From Muricea muricata (lineage: Eukaryota; Cnidaria; Anthozoa; Malacalcyonacea; Plexauridae): a stretch of DNA of 64,000 nt. Location of the stretch: the NCBI GenBank assembly GCA_963855995.1, contig OY979724.1:12446032-12510031 (forward strand). The letters are read 5' to 3'. The position numbers and the translations under genes are program-made. Shown here in pieces: positions 1-64,000 of the stretch; within the stretch, counting starts at the first letter, position 1; the number at the start of each line of letters is the position of its first letter. The notes beneath the pieces were generated by a model that was not told the DNA's origin, did not search any database, and was given only the letters and a program-made list of their open reading frames with translations.

Positions 1-247
1 TGATGACTAAAAAATAGTCGAAACGTAGAAATAAAATTTATCACGTTGTCAATATTCGGAGTTTCCGTTGTATTGCGTAAAACTAATGTATCGTGTCACC
101 AAACCATACTACAACAGACTTTGCGAGTGCTTTGTTTATGAATGAATGTCAAATAATGACTTTTGATGCAGAAGCATTTTACGTTAGTATTTTCCCGCAA
201 AGAAATTGTTTAAACTTTTCAAACGTACCATTTTCCTTCTTTTTTAG

Positions 248-693
248 CTCGAAATCGATACAGAAATGCGGACAAGTCGTCTGGCGGTGGTGGTTATAAA
301 GGATCCAGCAGTGGAGGTGGTTACAACAGTAGTGGTGGTGGTAGTTATAACAAGAGTGGAGGAAGTAGCGGTGGTTACAAAGGTGGTAGCCAGAACGGCT
401 ATGGTGGTAGCCAAAAGTCAAACAGCTCTAGTGGCGGTGGTAGTAGTGGATACCAACAGCAAGCTACATCGCAACAGAACAACTACCAACAAAACTACCA
501 GCAGCAGTCGTATCAGGGTTATAGCAACTACCAACAACAACCACAGGCATCGGCTACTACTGGTTACCAACAAAATACAGCTGGGTACCAGCAACAGAGT
601 ACTACTGGTTACCAACAGAATAACACAGGCTATGATTACTCTCAGAACTATCAACAACAGAGTGGTTATACTGGCGGGTACCCGACACAGTAG
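248..693 (+). CDS. C-terminal exon of a Gly/Gln/Tyr-rich RNA-binding protein (partial)
   Basis: This is the last exon of a gene whose earlier exons lie left of the window. A pyrimidine-rich acceptor ending in TTTTTTAG at 247 opens a frame of about 147 codons that stops with TAG at 691. The product begins RNRYRNADK, runs through about 45 residues of GGYK/GGGYN/GGSY repeats, and ends in a Gln/Tyr-rich tail of GYQQ, NYQQ and YQQQ units closing with GGYPTQ. Such Gly/Tyr/Gln tails occur in DEAD-box helicases DDX5/DDX17, hnRNP U-like and FUS-like proteins, where they support RNA binding and condensation. No folded domain is visible, so the family is undecided. DDX5/17 is slightly favoured because other genes here are neighbours of human DDX17 and DDX5. 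The overlapping Val-rich frame is a shadow. Confidence 0.6.
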
Positions 694-1339
694 CTCACTT
701 GATGTTCATAACCATTTTAAATACCATTGAGTTCTGTTCTCGCCTTTTTTTAAACATACAATAAAACGTCCGTCGTGTAAATTTTAGCCAAATTCTTTCC
801 CTCTTCTAAAAAGGGGCCCGAATGTCAGTACCAAAACCAAAAATAGAAACTACCCTTAATTGTATAGTTAAATTAACTCTGATTTATTTGTGTTGTAACA
901 TAAGAAAATTTTACTCAAAAGCGATAAATCAAATTAGTGTTGCAAAGGAAAACCCGTTGATTAGCAGTAGTATCATGTTTAATATCAAGCACATGTTCCA
1001 CTACAACGTTTTAACAGTTAAAATAATATAAACAATGTTAAAATCAACTGTATCTACACAATTTGAAGAAACTAAGGGCAAGTGCATTATTACCAGGTAA
1101 AATATATAACTTTAAGTGATCTCAAGCAATCGATGTGAAATAGCTTACAAAATTGTATTCTATTTTGTACGCAAGGCCAGTCTGCACACAGGAAAGTTTA
1201 ACATAGCAGCGGCCGGCAATGGTAAGCTTTACGTCTCGAATAGCATTTGAGGTATTACTTGCGCCGTTTGCTCGCTATTCTTGATAAGCATACAAGTTCC
1301 TAGTGGTTTAATGGTGTTGGCTCTAATCTCTAAAAACCT
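694..1339. other. Convergent 3' interval between two genes
   Basis: No gene is seen. The left part is the 3' UTR of the Gly/Gln/Tyr-rich gene. The right part is probably the 3' UTR of GTPBP1, read on the minus strand; TTTATT at 883-888 is an AATAAA on that strand, about 450 bases past the GTPBP1 stop. Confidence 0.5.
760..765 (+). terminator. Polyadenylation signal AATAAA
   Basis: AATAAA lies 67 bases after the stop codon of the Gly/Gln/Tyr-rich exon, a normal distance for cleavage and polyadenylation of that transcript. Confidence 0.5.
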
Positions 1340-5975
<4,636 letters not shown>

Positions 5976-7419
5976 TGTGCTAAAATGTTGAGATATTTTT
6001 AACAATGAAAAATCTTTATACAGTGATGTGGTATTTATTCAAGATCTCTGCCAATAGCACTTACGTAGTTTTAAGGATATCACCCTCGCCACCAAACCTT
6101 ACTTTGATGTAAAGAAACATTCCATCAATGCAATGCTTGATTGACCTCAGGGAAAACCCACATAAATACTATCGGACAAAATTAAAGAAACAAGCATTCT
6201 TATTGGTCAAGTGTAGAGCCAATGAAAATCACTTTTCAGTGCATGTCCTAAAAACCTCAATGCGACATCCACCCACAGTAACTACTCCACCTAGACACTG
6301 GCTGAACTGTATTTTGCCACTGCACTCTGTAAGCACTGGACCATTACTATCAAGGTAAACAACAAAAATGATTGTGCATCTTTTGTTTCTATGGTAACAA
6401 ACATGGCATCAGTAGCAGCATTAGCAGACAAAGGTGACATGCAATAATCGATGCATCCGACCAAATATTACAGAAGCACAGTATAAAGCATAAAAATTAG
6501 ATTTCCTTCAAATTTCACAAACTTATATTAATTAAAGAGTAGACCATGAACGCCTTCGCTTGTAGACAGAAATTTTTTTACTTACTTTTCTGTGGGTGTT
6601 CAAGCTATCGGGTACCGCCACGTATAAAAACACTATATGCGTCGAGGTTTATATTTGCTCTTGTATAGGATCTGTTAGCCACATTGCTTCGTTTTGATTG
6701 GAAATATTCCAGTATTCTACATTGTTGTCATCAAAAGTTCAATACAATACCATGCAGTATGTAAAATTCCGGCGCTTTAATACCAGGGGTCTGTCTGATG
6801 CAATATTTTTCAATCCAAAAGAAACAATGTTATTTCACCATATCCTTGCTTAATTTCATTTTCAAATGAACGCTCTTCGCTCTCGCCCCAAGCCACGGAT
6901 TGCATCACCGCGCTGACATTTCGCGGCATCACTGCGCGGCATTTTGATGATCCCCGCCAAAAGCCGCGAATATTTCGTGCGTTAAATATTACTGGAAATT
7001 TTTCCTAGAAGTTTATAATTAGCAACTTTTGACAGTTCTTGTTTCTAAATTTTTTAAATGCCCAAATTTTTGATATGACGATCAAACAAAAATGGATGCC
7101 TAGGAAAGCAAGATAATTTAGATGTAAGAATATTGTATATTATTGCTTTTTATTTCAGTTCAATCCAAAGTTAAATATAATTTTTTGTAGTATCTAATGA
7201 TAGTATAATACACATAATATACAATAATAATACTATGTGTCCAGTTACTGCAGTTCACTTTGCTTATTGTCAGATGATTTTACTTGTATTTCCACTTTTT
7301 GAAAAGTTGTCTGACAAAAGCTGAAGTAACAGGTTAGATTGCAACAAAATGACTTAATATTAAGAGTTAATAGCTTTCTTTTCACTGGTATTTAAAGTTG
7401 GTTGCACAATCATCGAGAA
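5976..7419. other. Divergent intergenic region between GTPBP1 and the Josephin gene
   Basis: This 1.4 kb separates two divergent starts, so it should hold both promoters. Apart from the candidate GTPBP1 5' exon at 6065-6120, I see no coding exon. A GC-richer patch near 6880-6990 contains GCATCACCGCGC and GCATCACTGCGC about 30 bases apart. Confidence 0.4.
6065..6120 (-). other. Probable upstream exon of GTPBP1
   Basis: On the minus strand a good donor (AC|GTAAGT) sits at 6065/6064, and the GTPBP1 first coding exon has a matching acceptor at 5980. An ATG at 6120 opens MFLYIKVRFGG and, after splicing, stays in frame with the GTPBP1 start, giving a 20-residue N-terminal extension. It could equally be 5' UTR. 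The block also faintly resembles the start of C22orf15-type proteins, a match I consider weak. Confidence 0.35.
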
Positions 7420-8391
7420 ATGTACCATGAACGTCAAAGACTGCAATTCTGTGCTCTGCATGTTCTCAACAACCTGTTCCAAGATGAAGTCTTTTCCAAA
7501 CCAGAGCTCGATGATATTTGTTATTCGCTGAATCCTGATGCAACAATAAATCCTCATAAAAGCATGTTTGGATGGGGAAATTATGATGTCAATGTTTTGA
7601 TGATGGCATTACAGCTCAAAAATTACCGGTTCATATGGTTTGATAAGAGAAAGTATGTATAGTTTTGTTGTGTTTGGTACAATTTAGTACTACCATTTGC
7701 AATCTACTGTTAACCGAGACCAATCAAATGCTTTGTTTTATGTCCATTGACGTTTAGGCACATAAACGTCATGTCTTGTAATAACAATGGTTCGCATTTG
7801 CTCAGCCAAATAGTTGAAGTTTATGCTAGGATATTGCGATGTACAAGAATAATTCGATTTTGTAAGACAGGTGTATGATAAAAACTTATAATGATGAATG
7901 TCTTTCAATTCATTTAAAATAACATAGAGTTAAAGTAAGCAAGAAAACATGTAATTACAAAAAACAACATTCACTTGCCCAAATGTCATGTAAATAAACA
8001 TAAAACTAAATATAATTTGATTGGTCATGGTTAACAGTAGATTGCAAATTGTAGTTATGAAATAACTACTTTGACTTGCCAACATTCCTTACCTTTCAGA
8101 GAGTTGAGCACATTGAATCTAACCAACATTTATGGCTTGGTCATCAACAAGTTTTACAAACCAAAATGTCTCGGGTTAGCAATTCCAATAAAACGACGAC
8201 ATTGGATTGCTGTTCGCAAAATAGGAGAGAGATTTTACAACTTGGATTCAAGACTCGATGAGCCAGAGTGTATTGGCAACGATGAACATTTGATCAAGTT
8301 TTTGAAGTCTGAACTAGCAGTTCCAACGACTCAATTGTTTTTAGTTGTATCAAATTCACTACCTGAAGATGGCTGGATGACAGCTGAATAA
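7420..8391 (+). CDS. JOSD2: Josephin-domain deubiquitinase (JOSD1/2 type), two exons
   Basis: Exons 7420-7652 and 8100-8391 join in frame (DKR-K-ELSTL) to a 174-residue protein, near the 188-202 of JOSD1/JOSD2. It starts MYHERQRLQFCALHVLNN: Cys11 in QFCALH is the Josephin nucleophile, His112 in RRHWIAV is the catalytic histidine and FYNLDS (123-128) supplies the third catalytic residue. GNYDVNVLMMALQ is another family block. Josephins are cysteine proteases that remove ubiquitin; these small forms have no ubiquitin-interacting motifs. The ATG at 7420 is the only nearby ATG in frame. JOSD1 and JOSD2 split within vertebrates, so the symbol is approximate. An AATAAA overlaps the stop codon. Confidence 0.92.
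7693..8051. mobile_element. MITE in the Josephin intron
   Basis: Terminal inverted repeats of about 35 bases: TTTGCAATCTACTGTTAACC at the left and its reverse complement near 8030-8048, each followed by a conserved GACCAATCAAAT block. The element fills most of the 447-base intron. No transposase is present. Confidence 0.75.
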
Positions 8392-9457
8392 ATATGTGTT
8401 TTATCCCTTTCTATCTTGTAAAATACTAGATCAATATAAACCTTAGCTAGTCAACACTAAGTTCAAAATCTATTTTTCATCACTTAGAGAGTGATGTACC
8501 ATTTGTCGGGAAAGTCCAGCCATTTTAGTGGTATCAACATGAACTGTAACTATGGTACCCTTTATTGTAATATTCCGAGCTTCGTTGCGAAGTTCAAAAT
8601 TCTTTTCAAAATTCACAATCAAGTTTGTAAACAAAGGCTGTGATTGGCCTGTGAACTCAAAGAAGCCAATCAGATACTTAGTTCACTCGATTCCTTTTAT
8701 TATTTTACAAGCATTGACAAAATTTTTTTGCAAAGAACACATCACAGGTTTTACTGCTTACAAAGTTCAGAAATATTGATATATACATTAGCAAGAGTTA
8801 TAGGTAATATGATATAGGTATAGGACTTGCACCAAGCCTGCCTCTTGACTTTAGGCTGGCCAGGCTGGTGGACGAGAAAATGAGGTGGAGAGGCAGACTT
8901 GTTCCTCTTGCAATTGCAGCATGCAAATTTTACTGACTGAAAATTCAACTGTAGGCAAAGGTTAATGTCACTGCTAATATTGCTCATCACAAAGTAGTTT
9001 ACAATAATAAACATAATTATGCATATGTGTTGCAACATTTATTTCCCATTTGCAAAGTAAACAGCAATTAACAATGCCAAATATTCATCAAAAATGGACA
9101 AAAAATTAAACATGCAATTTCCTGCCGAAATATATAATTCAATTCATTACGCTACAAGGAAAACAAGCCTGCTTCTCCGCTTCCTTATTTCGCCCCCCTG
9201 CCTGGCCACCCTCAATTCAAGAGGTAGACTTGGTGGAAGTCTAGTAATATAAGTGTTTAACACACTGTAATTTGTTTGGTGACCAAAAGCTATATATGCC
9301 TTGATGACATTAGTGTTCTCAGTAATGCTGTCGAAAGACATTCGCTGCATTTTTTCACGTGATCTTCAGAGATTTCATGGCAACAGGACTGCAAACAGAG
9401 TATAACGTGTATATTACTTCATTGTAAAACCATGGGCAGCCTTTGCAGATGCTGATG
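8392..9457. other. Convergent 3' interval, Josephin to GID4
   Basis: No gene is seen. It holds both 3' UTRs and the fold-back element at 8820-9250. TTTATT near 9039 may be the minus-strand polyadenylation signal of GID4. Confidence 0.4.
8820..9250. mobile_element. Fold-back element between Josephin and GID4
   Basis: About 90 bases at 8824-8914 (GCACCAAGCCTGCCTCTT, GGCTGGCCAGGC) recur inverted and diverged at 9147-9240 (CCACCAAGTCTACCTCTT, GGTGGCCAGGCAG on the other strand). There is no coding potential beyond chance frames. Confidence 0.65.
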
Positions 9458-11863
9458 TTATCTAAATGCAAAGATAGATTGGCTGTGGTCTGGAACGTGA
9501 TGCAGGTTTAACGTTTGAAACCTGCAAAAAAAAAACACGAAAATACAATGTTAAGATATGCTGATTGTTTATCATATTCTGGTTAAACAAGATGGAATAG
9601 CTTAGCTATATAAACAAATGATTTAGCTTAGCCTCTACAACCAACCTAGCTGTACAAGCATAGCCAGAATGCTCTGCTATGTGGTAGCCTGGGTAATTAA
9701 GACCCTATACATCAGGCTCAGACACCTGTCTTTTCCCTGATATGGGATCTGAATTTTTCAGGCTATCCTAGAGTCATTTTGGTCTTCAATTGTTATTGCT
9801 GTGAAATGAATACATTTACAGGGGGGGGGGGGGAATTTAACATGTCATCCCTGTAGTTCACCATTAAACATGAGTAAACTTACCATTCTGATGTTTTGTG
9901 ATAATAATAGCCTTCCATAGTAGCAGTAGATTTTTGAAAACATATATAATAAAATCCAGCAAATGATGCCCCACTTATATCTCTTATTGTGTGATCTGGA
10001 ACTAAAAAGTGTTCCTAATAAATGGGAACATAACATTTGATCATTATTTAACAATTAGATTATGAGGTTGAGATTTCTATGTGGGATAGCTGATGAGGGC
10101 AAAGCCCAAATCAACTATTAAGCATAGAAATTGAGAGCAAGTGATCTAATTGTTTCACTATAATCTGAAATAATAATTGATTTTTAAGTCATATTAAAAA
10201 AAAACAACTCACAAATTGTCTTTGAATTAAAAAAAAAATACACCAGAAAAATTAATGTTTTGCTACTTGCTATCTATTGAGCAATAGATAGCAAGTAGAG
10301 TAGCCAATCAAATTACAGCATTTGCATTAGTATGCCAGTATGATTCTATTAAATTAATCTGAATTATTATACTTAGTATTTGATTCATTTGGTAGCCAGC
10401 AAAATTATGTACAATTAATTGCAACTTACTTTCCACCTCATAAAAGCGAAGTCCAAATTATTTAGTTGTGAATAGTCAAAACTATCACTGTTAAAATGTT
10501 TTGCAAATTGATAAAAAGGAAGAAATTTCCCCTACATAAAAGAAAATCATTTAATGCAAAATATATAAAGAAAAATGTATTGATGTTTGTGTTACTCAGG
10601 TGAAAATGAAGTTTGTGGTGCCACTCTGGGTTTTATCCACTTTGGATGAAAAAATAATTGCATGGAACGTCAGCTTCATCGGGCTAGCATTCCAAAAGGT
10701 CGTAAGTTCATTTCCCACCAAGACTAAGGTATATTTTTTAGCTTGTCTGGTGTGGATATAAACTCAGAGTAACACAACAAACAATATAAATTGATTTTGC
10801 AAGGTGCAAGCTGCTAATTTGAATGCTGGATGATAATAATATAAACTCAACTAGGCAATCCCTTACCCAATGTTTCCTGTCTACCTCTTCATCTGCTTCC
10901 TAAAAAAAAGTCATTAGGTTGATTATTACTTAGATAATAACTCGAATTGTAAAAAAATTGTCTAGATCGTACACAAATCATGAAATAGGATTTAAATTCA
11001 CATTTGTGTTATTACCTACCCATTTTCTTGTAAGAAATGGATGTTTATCACAAATTATTTCACCATCAAAATATGTTGTTAGTAATGGATACTCCTAGAT
11101 ATGAAATAAAATTGAACCACTACGTCAAATGCTGCCCCAAAACATTCTGGTCTACAGCATTCATTCTTTGACAAGTAAAATCATCTAGCGTTAGACAGGC
11201 AACCTGCAGTCAACTGTGAACAAACCGTATTAATTCTTTTTGTTTTACATTTTATTATGATTTTTTTCTAGCCAATGACATTTTATATATCTGCACAGTT
11301 AAATATTCTCTTATTAAATGCTTACATGTTTCTATTTTTAATCTATAACCTGTATTAATTAGCTTTCTATATAAACTGACTATATAAATAAATTGTACAA
11401 CAACTTTTGTGGTAGTTTACGCTATATTGGGTTAAACACTACCTATATTTATTGATGTACCATTCATGAATTTGCAATACCAGATATTACAAAATCATAA
11501 CAAAACTACAGATGTGAAAATGAGAAAATATACGTTGCACAACAATCTCACCTCTGTTAAACCTATTATTTTTAAATAGCCACATAGAAAAGCGTTTTCT
11601 TCGTCAACATGCTAAAACAGAAAAAACACAAAGTGTCAAAATTTACTGCCATTGCAACATAACAACACAAAAATTCCCATTATTATGAAGTCAAGAAGAA
11701 TTCTCGTGTGTCATACCTGTAAAACAACCTCGACGTCATAACTGTTTCCCTTGCTTTTCTGCTGGCCCTGAAAACGGCTCCCACTGTATAAAAGACTGTT
11801 TGGCAAGCCAGGCTGATTAGATTTCGGCGGCAAAGGCTCGCAACGGATTTTTAATCCAGGCAT
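9458..11863 (-). CDS. GID4: GID4, substrate receptor of the GID/CTLH E3 ubiquitin ligase, 7 exons
   Basis: Exons (minus): 11863-11717, 11611-11552, 11094-11020, 10899-10867, 10531-10430, 10014-9884, 9521-9458; 612 bases, 203 residues. The chain follows human GID4 closely: [94 protein letters not shown], and the ending [12 protein letters not shown]. This is the beta-barrel that binds N-terminal proline degrons and brings substrates to the CTLH ligase. Human GID4 has about 100 more low-complexity N-terminal residues; here the first ATG gives [13 protein letters not shown], so the protein is nearly only the conserved domain. The frame stays open upstream, but only from a non-ATG codon. The gene is head-to-head with the RBFOX gene. 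Confidence 0.95.
10051..10154. repeat. Inverted repeat in a GID4 intron
   Basis: CAATTAGATTATGAGG...GAGATTTCTATG on the left pairs with the reverse complement of CATAGAAATTGAG...GATCTAATTG on the right; GGGCAAAGCCC is at the centre. It looks like a small degenerate fold-back element. Confidence 0.5.
10264..10297. repeat. Perfect 16-bp palindrome with 2-base spacer
   Basis: TACTTGCTATCTATTG, AG, then its exact reverse complement. It lies in the intron between GID4 exons 5 and 6 and would form a strong cruciform or RNA hairpin. Confidence 0.7.
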
Positions 11864-12455
11864 TGTACCCTGAAAAACCTCGTCGAAACTTTCAAAACAC
11901 AAGGTTTTCCTTACTCCGGAAATGGCGGCTTCCACAAAGGATTCTGGGAAAACTCTGGTGGGTGTCGCGACTTTTTAAACGGCTGAAAGGAACACGCATC
12001 GGGTGGGTGTTTCTAATTTCTAATTTTTGCTGTGGTTTTATCAGTGGATTTTTTATTTAAATAAATTTTTCCAAAGAAGTAAGGTAAAAGTAATTTGTAG
12101 CTATATGTTATATGTCTAAACATTGAAAATTAGTAGAGTGGTTAATGGTTTATGGGTAGAAAAGAATGCTATAAAAAAATGATTGGAAAGTTGAAACCAG
12201 GAAGCAAATGGTCACATTTCATTGAACGTTTCACGCAGGTTTCACATGTGCATATATAGTACCCAAGCTCAATGAAATTGAGAGAAAGTATGTCTGAAAG
12301 AGGAAGAAGATTCCTACACAACTTAAGTGGTTGGGTTTATAGATCATAGATGTGCAATGCACAGAAACAAAACCATGCTGGATTTGAAATGAGCATTTTG
12401 TTTTGTTTTTCTTGCTGTATTATGTAGTCCTTTACTGCTCCGGTCCTGCATCAAG
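11864..12455. promoter_or_regulatory. Divergent promoter interval, GID4 / RBFOX
   Basis: There are 592 bases between the two start codons, which point away from each other. No TATA box is clear. A possible 3' splice site (TTATGTAG at 12420-12427) precedes the RBFOX start, so the RBFOX 5' UTR may be spliced. Confidence 0.4.
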
Positions 12456-15014
12456 ATGAGCGAAACAGATGCCGTTCCTAATCTAGCTCCAATCAGTTCG
12501 ACTGATCAATCAAACACAGGGAATGTAACGCCCACCACAGAAGTGTCGGCCGGCTCAAAGAGATTGCATGTGACCAATCTACCATTCAGAATACGAGATA
12601 GTGACTTGCATGAGATGTTTGTGGTAAGTACATATGTATGGGGTGGCTTATGAAACTTTTGCATCTCTGTGGAACTAAGGTTATTTACGGTTTCTTGCAG
12701 AAATATGGTGAAATTATTGAAGCAGAAATCATCTATAATGAACGGGGTTCTAAGGTAATTGTATATAAGACTTTATGCACTTTTCAGTGTCTTGGGTATA
12801 ACCCTGAATTTGATGGACAATTTGTCAAGAAAATGATGAAATAGCTCAGGGCATGTCTGCTCTTGTGTCCCTAGGGGAAGACATTGACAAGCACATTAAA
12901 TAGAAAGTTCTACATGTTGCCATTTCCAGACAAATTGCCGATTGAAATTCATCTTCATCTGAGATTCATCAAAAAGGCCTCAATAGCGACCAATGTTTAA
13001 AACTACTACTGTTAACGGTCAAACTGCAGTTTTTTAAAGCATCTTCCCCCCTTATCAGTGAAGGAGTGAACTGTAATGACTTCAATTTGTGTGCTTGCTG
13101 TTAAAAAATACATTTCCTAAAAAATACATACTATCTTATGTCAGTGTATCAAACTTGTGGTTTGAAATTTAGACTATGCTCTCATTTGGATAATAATATC
13201 AAGGGTCAAAAATTCTGCTCACAATATTATGATGGGTGTGTACATGTGTATGTGTTGTGTGTATGTAGGGTTTTGGTTTTGTGACAATGGCTCAAGCAGC
13301 TGATGCAATGAAGGCGCGAGACAACTTAAATGGGACGGTTATTGATGGCAGAAAAATAGAGGTAATGTAGGTTTGTTGTTGATCAGATTAGAATTATCAG
13401 GAGATTATGTTTAGATTTATGTAGGATTAGGTTTATAAAATAGTATTAGATTTTGATGATTAAAAAATATAAAATAATTATTGTTAAAATGATGAAAATC
13501 AATCTTGATTTTGTGCATGTTGCATGCTCAATGATAATTTTCTTCATACAGGTTAACAATGCTACACCGAGGCCTAAACGAGGCCCTATGTCGGCCCAGA
13601 CCAACCGAGGAGCGTTTCATGGTACAGTGCATGCTGATGATGTACCTTGTTTGCATGTTGAAGACTTCTCTTGCATGTTGCATGCTGCACGTAATGTATA
13701 ACCAAGCATTCTTGTTGCATGGATCTTGGACATGAATGAAGAAATGTCAGGACTGGTGATGTATAATTGATTGGGGTTGCAGTCTTTGCCCCTGTATAGG
13801 GGTGTACAAAACAGTTGATGTGGGGAAACCTTGTTCATAAAACAGAGGTTGTATAAGGAAAAAATATGGTGAACAAAACTAGTAGAACTGATTTGGTTGT
13901 AAAATTGTAAAGGTGATGAAGTAAACATCTTACCATCACTCCTGTATTTTCAAAAATTTGACAAAACTGTATTTACTGGTGAGTTTGTCACCTCAAACTC
14001 AAAAATGTTTGAAAAAATAATTGGAGATAATTTCTTACACTCCTTCAGCTAATTAGTTAACATTTTATTAGGACATCGAGGTGGCATGAGAGGTGGACGG
14101 CGAGGGAGAGGCGGTATGGATGGTGGATATCAAAACCAAAGGTAACTTGAGAAAGAGTACTTCATATTGGCCAAGTGTTGTGGACTCCCTGATGACACAC
14201 CCTTGGTGTTTGTCAAGTGTATTTTTAGTACCATTTGATTTATTTGTGTTTCTAATCTTTTAGTTATTATCAAGCTGGATATAACCCTAACCAGGTATGC
14301 TATATTTTTGTCAGTTCATATGTAACAACTTCAATTTAGTGTGGGAAAATCAGTTTCAAATCGTTTTTTTTTAGTTGAAAAGGAAATTTGTGGTTTAAAA
14401 AGTGGGGGAGCTTGCAAAAACATAAATTTATCTCAGTTTCATAACAAATTTGATACTGGTATCTTATTTTAGGGGTACAGTGCCCCACCAAATCAAGATG
14501 CATATCGGTTAGTGATCACAGTTCTAATACATAGGATATTTAACTACCTAAATGATACAAATAGGATGTAGATTGTTCAAGTCATGGTTGTTATTTACTG
14601 CTCTTAGCTATGGTCAACAAGGACCACAAAGCTCTTATGGTGGAGGGTATGGTGGTGCATATGCTAATAGTGGAGGCTATCAGAATACTGGTGGGTATAC
14701 TGCTGGATATAATGCTGCAGGATATGCTGGGGTAAGTTATGTATTTATATATTAATTTTATATAAGTTGTCAAGACAAAACATGATATTAATATATATAT
14801 ATATATAAAAGCAATACTTTCATTCTAGGCATGATTTACAAAATAATACTGGTAAAAATTTCCTGAAAATTTTACTCGTGATGAAAAATTTTTGGGGCAC
14901 TTTGTATAATTAATGTATGACTTGAAATGATGTCTTTGCAAACTATTACAGGGCTACCAACCACAAGCACCTCAGCAGAGTCACACACAGGGTTACCGTT
15001 ATCAACCGTACTGA
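12456..15014 (+). CDS. RBFOX: RBFOX-like splicing factor with one RRM, 9 exons
   Basis: Exons 12456-12623, 12701-12754, 13269-13361, 13552-13621, 14072-14141, 14264-14294, 14473-14507, 14608-14731, 14952-15014; 235 residues. One RRM spans about residues 36-106: [14 protein letters not shown] contains RNP2, and NERGSKGFGFVTM contains RNP1 with Met in place of the usual final Phe. INGERGSK-like loop, [20 protein letters not shown] and the NERGSK signature are hallmarks of the Fox (RBFOX/A2BP) family, which binds UGCAUG in pre-mRNA and controls alternative splicing in the nucleus. The tail is RGG ([15 protein letters not shown]) followed by Gly/Tyr/Gln repeats ending YRYQPY. It is shorter than vertebrate RBFOX proteins. 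Seven TGCATG motifs flank exon 4, suggesting self-regulation. An AATAAA is at 15381. Confidence 0.88.
13514..13721 (+). promoter_or_regulatory. Cluster of seven TGCATG (Fox binding) motifs around RBFOX exon 4
   Basis: TGCATG occurs at 13514, 13521, 13628, 13652, 13672, 13679 and 13716 on the transcribed strand: two just upstream of exon 4 (13552-13621) and five within 100 bases downstream. (U)GCAUG is the known RBFOX recognition sequence. Another copy lies in exon 1 at 12607, 11 bases before its donor. Confidence 0.75.
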
Positions 15015-15380
15015 AGACAACAAGTTTTTAGAAGTTTTAACAAATTGTGCAAGTCAATTGTAGTATTGCTAGATCTTCTCTGTGGCACATTCAAGAGGAT
15101 AGGCTGGGGATTTTAAAGTACTGTGTAGAACTATTTATATTCCAATTTGTTGTGTCATACAGTAGGTTGTTTTATCTGTCACTAATGACAAGCATGGATT
15201 ACATGATCATGAATGTGGTATAAACCACATTCAAAAATGAATGCAGTCTGACTTTGATTGTATATTTTACACGATAATGTACAGTATATTAATTTTTTAC
15301 AATATGCAGTGTTTGATCTGCATCAGCAGGAAAGTATAGTAGAGCTACAATGATGTACAAGTTACTTTACTTTAAAAAGG

Positions 15381-15386
15381 AATAAA
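15381..15386 (+). terminator. Polyadenylation signal of the RBFOX gene
   Basis: AATAAA occurs 367 bases after the RBFOX stop and only 27 bases before the CENP-M stop codon on the other strand, so the two transcripts end tail-to-tail and probably overlap. Confidence 0.55.
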
Positions 15387-15412
15387 TACAAGTCATGTTA
15401 AATCTGTGAGTA

Positions 15413-16787
15413 TCAAGTTTTCATGATTTCTTCAAACTCAAATGATTGACTTGTGGTTGATAGTAGAAGTGGATTGATGTCTCTGCAGAAACCACATGCA
15501 ATCTCCGCGTGATGCAAAACTTTCTCAACAAGATGGATTCGCTCGTCTATGTTCTAAAATAAATGGATGAATACTTTCTTGGTTTTGACATCTATTAGTA
15601 AAATATAGTAAACCACGTTTGTTAATGGGTTGTTGTAGAAAGTGCCTGCACACTAACCACCTGAAACACACTTAGTATTATTAACAAAAAATATTCTGCC
15701 CTTTTCTAGACAGTAGAAATATTGTTATTTTTTTTTGGGGGGGGGGGGGGGAGAATCTCTTCTTGTACAACCACAACTTTGCTAAGAATTATGAGGCCTG
15801 CTGGATCTTATAAACACAACTGAGTCTTACCGTGAGGTCACCACAGAACATTGTTGAATTGTATGCTTCCACTAAATCTGTAACTTCACTCAAATCAATG
15901 CTGTGAAGATGTTCTTGCTTTGCTAGAAAAGTAACAAGAGAAAGTGTCAGTGTTTAGTTGGCAGAAATAATGGCTAGCTTCAGTGGTCACATCTTGCATG
16001 CATGCTATAACCATAAGACAATCGAGTACTGCAACCTAACTGTGTTTAAATTACCTTTGGAAAGAATAAAACAGCATCTTCCTAAGAAATAATCAACATC
16101 AACAAATGTAACTGCTTTTTCAACCATTTTGAAACTGAAAAAGATAATGTCATTGTTGTCAAACAAATGGTTTTGAAATGGCTGAGCTACCAGACTTCTA
16201 GGGGGAACAGTTTATAAGTGACAGACTAGCCAGTGGGGCTAGCTGATATTAATAAGTCAGTTCTACCTCTGATGGTTACTTAAGTCCACAATAAAGATGA
16301 TATAGTCGATGCGAGGTCGTGGTTCATCAGAGTCAGAATGCCTTGGTAGTGGCAGGCTGGTGGTTGTCCGGCTAGAATTAAAAAAGTACCATCTATGTTA
16401 CTCTGTCAAATGACCAGACCATTTTATTTGCCAACAGGGTAGTTACCATTAGGCTTACAATTTACTAGGGGGGGTGTTGCTAAATGGCTCTGTGTGGGGG
16501 GGGGGAGGATTGATAATGCAATGATATAAATATCCTTCCTTACATTTGTGTAGAATATGAAGTATCCATCTGTAGCATTGTCTCAACAAAATTCTCCATA
16601 CCAATGCCTTTTATACTCACAACCTACACAGTCACATTTCACTTGTAAACAAATGCAACAACTGAAAAAAATACCAACAATTTTTTTATTTTGCTACATT
16701 TACCAGTATTGTGGCATGGTTATTTGTCGGTAATTCTTGAAACCGTGACAGAATCTCGCTGTGTTTGTCCAAATTTTTCTCTGACAT
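15413..16787 (-). CDS. CENPM: Centromere protein M (pseudo-GTPase), 6 exons
   Basis: Exons (minus): 16787-16704, 16623-16544, 16371-16267, 16134-16055, 15922-15831, 15553-15413; 582 bases, 193 residues (human 180). The order of blocks matches CENP-M: HATILVVSIKGIGMENFVE near the N-terminus, SLPLPRHSDSDEPRPRIDY, IIFIVDLSNHQR, FVDVDYFLGRCCFILSK, then a helical C-terminus with LVEKVLHHAEIACGF. CENP-M is part of the constitutive centromere-associated network (with CENP-H, -I and -K) and has a small-GTPase fold that no longer binds GTP. Here the P-loop position reads SIKGIGMEN and lacks the GKS/T signature, as expected. The start is the first ATG in frame. The start codon lies 176 bases from that of NOL12, which runs the other way. 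Confidence 0.9.
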
Positions 16788-16963
16788 TTTGTTCAAATGT
16801 TTGTTTACATCCAGTGCAACAACACACGTTTTCCCGCCACATTTTAAATGTCGGTTCTGAAGTCTCCTTCCCCCTGGAACGCAAATCCTTTCACTAGAAC
16901 TCGGGGGGGGGAGACTGCATAGTAAATATTGTAGTAAGTACTGTAGCATTAATATTTTAGACT
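16788..16963. promoter_or_regulatory. Compact divergent promoter, CENP-M / NOL12
   Basis: Only 176 bases separate the ATG codons of two genes pointing outward, so both promoters and 5' UTRs must fit here. It contains a G9 run at 16903-16911 and no TATA box that I trust. Confidence 0.6.
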
Positions 16964-18639
16964 ATGAAAGGCAAAAGACAAAAAGTTATTGTAGTTTTTG
17001 ACGAGAAAGATCGCAGGTAAACACAATGGGAGAGTATATTTTGATGATATTAGTATAAACATGTAGTTTAATTCGATATTTTATGTGAAAATTTTACGAA
17101 TTTCTTTGATTTGGATTTAATTTATAAAACGTGAGTAAATTTATAGTGAATGTAAGCTATGATGCTATGGTGATGAATAGTCGTTTTATCTTGGCAGAGA
17201 TTTTCTGACTGGTTTTCGAAAAAGAAAGAATGCACGCAGAAAGAAAGCTCAAGAGGAAAACAGGAAGAAAGAAGAGGAAGCTCGGAAACAGCAACGAGAA
17301 GAAGTAAATATTAACAAATTTTATATTAGAAGTTGAATTTCTGTCTCAGACTAAAACTCGTGTGATAATGAATTTCCATCTGATATGAGTTCAAGATGGA
17401 AAACTGCCTTGACAAATGTATGGAATCATACATCATTTTCTGGAATATGGAATCATTTTCTATTGGATCTCATTCAACTTGATAAAAGTATAACAACTCT
17501 CAAATAGATCTCGAGCTAAATACTAATTTTTTAGAAACGAGAAGCTTTAAGGCGACGTGTAGAAGAATATGAAAACCAGCAAGGTACATTAAAAGCGATC
17601 AAGGAGGGTCTAAAGTTTTTCTATTCATTCCGTTCAGTAAAAATGCTAAATCCTGCATTTAGATATTGTTTTCATTCGTATCATGTTCGTTAATTAATCT
17701 TGTAAATCTCACAACTTTAAAAATTTTGAATGCTGCTCCCTATTTTCCCAAGTATCCTGTTTTTCAATGCTAAAATAAGCTCAATCCTGTGTCCTGCAAA
17801 ATCTGTTGAGGACCCTCATAACCTGTTGGGACCCTCGTATAGTATATACATAACACAGAACTTTTCTAAAATGTGCTTCCTTGAATTTTAATTCAAGCTC
17901 TCTATTGTAGTAAATGAAGATTTAGTTCAAAAACCTGAGAGCATTACCCATGACTTTGGGGAACATACAGTGACAGTTTCAACAATCACAGATGAAGACA
18001 TGGGTAGAGATTTTCTGACGTGTGCTAACGTAACACAGGTAGACATTTGATGAAGGCATTAATGTATAAACCATATTATTGGTAGGATTGACATGGCTAG
18101 ATCAAGGGACATCAAGCATATCAGGAAATGAGCATCCCTCCCCCTCCCATCATATCTCTTCCTGGAATTGCATTGAGCTTGAAGTGCTGATTTGGTAGAG
18201 AGACCCATCCTGGTATAGGATGATACAGGAATTGGTGTTAGGGTTGTTTTGTCTAGGTTTGCCTAGTTGGGACTTTGAATCTGTTTGCTGATTCCTTGGC
18301 ATTCTCACTTTCTGTTTTTTTATAACTCCATGTCTCATTTGTTGTGCTTTAAATCAGCATAAAGCGTGCTTCAAACATATGTTGGTTTTTAGAGCCATCC
18401 CAAAATGGCAGATCACAGAACAACCTCAGAAAATCACAAGCAAACAACAAAGTGAGTGTGACATTTGTTGTATGTTTGTGGAATATTAGTTGTATCGTGC
18501 CATCTCATTTTGTTTAATCTGTTTCAGAGAAAAATTACTTCGCAAGAGACAGTTTCACAAAAAAGCACAGAAACGAAAAATTCAGGCTATGAGCGATAAA
18601 AAGTCATCGAAACAAAAGAAAAGGGGAAGACAAAAATAA
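16964..18639 (+). CDS. NOL12: Nucleolar protein 12 (NOL12/Rrp17 family), 6 exons
   Basis: Exons 16964-17016, 17198-17303, 17535-17583, 17911-18038, 18393-18451, 18528-18639; 168 residues (human 213). The signature N-terminus is present: VVFDEKDRRDFLTGFRKRK followed by a long charged helix rich in Lys, Arg and Glu. EHTVTVSTITD in exon 4 matches the family core HTVTVTTISD, and the C-terminus is a Lys/Arg-rich tail (KRQFHKKAQKRK) typical of nucleolar targeting. NOL12 and yeast Rrp17 act in pre-rRNA processing at the 5' end of 5.8S/25S (exonuclease-related). The first ATG is clear. A polyadenylation signal lies at 18783. Confidence 0.9.
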
Positions 18640-19494
18640 CATGATAATCCTGTTACAATAACTGCCTGCCCTGCCTGTCAAGGCCAGCCTGACAATTTGG
18701 TCATGCGATGCAAATTTAAATGATTATCATTATTCATTTCTTTAGAAATTGATTCCTTATACGGTCTATAAACACAGAAAAAAATAAATTGCATTGCATG
18801 ACTAAATGTCAGGTAGGCTTTGCCACTGCTTGTTATGTAGGCTTAGATTTTTCTAGCTAGAAGTGCTAAATTATATATGTTTATGTAATTATGTTTATAA
18901 ATTTTTTTGGGGGGGGAGGATGGCAGGTGAAAATTTTATGTTGTGCACGGGGGGGGGGGGAGGGGGTAACATTGCCAATATCTATGGTAATAATTCCGTG
19001 TTCTCAGTATGGCGAATAATATAAATCGTAATTGAAGCCCTAACCCTAAACAACTTTTTATTTGTCATATTTTAACTAGATCTAACTAGATCTAGGGTGT
19101 GGATTAAGATTTAATTTTGCATTTGGAGAACATCATTACTGCCAGTACATACCCTACATCATTAGTGGAATTATTACTGCCAATACTATATGGCCAATAC
19201 ATTCACAACTTGTTATGTAGGATAAAAGATAATAAAAGCTAACATTTTTGCAACTAGAGGTGTAACTTGTATGTATGTTTATGTTTATAACCTTAATTTC
19301 TGGGGGGGGGTAGCAAAGATGAATTTTAAAATTTGCACGGGGGGGACGACGGTGTGATATTTTTGTTGGTTCCAATCTCCTTCTTTCACGCTGTTGTTTA
19401 TTGCACGTGTATGCAAGGATTTTACTAGAAAATGGCGGTTTGTCGATGAGTGAAACTTTATTGTAAATTTTGTATTCCAAATATCAAGACTTAC
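18640..19494. repeat. NOL12-UTP6 interval with a diverged direct repeat
   Basis: AATAAA at 18783-18788 probably ends the NOL12 transcript. Two related copies, about 18829-18965 and 19208-19345, share CTTGTTATGTAGG at the left, an AT-rich middle with TATGTTTAT, and a G-run then TTTGCACGGGGGG or GTGCACGGGGGG at the right. They look like two copies of one short element. No gene is seen. Confidence 0.55.
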
Positions 19495-22400
19495 ATGGCT
19501 GAATACGTATTTCAAAATGTGGAAGGCATGCTTCCAGAGTTGGAAGAAATGGAAAGACTAGAGTTATTTACAAAAGACGAAATAAAGTAAGAATGAACAT
19601 CAAATATATTGCTTCAAACCTGACTGAAAAGTTTGCAAATTGTGCGCCCGAGGTTCACCATAAAATATGCTATAAAATATATGGGAACATCAAAAGTGAG
19701 TAACCAAGGTCTCGGTTGCACAATACAAACTTTCCACACTGGGCTTCAAACACGTTTTGGCGTTTTGCCCGCTCGCACTGGATATTTCATGGATTAAGCC
19801 CTTCAATTACTGCTGTTTTCAACACTAGATGCATTGTCAAAAGGAGAACAGCATTTGAGTATAAACTGCAAAGAAGAATTGTGCAGGAAGCTGATTTCCT
19901 ACGCTATATTCAAGTAGGTGCAAAAGTAAACCCCCCAAAAAATGACCCCCCCCCAAAAAAAAATGACCCCCTCCCCCCAAAAAAAAATGACCCTCCAAAA
20001 AAATCCTCTTAGGATGTAAAAAATCAACCCTCTTGTAGACTCATACATATCTTGCCCTATAAGATATCTAAATACTAACTCTTGATGTCCTGCCCTGGGC
20101 AATAAAAATTTCCTGTGAGGGAGAGTGTAGGTCATCTCTGGAATGATACCTAATGTCCTGGAATTTCATTCTTGGTCTACATGCATTCATATTTATTGCC
20201 ACTATAATGGGTTGTTACAAAAAGCTCCATAACCTGCCCATGGAGGAAATTTCCATTCTCCAGAGAGGAGGAGGGCAACAATCTAAAGAATGTCTTAAAT
20301 TTGTACAGGATGTCTGGAGAGGAAGGGTATTGTTAATTTCTTCCATAGGAGGGGGAATGGACCTTTTCTGAAACAACCCAATCATGTTTTGTATTTTTCA
20401 TTACAGTATGAACTAAACCTGGATCTTCTAAGAAAAAGAAGGAAAAAGGTAGATGTATTAGACTGTGCTTTTCAATAATGTCCAGCTAATAGGTTAAATC
20501 TATTGAATATACTCCTGTTTTGATTTATAGAAACATGCAATCAAGCAGAAAATTCTCCCCGGTGAAACAGTTTTTATCAAAAGGCTCCATTATTTGTTTC
20601 AAGTTAGTTCATGATTAGTCTGGTATAGAAATGAATGTAAATTTGAAGAGAAACCTAAAATGGACACTTTTTTATCAATGAATTGGAAAAACCTTTGGTA
20701 GGGGGGGGGGGAATAATGTACTTTCCTCATCATTCTCCTGAATAATTACAACTATGCCTAAAGAGATGCATAGTTAAATGGGATTTTTAAAAATTTAGTC
20801 TGCCCTGAAGAAATTTTCGAATGATGTCAAGTTATGGTTGCAGTATATAGAATTCTGCAAACAAGTAGTAAGTTGATTTGATGAACATCTGACGTTTCAA
20901 ATTTTTAACCATTTGCGAAGCAAGCTAAACAATTAGTTAAGCCACGTGCAAACATGGTGTTTCTGGATCATATTACACCAATAATGCATTGTGTAACATT
21001 TCTTTCATTTTATTAGGGTAGTGGTCAGGCATTAACCCGGGTTGTTGGAAGAATGCTACAAGCCCATCCTAACAACACCAGTAAGTTTCATGCATTAGAA
21101 TTTTCATACCAGTCTTAGACTGTGTTTACATTATGCAGGTAGAATATAATTACCATTTGCAGCTGTTTGTCTAGTTGTGTTACTTCAAACTCTTTGACAT
21201 CATAATATGCTTTTCCTACACATAAGAGGTCAGCACCATTTCCAACAAACTGCTGCTGTTATGTGAACAGAAATCAGTAGCACAGAATATTTACCAAATT
21301 AATACAGAAGGTCATTTTCAGTTATCCTAAACAGAATCATTCATCCCCCCCCCCCCCACTTGTTAAGTGACAAATCATGACAACTAGCACTTATGCAAAA
21401 ATCACTGAAGATGACCTTTTGTATTAACTCTTCTGTGTCATCACTGAGATGACCCTAGATTACCAGTGAGACTGATCACCCTAGATTAACCAACCATAAA
21501 GAGCAACCTCTTCCAAATCATTCCTGTAAGATTTCTTGAGGAATCTGCCTTGTATTGCATTTTTAAATGTTTTTAACATCCTTGGTAGGCTTGTGGATAA
21601 TGGCAGCAAAATATGAATTTGAAGACAGAAATAACATAAAGACAGCAAGGTTAACTACTATCAGTTTGATATTTGATTATGTAGTTTACTCCAGTGTGTG
21701 TTCTTTTAGTCATTCATTTCATAAACATTTAGAACATTGTTGCAACGAGCCTTGCGATTAAATCCAAAATGCAGCAATCTTTGGTTAGAGGTGAGTTGAA
21801 ATCATGGACATTCTTCAATCAAAAAGAAATAGGAGGAAAAAAAGGTTGAAAAGGAGACAATTTTATTTTTTTTAGAAATATTTATTCAATGACAATCATC
21901 ACTTAAATAGACTAAGGTGCCTCAAAAATGTGTGGCCCTCTTGCAATTTTTTTGGTGGTACACCCACACACACATAGCAGGTGGCACAGCCAAATAAACT
22001 AATAGACAGCATGTTTGTGTCAAGCTTGTAAGCTTGTCATACGCTTGTTGAAATGTCAATTATAATCTTCTGAGAGGTGTTATGTTTTTTGTAGTACTTC
22101 AGATTAGAATTGTTGTATGTTGACAAGGTTAGTTCATGTTAAATAAATGTATGCATAATTTAACAATAAATAGACATCTCAAGTAGGAGATATTGTGCAT
22201 TTTTTTATGCACTTACTTGTAGTAATAGTTCTGTAATTTATTTTGTGTCTAGGTGAAGAAACGAAGAAGGCTGTTAGGAATGGATCTTGATAATGAAGAG
22301 GTATAAAATCAGAGTATGTTCAAATAAATATGATTTGATTTTATTTATTTTGATTCCTCACTCTTAAGTGAGGGAATTTTTGTAACAGCTATTATCCTGT

Positions 22401-25400
22401 CAGCCCTAGGGGATGTGAGGAACTTTTAAGAGGTTTAAGTTTAGCCTTTATCTCAGGATATGTGAGTCTTGCTATTTACCAATGTCAGCCCTTTCTCCTC
22501 AATTATTTTAAGACCTTGGGTAGAGGTCTGACCAAAGCTTGAACCCAGGCCTCCCAGCTTGAAAGACCACAACACTACACATGATGGTATAACATTAATC
22601 AAACATGATCTTTACTTGATCCTTTTTCAAGATTTTGTTGTCATTGCCAAAAATCTCAATCTTGTACAAAGATTCAGCTTTTCTCAGTCTCTTCCTATCC
22701 CACTGTTCCAGGATACTGAGGAGCCAACATCCAGTGATTTCATATCTGGGAAAACTGCAAGAATTGTTTACAAAAATGCAATAGAGAATATTCCAGGTAA
22801 TTAATGTATTGATCAGTCCTGGGTAGATAGATATGCTTTATCAGCTTCTGTTGTCATTTGTACTGCAAAAATCATAGAAATGGACTAGAAACGGAACCTA
22901 AGTAAATGCTGATTCGACATCCGTGATGCAATCTGATGCGTTTAATTTTGGAATCCTGTCTCTTCACTCGAAATATATTTTCAGGACTTGCTTGGTTTTT
23001 ACAGATTTTAAACAAGAACGATATTGTCTATATAAGAGCAAAAGTTTTCGGTTAAGATACATGGTTCCAAAGTAAAGCAAACTCGGACGTAACACGGACA
23101 TCGCTTGCGTTATAGTCTGCGTTTCGAGTCCAGTTTTTTTATTTTCCATGGTTGTGTTAATTTACTTTTAACATTTTTCAGATGACGTTGAATTTCGTTC
23201 GAATTTTATCGACGTTTATTATCTCTTTGATGATTGTGAAGAAGGAATTGATGAAGTTTACCAAAGGTGAATGATTGAACAATTTAGTCACCTCTATGAA
23301 ATTCATAAGTAGAAGATGTTGAAGATGTACAAGCTGAAAAATATGCTTGTCCATGGTCGGAATTGAACCAGCGACCTTTGGAATCCTAGCCCAATGCTTT
23401 GCCAACTGAGCTACGCAGTCCTCGGTTCATCCACGTGATATTTTAAAACTGACTTTCTAGGTCCTTCAATATTAACGTAATTTTAAATCCGACCATGATT
23501 TTATGAAGACGAAAGATGACTTGACTGACTGTGTAATATGTAAATTACAATTTAGAATGAAACGACGTTAGATTTAGGAATGCCCCCCCCCCCATCTAAA
23601 GATCCATACATGAAGCATGTTCCCCACCCCAAGCAGGATCACTACATGAAACAGTCCCCCCCCCCTTCCCGACTAAAATCGGTACATAAACAAATTTTTG
23701 TTCATTCTTTCTAGTTTAGCAGAAGATTTTCCAACCTCTGAGGAAGCATGGAATGCCATGGCCTGGCGTGGATTAAAGAAAGCGAAGTCTGTTAAAGCCA
23801 GCCCCTCCCAAATGACAGGTACTGACGAGCGTACTTAGACATGTATTCAAAGTCTGTTCCGTTCTTTTTTGAAATGCACATTTCGTTATCTCTAAGATAT
23901 AAAATGGCTTGAACTGGAAGCAGAAAGAGACGAAGTTTTTGAAGAGGCAGTAGAGAAAGTGGAAACAGGTAGTGTTTTAATACCTGAAAGATATTTGTAT
24001 ACACTGGAAACGAAGCTGGCCAAAGCACTAGTGGCATCGGTGATGCATCTTCTTGGTACGCTTTATTTTGAATCCGGTAGCTTTAGTTTTAGTATATTCC
24101 AGGACTTTGTCTATGCAAGGATCGACTTTTCAAGCTTTTTCAATGAGTAAACTGAAGGCCGCAAATCGCTATTGAATATTTTGGTAAAACTTCTTCAATG
24201 CACATCTACTGCTGATAGTCCTGCAAAATAACGCAGGTATTCAGTGTTGGTTTTTGGCTTTGTCTTACCCGAAGAGGCTTCAAAAGTTGATAATCACATT
24301 GAAATTAAAAAGGAAATACAAATTCCTAAAATATAAAGTGCAGAACTTTACAAAGTTGCACAACAAAGCGTATCAGGTCGTATCACGGCTGTAACATCAG
24401 CAACATTAGCGTTTTAGCTCGTGTTACCCCGTCCATCCTTTGATTGTCTGTAGTTGTCTTTATCATTTGTTTACCGATGAAGGACTTTCCCCAGCGACAA
24501 TGTTTGACTGACGAAACTCATGCAAACTTCTGGTTTTTAAGAGAAAATGTGGAACTACTACATCGAAGCTTGTTTAAGTGACTTGGAAAAATATTCTGAC
24601 CCGATGCTCGAAAAGGTCCAGTAAATACGTATATAAGACTTCATTTTATGACGCTGGCCCAGTGAACTCTAAATTAGACTGGAACGCTAACTTGGCCGCC
24701 ATTTTTGAAGCCAAATTGGTTATCAAGTTCAGTCCCCTTCTACTGTATTTCCCGGCGCGTTTGACACCATTTCTCTGGAAATGTACCGATATTTAATGTT
24801 TTTTTATTTTGATTTAAGAAGTAATTTTGTGGTTTATGAACTTCTAACCCAGTTTTCGATACAGCCTTTAGTTCTCGTTATCGTTCCAGTGTTGATAGAG
24901 TTCATTGCTTTGTCCTCATTAATGACGTAAGTTTGTTTTCATGTCGGGCGTCGTTTTAGCAAAAATATTTACAAAAAATAAAGCAAAGAAGATGTAATTC
25001 TGCCCATATAAGTTTCTCTCATGATGTGTTTACCCGTTTCATTACCATCTTAGAAAGTGAACGGATTACTAGAGATTTTCAAATCTGCTGATAAAGCAAA
25101 GAAACTCTCGGAGGAAAAATATTTACTTTGGGTGAGTGGTGTTCTGCCTGTCTAACTTCGTATCTGCCTATTTATGACCTTTTCTACCTGCGCCAATTTT
25201 TCTTTCTACCTTTTCACCCACCTAACTTTCTACCCACCTACCAGCCATGCTACTTACCATACTATGTACCTTGAACCTAACTTCCTAGCTTTCCACCCAC
25301 CTACCCTACTTTCCACTCACCTACCTACCTTTCTACCTACCTAGTTATCATTGTACTCTCACCTACCTATCCTTGTACCGACCTACCTACATTTGAACCC

Positions 25401-27904
25401 CTCTTTCTACCCATCCACCCACCCATCATTCCACACATGTACCTACCTACCTTTCTACCCACCTACCTATCTTCCATTCTCCCCAACCAACTTCCTGCCT
25501 ATACTATACCTATCAATCAATCTACCAATTTATCGTGCACGCTTTTCATTGTAGACTAAAACACTTACACAAAATGGGGACCCCAAAGAAGCTATGAAAA
25601 TTTGTAAAACGTCTTTAAACGTTTTCCCAAGTTCTGTTGTACTATGGCAGCAATATTTTATTTTACAGTTCGCAGGTAAATTACTTGTGCGGTATTTAAG
25701 CATTTTGAGCGAGCGCATAGATTTCCAATCAACGCTATTTCTGAATACTTTTTACTTGAATTACTTAGATCTCAAAGGTCTACCAACAAATTTTCTTGAT
25801 GAATTTTGTCAAGCTGTGAGCCAGCTTAACTCTGATCAGGTATGAAGTATTGGATAGCATTTGTATTTTAGCCATTCGGAAAAAAGAATAAATAAAGTTA
25901 GTTTAGTTCACGTTTCCTCCTGTGGTAACACTGGATCAATTGGAGGTGATCCCTAATGCACATCTAGAGAAATATTCTGAAACTGATAGAGTTTATCCAG
26001 TATAAATAAATTTAGTTTAGTTTAGGTTTCCTCCTGTAGTAACACAGGATCAAAAAGTGATTATCGTTGCTGGACCTCTCGGAAAAACAGTTTAGAGCTG
26101 ATAGAGCTATCCGGTTTAAATAAAGTTAGTTTAATTTAGGTCTCTTATGAAAAAGAGATAAGTCTCACAGAAACTCGAAAGTCACGGAAAACCTTGGGAG
26201 ATGACAAAGATACCTAAGACAAATAATGAAGTTGGTACAAGTAACTATGGAAATTTACCAACATTTCCTATTTTCAATTTTTGTCTAGGATGTTATGATG
26301 CTGTGGAATTATTCGTTGCAAGTTTTGACGACTCACGACTCCTCAGAATCATTACAGCATGTATATAATGTACGATTTTATCCAAAATTAACCCTACTTT
26401 ATGGTTCTACTAAACTTTTCTTCCATGACTTGCTCTTCTCTCGCTCCTTAGCACTGTATCACGGCATGTAAGGACAGTGAAATAATCACAGAAATCAACG
26501 GGTCTTATCTGGAAGTGATTCTCTTAAGAGATGGTATAAAAAGCGCGCGAAAACTATCTAAAAGGTTTGTGCGATTTTGTTAAACCCATATATACAGGCG
26601 TGGAAGTTGTATTTGTAAAAAGCATTTGCTCTTTGGATTGTTTTAGGTTGTGCAAAGAGGGCTCACTCACAGTTTCGTTTTATCAGAAATGTTTAAGCTT
26701 GGAACATTCACAGGTGAGATTTAGAAGATTGGAAGAATATCATTTTGCTGTGATTACTTCATTAGATTGCTTTACATTTTAGGCCGTTCCAAGCCTAAGA
26801 CATCTGCGAAAACTTTATGAAGCAGCGCTGGAAAGATTCGGCTGTGAAATCCCGGGTAAGTTAGCTGGGTTTTGTAGAAGCATGTGCCAGTAATCATTAA
26901 GGTCTGTTTACACCATTTCTAATGCAATAAAATTTACTTATTTACTCTTTTTGGACCAGTGGACTGTATGTGTATGTGTATGTGAAACTTTATTTAAACA
27001 CGCTGGCCTAGACAACTATTTACAGCTGATTTCCACGAGGGGCGTCACACTAATAAAAATATCTAAAGTATTTACAAAATCACAAGAAAAACAATTTACA
27101 ACAAAAATAATTTTCAAGTATATACAAATGCAGATAAAATGGTATATTTAGGTGCAGTGCAGTTTCAAACCGGCAATCGACTTCTTAAACGAGGAAACAG
27201 AGTCTGCTACCTTTAAATCTCGAGGCAGACTATTCCATAGCTTTGCGCCGTTGTACCCTAGAGATCGTTTTAGGTATTCGGTCTTTGGGTTTGGCAGAGT
27301 TAGATCTGTGCAATTGTTGCGCAAATTATATGAAGTTTGAACTTCATTTCTTTTATTAAATAGTTGTTTTAGATTTGGGGCGGAATAGTCATGAAAAATT
27401 TTATATATCAAAACCGCCTTGTTTCGAAGACGCCTTTTATCAAGTGTCTTCCACCCTAAGCTTTCCAAGACTAGTTAGAAATGTTCAGGAGAGAAATCAT
27501 ACTTTATACTTAGAACATTCGCTACGAATCTATTCGTTTACGTCTATAAGAAACAGTCACATTATCACTCCATAAACTCTTTCTGAACATGGGAAAAAGA
27601 GAGATCAGTTAGAGGCCAATCACAACGCGCCCTGTTGACAAGGTTTAAACTGGAGTCGAGACCAGATCAGCTGATAAACTAGAGTACGAAGGTCAGCTCA
27701 CGACGACTTTTGGACAGTCAGTCCGTGAGTAACATTCTGTCTCTATTCAAACTAGATTTTTGGTTGGACTACATCAAATTAGAACTGAATCATGGGGACT
27801 CAGAGACGGTCAGTAAGTTACATTGGCGAGCAATGAAGCGTTTGTCTGGAGACAATGTAGAACAATTCATAACTAAGTATACCTTATTACAGCACTCTTT
27901 ATAG
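19495..27904 (+). CDS. UTP6: UTP6, U3 snoRNP small-subunit processome protein, 23 exons
   Basis: Exons 19495-19586, 19829-19913, 20407-20448, 20531-20602, 20799-20867, 21017-21080, 21589-21649, 21733-21790, 22095-22127, 22253-22300, 22712-22796, 23182-23266, 23715-23818, 23897-23968, 24542-24615, 25054-25131, 25555-25675, 25769-25839, 26289-26369, 26452-26564, 26647-26713, 26783-26855, 27756-27904. Total 598 residues; human UTP6 has 597. It opens MAEYVFQNVEGMLPELEEME, has KRRTAFEYKLQRRI, the HAT-repeat tryptophan blocks (LWLQYIEFCK, LWIMAAKYEFEDR, MWNYYIEACL) and ends LDYIKLELNHGD...HWRAMKRL. HAT repeats scaffold the 90S pre-ribosome, so the role is 18S rRNA processing in the nucleolus. The exon 15 donor (GTCCAG) is weak but is the only one that keeps frame. 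AATAAA is at 27989. Confidence 0.93.
19930..20007 (+). repeat. Short C/A tandem repeat after UTP6 exon 2
   Basis: About four imperfect units of a C-run, an A-run and TGA, 19-22 bases each, beginning 16 bases after the exon 2 donor. Confidence 0.7.
23349..23421 (-). repeat. tRNA-like sequence (SINE head or tRNA pseudogene)
   Basis: On the minus strand, 73 bases carry a perfect A box (TAGCTCAGTTGG) and B box (GGTTCAATTCC), a 7-base anticodon loop with AGG and a paired anticodon stem. The acceptor stem pairs badly (two mismatches, two wobbles) and the T stem has a mismatch, so a working tRNA-Pro is unlikely. The promoter boxes could still recruit RNA polymerase III. It lies in a UTP6 intron. 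Confidence 0.6.
25140..25535 (+). repeat. Degenerate CTAC/CTTT/CCAC tandem repeat
   Basis: About 400 bases of the UTP6 intron after exon 16 are built from CTACCTACC, TTTCTACCC and CACCTACCTA words, an old pyrimidine-rich satellite. Confidence 0.75.
25888..26125 (+). repeat. Two-copy tandem repeat, anthozoan type
   Basis: Two units of about 113 bases each contain AAATTTAGTTTAGTTTAG or AAAGTTAGTTTAGTT, TTTCCTCCTGTAGTAACAC, GGATCAA and CTGATAGAGTTTATCC or CTGATAGAGCTATCC. I recall this motif from many coral sequences, which supports a hexacoral origin. Confidence 0.65.
26965..27480 (-). mobile_element. 5'-truncated LINE, end of the reverse-transcriptase ORF
   Basis: On the minus strand, 27468-27148 encodes 106 residues including ESLGWKTLDKRR, LYNLRNNC-like YNLRNNCTDL and GAKLWNSLPRDLK, the C-terminal tail seen in CR1/L2-like cnidarian retrotransposons. 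A 3' UTR and a (CACATA)n-like microsatellite end at about 26965 follow. No catalytic RT motif remains. It is dead and antisense to UTP6, within its last intron. An exact 5' edge was not found. Confidence 0.7.
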
Positions 27905-28368
27905 TTCAGCTTTGGGATATTTTACCTGAAAAACACTTGTGCAGCATGAAGGGGCGGGAGTTGAACAGCGTTGTTTTGACTACAATCAAATAAATGAAAT
28001 ATTTAGATCAACATTGATATCTGGAAACCTTGCTAAAACCGAATGTCTTGTTTTTGGGGAAAAAGAGTAGATATTTAATGTACAGGTGACGGCAGTTCTA
28101 CGGTTAGCTCCTACATAAAGTGACTGCACGGCAAATTAAAAATAGCCACTGTCACATCATAACTGTGGGTTCAGCAATACTTTCCTTTTTCACTACACAA
28201 AGTAATGTCAACGATAAACAGAATATCCACTGTGCAGGTTTTCTAATACCTGCGGGCTCAGCGATCTTATCACCATGGCAGCGACGCGCATACCGATAGA
28301 CAACAAGAACTTCATCACAATTTTTTTTCCTACTGGTTTTTAACAATGCTTCGGGCCTCTTAACAAGA
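27905..28368 (+). other. UTP6 3' region and upstream region of the next gene
   Basis: AATAAA at 27989-27994 probably ends the UTP6 mRNA. The rest should hold the promoter and 5' UTR of the 28369 gene; no other feature is seen. Confidence 0.4.
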
Positions 28369-29724
28369 ATGAACGGTCAGGGCAAAGAGACTAACACAGT
28401 TTTAACAAACCTTTCAAGTTATATGACTGTTGTGTCTGACAAGCCCTACAGTGAACGAAGAGAACACCGCCTGGGTTTGCCAGCATTGCGGGCAACCCCA
28501 GACACACGGTGTCTGGGTCGCCGTGGTCTTAGACCTTTACATAGGACTACTTTGAATTTGACTGCTGGAAAGGATGGGAGTAACTATTCTAGTACTATGA
28601 AAGATGTAAGTTTTGTTCTAACATGCTATTCTATTTGTGTAATTGTATCAATTTAATGAATACAATGTATATATTAATGGTATTAATTGTTAATTGGAAT
28701 ACCCGCAATAATTTGCAAACACGGCATATGAAAAGTAAATATTTGTATTAATCATTAATTGATATGCAAAAAATATCACAAAAACTGCACGAATTTAATT
28801 CGTTTTGTAGAGTTTTGGTGGCAAACATGAACTGCATCCTGTTAGTCAGTTTAAGAAATGTCCTTCTTTGCACGTGTCACACTTTGATGTTGGCTTAAGC
28901 TCTGAATGTCATACAAACACAACCAGTAGTGACTCGTTTAAAAGTTATCCTGAGCAGGCAGTGACAGCTCATGTTGATCGAGCCAGATGGATGAAACAAA
29001 TGGCTGGCAACGATATGGTTGGATGTACACAATACAATAGTAAAGTAGGTTTAGGTTCTTTTTTCAATATACCTTGTATCTTGCCGTGCATTACTAAAGA
29101 GAGGGAACCAGCTTGATCTAGGCATTGTGGGATACTTGGTGAAGGAGTAGGGTGGGAGCATTACAGGGTGAATGACTGATAAAGTGAAGGTGTAAGAAGA
29201 AAGTTGGGGCAGGGCCTCTATATGTTATTGGGGTTGCAGAATAGCATTGTGAAAATCCAGAGACTTCACTGTGGTGTCATTTCAAGTTTCCTACCCCCCC
29301 CCCCCCACACACACACACACATTTGGTGAGGTGAGGTGGAGGTCAGACCATTTAGTGCCCCCCTCTAAATGAACTGCTTCTGTAAGGTGTCTCTGAATCT
29401 TGTTTGACTATTTTTAGATTGACTTTATAACTACATATTCTAAAAATCATCACATGTTGGAACAAGGTCCTTGGCAACCTGAGAAATTTAATGGAGGATG
29501 GAAGACAAGTGTCTATAACATTTGTAATGGTGTGTATGGTGAACAGTGGTTGTGAGCAACTAAATGTCAGATTACTATGTTTGATGTAAACATTAACACT
29601 ATTCTCCTCAATTGCAGGACATCTCCAAGTCAAGAATAAAACAAGAAATTTTAGTTCAATCTCTGGGAATAAAATTTTGTCTGAGACACGCAAAGAATCT
29701 GCACAGAAGAATATTTTGTGTTAG
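28369..29724 (+). CDS. Unrecognised 229-residue protein, 4 exons
   Basis: Exons 28369-28605, 28811-29044, 29418-29529 and 29618-29724 have clean GT-AG borders and join in frame to 229 residues. It starts MNGQGKETNTVLTNLSSYMT. It has no signal peptide, membrane segment or coiled coil. It is rich in Ser, Thr, His, Lys and Arg, with short aromatic motifs spaced along it: SNYSSTMKDSFGG, SSDSFKSYPEQ, ARWMKQM, DFITTYSKNHH, WQPEKFNGGWKTS. That pattern of short T/S-Y/F and basic motifs is reminiscent of small microtubule-inner proteins of cilia, but I cannot match any named family, and this is only a suggestion. If exon 3 is not spliced at 29529 the protein ends a few residues later at VYGEQWL. Confidence 0.7.
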
Positions 29725-30435
29725 TCATCAAATCACATGACTCGGAAAGCAATTCATAAATCTCATAATTTTTGTAAATATTTTTATAGGATTTAAATTT
29801 TCATGCAAAATAATTTGTAGATTTTTTCAAAGAAGTATGGTTGAATTGTATTTTGTGTGTAATTGTGATTAGGAAAGACATACTAGCAAAAAAAAACAAC
29901 CAAGAATGTAGTGTAACCACATCTTGATCTATGCCCCTTCCTACTGAATGACCCCACCACCCAGTAGAGTTTGCCCCTGTGACCCATTGGTTAGTGACAT
30001 AGTGAGGAATTTCTCTCAAGGGGCTCTAAGAAAACCTGGGGGACCTGCTGATAATTAGATTGATAATTTTCTCATGTGGGGTGGGGTGAGGGGGGTAAAC
30101 TTGTCAGGGGTTGGCCTATGGCTATGCCTCTGCAATTTGTTTGAGAGACATCATTTGTATAAGAAATGTTGTTGGACACCCCCCCCCCCTTTCTAGCTGT
30201 TGCAATTATTTAAACAGGGAGTGGGGTATCTGATAACTCCATTCTGTGTTCTTAAAGTATTGTAGAAAGGTTATTTGATACACAAAACACACTTTTACCG
30301 TATCTTTTTTGGCGCATCGCTTGTGTATTTGACTGGGGGGTTTCTTGGGCAAAAATGCCCCCCCCCGGTCTAGCCGCTGAATGGCGGGAAAATTTAAGTT
30401 TCTTCAAAGCGAACAAGATGGCGGAGTGAACGTAA

Positions 30436-30840
30436 ACATGTGTTGTATTTTGCGGCGCTGTATAAGCCGGAAATATTCGTTCTTTTTATTTCAAACGATT
30501 AAGAAGAAAAAAGTAAGTTTATTTTTGTAAATATGTGTGTTTGTTTGCCTGACATCGTGTTTTTAGCGTTTGTTTTAACAACTTTTAAAACACCTGATTG
30601 TGAAGTTCATTTCGCCGGGAAACAATTTGTCGGCTGTTCTGGTATTGCTGTTCCTTGCTTGTTTATACACAATTTCAGGGTTGTGCGATAAAAAAATATT
30701 TAAGTTAGCGTCGAAGTATATTAAAAATTCTTATAATCTTTTAGGTATCAAAACGTTTGTCTGGAAGTCAAAACATGTTGGACACCTGACCTTTGGTTTC
30801 AAAATGGAAGCAGTCGGTGGTTGATTGATGTCTTGGCCAA
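30436..30840 (+). other. Possible leader exons upstream of Axin
   Basis: A promoter-like stretch with ATGGCGGAGTGA (a 3-codon uORF) is followed by an ATG at 30436 reading MCCILRRCISRKYSFF up to a donor AAAAAA|GTAAGT at about 30513. A second possible exon ends at a donor GTAAGT at 30841. Neither fits a known protein. They could be 5' UTR exons of Axin, whose coding exon has a possible acceptor at 35680. This is tentative. Confidence 0.25.
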
Positions 30841-30891
30841 GTAAGTCGTCTTTAAACTGTTTGTTGATGGGAAAACATCAAAATTTCTATG

Positions 30892-30935
30892 ATCAAAGAT
30901 TAAAATGTGTGATCAATCAAAGTGTTTGATCAAAG
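30892..30935 (-). promoter_or_regulatory. Three TCF/LEF sites
   Basis: ATCAAAG occurs at 30892, 30916 and 30929 (CTTTGAT on the minus strand), all within 44 bases. The third reads GATCAAAGC, a perfect match to the TCF/LEF consensus SCTTTGWWS in reverse. It lies about 4.8 kb upstream of the Axin ATG and 50 bases after a candidate leader-exon donor. Confidence 0.5.
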
Positions 30936-31401
30936 CTAATATGCTCTTTTTGAAAGCTGTTGATAAATTTAATAAGAAATCTTTAAGCAAACTGACTAAT
31001 TAATCACTTTCCTCAAAGATTTCTTAATTACAGCCAGTTTATCAAGAGTTAAAGTAAAAAAATGTCGGAAAAAAAATTTTCAGCCCTTTGAGTTTGAAGC
31101 AAATGGCACAGAGTAGAAAATAAACAGACTCAAGTGGGAACCTGTGAAATTCCTGTTTCCATGCATGTCGCATTATGCAACTTTAGCATTATGTAGGTTC
31201 TGGCCAGTCAATTGCATTTTTTGGCCAATAGAAACGTTGCAATAGAAACGTTCCGCCATTACTCTGGCCAGTCAATTGCATAAAATAGGGGGACATGTGG
31301 GTGAGTGGCCTATGTTTGTTCGCATTACTTCATGTACGTTTGTGTTTATGTCTTGAGGTGTCCAGTCTGGTTGCATTTACATGAAGTATGTGAAACAATG
31401 A

Positions 31402-31497
31402 CCATTTCCTCAATCTGTTCAATGCGAAAAGTTCCATTTCCTCAATCTGTGCAATGCGAAAAGTTCCATTTCCTCAATCTGCTCAATGCGGAAAGTT
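31402..31497 (+). repeat. Three tandem copies of a 32-base unit
   Basis: Units begin at 31402, 31434 and 31466 with CCATTTCCTCAATCTG and end AATGCGAAAAGTT (third: GCGGAAAGTT). They are almost identical. Confidence 0.9.
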
Positions 31498-33720
31498 TCG
31501 AAAATATTACTTTTCGGCTTGTCAATTCCCACGTGCGCTTTTTTGGCAAAATATTTTTCAGGCGGGAAAAGCATGCACACCAATAATCTCGGATAAAGGA
31601 ATGGCGCTTTTTTTTTAGACTGAACACCAACGTTCCCATGACGTGTCCACTCAAAACGGTCCAAGCAAAAGCGCAAGGAAACCCATATACCTCTCAGGAT
31701 ATAGGATAGAAACTGAAAACTGTCATTTTTTTTATGAAAGGTGCTTTTAATATCCACCCGTTGGTTCGAGGGCGCAAATTAATGTAGAAAAGGTGCGATT
31801 TTGGACACCAGAGAGTTCCGAGTGCGGCAAAACGAATTTCTTGTTATCCTCTCAAAAATGATGGGTTGTCGTTTTTAAAAACGCATCAAGCTCGGCATAA
31901 TTGAAAAACGTTCTGCCTAATGCATGTTTCTTAATCACGCGCGCGTAATGCGTTTCTATTAGGCCCTCCAAGTGGCACACACGCTCTATTAATTTCCCAT
32001 CACTGTGCAGTTGTGAAATCACTTATACACGGCACGGCCTCTTAATTCTTTGCCGAAATCGTCGACCATTGTTGTCTGCGATGCCATAATCACTGCTCTT
32101 ATACCCGTGCCGATATTAATATTATGTAAAATGTAATGATCATAAATATAATTTGGTTTTCGCTTGCCGAGTTTTTATAATCTCGCCTAATTCGGCTATC
32201 ACCCGAAGCCGCTTTTGCCCCTTTGCTTCGAGACCGCTTCTCTTTGAGTCGGCTCCGAGCGTGATAACGATGGCCAGTTTGATATTATAACTTGCGACAT
32301 CGAGGCAACAGCACAAGTGGGCAAGCACTTTCGCGTAATAAAGTCGACATACGTTCAGGTCTGTGGCGAAGCGTTTTATTTGAGTAACTTATATAGCGTT
32401 GTCTTGTTTCGTGAAGCTTTTGAAATGAATGCGGATCATAAAGTGACCACTGATTAGCAAGACAATACCGCCCCCCGTGATAGGACTAATTACCGCGTTG
32501 ATATTAAAGCAAAGTCGGCCCAGCTCTTCCCTGCTTGGCCTTGGAGCACGGCACCTTTGTGGCAATTTAGAAATGTAAGACCCGCGAGTGTCCGCTCCCC
32601 GCGCTCAGACGTGATAATCGCAGGAAACTCGTATCCAAGCTAGAGGAGGCCTTCTTCGCATGTGAACGTGCTGATTATTAAATAAAAAAGCTGAACTATT
32701 TGTTCCTAATGCCTAATAGCAATATCTGTGTAATCATTTTTAGTCAGCTGCCGAACTGATGCCACTTTGAACGAAAAACAACAAACTGCGCTCGGAAATT
32801 GAAGCTGGTCAACAGATGCGCAAAAAAAGAAAAGTTAGTAGTACGCACGGTTGTTCAGTTTATTGAAACATATTTCAGAACGAGAAAGCGTAAGTTTTCC
32901 GCGAAGTCAAGGGCAAGCGCGCCTACACGGGTCTTGGACTACTGAATCTACAGTTACAAAATATGCTTTGATAATCATATAAGTATATTGAATTGAGTTA
33001 CATGGTTTTTCAACGTTATATTCATATTTGACACTGCACTCGAGGCAACGAAAAATTCGAATGAATATAAATCTAGGAATTTCGCCGAGGATGGGTCTGA
33101 AATAAATCTCAGCACTATTTTGTCTGATTTGCTACAAGATTACGAAAACACAAGAAAAATAAAAAGCATTTGTTGTCAGTGCCTCGAGCAGGGACGATTG
33201 CGAAATTGACTTTGTTGTGGCTGACGATACAGCAGTACTCAGCGGTGTTTCGTAATACGTGCTTCTCAGTAATTATGTTTGTACAAGACGAGGAAGCATA
33301 GACACAACTTGCGATCGTCTTCAGTCGTATCTGCGTTCACCTGCCGCTGTCTACCTACGCGATAAACGTGCATGTTCCTGGACCGAAGAATTGGAACTGC
33401 ATTGATATTTCGGTCTGGCTTTGATTTTGACATCGCTTTTCCGCATATGTGCTAAATCAAATAGGAAGTTAAACAGTACTTGTGACTGTTTGTGAACGGT
33501 CAGGTCGATCTGAATACGGCTCTGAGCTGTACAACTCGTGTAAATAATGGGGAATTAATTCCGCCATCAATTAAACAAGACCTGTAGCGATAAATCCAGC
33601 GTGCTTAATATTCAAATAACCTTTACAAATACTAATCCTTGGTGTGTGCTCATGATTCTTGGAACGCAATCCGGAGCTTACAATATTAAAACCTACTTGA
33701 AAGTTTTTTGTCCCAATTGT

Positions 33721-33734
33721 GGCTGACGTCAGCC
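33721..33734. promoter_or_regulatory. CRE-type palindrome GGCTGACGTCAGCC
   Basis: A perfect 14-bp palindrome around TGACGTCA, the CREB/ATF site, 2 kb upstream of the Axin ATG and next to CATATTGG. Function is unproven. Confidence 0.35.
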
Positions 33735-35692
33735 ATATTGGATCGCCTCGTTTCCGTGTGTTGATATTTAGGCGGCATTTCTTTCATCTTCTTTGTCAAT
33801 AGTTCCGAAATTTGTGACCTATTTGACCAAGTACTGTTTGTTTGTCAAGTCTAATATAGTCCGATAAGTCAGGATGTTGAAGCTCAAATGTATAACAAAA
33901 AAATCCCTTGAGTTTTTCCTCAATTTTGAATGACATAGTGGCACACAGACACTTTCACTAGCCAAGGTTGTCCTGATCTAAGTTTTAGCTCATATAATTA
34001 GATCATACTAAACATGAAATCGAGACAAAATTTCTTTTGTTCCTTATTGCAACTTATAGTTAATTCAACACTGTCTTTTCTACTAGTTTAAATGCAAAAT
34101 GAAAATCACAGCAAGCATGAAATCTTGTGATCTTGTGAAATCGAGAAAAATATGTTGTTCTGAGTATTTGATTGCCTCTAACGCGTGCCAGATAGCATCG
34201 GTTTAAGATCAGCTCGACCTTTCGAGGGCCAGACTAGTGACGTATGCTGTATCGATGACTGATCAGCCATAATAAAAAAAAAAACTTTAAACCCAAGGGT
34301 TTAAATTTATGTATTTATATAGATATGCCACACAAGTTAATAATAGTTTCTGAAACGTGGGTGTCCAGTGTAGTTGGTGTTATTTACCAACACAAAATAA
34401 TCGTTTTAATTAAATTTATTATATTATTTATTATTTCAATACAAAGTATTAGTAACAGAATATAAGGGTGATTTAAAGTTGTCGAAAAGTCGATCTTGCC
34501 AAATTTTATTACTTAAAAACACATTGCTTAGTTATCTAAAACTGATTAGGATAAATAATCACTCGATTGTTAGACTTATTATAGTTACATTCAAACATTC
34601 GATAGAGCCAAGTTTAGAGCCAATACGAGTCTGTTCGCAAGAACAAAAATACGTTCGAAGCTTAAATTGGAACTAACCTTCCATTCGAAAGAACGCAAAA
34701 GGTGTAACAAATTGGAACCCGATAGTTCACGGGCGCCATTTTGATTGGTTCTCACTGATTAACAATGTCTACGAAATTAACACATCGTTCGAACAGGTAA
34801 CCTTGCTGGCATAATTTTTGAAATCGCGTTATATTTGCGGCGTAGCTGTTTTAATTTTCTCGGTTTTATTTCACATTAGCTATACCAACAGGCGTTATTG
34901 CATCCCATGGTCGATGATGAGCTCCGAAGATCTTTGAGCAAGCCGCGGCTAGTAGGAGAATAATTAGGAGAAACTGCGTCGACCAATGGAAGGCAAACAG
35001 GCTCGTAGCCGACCGACTATAAGCTTTATCACAGCTGCCGTTAATTATGTAGAATCATCAGCATGTGTGAGGCTTCGAACCACGTGGAACAGATCGAACA
35101 CTGGCAAGCTGGCTTGTGATTGGAGCGGCGTGTAAAAGCCTTTTGACGTCTCATCCAAGTCAATTGATGGAACTAACACCGCCTCTTTACGGTCGGCGTT
35201 CTTTGAACTTCTACCGCCAAAGGCAACTCGCAAAGTTTCAACAATTCTGACCTGACGCCCACCAGTCAGAAAGCTTTTCGGCAAGCTTCGATGTACACAC
35301 TGGCTGCGTCGAGCGGCCTACATTCTGGGCGAGATCGTCTTGTTAAGACAACGCTAATACACCAGAAACTCCTATCGTTATCAACTATAACCTCAACTTC
35401 ATATAATGCTCTCATCTTAACATTTAACGTGAAGCACTACATCTTATGTTTATAAAATATTTGCTTTGAACCGAAGCGGCAAGGCTTTTGATCTGCTGTG
35501 AAAAGAAAGGGCCGAACTCAGTCGAACTCTTTAGTTTATCAACGCGACGCTTGGGAAAGGAGTTGTTTTGAAACGAGAGAGGTAGATAGACCTAGACTCG
35601 TGCTGTAAAGGGACATTTCGGATTATTCAACGTCATTTAAGCTGACCTCGCGTGTACATGTGATTTGTATTGATATTCAGAAACAAGCTAGA

Positions 35693-38600
35693 ATGTCGAG
35701 TGATTTCAGCGACGCGAATCTTACAGGTTTGAGACCAGCTCCGGCTGGACAGGACTCTGATTCGAGTGTGTGTAGTCACTCTGAGAAAACGCTGGGCTAC
35801 AGTCCCGTACCACGAAGACCATCGAGTAAGGATATGTACGAAAACACGGGCGATCTAAAGGATTCGTATACGGATGATATGATAGCGCCGCAAGGATTCG
35901 AGCCCGAAGGTAGCGCCACAAAACCAAAATTTTGTGAAGGCAGCTCGACGTTTGTGGACTTCATTTCGGACCGAAATGGCTTCGCGTTGTTTCGGGAGTA
36001 TCTACGGGAACAAAAGCATGAATCCCTACTCGATTTTTGCCAATCGTGCGAGGAATTTAAGCGGTTAGCAAACACAGGGTCAAATCTCGCTACTCACAAA
36101 GCCAGCTCAATTTACAATAATTACTTGCATTCAAAACATCTCTGTGCGAATATTTTGAAAGACGATGTTTATATTCGTGCGAAATTGAAGCACAAACTGA
36201 GCGGAGGACAGCCGTTGAGCGAGACGCTATTCGATCATGCCAAGCAATGCATACTGCAATATATTACCGAGTTCCACTACGGCAGGTTTCTCGGCTCCGA
36301 TATTTACATGCGTTCTGATGTTTCAAAAGCGTTTCAATCGAAAGATCGTATTTCAACGAAGTGTGTTCCTCGTTATGGACCTAAAGGCTTGCCTCCTTTA
36401 CTCGAAGAGAAGGTGTATGAACAAAATGCTGCCAATTGGCCTTCTCCTGATGTGAATACAAAGCCATTAGGCCGAGCAGTTGACGATCGTGAAGAGTAAG
36501 TAAACTTGTGCTTGTATGTTATTGTGCGCGGCGTGCGTTACAAAGGTATTCTGTAGTGGCTAAAAATATGTTTTCTTTTGAGGCCATCCTCGTTAAACAA
36601 AACGAGGGTAAATAGTTTTATTGTGTAGCAAAAGAGCCCTCAGTTTTCGTACACAGAGAGATTTGAGTGGTGAAAAACATTTCTGAATCTCTATTATGTT
36701 CTTTCTTTCGTGTCGGCGTTTCTAAAAGTCGCAATTAATTCAACTCAAGTATGTCTGTGTAGGTTAAAATAGCCTTCCGCTGGTTGTGTCCCAGCGATGG
36801 ACGGGTTGCGATGGAGCTAAAATCGCAACCAATTGAAGATTTGTGTTCCGTATCGCATAGTGTGAGTGTTTTGTCAACTTTTGTAGGAAAACAAACTGAG
36901 GATGCTGCAATTAACATAAACCCCTGTGAATTGCTGATTTCGACTTTGGCGGCATACAAATGAGCTTATTTCGTTTCATTGAACTTCTCGTCCGGCTCCG
37001 TTCGCCGTGGCCCTATGTTTGTAATCTGTACTTAACGTGAACAAACATTACATATGTAGCCCAAGCCCTCGTAAAGCTCTTTAACCTCTCATGAGAAAGA
37101 CTATATCAGTTTTCCGTATGTGCTGACCCTAGCGGCAAAAACTATCCTGTAAAAAAACGCACTGTGCGGAAATCCACGCCGAGGTTTGGATAAAATTATA
37201 TCGTCATGATAGAAAATCTGCACAACTAAAGCACTTGTGAAGGGGTTTTTGAGCACAGGGATTGACCAAATTGTCTTCACACACAGATTTCGCCGACTCG
37301 TTTATTAAATGACAATAAATTTGCATAGCAAAAACACCGTTGGTGTTATTGTGGTCAAGAGCTCCTCTTAAAAGTTGCCGCTTCGTCGGTGTCTCAGATA
37401 TTTCTAACTCTGTCGGGAGCGTGTTCCGCTTTTTGGTTTGTTTATAGCCATACGATCAGCTCGAAAATCCGCCGCAATCTCTGCGGAGTTAATACCAAAG
37501 TTGGTTAAACCCATGCCTTGAGATAATCTGCGTTCAGATCGTCTCGGGTTTTTTTAACCTGGCATGTTTGAATTAGTGCTTTTCAGAACAAAAATATACG
37601 CGTTTTTTTTTTTAGTTTTTCCATGCGGCTTCGATTGAGCGCATAGAATGCACTCCTATTGACAATGTGTGCAAATTGGAGACACATGTTTTTCTTGCAA
37701 AACACATCGGATGTAACACTGCTTAAAAATGCTCCGATGTTTTGTGTTCCCTGTAGAAAACCATTTAAAGTGGCGAAATTGTTCTTAACGATAATTGCTG
37801 CATGGTATTGTAACAATTTCGGTTCAAGAACTCTTCGCTCGAATGTTTTGGCTTTGAAAAAAAAACATGTAGTAAAGTGACACTTGAAAGTAAAATACCC
37901 CGCAAGGCATAAAAAATTGTTAACTTTTTCGGTTCAAAGATGCGTTTCGATTTTGATTTCAATAGAGGAACACTGTCTAATGTTGGCTGTGCCTCATAGG
38001 CCACGCAAGCGCCTCTTGCGCTAAAGAATTAGCACCGAGCCAGATTTAAGTATCGGCCTCTTTATATTAAATGGCAATCAGTTTCACAAACGCAAGCCGA
38101 AAAATATCAGAGGCGATTTGATTATATCATCTTATTCAATATTTGTCTTGTTTAAATGGTGCACACACCGACTTGTATACGGCACAGAAGCAAACATTTT
38201 GTCTGTCCGAATCAATTAAACTCGCTGCGAATTGATCTTGGCTCGCAGATTAAGTAATTTACATTACACTATCATCATGTAATGGTTTTAGATGTGATGT
38301 TCTTAAACTATATGCTGGCAATTTAGCCTTTAGTATGTATTTTGTATGCTTTTAGCCTTGATGTTTCTTTGTGTTTGTATAAATTGGCTGTGCAAATATG
38401 GGGACTCTTTAAAGCTACCATAAAACTATAAAAATTATTGCATCTAAGTTGTTCATCTTGTTATAACTATATATAAATATATTAGGTATTCAATAGTGTA
38501 CAATATTATAGTCGCCCTGTATTGTATTCCAAAGTGCATAATTGTTGCAACTCTATGCTAAACCTTCATCTTTTTTTCTAGATATGTACCAGTAAATTTG

Positions 38601-41600
38601 AGCCTAACCAAAGCAACGTTGGCTGGCATGTTTCAGCAGCCAACTCCACCTGTGGTCTCAGTGAATACTTCAGATGTACAGAGTTTGTCCAGTGATGCAT
38701 TGACTGACGATACTAAATCTACGGTCACCGAGTAAGTGTGCCCTTTCAAAAAGTGCTTTACAAAAACAAATGCTACTCCAAATGAAAGCACAAGAGCAAT
38801 TTCCTCGCTTGTTTCATTCCCAATTCTTGACTACATTAGTTGTTTAATTTGGGGTATGTTTTGCTATGCAATTGCTTTTGTTTCATTTCATTTGTTTCCA
38901 CATGAAAAGAGATTGCTAATATTAGAGGGCTACAAATGTTCTTTAAAAGCTGTTTTCGCCATTTTGGTGGGGGTAATTTGAACACATGATGCCAATAAAT
39001 TATAATCACTATAGAATCATCTTAATATTTCTAGCTTGTTTTTACTCCAGCCTAGTGTTTATGTAACTTAGAAACTTGATATCCTCTCAGATATTTTCGA
39101 TTAGATCATGCACAGTGCTGCCAGCATGAGATGCAATGTGTTGTTTTTCACATTAAGAATCATCTGAGATTATCTGTCATGCCCTCGATGAAATGGCAGC
39201 ACTTCTTATAGCTGTAATTTCAGTTTGCTAATTCATTCTATTCATTCATTATAACTTGTGCACAGCCTCAAATAAATATTTAAGGAGCAATCAAAACTAC
39301 TTTAATAATTCTCAATGTACTTTGTTTTGTTAAATTAAATGCTGGATGCTTTCCAATTCCATTCTGAACTTTCCCTGGCTTATGTTTGTAATCGCCTCAC
39401 TTGAAAACTGATTTTTTCTGGCATTCAGGATGTAATCAGTTCGTTTTAACCATTTTTGTAGTATAATTGATGCCAGTTCTCCTGGCACAAAATGGTTTAT
39501 TGTGATACCTTAAGCATGGTTTTTTTATCATGAATATATACTCTGCTTTGACCTATCCCTTTTCTTAGAACTGTGATAAAAGTCAATGCTGAATTGATTG
39601 ACTTTATGAGATTACATTGTGTGTAGACCAAGCAGCGTTGCATGACTAATGTACAGGATTTTAGCTGATATAAAACATGTTTGCTTGATTGGCCATATTT
39701 GAGACAAGAGCTACTGTTCAAGGCATTCAGGCTGACAGCTTACCAATGACCTTTAGCCTAATTTCCTGCTTGAAAAGATCGGAGACATTCATCAATTACT
39801 CTATCATGTCATAGAAACCACTGGGTGCTAGAGTTTGGTAATACTGTGCTCTGCATGAAGTACAAAACATTGATGCTTTTTCCTACCTACATGACTTAAT
39901 TGAAAGCAGAAGGCTAGCTTGGCTTATATTTTGAAAGGCCCAAGATAATTTACCTAGTGTAAACATTTTTTGCCAAAAATCATTTCTTTTTTTGCTAGCT
40001 AGTTAATGAGACAGTAAGATAGAAATTATGTAATGCTTTGCTATCAATTGGGCTGAATTCATGCTCTTCTTAATCTGAACTTTAAGCCTAATCCTCTCTA
40101 AACTGTAATTTGACCTACATTTTTGTCTCCATATACACTTTTGAAATAAGTAGGAACTTGTGACTATTTTAAGAAAATTTTCCCAGCAAATGATTAAATG
40201 CTGCCATTAGATATCTAATTTGCATTAATCTCATAGTTTTAGCGACATGACCACCAAGTCAAATGAGAAGCGGTCTGGCTTTCAAGATGTAGCTGGTTTT
40301 GTTCCTGTAAGTTTGTAATGTTATTTGATTCCGTTGTAATTGTTTTTGTATGGAATGGTAGTGCCGGTGAACGACTGTGAGGCAGTGAAACATCCTCAAA
40401 TGTGATGCATGAACCTAGCTTGCTGCTAAAAAGCTTTTAGGCAATCAATTTAACCTGTGCAATCAAGTTAAATGGATTACAGTCCTGCCTATGTTGTTTC
40501 TAATTGAGATGCTGCTGTTCCAGATTTGACCAGCAATGTTCTCCTGTGGCTAGGTTTGTCATTAAGTGCTCAGCATTAACTCTTAGATGTAATTTCTAAA
40601 ATTAGTTTGTCTTTCACGGTATGTTTTGCACAAAAGAGGGAAAAAACAGGTGATAAAAGATAAAGAATAGCTGAATAATAATGAAGCCCACTTGACGGTC
40701 GTAACCGGTCAATATGACATGGCTTTAAGTCTGTTTAAACCTTCTAAAATCCGTTTTTCTTCAATGCCCAGTGTGCAAAATGTATCTGCTTTGTGTTCTA
40801 TGTTGTAATTATTATTGTAATTTTTATTTGTTGATAATACTGTCTTTTTCTAATGTATTCTTTTCCTTGGGCCTCTATTATACATAGTTCTGAATAAAAA
40901 TAGCTCTTATTTTCCTCTTTTGCTGGCAAAGCACAGTGTTGTTCATGTGTATAGTTTTTATAAACTTGCATGGTTCTTCAAAAGCTTTACAATCTTATGT
41001 ATTTTTTATCAAACATAGTAAAGGTGTGGTAAAGAAGAAAAATTCTCTTTCAATGTGTTACTAGACTGTGGCTGGTGTATTTATTGTAGTGTACACTAGA
41101 ACATGTCAGCATTGTGTACACACAACTGTTTGCATACAAAATTTTGAAATGATAGCTTGCCTTTTAGAAGTGCCTGACAGATGTATATTCATTGTGTTCC
41201 AATATAAGTATTTGCTAAGAACCAAAAATATACATAACAATTTGTTACTGAGTATAATATCACTAATGGTAGGGTATTATTGTTAAATATTCTTTAGTTT
41301 GTATAGTATATACACCTAGCATTGTAGTGGGCATAGAATTTTATGTAATAGCTAATGCTAATATCCCTAAATTTACTTCTTTACGTCAGAGAACGAAACG
41401 GCTTACGAAAGCCAGCAGGCAGTTGCCACCAGACGAATTTGCCAAGATTTTGATTGAGAAGTTGGAAAAGGTTGTCATACAACGAGAACAAGAAGAACGA
41501 GCAGCTCTGAATTTGGCTTGCTTGCCTCACGAGGTTAGTATGTCAAATTTTGTTAAATGTAAATTCTAGAATTTATGCACTCAGGTGTATTACGTAAATT

Positions 41601-44600
41601 AGTCAATATAATTTAAGGCAGGTGAATAAGCATAGCATTTAATTAGTTGCCCTGGCTGCGCATTTAAGTTTCTGCAGATATTTATTGAGACTTCTAGTAG
41701 CAACAACTGTTTTTGGATTGGGTGTTTCTCGCAGTAACAGCTTGTTTGTCATCCCATATTGTAACAAGTTTTAGGTAATGTAACTCTATCTGTTCATCGG
41801 CTTGACTCAGTGACTCAGTCACTATTCACTGTATGTCACACTCCCTTAGACAAAATGAGGGGCATGCATATTAAGGTGAGAGAATCATTCTAGCTCGAGG
41901 CAAATCCGTTTCAGCATTAGAGCAACTACAGTAATGAACAATATATATATTAGTGTACTATAGTATTTTTCTTATTGCAATTTAAGTTATCCAAAAAGAG
42001 TAATAATTTAGTGACTCCCACACAGACTTACCGTTAACTAATGTCTCTCAATTTTTCCTAGCATGTAAGGGGAAGCAAAAAATCGATTTTGGAAGATGCT
42101 GCCGAGAGACATCACCAGTTTCAGAAGTACGGGAGTTACGGATTGGGGTTGCCACCTGCAAAATATACAGAACCATGTTACCCCATGCCTTCAAACACGA
42201 TGCCTCCCTTTGTTCATACTGGATACATTGATCAGCAAGGCGTGGCAGGGTACTATCCAACATCGGTTGAAAATGGTTGCAATGCCAACCCAACCTGGCA
42301 TGAACCTGAGGCTATTTTAGAGAAACGACCGCAATGTGCTCCTTTGGGTAATTGTAAAAAACAATGGGAAAGTGTAGGAACTATTGAGTCTGCACCAGAT
42401 AGTGGAGTTAGCATCGAGGAGGACTACAATTTGCCCCCAGAGACTCGTAACAGAATTCATGAGTGGATGGAGTTGAGTGAGAAGGAAGTGTCACACATAC
42501 AAGGAAACTGTGGTAAACCAAGAACAAAACAGTCATATAATACAGGAGTGCCTGGCGGATTGCACGGCACAATGCATTTAGCACCAGTTGCACAAGATTC
42601 CTTGATGCCACCATTAAATCAACCTGATTCACGAACTACTATTGAAGAGGTCTCTCGACGACTCTCGCATAAAGATGTGCGAGAGAAACGAAGCAAATCA
42701 CATAAAAATAGGTAAGAGTCATGAAGAATTAGATCTTGTTTTGACTAACTGACTTTAGAGAGCACTTTCACAGCTCCACCTCCTTGCTTTGGCCATAATG
42801 TGTTTATTTTATAACATATCATTGCATAGTATTGTTGATGCAGACAGGTTGTCATGTTGCCATGGTGATTTGTCTGTGTATCATGCGTGCAGGCAGCAAG
42901 TCCAGTCCACTGACATCAACATATTCATGTTTTAGTCTGAAAACTTGATGTTATCTTTTACATAAAAGACAGTTTGTCAACCAACACAGCCATGTCAATC
43001 TTCAAAGACGTCATTTTGTAAAAAAATGTGCAATGACAAATGAATTGATGTATTTCCTTAGGCATTCTATTATGCTGTGCTCAAGCTACCAAATTAAATT
43101 ATTTTCATATGTCATAGGCAAAACTAGCAACCTTTGTATTTTGTGTGAAATTGTCTAGCTATATAAGCCAAGCAGTTTGTGCATAATAGCACTGATATTA
43201 CATATTACATAGTTTGCAAGTAATGTAGCATGTATAAGAGACAACACCCCACAACCCCCCCCCCCACACACACGTCACTGCCCTCTTGCTGACACACAAG
43301 TGTGTGTCTTACCATAACTAATTTAGTGAGACTTGATTTAAACAAGTTTAATTCATTTGTAGAACTGGTTATTTGAGTGCAAAATCGTCTCAAGGTGCTT
43401 GTCCACAATTTTCTGCTGATTCAAAGGATTGCTCATCTTCGATAGTCTCCAGGGACTTCCATCCTCCTGGAATGTACAGTTCGTCGTCTGTTTTGTCCTC
43501 TGTGCCATCTACGGTTGGCAGCAAGGACAGCGGGGTTGGTCGTGCGACAAAGGGTTCGCGACCACAGGATGGTACTAAAATTGTTTACTATTTGGATGGT
43601 GAAAAGTACCCGTATCAGTCGATACTGCCGGACAAGGTTGTTTATCTGAGGCAATTTAAGGAACTTGTTGCTTTCAAGAAAGGAAATTATAGGTAATTAT
43701 TTCAACATTATAACATTTAATCTGATTGGCTCATTCATTGGTGCCTAAGTCACTGGTCTCAAAATATGACTGGATAGTTTGGTGTACAATACTTGTTTCA
43801 ATGTTGATAAAAACCAGATTGAACAATGTTTTGCTGGCCACATTGTTCATTGTTGCCAACAATATTGTTATTGTTTTTTTGCAGTGTATGGGGGGAAATG
43901 AATTACTTTGTTGTCCAATCAAAGTTCTAGTCATATTTCGAGAGCAGACATACTGAAATGAAAATTACTATTAAACCTTGGCTTTACCCAAACACACTAG
44001 GCTGTCTAACGTTCCAGTATATCTACAGTTCAGTGAACCTTCATTAAAAAATACTCATTATAATTTGAAGTTGAGGAAGACTCATTTCTTAGCGTTCAAA
44101 ACCCTGAAGGCAATATTTCAGAAAAATATCTCAAGGCTCGACATTCCTAAAAAATGAAAAAATGCGCTTATGAAAGTAGAACTACAGGGGTCGAAATTAC
44201 TGAATTATTTTAGGATATTTTGTGACATTACTGTATAACCATTGTCCTTCAGCACACAATCAAAACATGCCGACCGTAAGGTTAGATTGTTGTAAGTTTC
44301 CGATGTAAATAGTTAAAGCTTGTTGCGAGTTGGACGTCCGTAAAAGCGCTGAGATATTAAAGAGGGGGGATATGTATCATAGAGAAAATTCGTAATAGTT
44401 CAAACACTTTGTACTGGGAAAAATTGTGCTAGAAATCGCATCGAAGTGTAAAGCCACAATTTTCGCAATTTCTGACCATCCGGCTATATTTGGCAAATAT
44501 TGTAGTTTTAAGACGATTGTTTGCGAGACTTCGCCCAAAGCCAAAGGGCAACTTTAGGAATAAAGAGAAGATTATTCTGCGGAGTACAGATTATAAACAT

Positions 44601-45872
44601 CGCCCGAAAAAAGCCAATTATGTACGTTTGAATATGTACCGAAGTTCCTTTTTCGATACGTCAAAAAGCCAAAGGGCACGTTCGGTTAAAAGAAACGAGG
44701 AATTGTCGCGGCGAAAAGATTTAAACAGCCCTCGAAAAAGCCAATTATGTGTTTTTGCCGAAAGCTTAATTTCGATGTTATCTTGTTAAATGATTTGGAA
44801 ATGACCTTAATAGTTTTGCGTGGAAATGCCTTTGTTATTAGGCTGTCGCTGAAGCGTGATTCCGATGCCCCACACTGCTCCTAAACGACGCAAAGAAAAC
44901 TATGATTGATGCTCGTGTCGAAATCGCAGACTAAACATCATGATTAGTTGCGAAGAGATGTGCGCCCGGTGTAAATTTTTGTCGAAATTCCTGCGATTAT
45001 GAGTTTGTTTTTCAAGCATGGGTGATCTTATTAACTTGACGACGAAAACAGCGAAAGTGGTCCAAAACTAACAATATTCGGTTGCTACTTGTAAGTAGGT
45101 TATTGCCAACTCGAAATCAGGAAGATTACGGTTATTTACGAACGTTCATATTCGAAGGACATTAATATGAAATTTGCAACATGTTGGTTAATATTGATCT
45201 ATAACACGGAGGAGTGGGGTTGCGGAGAGCGGGAGTGACATGACGCACAAACATTGAATCGCAGACATGCCTTCTCAAAAACAACGTGGTCGTTTCGATA
45301 AAAAAGAACTCTTGGAAGCTTCGTTTAAGATGTTGCCGACATCCGGCATAATAATAATTTTTGTAGCTTTAGAAAAGTAGCTGGGGTCGGCACTTAAATT
45401 AACGAGGCTTCCACACTTATGTATGATAATATTAATTGGCTTTCATTCTGAAGTATCCTTTTAATAATATTCTTTACCAGATTTTTTGCCGACCTGTTCC
45501 TGTCTTTGTGCCATTCCACTTGGGAATAAAGTAATTATTGAACGTGATAGCCGTCAAGTTTACAACAGCAACTGTACATCGGGATAAACAGTTTTGATGC
45601 GTTTTGGTGAAGCCAATATTCTGTTGTCCAGAGACACGCGTGTAGCCCAAGTAACACCCTACCCCTACCCCCCCTACCCCCTTTCCCCGCCCTACAAAAT
45701 GTATCCATTTCTAAACCCAAATTTTTCATCCCTGTTTAGATACTTCTTCAAAACTCCATCGGACGAAGAGGATTGTGGGGCGGTCTATGTAGAAATCATG
45801 AACGATGAAAGTCCACTGCCAGCTTACGGCAACAAAATCATTTGTAAAGTGAAGGAGTCGAAACATTTATGA
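35693..45872 (+). CDS. AXIN: Axin, Wnt-pathway scaffold (RGS and DIX domains), 7 coding exons
   Basis: Exons 35693-36495, 38582-38731, 40243-40306, 41390-41533, 42062-42711, 43363-43692, 45740-45872; 757 residues. RPAPAGQD (14-21) fits the tankyrase-binding RxxPxG motif. The RGS domain, about 84-207 (TFVDFISDRNGFALFREYL to FLGSDIYMR), binds APC. SDVQSLSSDALTDDTKS matches a conserved Axin linker. LPPDEFAKILIEKLEKVVIQ (351-370) is the GSK3-binding helix. The beta-catenin-binding position reads KKSILEDAAERHHQF (393-407) and is strongly diverged. IHEWMELSEKEV (519-530) matches vertebrate MQWIIEGEKEI. The DIX domain (676-757) is split by the last intron and ends YGNKIICKVKESKHL. Axin assembles the cytosolic destruction complex that phosphorylates beta-catenin. 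The ATG at 35693 is preceded by a possible acceptor at 35680. Confidence 0.96.
43756..43946. mobile_element. Short MITE in the last Axin intron
   Basis: Ends GTCTCAAAATATGACTGGA and, inverted, GCTCTCGAAATATGACTAG. The inside (GAACAATGTTTTGCTGGCC, GCCAACAATATTGTT) resembles the core of the element at 48311, so the two may be related. Confidence 0.6.
44532..44755 (+). repeat. Two diverged direct copies of a ~95-base unit
   Basis: Both contain AAAGCCAAAGGGCA at the left and AAAAAGCCAATTATGT at the right, about 130 bases apart. This explains an open but meaningless 99-codon frame here (Axin intron 6). Confidence 0.6.
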
Positions 45873-46364
45873 AATATATGTAGTCGAATGTATTCAGTTG
45901 ATATTAAGGATAGGGTAAATGCATGCTGACAAGTAATGACGCAAGGAGGGTGGGAAGAGGTCCATTTTTGCGCTGCTCGAAGAATGGACGGTCGTTTACA
46001 TTGTCAAAATATTGTCTTAAATGTTTTCATTACTTTATAAGTATTTATATTTCAATAAGATTATTGGTACCAGGCCTCCACCAACCTATACTAGCTTGTT
46101 TTGTGAGTGCTTTTGATTATAACGATGTAAGAAATTGATTTTCTATGAGTCCTAAGCAATGAAAACTTTTCACGGTTGGTACTTACCCTTGCTACCAGGG
46201 CAAGATAGAATCCTGGTCAAAAACACTCGATTATATGAAATTTTAGGAACCCCCCCCCCCCCCATTTCAGTTTGCGAGGTGAGATTTTAGGGATTTGTTT
46301 CTAACCAGCGAGCCTAATTTATTTCCAATTCGAATCAATGATTGGTCTCAAATTGCTCGCAACT

Positions 46365-46520
46365 GTCGTAGCTAAGTCATTTTTGACGATGTGATGATAT
46401 AGTCCAGATCTACCTTTTCTTTTGGCATGTGAACTGTATTTAAATCGGTCATTATTAAGTGTAGATATTGATGCTCTTCACATCAGTCACTTTAATACAT
46501 TCACGACAGTTGGTGACTGA
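46365..46520 (+). repeat. Dispersed repeat, copy 1
   Basis: Shares with 55025-55175 the blocks CAGATCTACCTTTTCTTTT or TAGATCTACTTTTTCTTTT, GTATTTAAAT or GTATTCAAAT, and ATTAAGTGTAGAT, in the same order and orientation, then CACATC then GTCACTTT. Confidence 0.7.
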
Positions 46521-47230
46521 ATGAAGTATGAGCGTAAATCTTGCTAGCAAAGCTTTGATGGTGTAAACGATTTTTGCTTTTCTCTGCCCGAACATGCGTC
46601 TCTCAGCTCAGCATTCGGCCAAATATTATGTGTACATAGTTTTATATGAATCTTGTAAATTTACGGAAAATATTGTATAGCTTAGGCCTGTATATATACA
46701 ACATTCACAGCTTATATTAATATTTTGAAATAACACAATTTTATTCACTGATCAGTGTGTTGAGGTTGTTTATTGTGTGTGGACGTGAAGCAAGAATTTC
46801 TTGTTTCGAGTGCTGTATCACAGCATGGGGAAAGAACAGTAACCTGTCCCTATTTTTCTGCAATTGATTGATTGGCCAGAAAAATGGCAGAACGACCAGT
46901 TCAGCGTTTCTATTGGCCAGAAAATGCAATTACCGGCCAGGACCTGCATAACGAACATGCGTCACGACGTGCGCGGAGACACAAGCTTTAAAGGTTCCGA
47001 CTTGAGTGGCACTTCGGTTTATTACCTGTTCTTCAGGGAGCGGACATATTTGGCATTCAGGGTATTTTTTAAGGGTCTCAATTGAGAGGCATGATCCTAT
47101 TGCTAAATATATAAGCAATTCAACCCAAAGAATAAGAGCTTGTTTTGTGTGACGTTCTTTCTTGCAGTACTTTGAGAACATCGAACGGGTGTTATGTCTC
47201 CCCCTAGTGACGTCACTTTGGGGGGCCGGG

Positions 47231-47402
47231 GGGGCAATAACCCTCTTCTTTTGCGAAAGTAAAGCAATATTTAAAACACGAGCAGGATCGGAGTGCTTTA
47301 TCGGGTATAAAACGTGAGGCACAGCCGAGCGTTGTATATCTGATAAAGCTCGAATTGCGAGTGTTTTAAAATGGCTTCTAAAACGATCCATTTTATTGCC
47401 CA
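47231..47402. repeat. Inverted-repeat element
   Basis: Ends GGGCAATAA / TTATTGCCC. The inner arms TTTAAAACACGAGC and GCTTTATCGGGTATA pair imperfectly with GCGAGTGTTTTAAAA and TATATCTGATAAAGC. Confidence 0.55.
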
Positions 47403-48310
47403 TCTTGTCAGTTTGCTTACGAAAGAATTTTCGTTATATAAGCCGAGAAAATCGAGGCAAACGTTGGTGTTTGTAGGGGTGTTGTTTACAAGTTGTCAAC
47501 AATTTTGTTAAAAACGTGCTATATGTTAGAGTTAAATACCGAGAAGGAGGGATGTATTGAAGTATTCAACTGACTTAATTTATTTTTGAAGGGGTTTTCT
47601 AAGAGAGTCTTTCGACTTTAAACAATTTAAGTCGAGATTCATCGAGATTTTTCCACAACTTTGATCTAATTATTTATTCAAGGTAAATAACCTATATACA
47701 ACCCGCGGTACATCAAAGAAAACCGACTCAAAAATAAATTAAGTAAGGCTATTGACCTCTCTACGGACCCGTTACAAGTGCTTCCTGCAAGTCATCTGGC
47801 TCGTTAGCCGTCAGGGATTCAACGTGACAATTTGCGAAGGCATGAAAGCTCTTGCAATATTTTCAACACGTACACACTTTGTTCATGTCTGGACCTGTGC
47901 AGAAGGAGTAGGGACAAGCATTTTTCCTATCAGTTATCACCAACAAAAGACATGTAGGCGAACTGCGGTATGCGTGGGGCAGACTGAACTACAGCCTCTT
48001 TTACAGTCCAATTTTTTTTTGATAAATTACGTTGTCAAATGTTTTTTGGCTGTGTAAATTAGGAATTTTTGACAAATTTGCAAAGTCGTGTTCATAAAGC
48101 TCTAGAAAAAAAAAGGGTGAATGAGGGTGGAAATAAGAAGTAAAATCAGGAAGGCTTGCTTTAACACACAAAGTAGATGCTCAAAAATCCTTTAACGTTC
48201 CAAGTGCAGGTATTGCAGTTGTATATGAAAGGTATAAAGTTTTTCACTACCTGGCACTATTAAGTGAAACTCGGCGTTCCGAGTCAAGGCCTTTCGCCAG
48301 GAAGTTGGTA

Positions 48311-48548
48311 CACAGCAAAAAACGAACAACCTGTTCTGGCCTGATGAAAACAGCATTGAAGAATGTTGTGCTGCCCATATTGTTCAAGGTTGTCAACAAT
48401 ATTGTTCAACATTGTTACACCTGATTGCAGGCTAATTCAGGCTCATCAACTTGTTCAGTATTGTTGACAACCTTGAACAATGTGGGCAGCACAACATTGT
48501 TCAATGCTGTTTTCATCAGGCCAGAACAGGTTGTGCGTTTTTTGCTGT
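48311..48548. mobile_element. 238-base fold-back MITE with TA duplication
   Basis: Almost the whole element is two inverted arms of about 100 bases (CACAGCAAAAAACG at the tip, CCTGTTCTGGCCTGATGAAA inside), over 90 percent identical by eye, around a short loop. TA flanks both ends, as in Tc1/mariner-derived MITEs. Confidence 0.85.
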
Positions 48549-49352
48549 GTAGCGCAGGACCTTCGAAGGGACTTGAAACGTCTGTTTTCACTTTACCGCT
48601 GCTGGTAGAGAAAGAAATTTTCTGGCGTTTTTCTGTTTCTTTGTTATGTTTTGTTCATTCCGCACTCTTTTGTGTACAATTTGAGTTCATTTTTCTCGCG
48701 CTTTCTTACAAGCTATGCGTGGTGTAACAGCCAGTGCGGTGTTAATTAATATCCTATCGATATTCATGACATTCTCAGGTCACGCAGCCACAGCCGGTTT
48801 TTTAGAACTTCATTTGCCGGCAAGATAACGTTGAACGTGCAGAGACTTATATCGCACGGCCGAACGTGGGTGGGAAATGACATCAATGAAAAACAGGTGC
48901 AAACATCTGCGGATTCTGCCAGAAATATTGAACGCACTGGAATAAAGCCAGTATAGCTGGCTATCAATTTATCATTTTCGCTTGTGAAACACGAAATGCT
49001 AAACAATCAAGCGCGTAGGGGTAAATATGAATGGGCTCGGGATATGTGCGGAGGGGGGGGGGTCCATTTTGGGACTTCGAAGCTGTTTATTACGGAACTT
49101 TTTGAACCGGTTAAGGTTCACTTGCTATAGAAAGATGGCGGTCATAAGTACTCGGTCACGAGTCATGTCTTCGCTTTTTGCAGAGCGTGCTCTTCGAAAT
49201 CCACCTTGTTGTATATGCTCCTTGTGCAGCGAGCTCTTGACCGCGCGAAATTTTTGCCATAGGAGATTGGGACGAGTCAACATGCCCTTCAAAATCCGCC
49301 ATTTTGTGGGGAGAAATTTTTTAATGAGAGAAGTCGAAAAAGTACGCGTTCT

Positions 49353-49689
49353 AATACATACATCAGAATACATTCTAAACAAATGAAGCGCTGTTAATCA
49401 AACCTAGAACTAATTGGACCTATTCTGGGCATGATTTAAACGGCTTTACACGATTGCACTACGATTTTGTGTTTACCAATGAATGGTGAATGAGACGGAT
49501 CACACTAGCATATTCAGCATGTTAATTTTGAAATCGGGTATTTTTGTATTCAATGGGGTTTAACTCATTATTGCACGCATGTGTGACCCAATTCTTCACA
49601 CACCATTAAGCAACCTTCCATAGGTCCAAGTAGTTCTAGGTTTGATTAACAGCGATTCATTTGTTTAGAATTTATTCTGATGTATTTAG
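49353..49689. mobile_element. Palindromic MITE
   Basis: Left arm ACATCAGAATACATTCTAAA...CAAACCTAGAACTA recurs inverted at the right as TAGTTCTAGGTTTG...TTTAGAATTTATTCTGATGT. The arms are about 70 bases, nearly identical. Confidence 0.8.
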
Positions 49690-50118
49690 GGGGGAACTTT
49701 CTTTTTGTGCGGTGTTTATATGACATAAGAGTAGCCGCGTTGATAATAGAGGGCCCATATTCGTATATCGTATTTTGTTTTGAAATCGATTGTTTTTAAG
49801 GTCTGTGAATATTAATATTCGCTTGTCCAATTATCATCGATACTGGCTTACGTCACTGTCTATGGCTATTATCTCTATGCCGTCAGGAATAAGGCTTCAA
49901 CGCTACGATGACGTTTCTGACCGTTTTCATTCCGAATTATTTCAACAAGTTTCCGACATGTTGAAAACTTGCATAACATCGTGACTGAGGAAAAAACTAG
50001 AGACTTCTTGCGATGAGAATTTTCATAGTTCATATCGTTTTTGAAGATCGATAACATATTCAAAATTTGTTTCGACTATTAAAACTATTGTCATCATCAT
50101 AGCGTACCTGCCAAATTT

Positions 50119-50253
50119 GAAGTACACTGCAGTCTGCACAGGATGCAGAGCACGCCGCCAATGACGTCATTTTAGTAATACGATAAATTTCCTTTTCCTT
50201 GGTTCCACGTCATGGCGGCAAACTGTGCATCCTGTGCTCTGAGCGTACTTAAT
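50119..50253. repeat. Short inverted repeat
   Basis: AAGTACACTGCAGTCTGCAC, AGGATGCAGAGCA and CGCCGCCAATGACGT on the left match, inverted and diverged, ACGTCATGGCGGCAAACTG, GCATCCTGTGCTC and GCGTACTT on the right. Confidence 0.55.
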
Positions 50254-50389
50254 TAAAATGTTTGCTGAAAACGACCTAAATCTGTTGTTTGAAGACTTTG
50301 TTCGATTTGTGCTATATTCTCTTACTGCGGTCTAAAAATACCCTAGTGTTTGTATTGTGGCATAAACGGCCTTGTCTTAAGGACTTGAA

Positions 50390-51000
50390 GTGTTTGTGCA
50401 AGAGCCTAAACACACACCACCGCAGCTTGCAGACTACTATAGTAGATCAATATGGTTTCCAGGTAGTTCAAACACAAACCACATCAACATGAACACACTA
50501 CCTACAATAGACCACCACGTTTAAGGTATCGTTTCAGACACAAACATGACAAAACCACGACAGCTTTTTGTAAAATACTATTACCTACACTAGACCACCA
50601 CGTTTAAGGTATCGTTTCAGACACAAACATGACAAAACCACGACAGCTTTTTGTAAAATACTACTACCTACACTAGACCACCACGTTTAAGATATCGTTG
50701 TGGGGTTGTTCACACACAAACCACAACAGCTTTTTGCAAATTACTATACCTACACTGAAGCATTAACATAGTTCAGACCCAAACCACGACAGTTAATTGC
50801 ACATAGAACACTGCCTGCATTAAACCATCATCACGTTTGTCAGGTAGTTCTGACACATACTACGACAGTTTATTGTAGAATACCACCTACACTAGAACAA
50901 CACATTTAAGTTGTAAATAGCTATCAGCTAATCCAGACACAAACCACTACACATTGTTGTAGTATACCACCTGCACATTTTATCAATGTTCAGCTGATCT
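50390..51000 (+). repeat. Minisatellite with an 83-base unit
   Basis: CCTACA(A/C)TAGACCACCACGTT begins at 50501, 50584 and 50667, exactly 83 bases apart. The first two units are nearly identical (GTATCGTTTCAGACACAAAC, CACGACAGCTTTT). More decayed units, still with CAAACCAC and ACGACAG, extend to both sides. Confidence 0.85.
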
Positions 51001-51644
51001 GACCGTGAGTAAAAGGTCTAGAACTAGCTACCGAATAAAAATCTATTTGCTGTTTTTAATCACTAATATCTTTTATTTTCCTTTTTGGAACTTGTTGAAA
51101 CTTTGTAATCATGTTCAGTAAGGAAAATGATGTTCAATATATACATTTTGTGTGCTTGTTTAAATCACCGAAAAAACTATATACGAGAATTGGTACAAAG
51201 ATTTACAGTTTTATTTTTTCGCTTCTACAAATAGAGGAGACTTGGGTATGGCAGTTATAGCAAGGTTCACATTTCATAAAATATTTAAAATACTTCACTT
51301 AGCATTAGTAAGATCAGACGATATTTATAATTTGTTTTTTTCTCACCTAAAACAATACTCAGCTAGCTAATCTTTATGTGTCCGCGTTCCGTATATACAA
51401 AGTAAAATAAACATCAAGTCCTCAACTTCAGACGTTTGCTATTATCCGTTTTTAATCACTTTATGATTCGGTCTATCCAGTGGTTACGTCATGGGGAGGC
51501 GATATCCGATGACGTCACTTCAGTGCTTGATTTTCCCGCGTCTGACGTGTCTAGCGAACGCAAGAACATATAATAATCAGCTGTAATATTTTTAAGACGT
51601 CGTAATGTTGTAGCTTTGCTTTGTTTGTGCTGATAATTGCTAAA

Positions 51645-51945
51645 CAAATTCTACCAGCACGGCTAGAAAGAGGATCTTAAAATTACTAAAATTGCAAAGT
51701 TTGGTTGCGAAATGTTGTAAAATACGGAAAATATAGCCTTGCGAATTTGCAAATTTTGTATATTTTGTATTATCTGCGGACAAGCCAAAATAAGCTTGCC
51801 CGAGCTGTAATACAAACATACACAAGTTTTGCAAGCTGCATGCGCAGGGCTATATTTTCTGTATTTTACAACATTATTCAACCAATCTTTCCAATTTTAC
51901 TAAGTATTTGGGGGCGTTTGCATGTGGTAGAATAGCCGGGCTATT
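51645..51945. mobile_element. Inverted-repeat element
   Basis: The arms share ATGTTGTAAAATAC, GAAAATATAGCC and CTACCA at the tips, about 75 bases per side, and diverge in the loop. Open frames on both strands here are by-products of the repeat. Confidence 0.7.
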
Positions 51946-51959
51946 CACGGGATAGTGAT

Positions 51960-52300
51960 TTTTGAACTGCCGCAGAAAGACATAAAAGAGCAATGACACC
52001 GCCCGGGGATACTGAACTCACAAGGGATAAAAATGGCTTCAACTCGAAAACGCCGAACTTTAATAAGGGTTTTACCCGTTTCTGAACATGTTTATAGAAA
52101 GTTTGAGAAATCACTATCCGGTGGATAGCTTTCCAAGAATTGACTCCTGCTGTATCTCAAACATTCTGAGAACGTCCAGTAACTGCAACAATCCATGTTA
52201 AAGTTCAGCATTTGCGAGTTAAAGTCAGTTTTTTATCTCTTGCGAGTTCAACATCTTTGGCGTCATGGCTTTTTATGATGCATTTCTGCGGCAGTTGAAA
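51960..52300. mobile_element. Inverted-repeat element next to BAP18
   Basis: TTTGAACTGCCGCAGAAA at the left pairs with TTTCTGCGGCAGTTGAAA at the right; the arms continue through GCAATGAC / GTCATGGC and GATAAAAATGGCTTCAACTCG-like blocks. Next to it, AGTGATTTTTGA and AAATCACTATCC form a further small inverted pair. Confidence 0.65.
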
Positions 52301-52422
52301 AAATAACTACCCAATTAATAGCGCTAATATCCACCTTCCGTACAACTGGCCCCAGTAATGGTGAATGTACAATGGACAAGTTCATTCTAGTATCTTCCAG
52401 TAGTAACAAAGAGCGACGCTTG

Positions 52423-54407
52423 CTAAATCTCTAGGGAACATAGTTTTGAAATTTTCCCCAACATACTTTGTGTATTTTGAGCTGTAGCATCTTCAATGCT
52501 TTCAACATCGACTTCGTTCTCCGTTTCTTTCGATGGTGAAGTCAGTGTATTTCCTTCCTTCTGGTCCGAAGAAGACGCGCCTTCCGCTGGTTCTGAAAAC
52601 AAATAATTGTTCAAAATTTTACGATGATAATCCCGAATTTGAGCGATAGTCTGTTTTCAAAGTCCTCAACTAAGCAAGGAATCTCTCACTTTTTAACCCT
52701 ACTTGGTATACCTTGTTTGATTTTCTTTGCTGCTACTCCGTTCTGTCCGCCATTTGCAGTCGTTTCAGCATCTTTTGCAGTTCTTTTCTGCGCGGTTTTT
52801 TTGCCGGGCGACATTTCCCCGCAATTTTGATCGTAGACGCGTTGTTTCAGAGCGCTTTTTATCTGAGTTCTAATAATAGTAGAGACAATACATCATCAGT
52901 CCTTACTTTCAACTCTCTAGTTCAACTTACTTATTTGAAGCCTTCTTGGATTGATTTCTCCTGTATTTTCTCATGAATGCTTATAGCAGGGCAGAACGGC
53001 ATTGCCAATCGCTTAAGGTCCATCCTAAACTGTTTTTGGAAAGTATACTGCTACAAGAGTTGGGGACAGGGGGAAACATTGATTGCAGCATTATATTTCT
53101 ATTTCCAATATTCCCTTTATTTATCCACTTTTCTTGTCATTATTTCAGCATGATATTTGTTGAATTTCCATTGAACTTTTCATATTTTTGGACCATCTTA
53201 TATTGATACTAAATACTGTTTTGGTTATAAACCCAGAACCCCTTGAACGTTTAAGATGTTCCCCCAAACTTGGGCCTGCTGGGGATACTTGGGTAGACTA
53301 CTGCTATGGTTTGGCCTATAGATTATTTTTTTAAATATTATAATGAACTACTTCTGTGTCGTTGGTATGAAAGAATACGACCATACATTGACTTAGTTGT
53401 GATAATTTCACTGATTTTCTTCAGGTCTTCTCCAAATCTTTTCACAGCATCTCGTAGCATTTCTATCTCTGTTTCACCCCACTTGCCACTAAATCATGGA
53501 ACACAATTTCGTTATCAAACAATACTAGAAACATTGTCCTCTCATACTTCAAACATGATCTCTCTATCATAACCTGAGTGTTAATACAAGAAGAACTATC
53601 AGACAAACAAGAGATTTCTGGAGTCCATTTCATTTCAATCCCAAGACATAAAGGTCATTGTCTACCCACCTTGTCTGAGCCGAGCCATCACTTGTGAGTG
53701 GATGAAGTTGAACTGTGAGTTCACCAAGACGATTGAAGGCAGCTCCTGCTGCGGTGAAAATGTCTGCAACCTGATATTTCAAAATTCACAAAGTTTTATC
53801 AGCTGTGGGGGTGGGGTGGGGGGTGAGCTGAGAAGAATTTTTCCCTTTTGAGGGCAGGATAGGGCAGTTTTATGCATCAGTGAATGGTTGGCCACAGAGG
53901 ATATAGAGTGAAACCATGGGATTTGACAGATTCATTAGGGAAATTGTAGCAAAAATATTAAATTCTGTGGCCTTTCCTGACCCCCCCCCCCCCCCACCTA
54001 GGGCAAACCATTGACTGGTGCATTTGGTTAAATAGAATAGTGTATGTCTCTGAAACAACAAATTCCTAGTAATACATACATCAATATGAAGTTGATCTGA
54101 CTAGTACGGTGATGTTTAAAAATGCATTTAGGAATTCATTAACTGAGATTAATTTATTACGAGTCGGTTTTCTTTGATGTCTTCAGTTTTATATGCACAT
54201 ACATTCTTTTCTTAAGGTATTAAAGTCTAACTTGAAAACTAAAAAACTCAAATATTTACTATACCTTTAATCTTTTACTCATTTAATTCACTACTATCTA
54301 TCTATCTCTATCTATCTAAATATGAAACCTCGTAATATTCGTTCATGATCTCAGATTTCAAATTCGACTATTTCACCGCTCCTCACCTTTGATGCTGTCG
54401 AACTCAT
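52423..54407 (-). CDS. BAP18: BAP18 / C17orf49, chromatin-complex subunit, 5 exons
   Basis: Exons (minus): 54407-54387, 53770-53670, 53488-53387, 52869-52712, 52592-52423; 183 residues (human 172). MSSTASK is encoded by a 21-base first exon. Then VADIFTAAGAAFNRLGELTV matches the human N-terminal block, and a SANT/Myb-like domain follows (GKWGETEIEMLRDAVKRFGE, ISEIITTKSITQIKSALKQR, about residues 42-90), then a Lys/Ala-rich linker and an acidic tail NEVDVESIEDATAQ. BAP18 belongs to NURF and MLL1/WDR5 complexes and helps recruit them to H3K4-methylated promoters. The C-terminus may differ: CAAA|GTATGT near the end is a good donor, so the last residues MLGKISKLCSLEI might be replaced by an unseen exon. 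Confidence 0.9.
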
Positions 54408-55296
54408 TGGCGATATTCAACCAAATGTACTAACAGTCTTTTGTTTCTAAGCAAGTATAGTGTCTTGCCAAAGTATTGGAAGATTTCTGGCTTGGAATTC
54501 TGTAGCAGCGTTCCCCTTTCGACCTTTTGAGTCCACTATTTTTTCAATTTTGAGCGTCCATTTTGTTTTCACGCACGCTTCGCTTTGAAAATCAGTGCCT
54601 GAGTTGAATTCACGCCTGATTGTCGTGCGTTCTTGCAGGCAAAAGTCGCTTTACCGTTGTTTGCATCAAGGAATGAACAGTGCAATTGCATGAATAAATT
54701 GAATTGAACAAAATTCCGGCCTCGTTAACCTTATTCAAAACGCAGATACCAGTGTAAGTAAATAAGCAGGAGCCTTTAGACGTATACAGCTACGAATGGC
54801 CTTCACAAAGAGATTAAATGATAATAATTTAATTTTGGTAATATTCAGAAACATATTTACAGAACTTGCCCCCAGGACCAGATGCTCAAAATCAACTCAA
54901 CTCTATGAGAGCTTTGGTTTCTCAAGTTTTCACATGAACAGGCTGTAGAAAAACACAACTTTAAGCGCTTGAGCAACCGACCCTTGGCTCCAGTAATATA
55001 CCTGCATAAAGCCTAGTTTCCATTTTGTCGTAACAAAGTCATTCTGGATTATGTGATACAGTCTAGATCTACTTTTTCTTTTGTGGGCTGTATTCAAATT
55101 AGTCATATTAAGTGTAGATCGGCGTACATATTCTATCACATCGGTCACTTTGATTTATTCCGCGACTTTCACCACTAAATGGAAATTAGGCTGAGGTAGT
55201 TTTTTAGTCAGGACTGGTAGCTGTGCGGTTTGGAAGTATAGGTAACTAATGTGAAACAGACTGCAGAGTGAGATGAATTGAATGTACACGAGTGTT
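54408..55296. other. Interval between IFT70 and BAP18
   Basis: It contains a (CTAT)n tract at about 54291-54318 just inside BAP18, the BAP18 promoter, and the dispersed repeat at 55025-55175. No gene is seen. Confidence 0.4.
55025..55175 (+). repeat. Dispersed repeat, copy 2
   Basis: Same order and orientation of blocks as 46365-46520. It lies between IFT70 and BAP18, just after the IFT70 stop. Confidence 0.7.
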
Positions 55297-58200
55297 TTAT
55301 TTTAATTTCAGGAACAAGCTCTTCAATAATCTTGCTTCGTAAGTGACAGTGTTTCTGCCTGGATGCAGTTTCTCTTCTTCCAGTGGCTGTTCCACCAAAG
55401 CTGGTATGTTACGACCATAGACTGAAAAAAAAATACAATAACATCAGCGGAGGCTAGTTGCTCAAAGCCGAATAGCTTGAAGGTTGTTTTCCAATTACGC
55501 GTTTTTCACACGTACGTACACGCACGTAAAATCTGAATCAATTTCAATAATACATTTGAAATGGACGAATGTTTTGATGGAGAGAATTCAGGATTCCTAA
55601 CGAGTTAGCATAATTCAGTGATTCTATTTGTTAAAAACAAACTACTTAGAAGAGTTTAAACTTTTACGTGCGTGCACGTACGTGTAAAAAGCGGATAACT
55701 GGAAAGCAACTCTGGCTTGGCGTAGAATTGAAAGGAATTTTTCCAGCAGCTTATTCAGTAAACTTGGAAGAATCTCTTCAGAAATCTTGCACGAATCAAT
55801 AGCAATATACTGAAGTTTACCTTCGCAATGCTCCAGAAATTGTATAATCTCTTGCGTGATACTGTCTCGTAACATGATCATGTGTTTGGCCATATTCTCC
55901 AGGAGACTTATAAAACATCTCTTAGCGTAGTACCATGTGTCTGTTCCGAGCTAGAGATGGCAAATGATACCACGAATGAGTGAAGATTTGAGAGAATTTA
56001 TGTTCGTAGTTTATAAAGTCTGCAGTACCTTTTTGTTGTATGGTTCCACGCTCTTGATAATTCGCGACATTCCAAATTCGTAGTTCCCCTTGGCACAATA
56101 GAGTGTTCTAAAATACCAAAAGAAAAGAAAATACTTCGGCAATCGTCGGAGCAAATCTTCGCTTTTTACCCACGGATAATGTTTAGGCGTGAAAAGTTGT
56201 CCTGTGGGATTTTAAACGACTAAAATACGGGAGGGTTCATTCTTAGTCCTTTTGTCTATGTTATGTGCTTGGTCTTATGCAGTTCACTTGGTTTCATCCC
56301 CTCTGTCAAGGTATCAAAAAAGAGACGTAAAGTAGTGGTTATACGACTTGAACTAAAATCTCTTGAGTGTAAAAGCAAAGCTACATGTGCACTATGCTAA
56401 TTAACAAATCTTCTTTACTAAAGCACAAATATGTCTTAATTTCAGACGTACCCAATAACGAGATTCACAATGCAAAGATGATAAATCTTTTTCTCTGGAT
56501 CATCGTAAGCTACTTGTTCCTAAAAGGAAATTGATGAAGGTGATTCAGTTCTTGGAACATTGTAAGTACACTGTTAGTAGGATAACACTTCAGTACACTG
56601 ACCTCTTCTTTCTCAATCTTTCTCATCAATTCTTCAGCCTTCAAACAGAATGTATACATTACAGTGAGCTAGTATTTTGACTCTCTTTTAGAGAGAACGG
56701 AGTCTTAAGGCTTGTTTTGAGCTTAAAAACATCGGTTTCCAAACCTTGGAAATCAAATCTGAAAATCCCGAAACGGCAAAATTCTGCACACTAGGAGAGT
56801 TGTTAACTGATACGTTTATGCGTAGATGACTTTATTTTGCGTACAGGGGTAGGGTCTCTACTAGTTTAAAACCAGGAGAGGATTGCCCCTTTGCCCCCTC
56901 CCTGTCAACCAACACCCACCTCCTCGTTGCAGCTTGTCATGATGTAAGACACACAGAGATTTGCCAGAACGATTGCGCTTACAGTGAGTATCTGCAAAAA
57001 AACAAGACATATTCTGCATGAAAACACACTCACCACATTGAAGAACGCATTCAAGATTGGAATATTCTACTGCATTCTAATTCAACCTACGTTATCGTAA
57101 TGTTTCTTGACGATAGGTTCATAAAATCCAATCGCTTCCTTGTATTTATTTTCCTGCATAAAATCAAAGCAAAGTTAGCTGCAGTGGTAAAAACCACACG
57201 AAGAGCAGTTTTTCTAACCCATCATCATACCTGCATAAACAGTACGTGTGCGACGTTTAGCTTCCAAACTTCGTGTTCGTTACAAAACTCGACAGATTTT
57301 CGGAATATCTACAGATAGAATGCATTTCTTACATGGTTGCAAGAATAATTGTACATTATCATATGATTATTGCCACATTCACTTAATTGGACCATGATTT
57401 TTTTCTTTCTAATCCTTCCTATTAGTATACTATTCAAGGATAATACGGATCATGCAGGAATGGTTGCAAGTGTTTGGGGAGTATATATAGATCCTTCATC
57501 TTGGGTCAGGAAATTACCAGCAAACTTGAGGGTCGAAAGCTGAGTGATGTTTATGTCTTTACCTTCTCAACTTGAGGGTAGTTTTCTAAATCCCAGTAAA
57601 TCTTCGCTTGCGCCATCAGGATTGGAATGTACCTGAATATGACAAATGAAAGCTACAGTCATTTGAACTGGAATTCTTTAAACTGGATGGTAATACTTGG
57701 GTTTCACGTGATGTTACAGATTTCATTAGGCGCCAACTCAAAACCTATAGTCATATTCATCAGAGTGATTCAAATGTTCACAGTGTGTGAAGGTTTTGTA
57801 TTTGGAGCAAAATAGGTACAATAGTAAAGGTGCAATTACATATATATCATTTGTACAGTATAAGCCTCAATATAGTTGAGGTGGTTGGGGTTTAACCTCA
57901 CCCAGCTTATCTGCATAAAAGCATAATGAAATCTAAGAATGACTGTGGCAGATTGGGTAATATAACTGTTCCTTCCATCGTAGATGTTCCCTATGATCAG
58001 ACATAAGGAGGTTGCTAGATCTGCTTTTAATGAGCCATCGTCATTCAGCTTACTAGCTCTCAGCCAAAGGCAAGGATGTTTAGGATAACTCCCACTCGCT
58101 TACCGTTCCAAAGCTTCATCATACTCGTTCACGGCTCTTTTTACAGCCTCGTCATCGTGATTCTGTCTCGACTCTTGAACCTTTACAATCAAATACGTCA

Positions 58201-61200
58201 TACAATATATCGATTCATTGTGAGCATCGAGTCCGAGCAAACCATTACGATTTTGTGGAACTCAATGTGAGATAATTCTGAAGCGTAAATGTGTCTTCTC
58301 CGTAGCTCAGTGCTTAGTGGTCTCACAGGCGTAGCCCTATAGTTGATGGGTTTTTTCTAACTGTTTCACGCTTGAATCCGACATGTGTATTATTTCTAGT
58401 CGAGATTAAGAGACATTTAAACCCTTATAGAAATACTTTGAGAGTACACAGTTTCTTCTAAACGCAATGCTGGCGGCTTACAGAGTTTTATTTTTCACCT
58501 GTTTTGTTAATTTTCTTAGTTGTTCCGTTTGTTTTGTTGCCATTTCATCGAAACTACGAAACGCCTAAAATGAATTGAATTCTTTATGGCATCGTTACAA
58601 GTCAACACTACAGACAAATCACAACATACACCATTTACGGTGATGTAATCTTCAGAGCAAGCGCTATTCGCCTCCATATGTACGTTCCATCCTCACTTTA
58701 GACTAACTACGCCTTGTCAATGCACTGTCGAAAGTCGTTGTTTTCCCAGGTAGTTTAGTTTTCTCTAATATGGAGAGCCGGTAGGATGATTTCGCATAAA
58801 CACTCAGATCAGGTCGTACTGTACCTCTTCAGGAGAAGTCTGTCGAGTGATTGTAGCGTCCAAAAATTCGTACAAATACTGCAGAAGAAAGCATAAAGTT
58901 ACGACGTGACTTGCCCAGCACCGCACAAGTATGCTAGATTCTTACAGGTTGCCAAAGTGCACAGCCTGAAATGCCACAAAACTCGATGCAAGTTGTGGAT
59001 TTAAGTTGTGGCTTGATGTAAGTTTGCCCTGTAAAAAATCAGACTTGATGCAACTTGATATTTGCAGACTTCTAAGTTGATGAACCAACTTGCATCAAGC
59101 TTGTAGATAAAAAGTCCCTTTGGGGTCGGGAGTAACTAGTACACAAGAACGACGTCATGATAAAACTGGAAGTAATTAGTATGCAAGATCGTCGTCATGA
59201 TAAAATTCTATGACGTCATTCTTGCATGACTTCCGGTTTTGTAATGACGTGTTCTTGCATACTAATTACTTCCGGTTTTATCATGCCGTCGTTCTTGCAT
59301 ACTAATGACTTCCGACCCCAAAGGGACGGGATGGACTACTCTTGACAATCAACTTGCACTAAGTCTGTTGACAACTTGCAGCAGCAGACTTGTTATTCTC
59401 AAGCCAGAGCAAGCGTTGTCAGAGCATCCTGATATCGGCTTGATGACTGCAAGATAACAAGCCTGCAGCAGACTTGCTGTAACTTGTCTGTTTCTAGCTG
59501 CGTGATGGTAGACTTACCGGTGTCAAAAATTTGTACGTCAAATGAGCATTCTCGGCAAGTACATCTGCAGCCAGATCATAGTACTGCAACGAGAAATAAC
59601 AAAATAATGTGTTATTAATGTCGAACGTCTGTGTAGGCAATCTTTGGAGCAATGCCTTTCAATCTTCGCTACGGAATCAAATTGAAACTTAAAAATTGAG
59701 AAAAGGCATTGGAAAATTTCATGTTGATGCCTGATGGACTTATCAGCTGTTAAGGATGCGGGACATGACATCAGAAGGAGAATTTGGTTGCAATTGAACA
59801 AAAGAAACTGATATTCAAGTAGCAATACTAAATATGATCCAGAATCAAGAACCTGTGAAAGAAACCTCACGCCACCAACCTGATATTTTAGATACAGAAG
59901 CAAAAGATTGCCAAATGTTTCTGAAAAGATAAATCAAAATATTTTATTTTCGCAGATTACTTTACTGATACTTCACTGACATTTAATATCTTTACAAGCT
60001 GGGCAGATAGTCAGAAAGAATACAAGGCTCAAATCTAGTACGACAAGGAAATATAAAAAAAACTGCACCTGGCGGGAACGGGTTTTGCTGTAACAGGAAC
60101 TGAAGTTTCTCGAAGCCCTGAAAGTAATGAAAAAAAGAAATAATAAAATATCTGCTATGACTGTAAGAATCAAAGAGGGAAATGTAAAAATTCATTTTGT
60201 TTTACCGCGGTAGGGTTGGCTTCCATGTTCATTAAGGCTTGGTTGTGCAAGGTTACTGCATCGAGTTCCTGTAAATGAACGAAGCGACTTCAAGAGGCTT
60301 GCTTAGATTTGCCATGATTTATGGTGCAACACTTCCTCCTTGTCAGGGATTTTTTTAGGGCATTTTTAGGTCGGTAAAACGACCCAGAAAACTCAATCTT
60401 TAATTGAGTTTGAAACTGAATCTTTCAGAAATACAGTTTAGTACAGGTATTTTCCATCACCGATAGAAATAATTTTCCATTTGGAAACCCAAGAGTTAAG
60501 AAAATCTTGCTTGTAATCATTTAAACGTCGCGTGAATTGATAAGCAACGTTCTAGTTATTGATCACTCTTCATCTGAACATTTTCTAATCAAAGATTAGG
60601 CAGATTCAGGCGACTTACACTTTCTGATCTCGGTGGCATGTCTGTAAGCGCTTCTTGGGCTGCTTCGTCTGGTGTGAAAAATATCGAAACTTTCGATAAG
60701 AGATTGGAAGACGGAAAGTTTTGCTTGTGTTCCAAAATGGGACAAGATAGAGTGACGAGGTTAGGAAGATTTTGAAGGTGTGTCAGGAAATGTGATTCAG
60801 AGAAAAACGCGAAATAAGATGAATGAAATGAGATGGTAGAATTGAAAAATGCAAAAGTTGCAGCAAGTCTGCTGCAGGATTGTTACCTTGCAGTCATCAA
60901 GCCGATATCAGAAAGCGTTCGCATTGCTTGCTCCGGCTTTGATGACAACAGGTCTGCTGCAAGCTGTCAATAGGCTTGATGCAAGTTTACTGTCAAGACT
61001 TTTTATTCACAAGCTTGATGCAAGTTGTTTCAACAACTTGCTGCAAATCTTTCACGAACTCGTAACAATTATGTCAAGAGTCAACTCTCAAGATTGGGAA
61101 AGTCGGGGGTCCCTCTTCAGGTACTCTGCCAACATTCCCATAGAGAATGTTAACTGGGTGGGACTAGCATGAGATGAAAGTAACTTCAGAAGACAGCTGC

Positions 61201-63416
61201 AGTAATTGGATAGGGATGGCCTAAGACGATAATGGAATTGACAGCATGAGCTGGAAAGGTATGGTTGATAGCTTCTTACAGTTTTTAAGTTGATACTCAA
61301 TGGCAGCTTTGAGGTTGAATGCCTCCACCAATGCTGTTTCATGAAGAACCTGAAGTGAAACAAGGAATTGAAAGAGTGTTGGGGAAAATATGCCAGTCAG
61401 AGAGTCTACTCTTTCACATCTTCCCATACCTTGGTATTACCAACACTTCGAACTTCTATTCCTTCTGTTGTCATGCCAACACTGAGCTCTAAGAGTAAAT
61501 GTGGATGGAACATTAGCTCTGGGCTTATGAAATGTGGACAGAAGACAAATGGCAATCCTTTAGAATGCTAACTGCAGCCTTTTTAACTTTCTGTTGTTTC
61601 AATCTTTAATCACTACATTATATAACTCAAAATTACTTTTCCCTTCTCTTAATTCTGGGCTCAAACCCAAAAATCACAAGGAATTTATCCCCTGTTCTCT
61701 AAATCATTTCTCAATATTGTCCATAACACCTTTTCACTGCTCCACATACAATCAAACTTTTATCTGGTAATTGCATTGACAGACCAAACCATTCCAAATC
61801 CATCTCAATACCTGGGTGTTCGCGGATGCCTTTCTCAATGATGTCAGCAATATGTTTCAAGGCTGGAGCATACTGTTTCATGCTGTAGTAACACAGTGCT
61901 ATGTTGTAGGACAAATCTATAAATAAGTACTGGATTAAATACTTGATACTAACTGTGACAATGAAAATAATTCACAAAACATAGCTCTGTCTAAACCCAG
62001 ACCTGTGATGAAGACAAACCTGGCTGGTAACCGAGAACATTCATGGCAGACGAGAACTTTTGGCATGCCTCAGAATAGCGTTGTTCCTTTTTGTAAACAA
62101 AAGCAAAATTATGACAGCATTAGTAAATCAGCACTAGTCAATCAAGTCTATTTTTGTAAAAACTCCATTTAAGTCTATCGACACAGACGAAATGTTAATG
62201 ATTGGTGCCGAAAATTGATTTGATGCCGAAAAATTGTATTGATTTGAGCAATAATTGTGACTTAACAACATTTTTCCCACCAGGAACTTTGAAGGTCTAT
62301 ATTTAATATGCTGCTACATATATAATATACCTTGTATAACAGACAGCCAAGATTGATTTCAACATCCGGGTCATCCCCTGGACATTGCTCAACCATACTC
62401 TAAAAAGTATTAAAGAATCATATTATATATATATTGAAAAATATATACAAAATTATGTTATTGCTTGTAAAACCTCATTATATATTGACAAAATATTGAC
62501 TCATACCTTTGCACCTTGTAAGTCCTCTTCTCCATATTTGATAGCTGCTTGAAGTTTTAAGACCTGGAGAATGAATTCAATAATACAGTATACGATAATC
62601 ATCTTGTAAGCAAATTTAATATACATCTTGTAAATTGTAGTTTTATTAACTTTATATGTCACACAAACAATAACTGACCTGTGACTGATAAGCTGGATTG
62701 TCAATTTGAAATGTTGCTTTGGTTGCTTCAGGATATTTGAAGGCTTTGTACAAGGACTAAGACAGAAAACAATCAGAGAGTTAGTGAGTTGTAAGTTTGT
62801 TGATAGATTGATTGATTGAGTTGGATTAGACACAGTTTCACATAGTGATCTAGGCATAGGTGTGACACCCATTGTATTACTGAGTGTATAATTCTTTCAG
62901 CCTTGCTGAATGCACAACTTTGATGACCTTCTCGCAGGCTGTAACCAACTAGATAAAGTCATTAGCTACTTGCCCAGACAGATAGACAAAATTGCAGACA
63001 GTTACCTGGGCATATGCAAGTTTATACTCATTTACTTCAGGATTTATCTGAACAAGTTGCTCGTAACTAATGGTAAAAATAAAACACCATATTATTAGCT
63101 TGGCAATGAATAGTGGCATAAACCAAATGATTATATTAAGTAGATTTGAAGCTTATGGAGCTGGATACATGAGAAAGCAATGGCTTCCAACATATGACTT
63201 ACCATTCAGCAGCATTTTCAAAATTCTGTAATTGGAAGTAACAATAGCCTAGCAAGGACAACGCCGCTCTGGACTGAAACACATGAAAATTGTATGAGTT
63301 ATGTAATAACAATATTTGTAGGTTATGTTAATTGGTTCATTTTTACTGACCTTTGGGTGATTTTCTAATTCAAGAGCAAGATGGTTGACTGCTTCGTCAA
63401 ATTTTTGACTTTTTAT
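55297..63416 (-). CDS. IFT70: IFT70 / TTC30, intraflagellar transport IFT-B subunit, 27 exons (5' end missing)
   Basis: Exons (minus, 5' to 3'): 63416-63351, 63273-63203, 63066-63006, 62756-62679, 62563-62507, 62399-62331, 62086-62020, 61916-61812, 61488-61430, 61349-61280, 60668-60619, 60268-60206, 60117-60069, 59920-59880, 59583-59518, 58878-58825, 58564-58499, 58180-58104, 57632-57563, 57308-57231, 57153-57091, 56991-56920, 56638-56603, 56519-56452, 56107-56029, 55950-55821, 55421-55297. They give 629 residues; about 20-35 N-terminal residues lie beyond 64000 (human 665). The TPR superhelix is very conserved: LSLLGYCYFQLQNF, YNIALCYYSMKQYAPALKHI, GFEKLQFLLQQNPFPPE, ENKYKEAIGFYEPIVKKHYD, LYCAKGNYEFGMSRIIKS. 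The C-terminus has VEQPLEEEKLHPGRNTVTYE. IFT70 wraps IFT52 in the IFT-B core and is needed for building cilia. AATAAA overlaps the stop. Confidence 0.95.
58985..59500 (+). repeat. CTTGATGCAAG-type repeat, copy A, interrupted by the fold-back MITE
   Basis: Words such as ACTTGATGCAACTTG, AACTTGCATCAAGCTTG and CTGCAGCAGACTTGCTG fill the region on both sides of 59114-59327. The GATATCGGCTTGATGACTGC block recurs inverted at 60890-60920. Confidence 0.7.
59114..59327. mobile_element. Fold-back MITE in an IFT70 intron
   Basis: GTCCCTTTGGGGTCGG at the left tip is repeated exactly inverted at the right (CCGACCCCAAAGGGAC with one change). The arms continue with TATGCAAGAACGAC, CATGATAAAAC and GGAAGTAATTAGTATGCAAG, so it is nearly all palindrome. 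Confidence 0.85.
60855..61045 (-). repeat. CTTGATGCAAG-type repeat, copy B (inverted)
   Basis: The reverse complement of part of copy A: GCAGCAAGTCTGCTGCAGGA, GCAGTCATCAAGCCGATATC, then ACAAGCTTGATGCAAGTTG. It is in a different IFT70 intron, 1.5 kb away. Confidence 0.7.
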
Positions 63417-64000
63417 CTAGAAGCAGAATGAACATAAATTTATGTTCTGCTTGCTATATATTCTGGTTCAGTAGTTGTGTTTAGAATTACAATAAAGCCC
63501 AATTGAATTGCATTGTATACGACCCAACGTTGGTTTAGTGTCTTCATTGAGGGTCATCTGATTTGGCAAAGCTGCCCCTTATATCATTTGCCAAGAAGTT
63601 GGAGGTAGTCGTATGGCAAAGCTGCTGCCATCTTTACTTGCATGACAAGTCATATAAATATCCCATGTTTCTGGGCAGTGTCTTTGGCCATCTCGATTGT
63701 TAGTGTTTTTTCCACATCAACTCTAAGTATACCCCATAGGGCAGGGGTGTTAAATTTAATTTAAAGGGGAGGAGTGATGGTAAGGGGTAGGGTGGGGGTG
63801 ATGGTAGGGGGTTGGGTGGGGGTGATGGTAGGGGGTTGGGTGGGGGTGATGGTAGGGGTGGGGTGATGGTAGGGGGTGGGGTGGTGGTAGGGCAAGGTGG
63901 TACTAACTTTGTATGATTGGTGTAGATTATAGTATGCATTAGGCATATGAACGACATTTTTTTAAATAGACAGTGTGTTGATGATGTCATAAGTATTTCC
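63417..64000 (-). other. Intron of IFT70 running off the window
   Basis: No IFT70 exon is visible between the acceptor at 63417 and the window end, so the start codon lies outside. The stretch contains the G-rich minisatellite at 63772-63900. Confidence 0.5.
63772..63900 (+). repeat. G-rich minisatellite
   Basis: Five to six units of about 16-24 bases, of the form GTGATGGTAGGGGGTTGGG with variants. The runs of three to five G spaced by 1-6 bases fit G-quadruplex rules on the plus strand (C-rich in IFT70 pre-mRNA). It explains two proline-rich chance frames on the minus strand. Confidence 0.85.

Follow-up and report, generated by a model that had tools for sequence, protein, structure and literature searches.

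An RBFOX-like gene carries seven copies of the word TGCATG within 208 nt around its fourth exon, raising the question of whether the gene's own protein uses these words to control the splicing of that exon. The gene lies within a 64-kb stretch of DNA that was analysed as a whole (referred to as the window), and its coding part extends from position 12456 to 15014 on the + strand. Nine exons (168, 54, 93, 70, 70, 31, 35, 124, and 63 nt) join via GT-AG borders into one reading frame of 235 aa; this model describes the coding part without defining its start codon or any untranslated exons further upstream. In the encoded protein, an RRM precedes an RGG and Tyr/Gly/Gln-rich tail, and the RRM is split over exons that include the 54-nt exon and the 93-nt exon 3 (13269–13361, + strand), which encodes the RRM core (GFGFVT...) and is as long as the RRM exon that the vertebrate –93 isoform lacks.

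The assignment of this gene to the Fox family, already made in an earlier model-made reading of the letters (referred to as the sequence-only reading), was upheld by comparison with PDB sequences, Pfam, and the human RRM, on which the assignment rests. Specifically, 52 of 78 RRM residues are identical to human RBFOX, and the five best PDB matches (227 distinct sequences; E-values of about 1e-31) were 2cq3, 2n82, 7vrl, 4zka, and 2err, i.e., one chain named RNA-binding protein 9 (2cq3; presumably the old name of RBFOX2) and four RBFOX1 or ataxin-2-binding protein 1 chains (the latter being what we take to be the old name of RBFOX1), followed by a poly(A)-binding protein in sixth and C. elegans ASD-1 in seventh place. 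At the 18 positions that we assume, with their numbering, to be the RNA contacts of the RBFOX1 RRM, 15 residues are identical to human RBFOX1, and the three differences (S122T, I124L, and F150Y) are conservative. Judged by these comparisons, the RRM of the encoded protein is closest to RBFOX, and the protein presumably binds the TGCATG words in question. At an E-value of 0.001, Pfam returned RRM_1, plus RRM_5 below its own cut-off, and no C-terminal Fox-1 domain, the RGG and Tyr/Gly/Gln-rich tail being found instead; this Pfam domain occurs in vertebrate RBFOX members and is accessory rather than family-defining. In mammals, a Tyr-rich tail nucleates aggregation required for including specific exons (Ying 2017, as cited in an excerpt of PMC7787662). 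Searches for relatives of the 235-aa protein yielded 24 (viral_contigs) and 71 (genome_contigs) pattern stretches, none of which was confirmed, an outcome unsurprising for collections of viral and prokaryote sequences.

A direct word count recovered all seven TGCATG words that the sequence-only reading had placed between 13514 and 13721 (208 nt, + strand), and recounting their positions reproduced the claimed split into two words upstream of exon 4 (13514 and 13521, spanning 13514–13526 and ending 32 and 25 nt before the exon) and five downstream (13628, 13652, 13672, 13679, and 13716, spanning 13628–13721 and lying 6, 30, 50, 57, and 94 nt past the exon). The upstream pair sits where the branch point and polypyrimidine tract of exon 4 would be expected, and the first downstream word starts at intron position +7. 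A TGCACG at 13686 (+ strand), which includes the secondary word GCACG, lies within the downstream group. Successive words are unevenly spaced (7, 107, 24, 20, 7, and 37 nt), and the cluster is confined to introns 3 and 4, the word count having found no TGCATG in any of the gene's six remaining introns. Exon 1 holds two more, both coding: the one reported earlier at 11 nt before the exon 1 donor is real (12607–12612), and a second one that had been missed lies at 12565, where it encodes Leu-His-Val of the conserved KRLHV, so that the protein can explain this word.

The chance figure of about 0.05 words given earlier corresponds to 208/4096, and at the window's own + strand rate the expectation for 208 nt is about 0.07 or 0.10, depending on whether the seven words are left out or counted in. 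Since TGCATG is not enriched window-wide (46 observed vs. 46.8 expected on both strands), the excess at 13514–13721 is local, with seven of the 30 words on the + strand of the window falling in the cluster. Across 800 simulated 64-kb windows (Markov orders 1 to 4, 200 each), the maximum was three TGCATG words in 208 nt vs. the seven found here, and 20,000 simulations of introns 3 and 4 from their own composition reached at most four, or three when trained without the words. Among 180 words of the same letters, the runner-up was GTTGCA with four copies, which partly overlaps the TGCATG words. Moreover, with a threshold of at least four (T)GCATG in 500 nt, taken from an excerpt of PMC12435732, the cluster is the only case of at least four TGCATG on either strand of the window. 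Five of the window's 4072 distinct 6-mers attain seven non-overlapping copies in 208 nt, i.e., TGCATG, the words TACCTA, CCTACC, and ACCTAC inside a degenerate tandem array (25284–25473), and GGTGGT, the last near 286, where GGY-type repeats are encoded.

Exon 4 itself (13552–13621, + strand) is bounded by AG and GT and encodes VNNATPR, with which the RRM ends, as well as the first part of the linker, and its length of 70 nt, confirmed in the coding model, is no multiple of three. Beyond what had been noted earlier, its donor (AUG/GUACAG, exon/intron; 13619–13627, + strand) is weaker than the gene's seven others. It has both the lowest weight-table score (–1.29, the other seven ranging from 0.74 to 5.71) and the weakest U1 pairing (–4.1 kcal/mol, the other seven ranging from –4.9 to –9.8 kcal/mol), as judged by simple scoring not made for this species and using a metazoan donor weight table and a U1 end as we assume them to be. 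Skipping of exon 4 was claimed to shift the frame and remove the RGG/Tyr tail, which is borne out by the model; the shift had also been placed just after the RRM, but this was wrong, as VNNATPR would be lost as well. Since skipping would delete this end of the RRM, including positions that we take to be RNA contacts, the resulting product should bind RNA poorly. Translation of the skipped form would run into a TGA after five codons (...RKIEDIEVA*; 14087–14089, + strand), which leaves 52 nt up to the exon 5/6 junction and 242 nt up to the last one. Given the 50–55 nt rule stated for mammals in an excerpt of PMC3126832, the exon-4-skipped message is likely a target of NMD, if that rule holds in this animal.

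We consider it probable, with real room for doubt, that the gene's own RBFOX protein controls the splicing of exon 4 via the cluster, which would serve as a binding platform at the RNA level, and we infer that exon 4 is alternatively spliced. The RBFOX protein would bind the TGCATG words around exon 4 of its own pre-mRNA, where the five downstream words would help U1 to use the weak donor, leading to inclusion and full protein, and the two upstream words would favour skipping, leading to a damaged RRM and a transcript exposed to NMD. The net effect would be an autoregulatory switch on the dose of functional RBFOX. The computed local fold leaves the words largely base-paired (mean unpaired 0.19–0.37 in the longer context), which could lower RBFOX binding.

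Such a switch had been proposed by the sequence-only reading, and the anatomy allows it, but the words point both ways, so that the sign of the loop cannot be read from them. An excerpt of PMC5577181 gives the position rule that RBFOX bound downstream of an exon usually leads to inclusion and RBFOX bound upstream to skipping; the two upstream words then fit skipping, and the five words downstream of the gene's weakest donor fit inclusion. The rule moreover has exceptions, one being C. elegans unc-32, where a FOX-1 site is associated with skipping of its upstream exon (excerpt of PMC7787662). We lean slightly to the inclusion-promoting side, and the probability that remains beyond the two signs of the loop belongs to readings without control of exon 4 skipping. 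An RBFOX-dependent exon would be expected to have just such a weak donor with five strong words behind it, and if the inclusion of exon 4 depends on RBFOX, the loop would be positive, in that functional RBFOX would yield more functional RBFOX. A loop that is mainly positive, with RBFOX promoting exon 4 inclusion, is tentatively put forward. Somewhat doubtful is its self-sustaining version, in which RBFOX would be needed to include exon 4, whose donor is weak and whose sequence completes the protein's RRM and tail, and the upstream pair would cap a high dose. If true, such a loop would work as an on/off latch in the manner of Sex-lethal, its sign would be the reverse of that of vertebrate Rbfox, and its host would perhaps be an early-branching animal.

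Self-regulation would also cover a mainly negative loop as in vertebrates, the probability of which is part of that given to self-regulation as a whole: excess RBFOX would cause exon 4 to be skipped and the message to be truncated and degraded, by means of the two upstream words, which end 25–32 nt short of the exon, and of the first downstream word, located 6 nt past the donor, which, starting at +7, could hinder U1. The NMD-type stop produced by skipping agrees with this, as does the negative action of mammalian Rbfox on Rbfox2 via RRM exon skipping or NMD exons (excerpt of PMC3126832); five of the seven words, however, lie downstream within 94 nt, on the usual activating side, and with a donor that is already weak, strong repression seems less needed, so that we regard a negative loop as rather unlikely. 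The words could instead select between the exon 4 donor at 13622 and a second possible one that the sequence-only reading had passed over (CAC/GUAAUG, exon/intron; 13691–13696, + strand), yielding a short linker or one longer by 23 residues with the frame kept. The two donors have similarly low scores (–1.29 and –0.69), and the use of the second would lengthen exon 4 by 69 nt, i.e., 23 open in-frame codons with four TGCATG words between the two donors. This choice is nevertheless improbable: 23 codons stay open by chance in about 1 of 3 cases, (61/64)^23, the donor at 13691 pairs poorly with U1 (–1.7 kcal/mol), and the two upstream words would be left unexplained. Just as improbable is that the cluster governs another part of the transcript, be it the 93-nt exon 3, a speculative 179-nt cryptic exon in intron 4 (13800–13978, + strand), or transcript retention or stability. 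The candidate cryptic exon, likewise passed over in the sequence-only reading, would bring in stops and combines a pyrimidine-rich acceptor before 13800 with the best-scoring donor of intron 4 (CUG/GUGAGU, at 13979). Rbfox3-induced cryptic exons lie beside the RRM exon of mammalian Rbfox2 (excerpt of PMC3126832), and RbFox clusters are able to act from up to 25 kb (excerpt of PMC12435732). Donors as strong as that at 13979 occur, however, about 0.125 times per kb of strand (about 1 per 8 kb), such that about 0.06 are expected in the 450-nt intron 4 and its presence is only mildly unusual. As for exon 3, the nearest word in intron 3 lies 152 nt past it.

Two further explanations turn on repeats and on RNA structure. 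The cluster might be no RBFOX site at all but a small expansion of a self-complementary word (a DNA-level element, slippage, or micro-duplication) that coincidentally lies in a Fox gene. A 15-nt unit, TGCATGTTGCATGCT (13514–13528, + strand), is repeated exactly on the other side of exon 4 (13672–13686), with an 80% copy at 13652–13666, and two of the seven words fall within a tandem stretch of 2.7 copies of TTGCATG (13671–13689, 19 nt, score 31), so that the seven words are not wholly independent. Small duplications may thus have helped to build the cluster. In addition, GCATGC is palindromic, and three of the words therefore also read GCATG on the opposite strand, and the window's other 6-mer clusters arise from repeats. 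Against a mere expansion stand the irregular spacing of the words, the merely 15-nt extent of the repeat and low score of the tandem stretch, and the location of the cluster in a gene whose protein family binds TGCATG, and we consider it quite unlikely. The idea that the words stem from a longer duplication was rejected, as the 15-nt repeat has no ungapped extension and a scan of 13300–14100 for tandem arrays found none besides the 19-nt one. Alternatively, the upstream and downstream words might base-pair with each other over exon 4, thereby looping it out. One folding window has a centroid with a helix between the two 15-nt units, and the duplex of the flanks (–27.8 vs. a shuffle mean of –20.7) was equalled in 40 of 1000 shuffles. 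The overall fold, however, has a z-score of –0.33, and only about 0.8 cross-exon pairs are expected in the longer context; with the helix mostly lost in the longer window, the loop-out was rejected as highly improbable.

Returning to control of exon 4 by the gene's own RBFOX protein, one of the closest known parallels is the auto- and cross-regulation of vertebrate Rbfox (Damianov and Black 2010, via the citing PMC3126832 and PMC5577181, excerpts). Mammalian Rbfox represses the in-frame RRM exon of Rbfox2 and promotes NMD exons there (excerpt of PMC3126832), and the rat –93 form, which lacks the 93-nt RRM exon, has been described as acting in a dominant-negative manner, and RBFOX sites surround that exon (excerpt of PMC5577181). 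Shared with the vertebrate system are an RBFOX protein, GCAUG words around an exon of an Rbfox gene, and an RRM-defective product or NMD, which is predicted here. In vertebrates, however, the 93-nt exon is skipped in frame to give the dominant negative, or cryptic exons are included, whereas here the words, mostly downstream ones, flank the next exon, which is 70 nt, non-triplet, and followed by a weak donor. The 93-nt exon is present, but intron 2 holds no TGCATG and intron 3 none closer to exon 3 than the 152 nt given above, and skipping of exon 4 would not keep the frame but shift it.

Other systems offer partial likenesses. In C. elegans, FOX-1 acts dose-dependently via several clustered sites, and intron VI of xol-1, like the introns here, brings several GCAUG and GCACG words together in one intron; there, the words give dose-sensitive, non-productive splicing, as they might here, and FOX-1 differs in acting on another gene, with intron retention or use of another acceptor as the outcome (all from an excerpt of PMC7787662). 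Drosophila Sex-lethal is an RNA-binding protein that acts at two adjacent introns of its own pre-mRNA and can lock its own expression on (excerpts of PMC12179342 and PMC7787662). Sxl, however, skips a male exon, whereas RBFOX would here need to include a required one, and Sex-lethal-like positive autoregulation is hinted at by the anatomy only (i.e., the weak donor and downstream words). Mammalian intronic (T)GCATG clusters, with at least four words in 500 nt, resemble the present one in count, but those tested in PMC12435732 (excerpt) are deep-intronic and up to 25 kb from the exon, and the one described here is exon-proximal and lies inside an RBFOX-like gene.

What is known, then, is the regulation of vertebrate Rbfox genes by Rbfox (excerpt of PMC3126832) and the dose effects of clustered sites in nematodes (excerpt of PMC7787662); the exon concerned, the predicted frame shift, and the possible sign of the loop would be new. 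Among the matches listed from open-licence literature (titles and abstract beginnings), none dealt, for cnidarians or other early animals, with splicing by RBFOX or with its self-regulation. If an early-branching animal also self-regulates RBFOX, via another exon, by shifting the frame, and with a sign that may be opposite, this self-control would be either very old and rewired or have arisen repeatedly.

The neighbourhood of the gene in the window was surveyed as well. A GTPBP1/2-like GTPase gene (1340–6000, – strand) was recognised by eye from translations, its piece 1340–1726 having no Pfam match; a Josephin-domain gene (7402–8390, + strand) matches PF02099 in piece 7402–7653, and a NOL12/Nop25 gene (17199–18640, + strand) matches PF09805 in piece 17199–17300, the outer limits of all three being set by eye. 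Since the human genes GTPBP1, JOSD1, RBFOX2, and NOL12 are all, as we assume, located on chromosome 22q12-q13, these three neighbours and the RBFOX-like gene may form a very old linkage group. Further along, an open stretch at 35660–36499 (+ strand) contains an RGS domain (PF00615) and looks Axin-like by eye. At the edge of the window, a C-terminal coding stretch with GGY and YQQ repeats that ends in a stop (250–693, + strand) belongs to a further protein of low complexity and lies about 12 kb away from the RBFOX-like gene. The degenerate tandem array mentioned above (+ strand) comprises 9.4 copies of a CCTACCTTTCCACCCACCTA-type unit.
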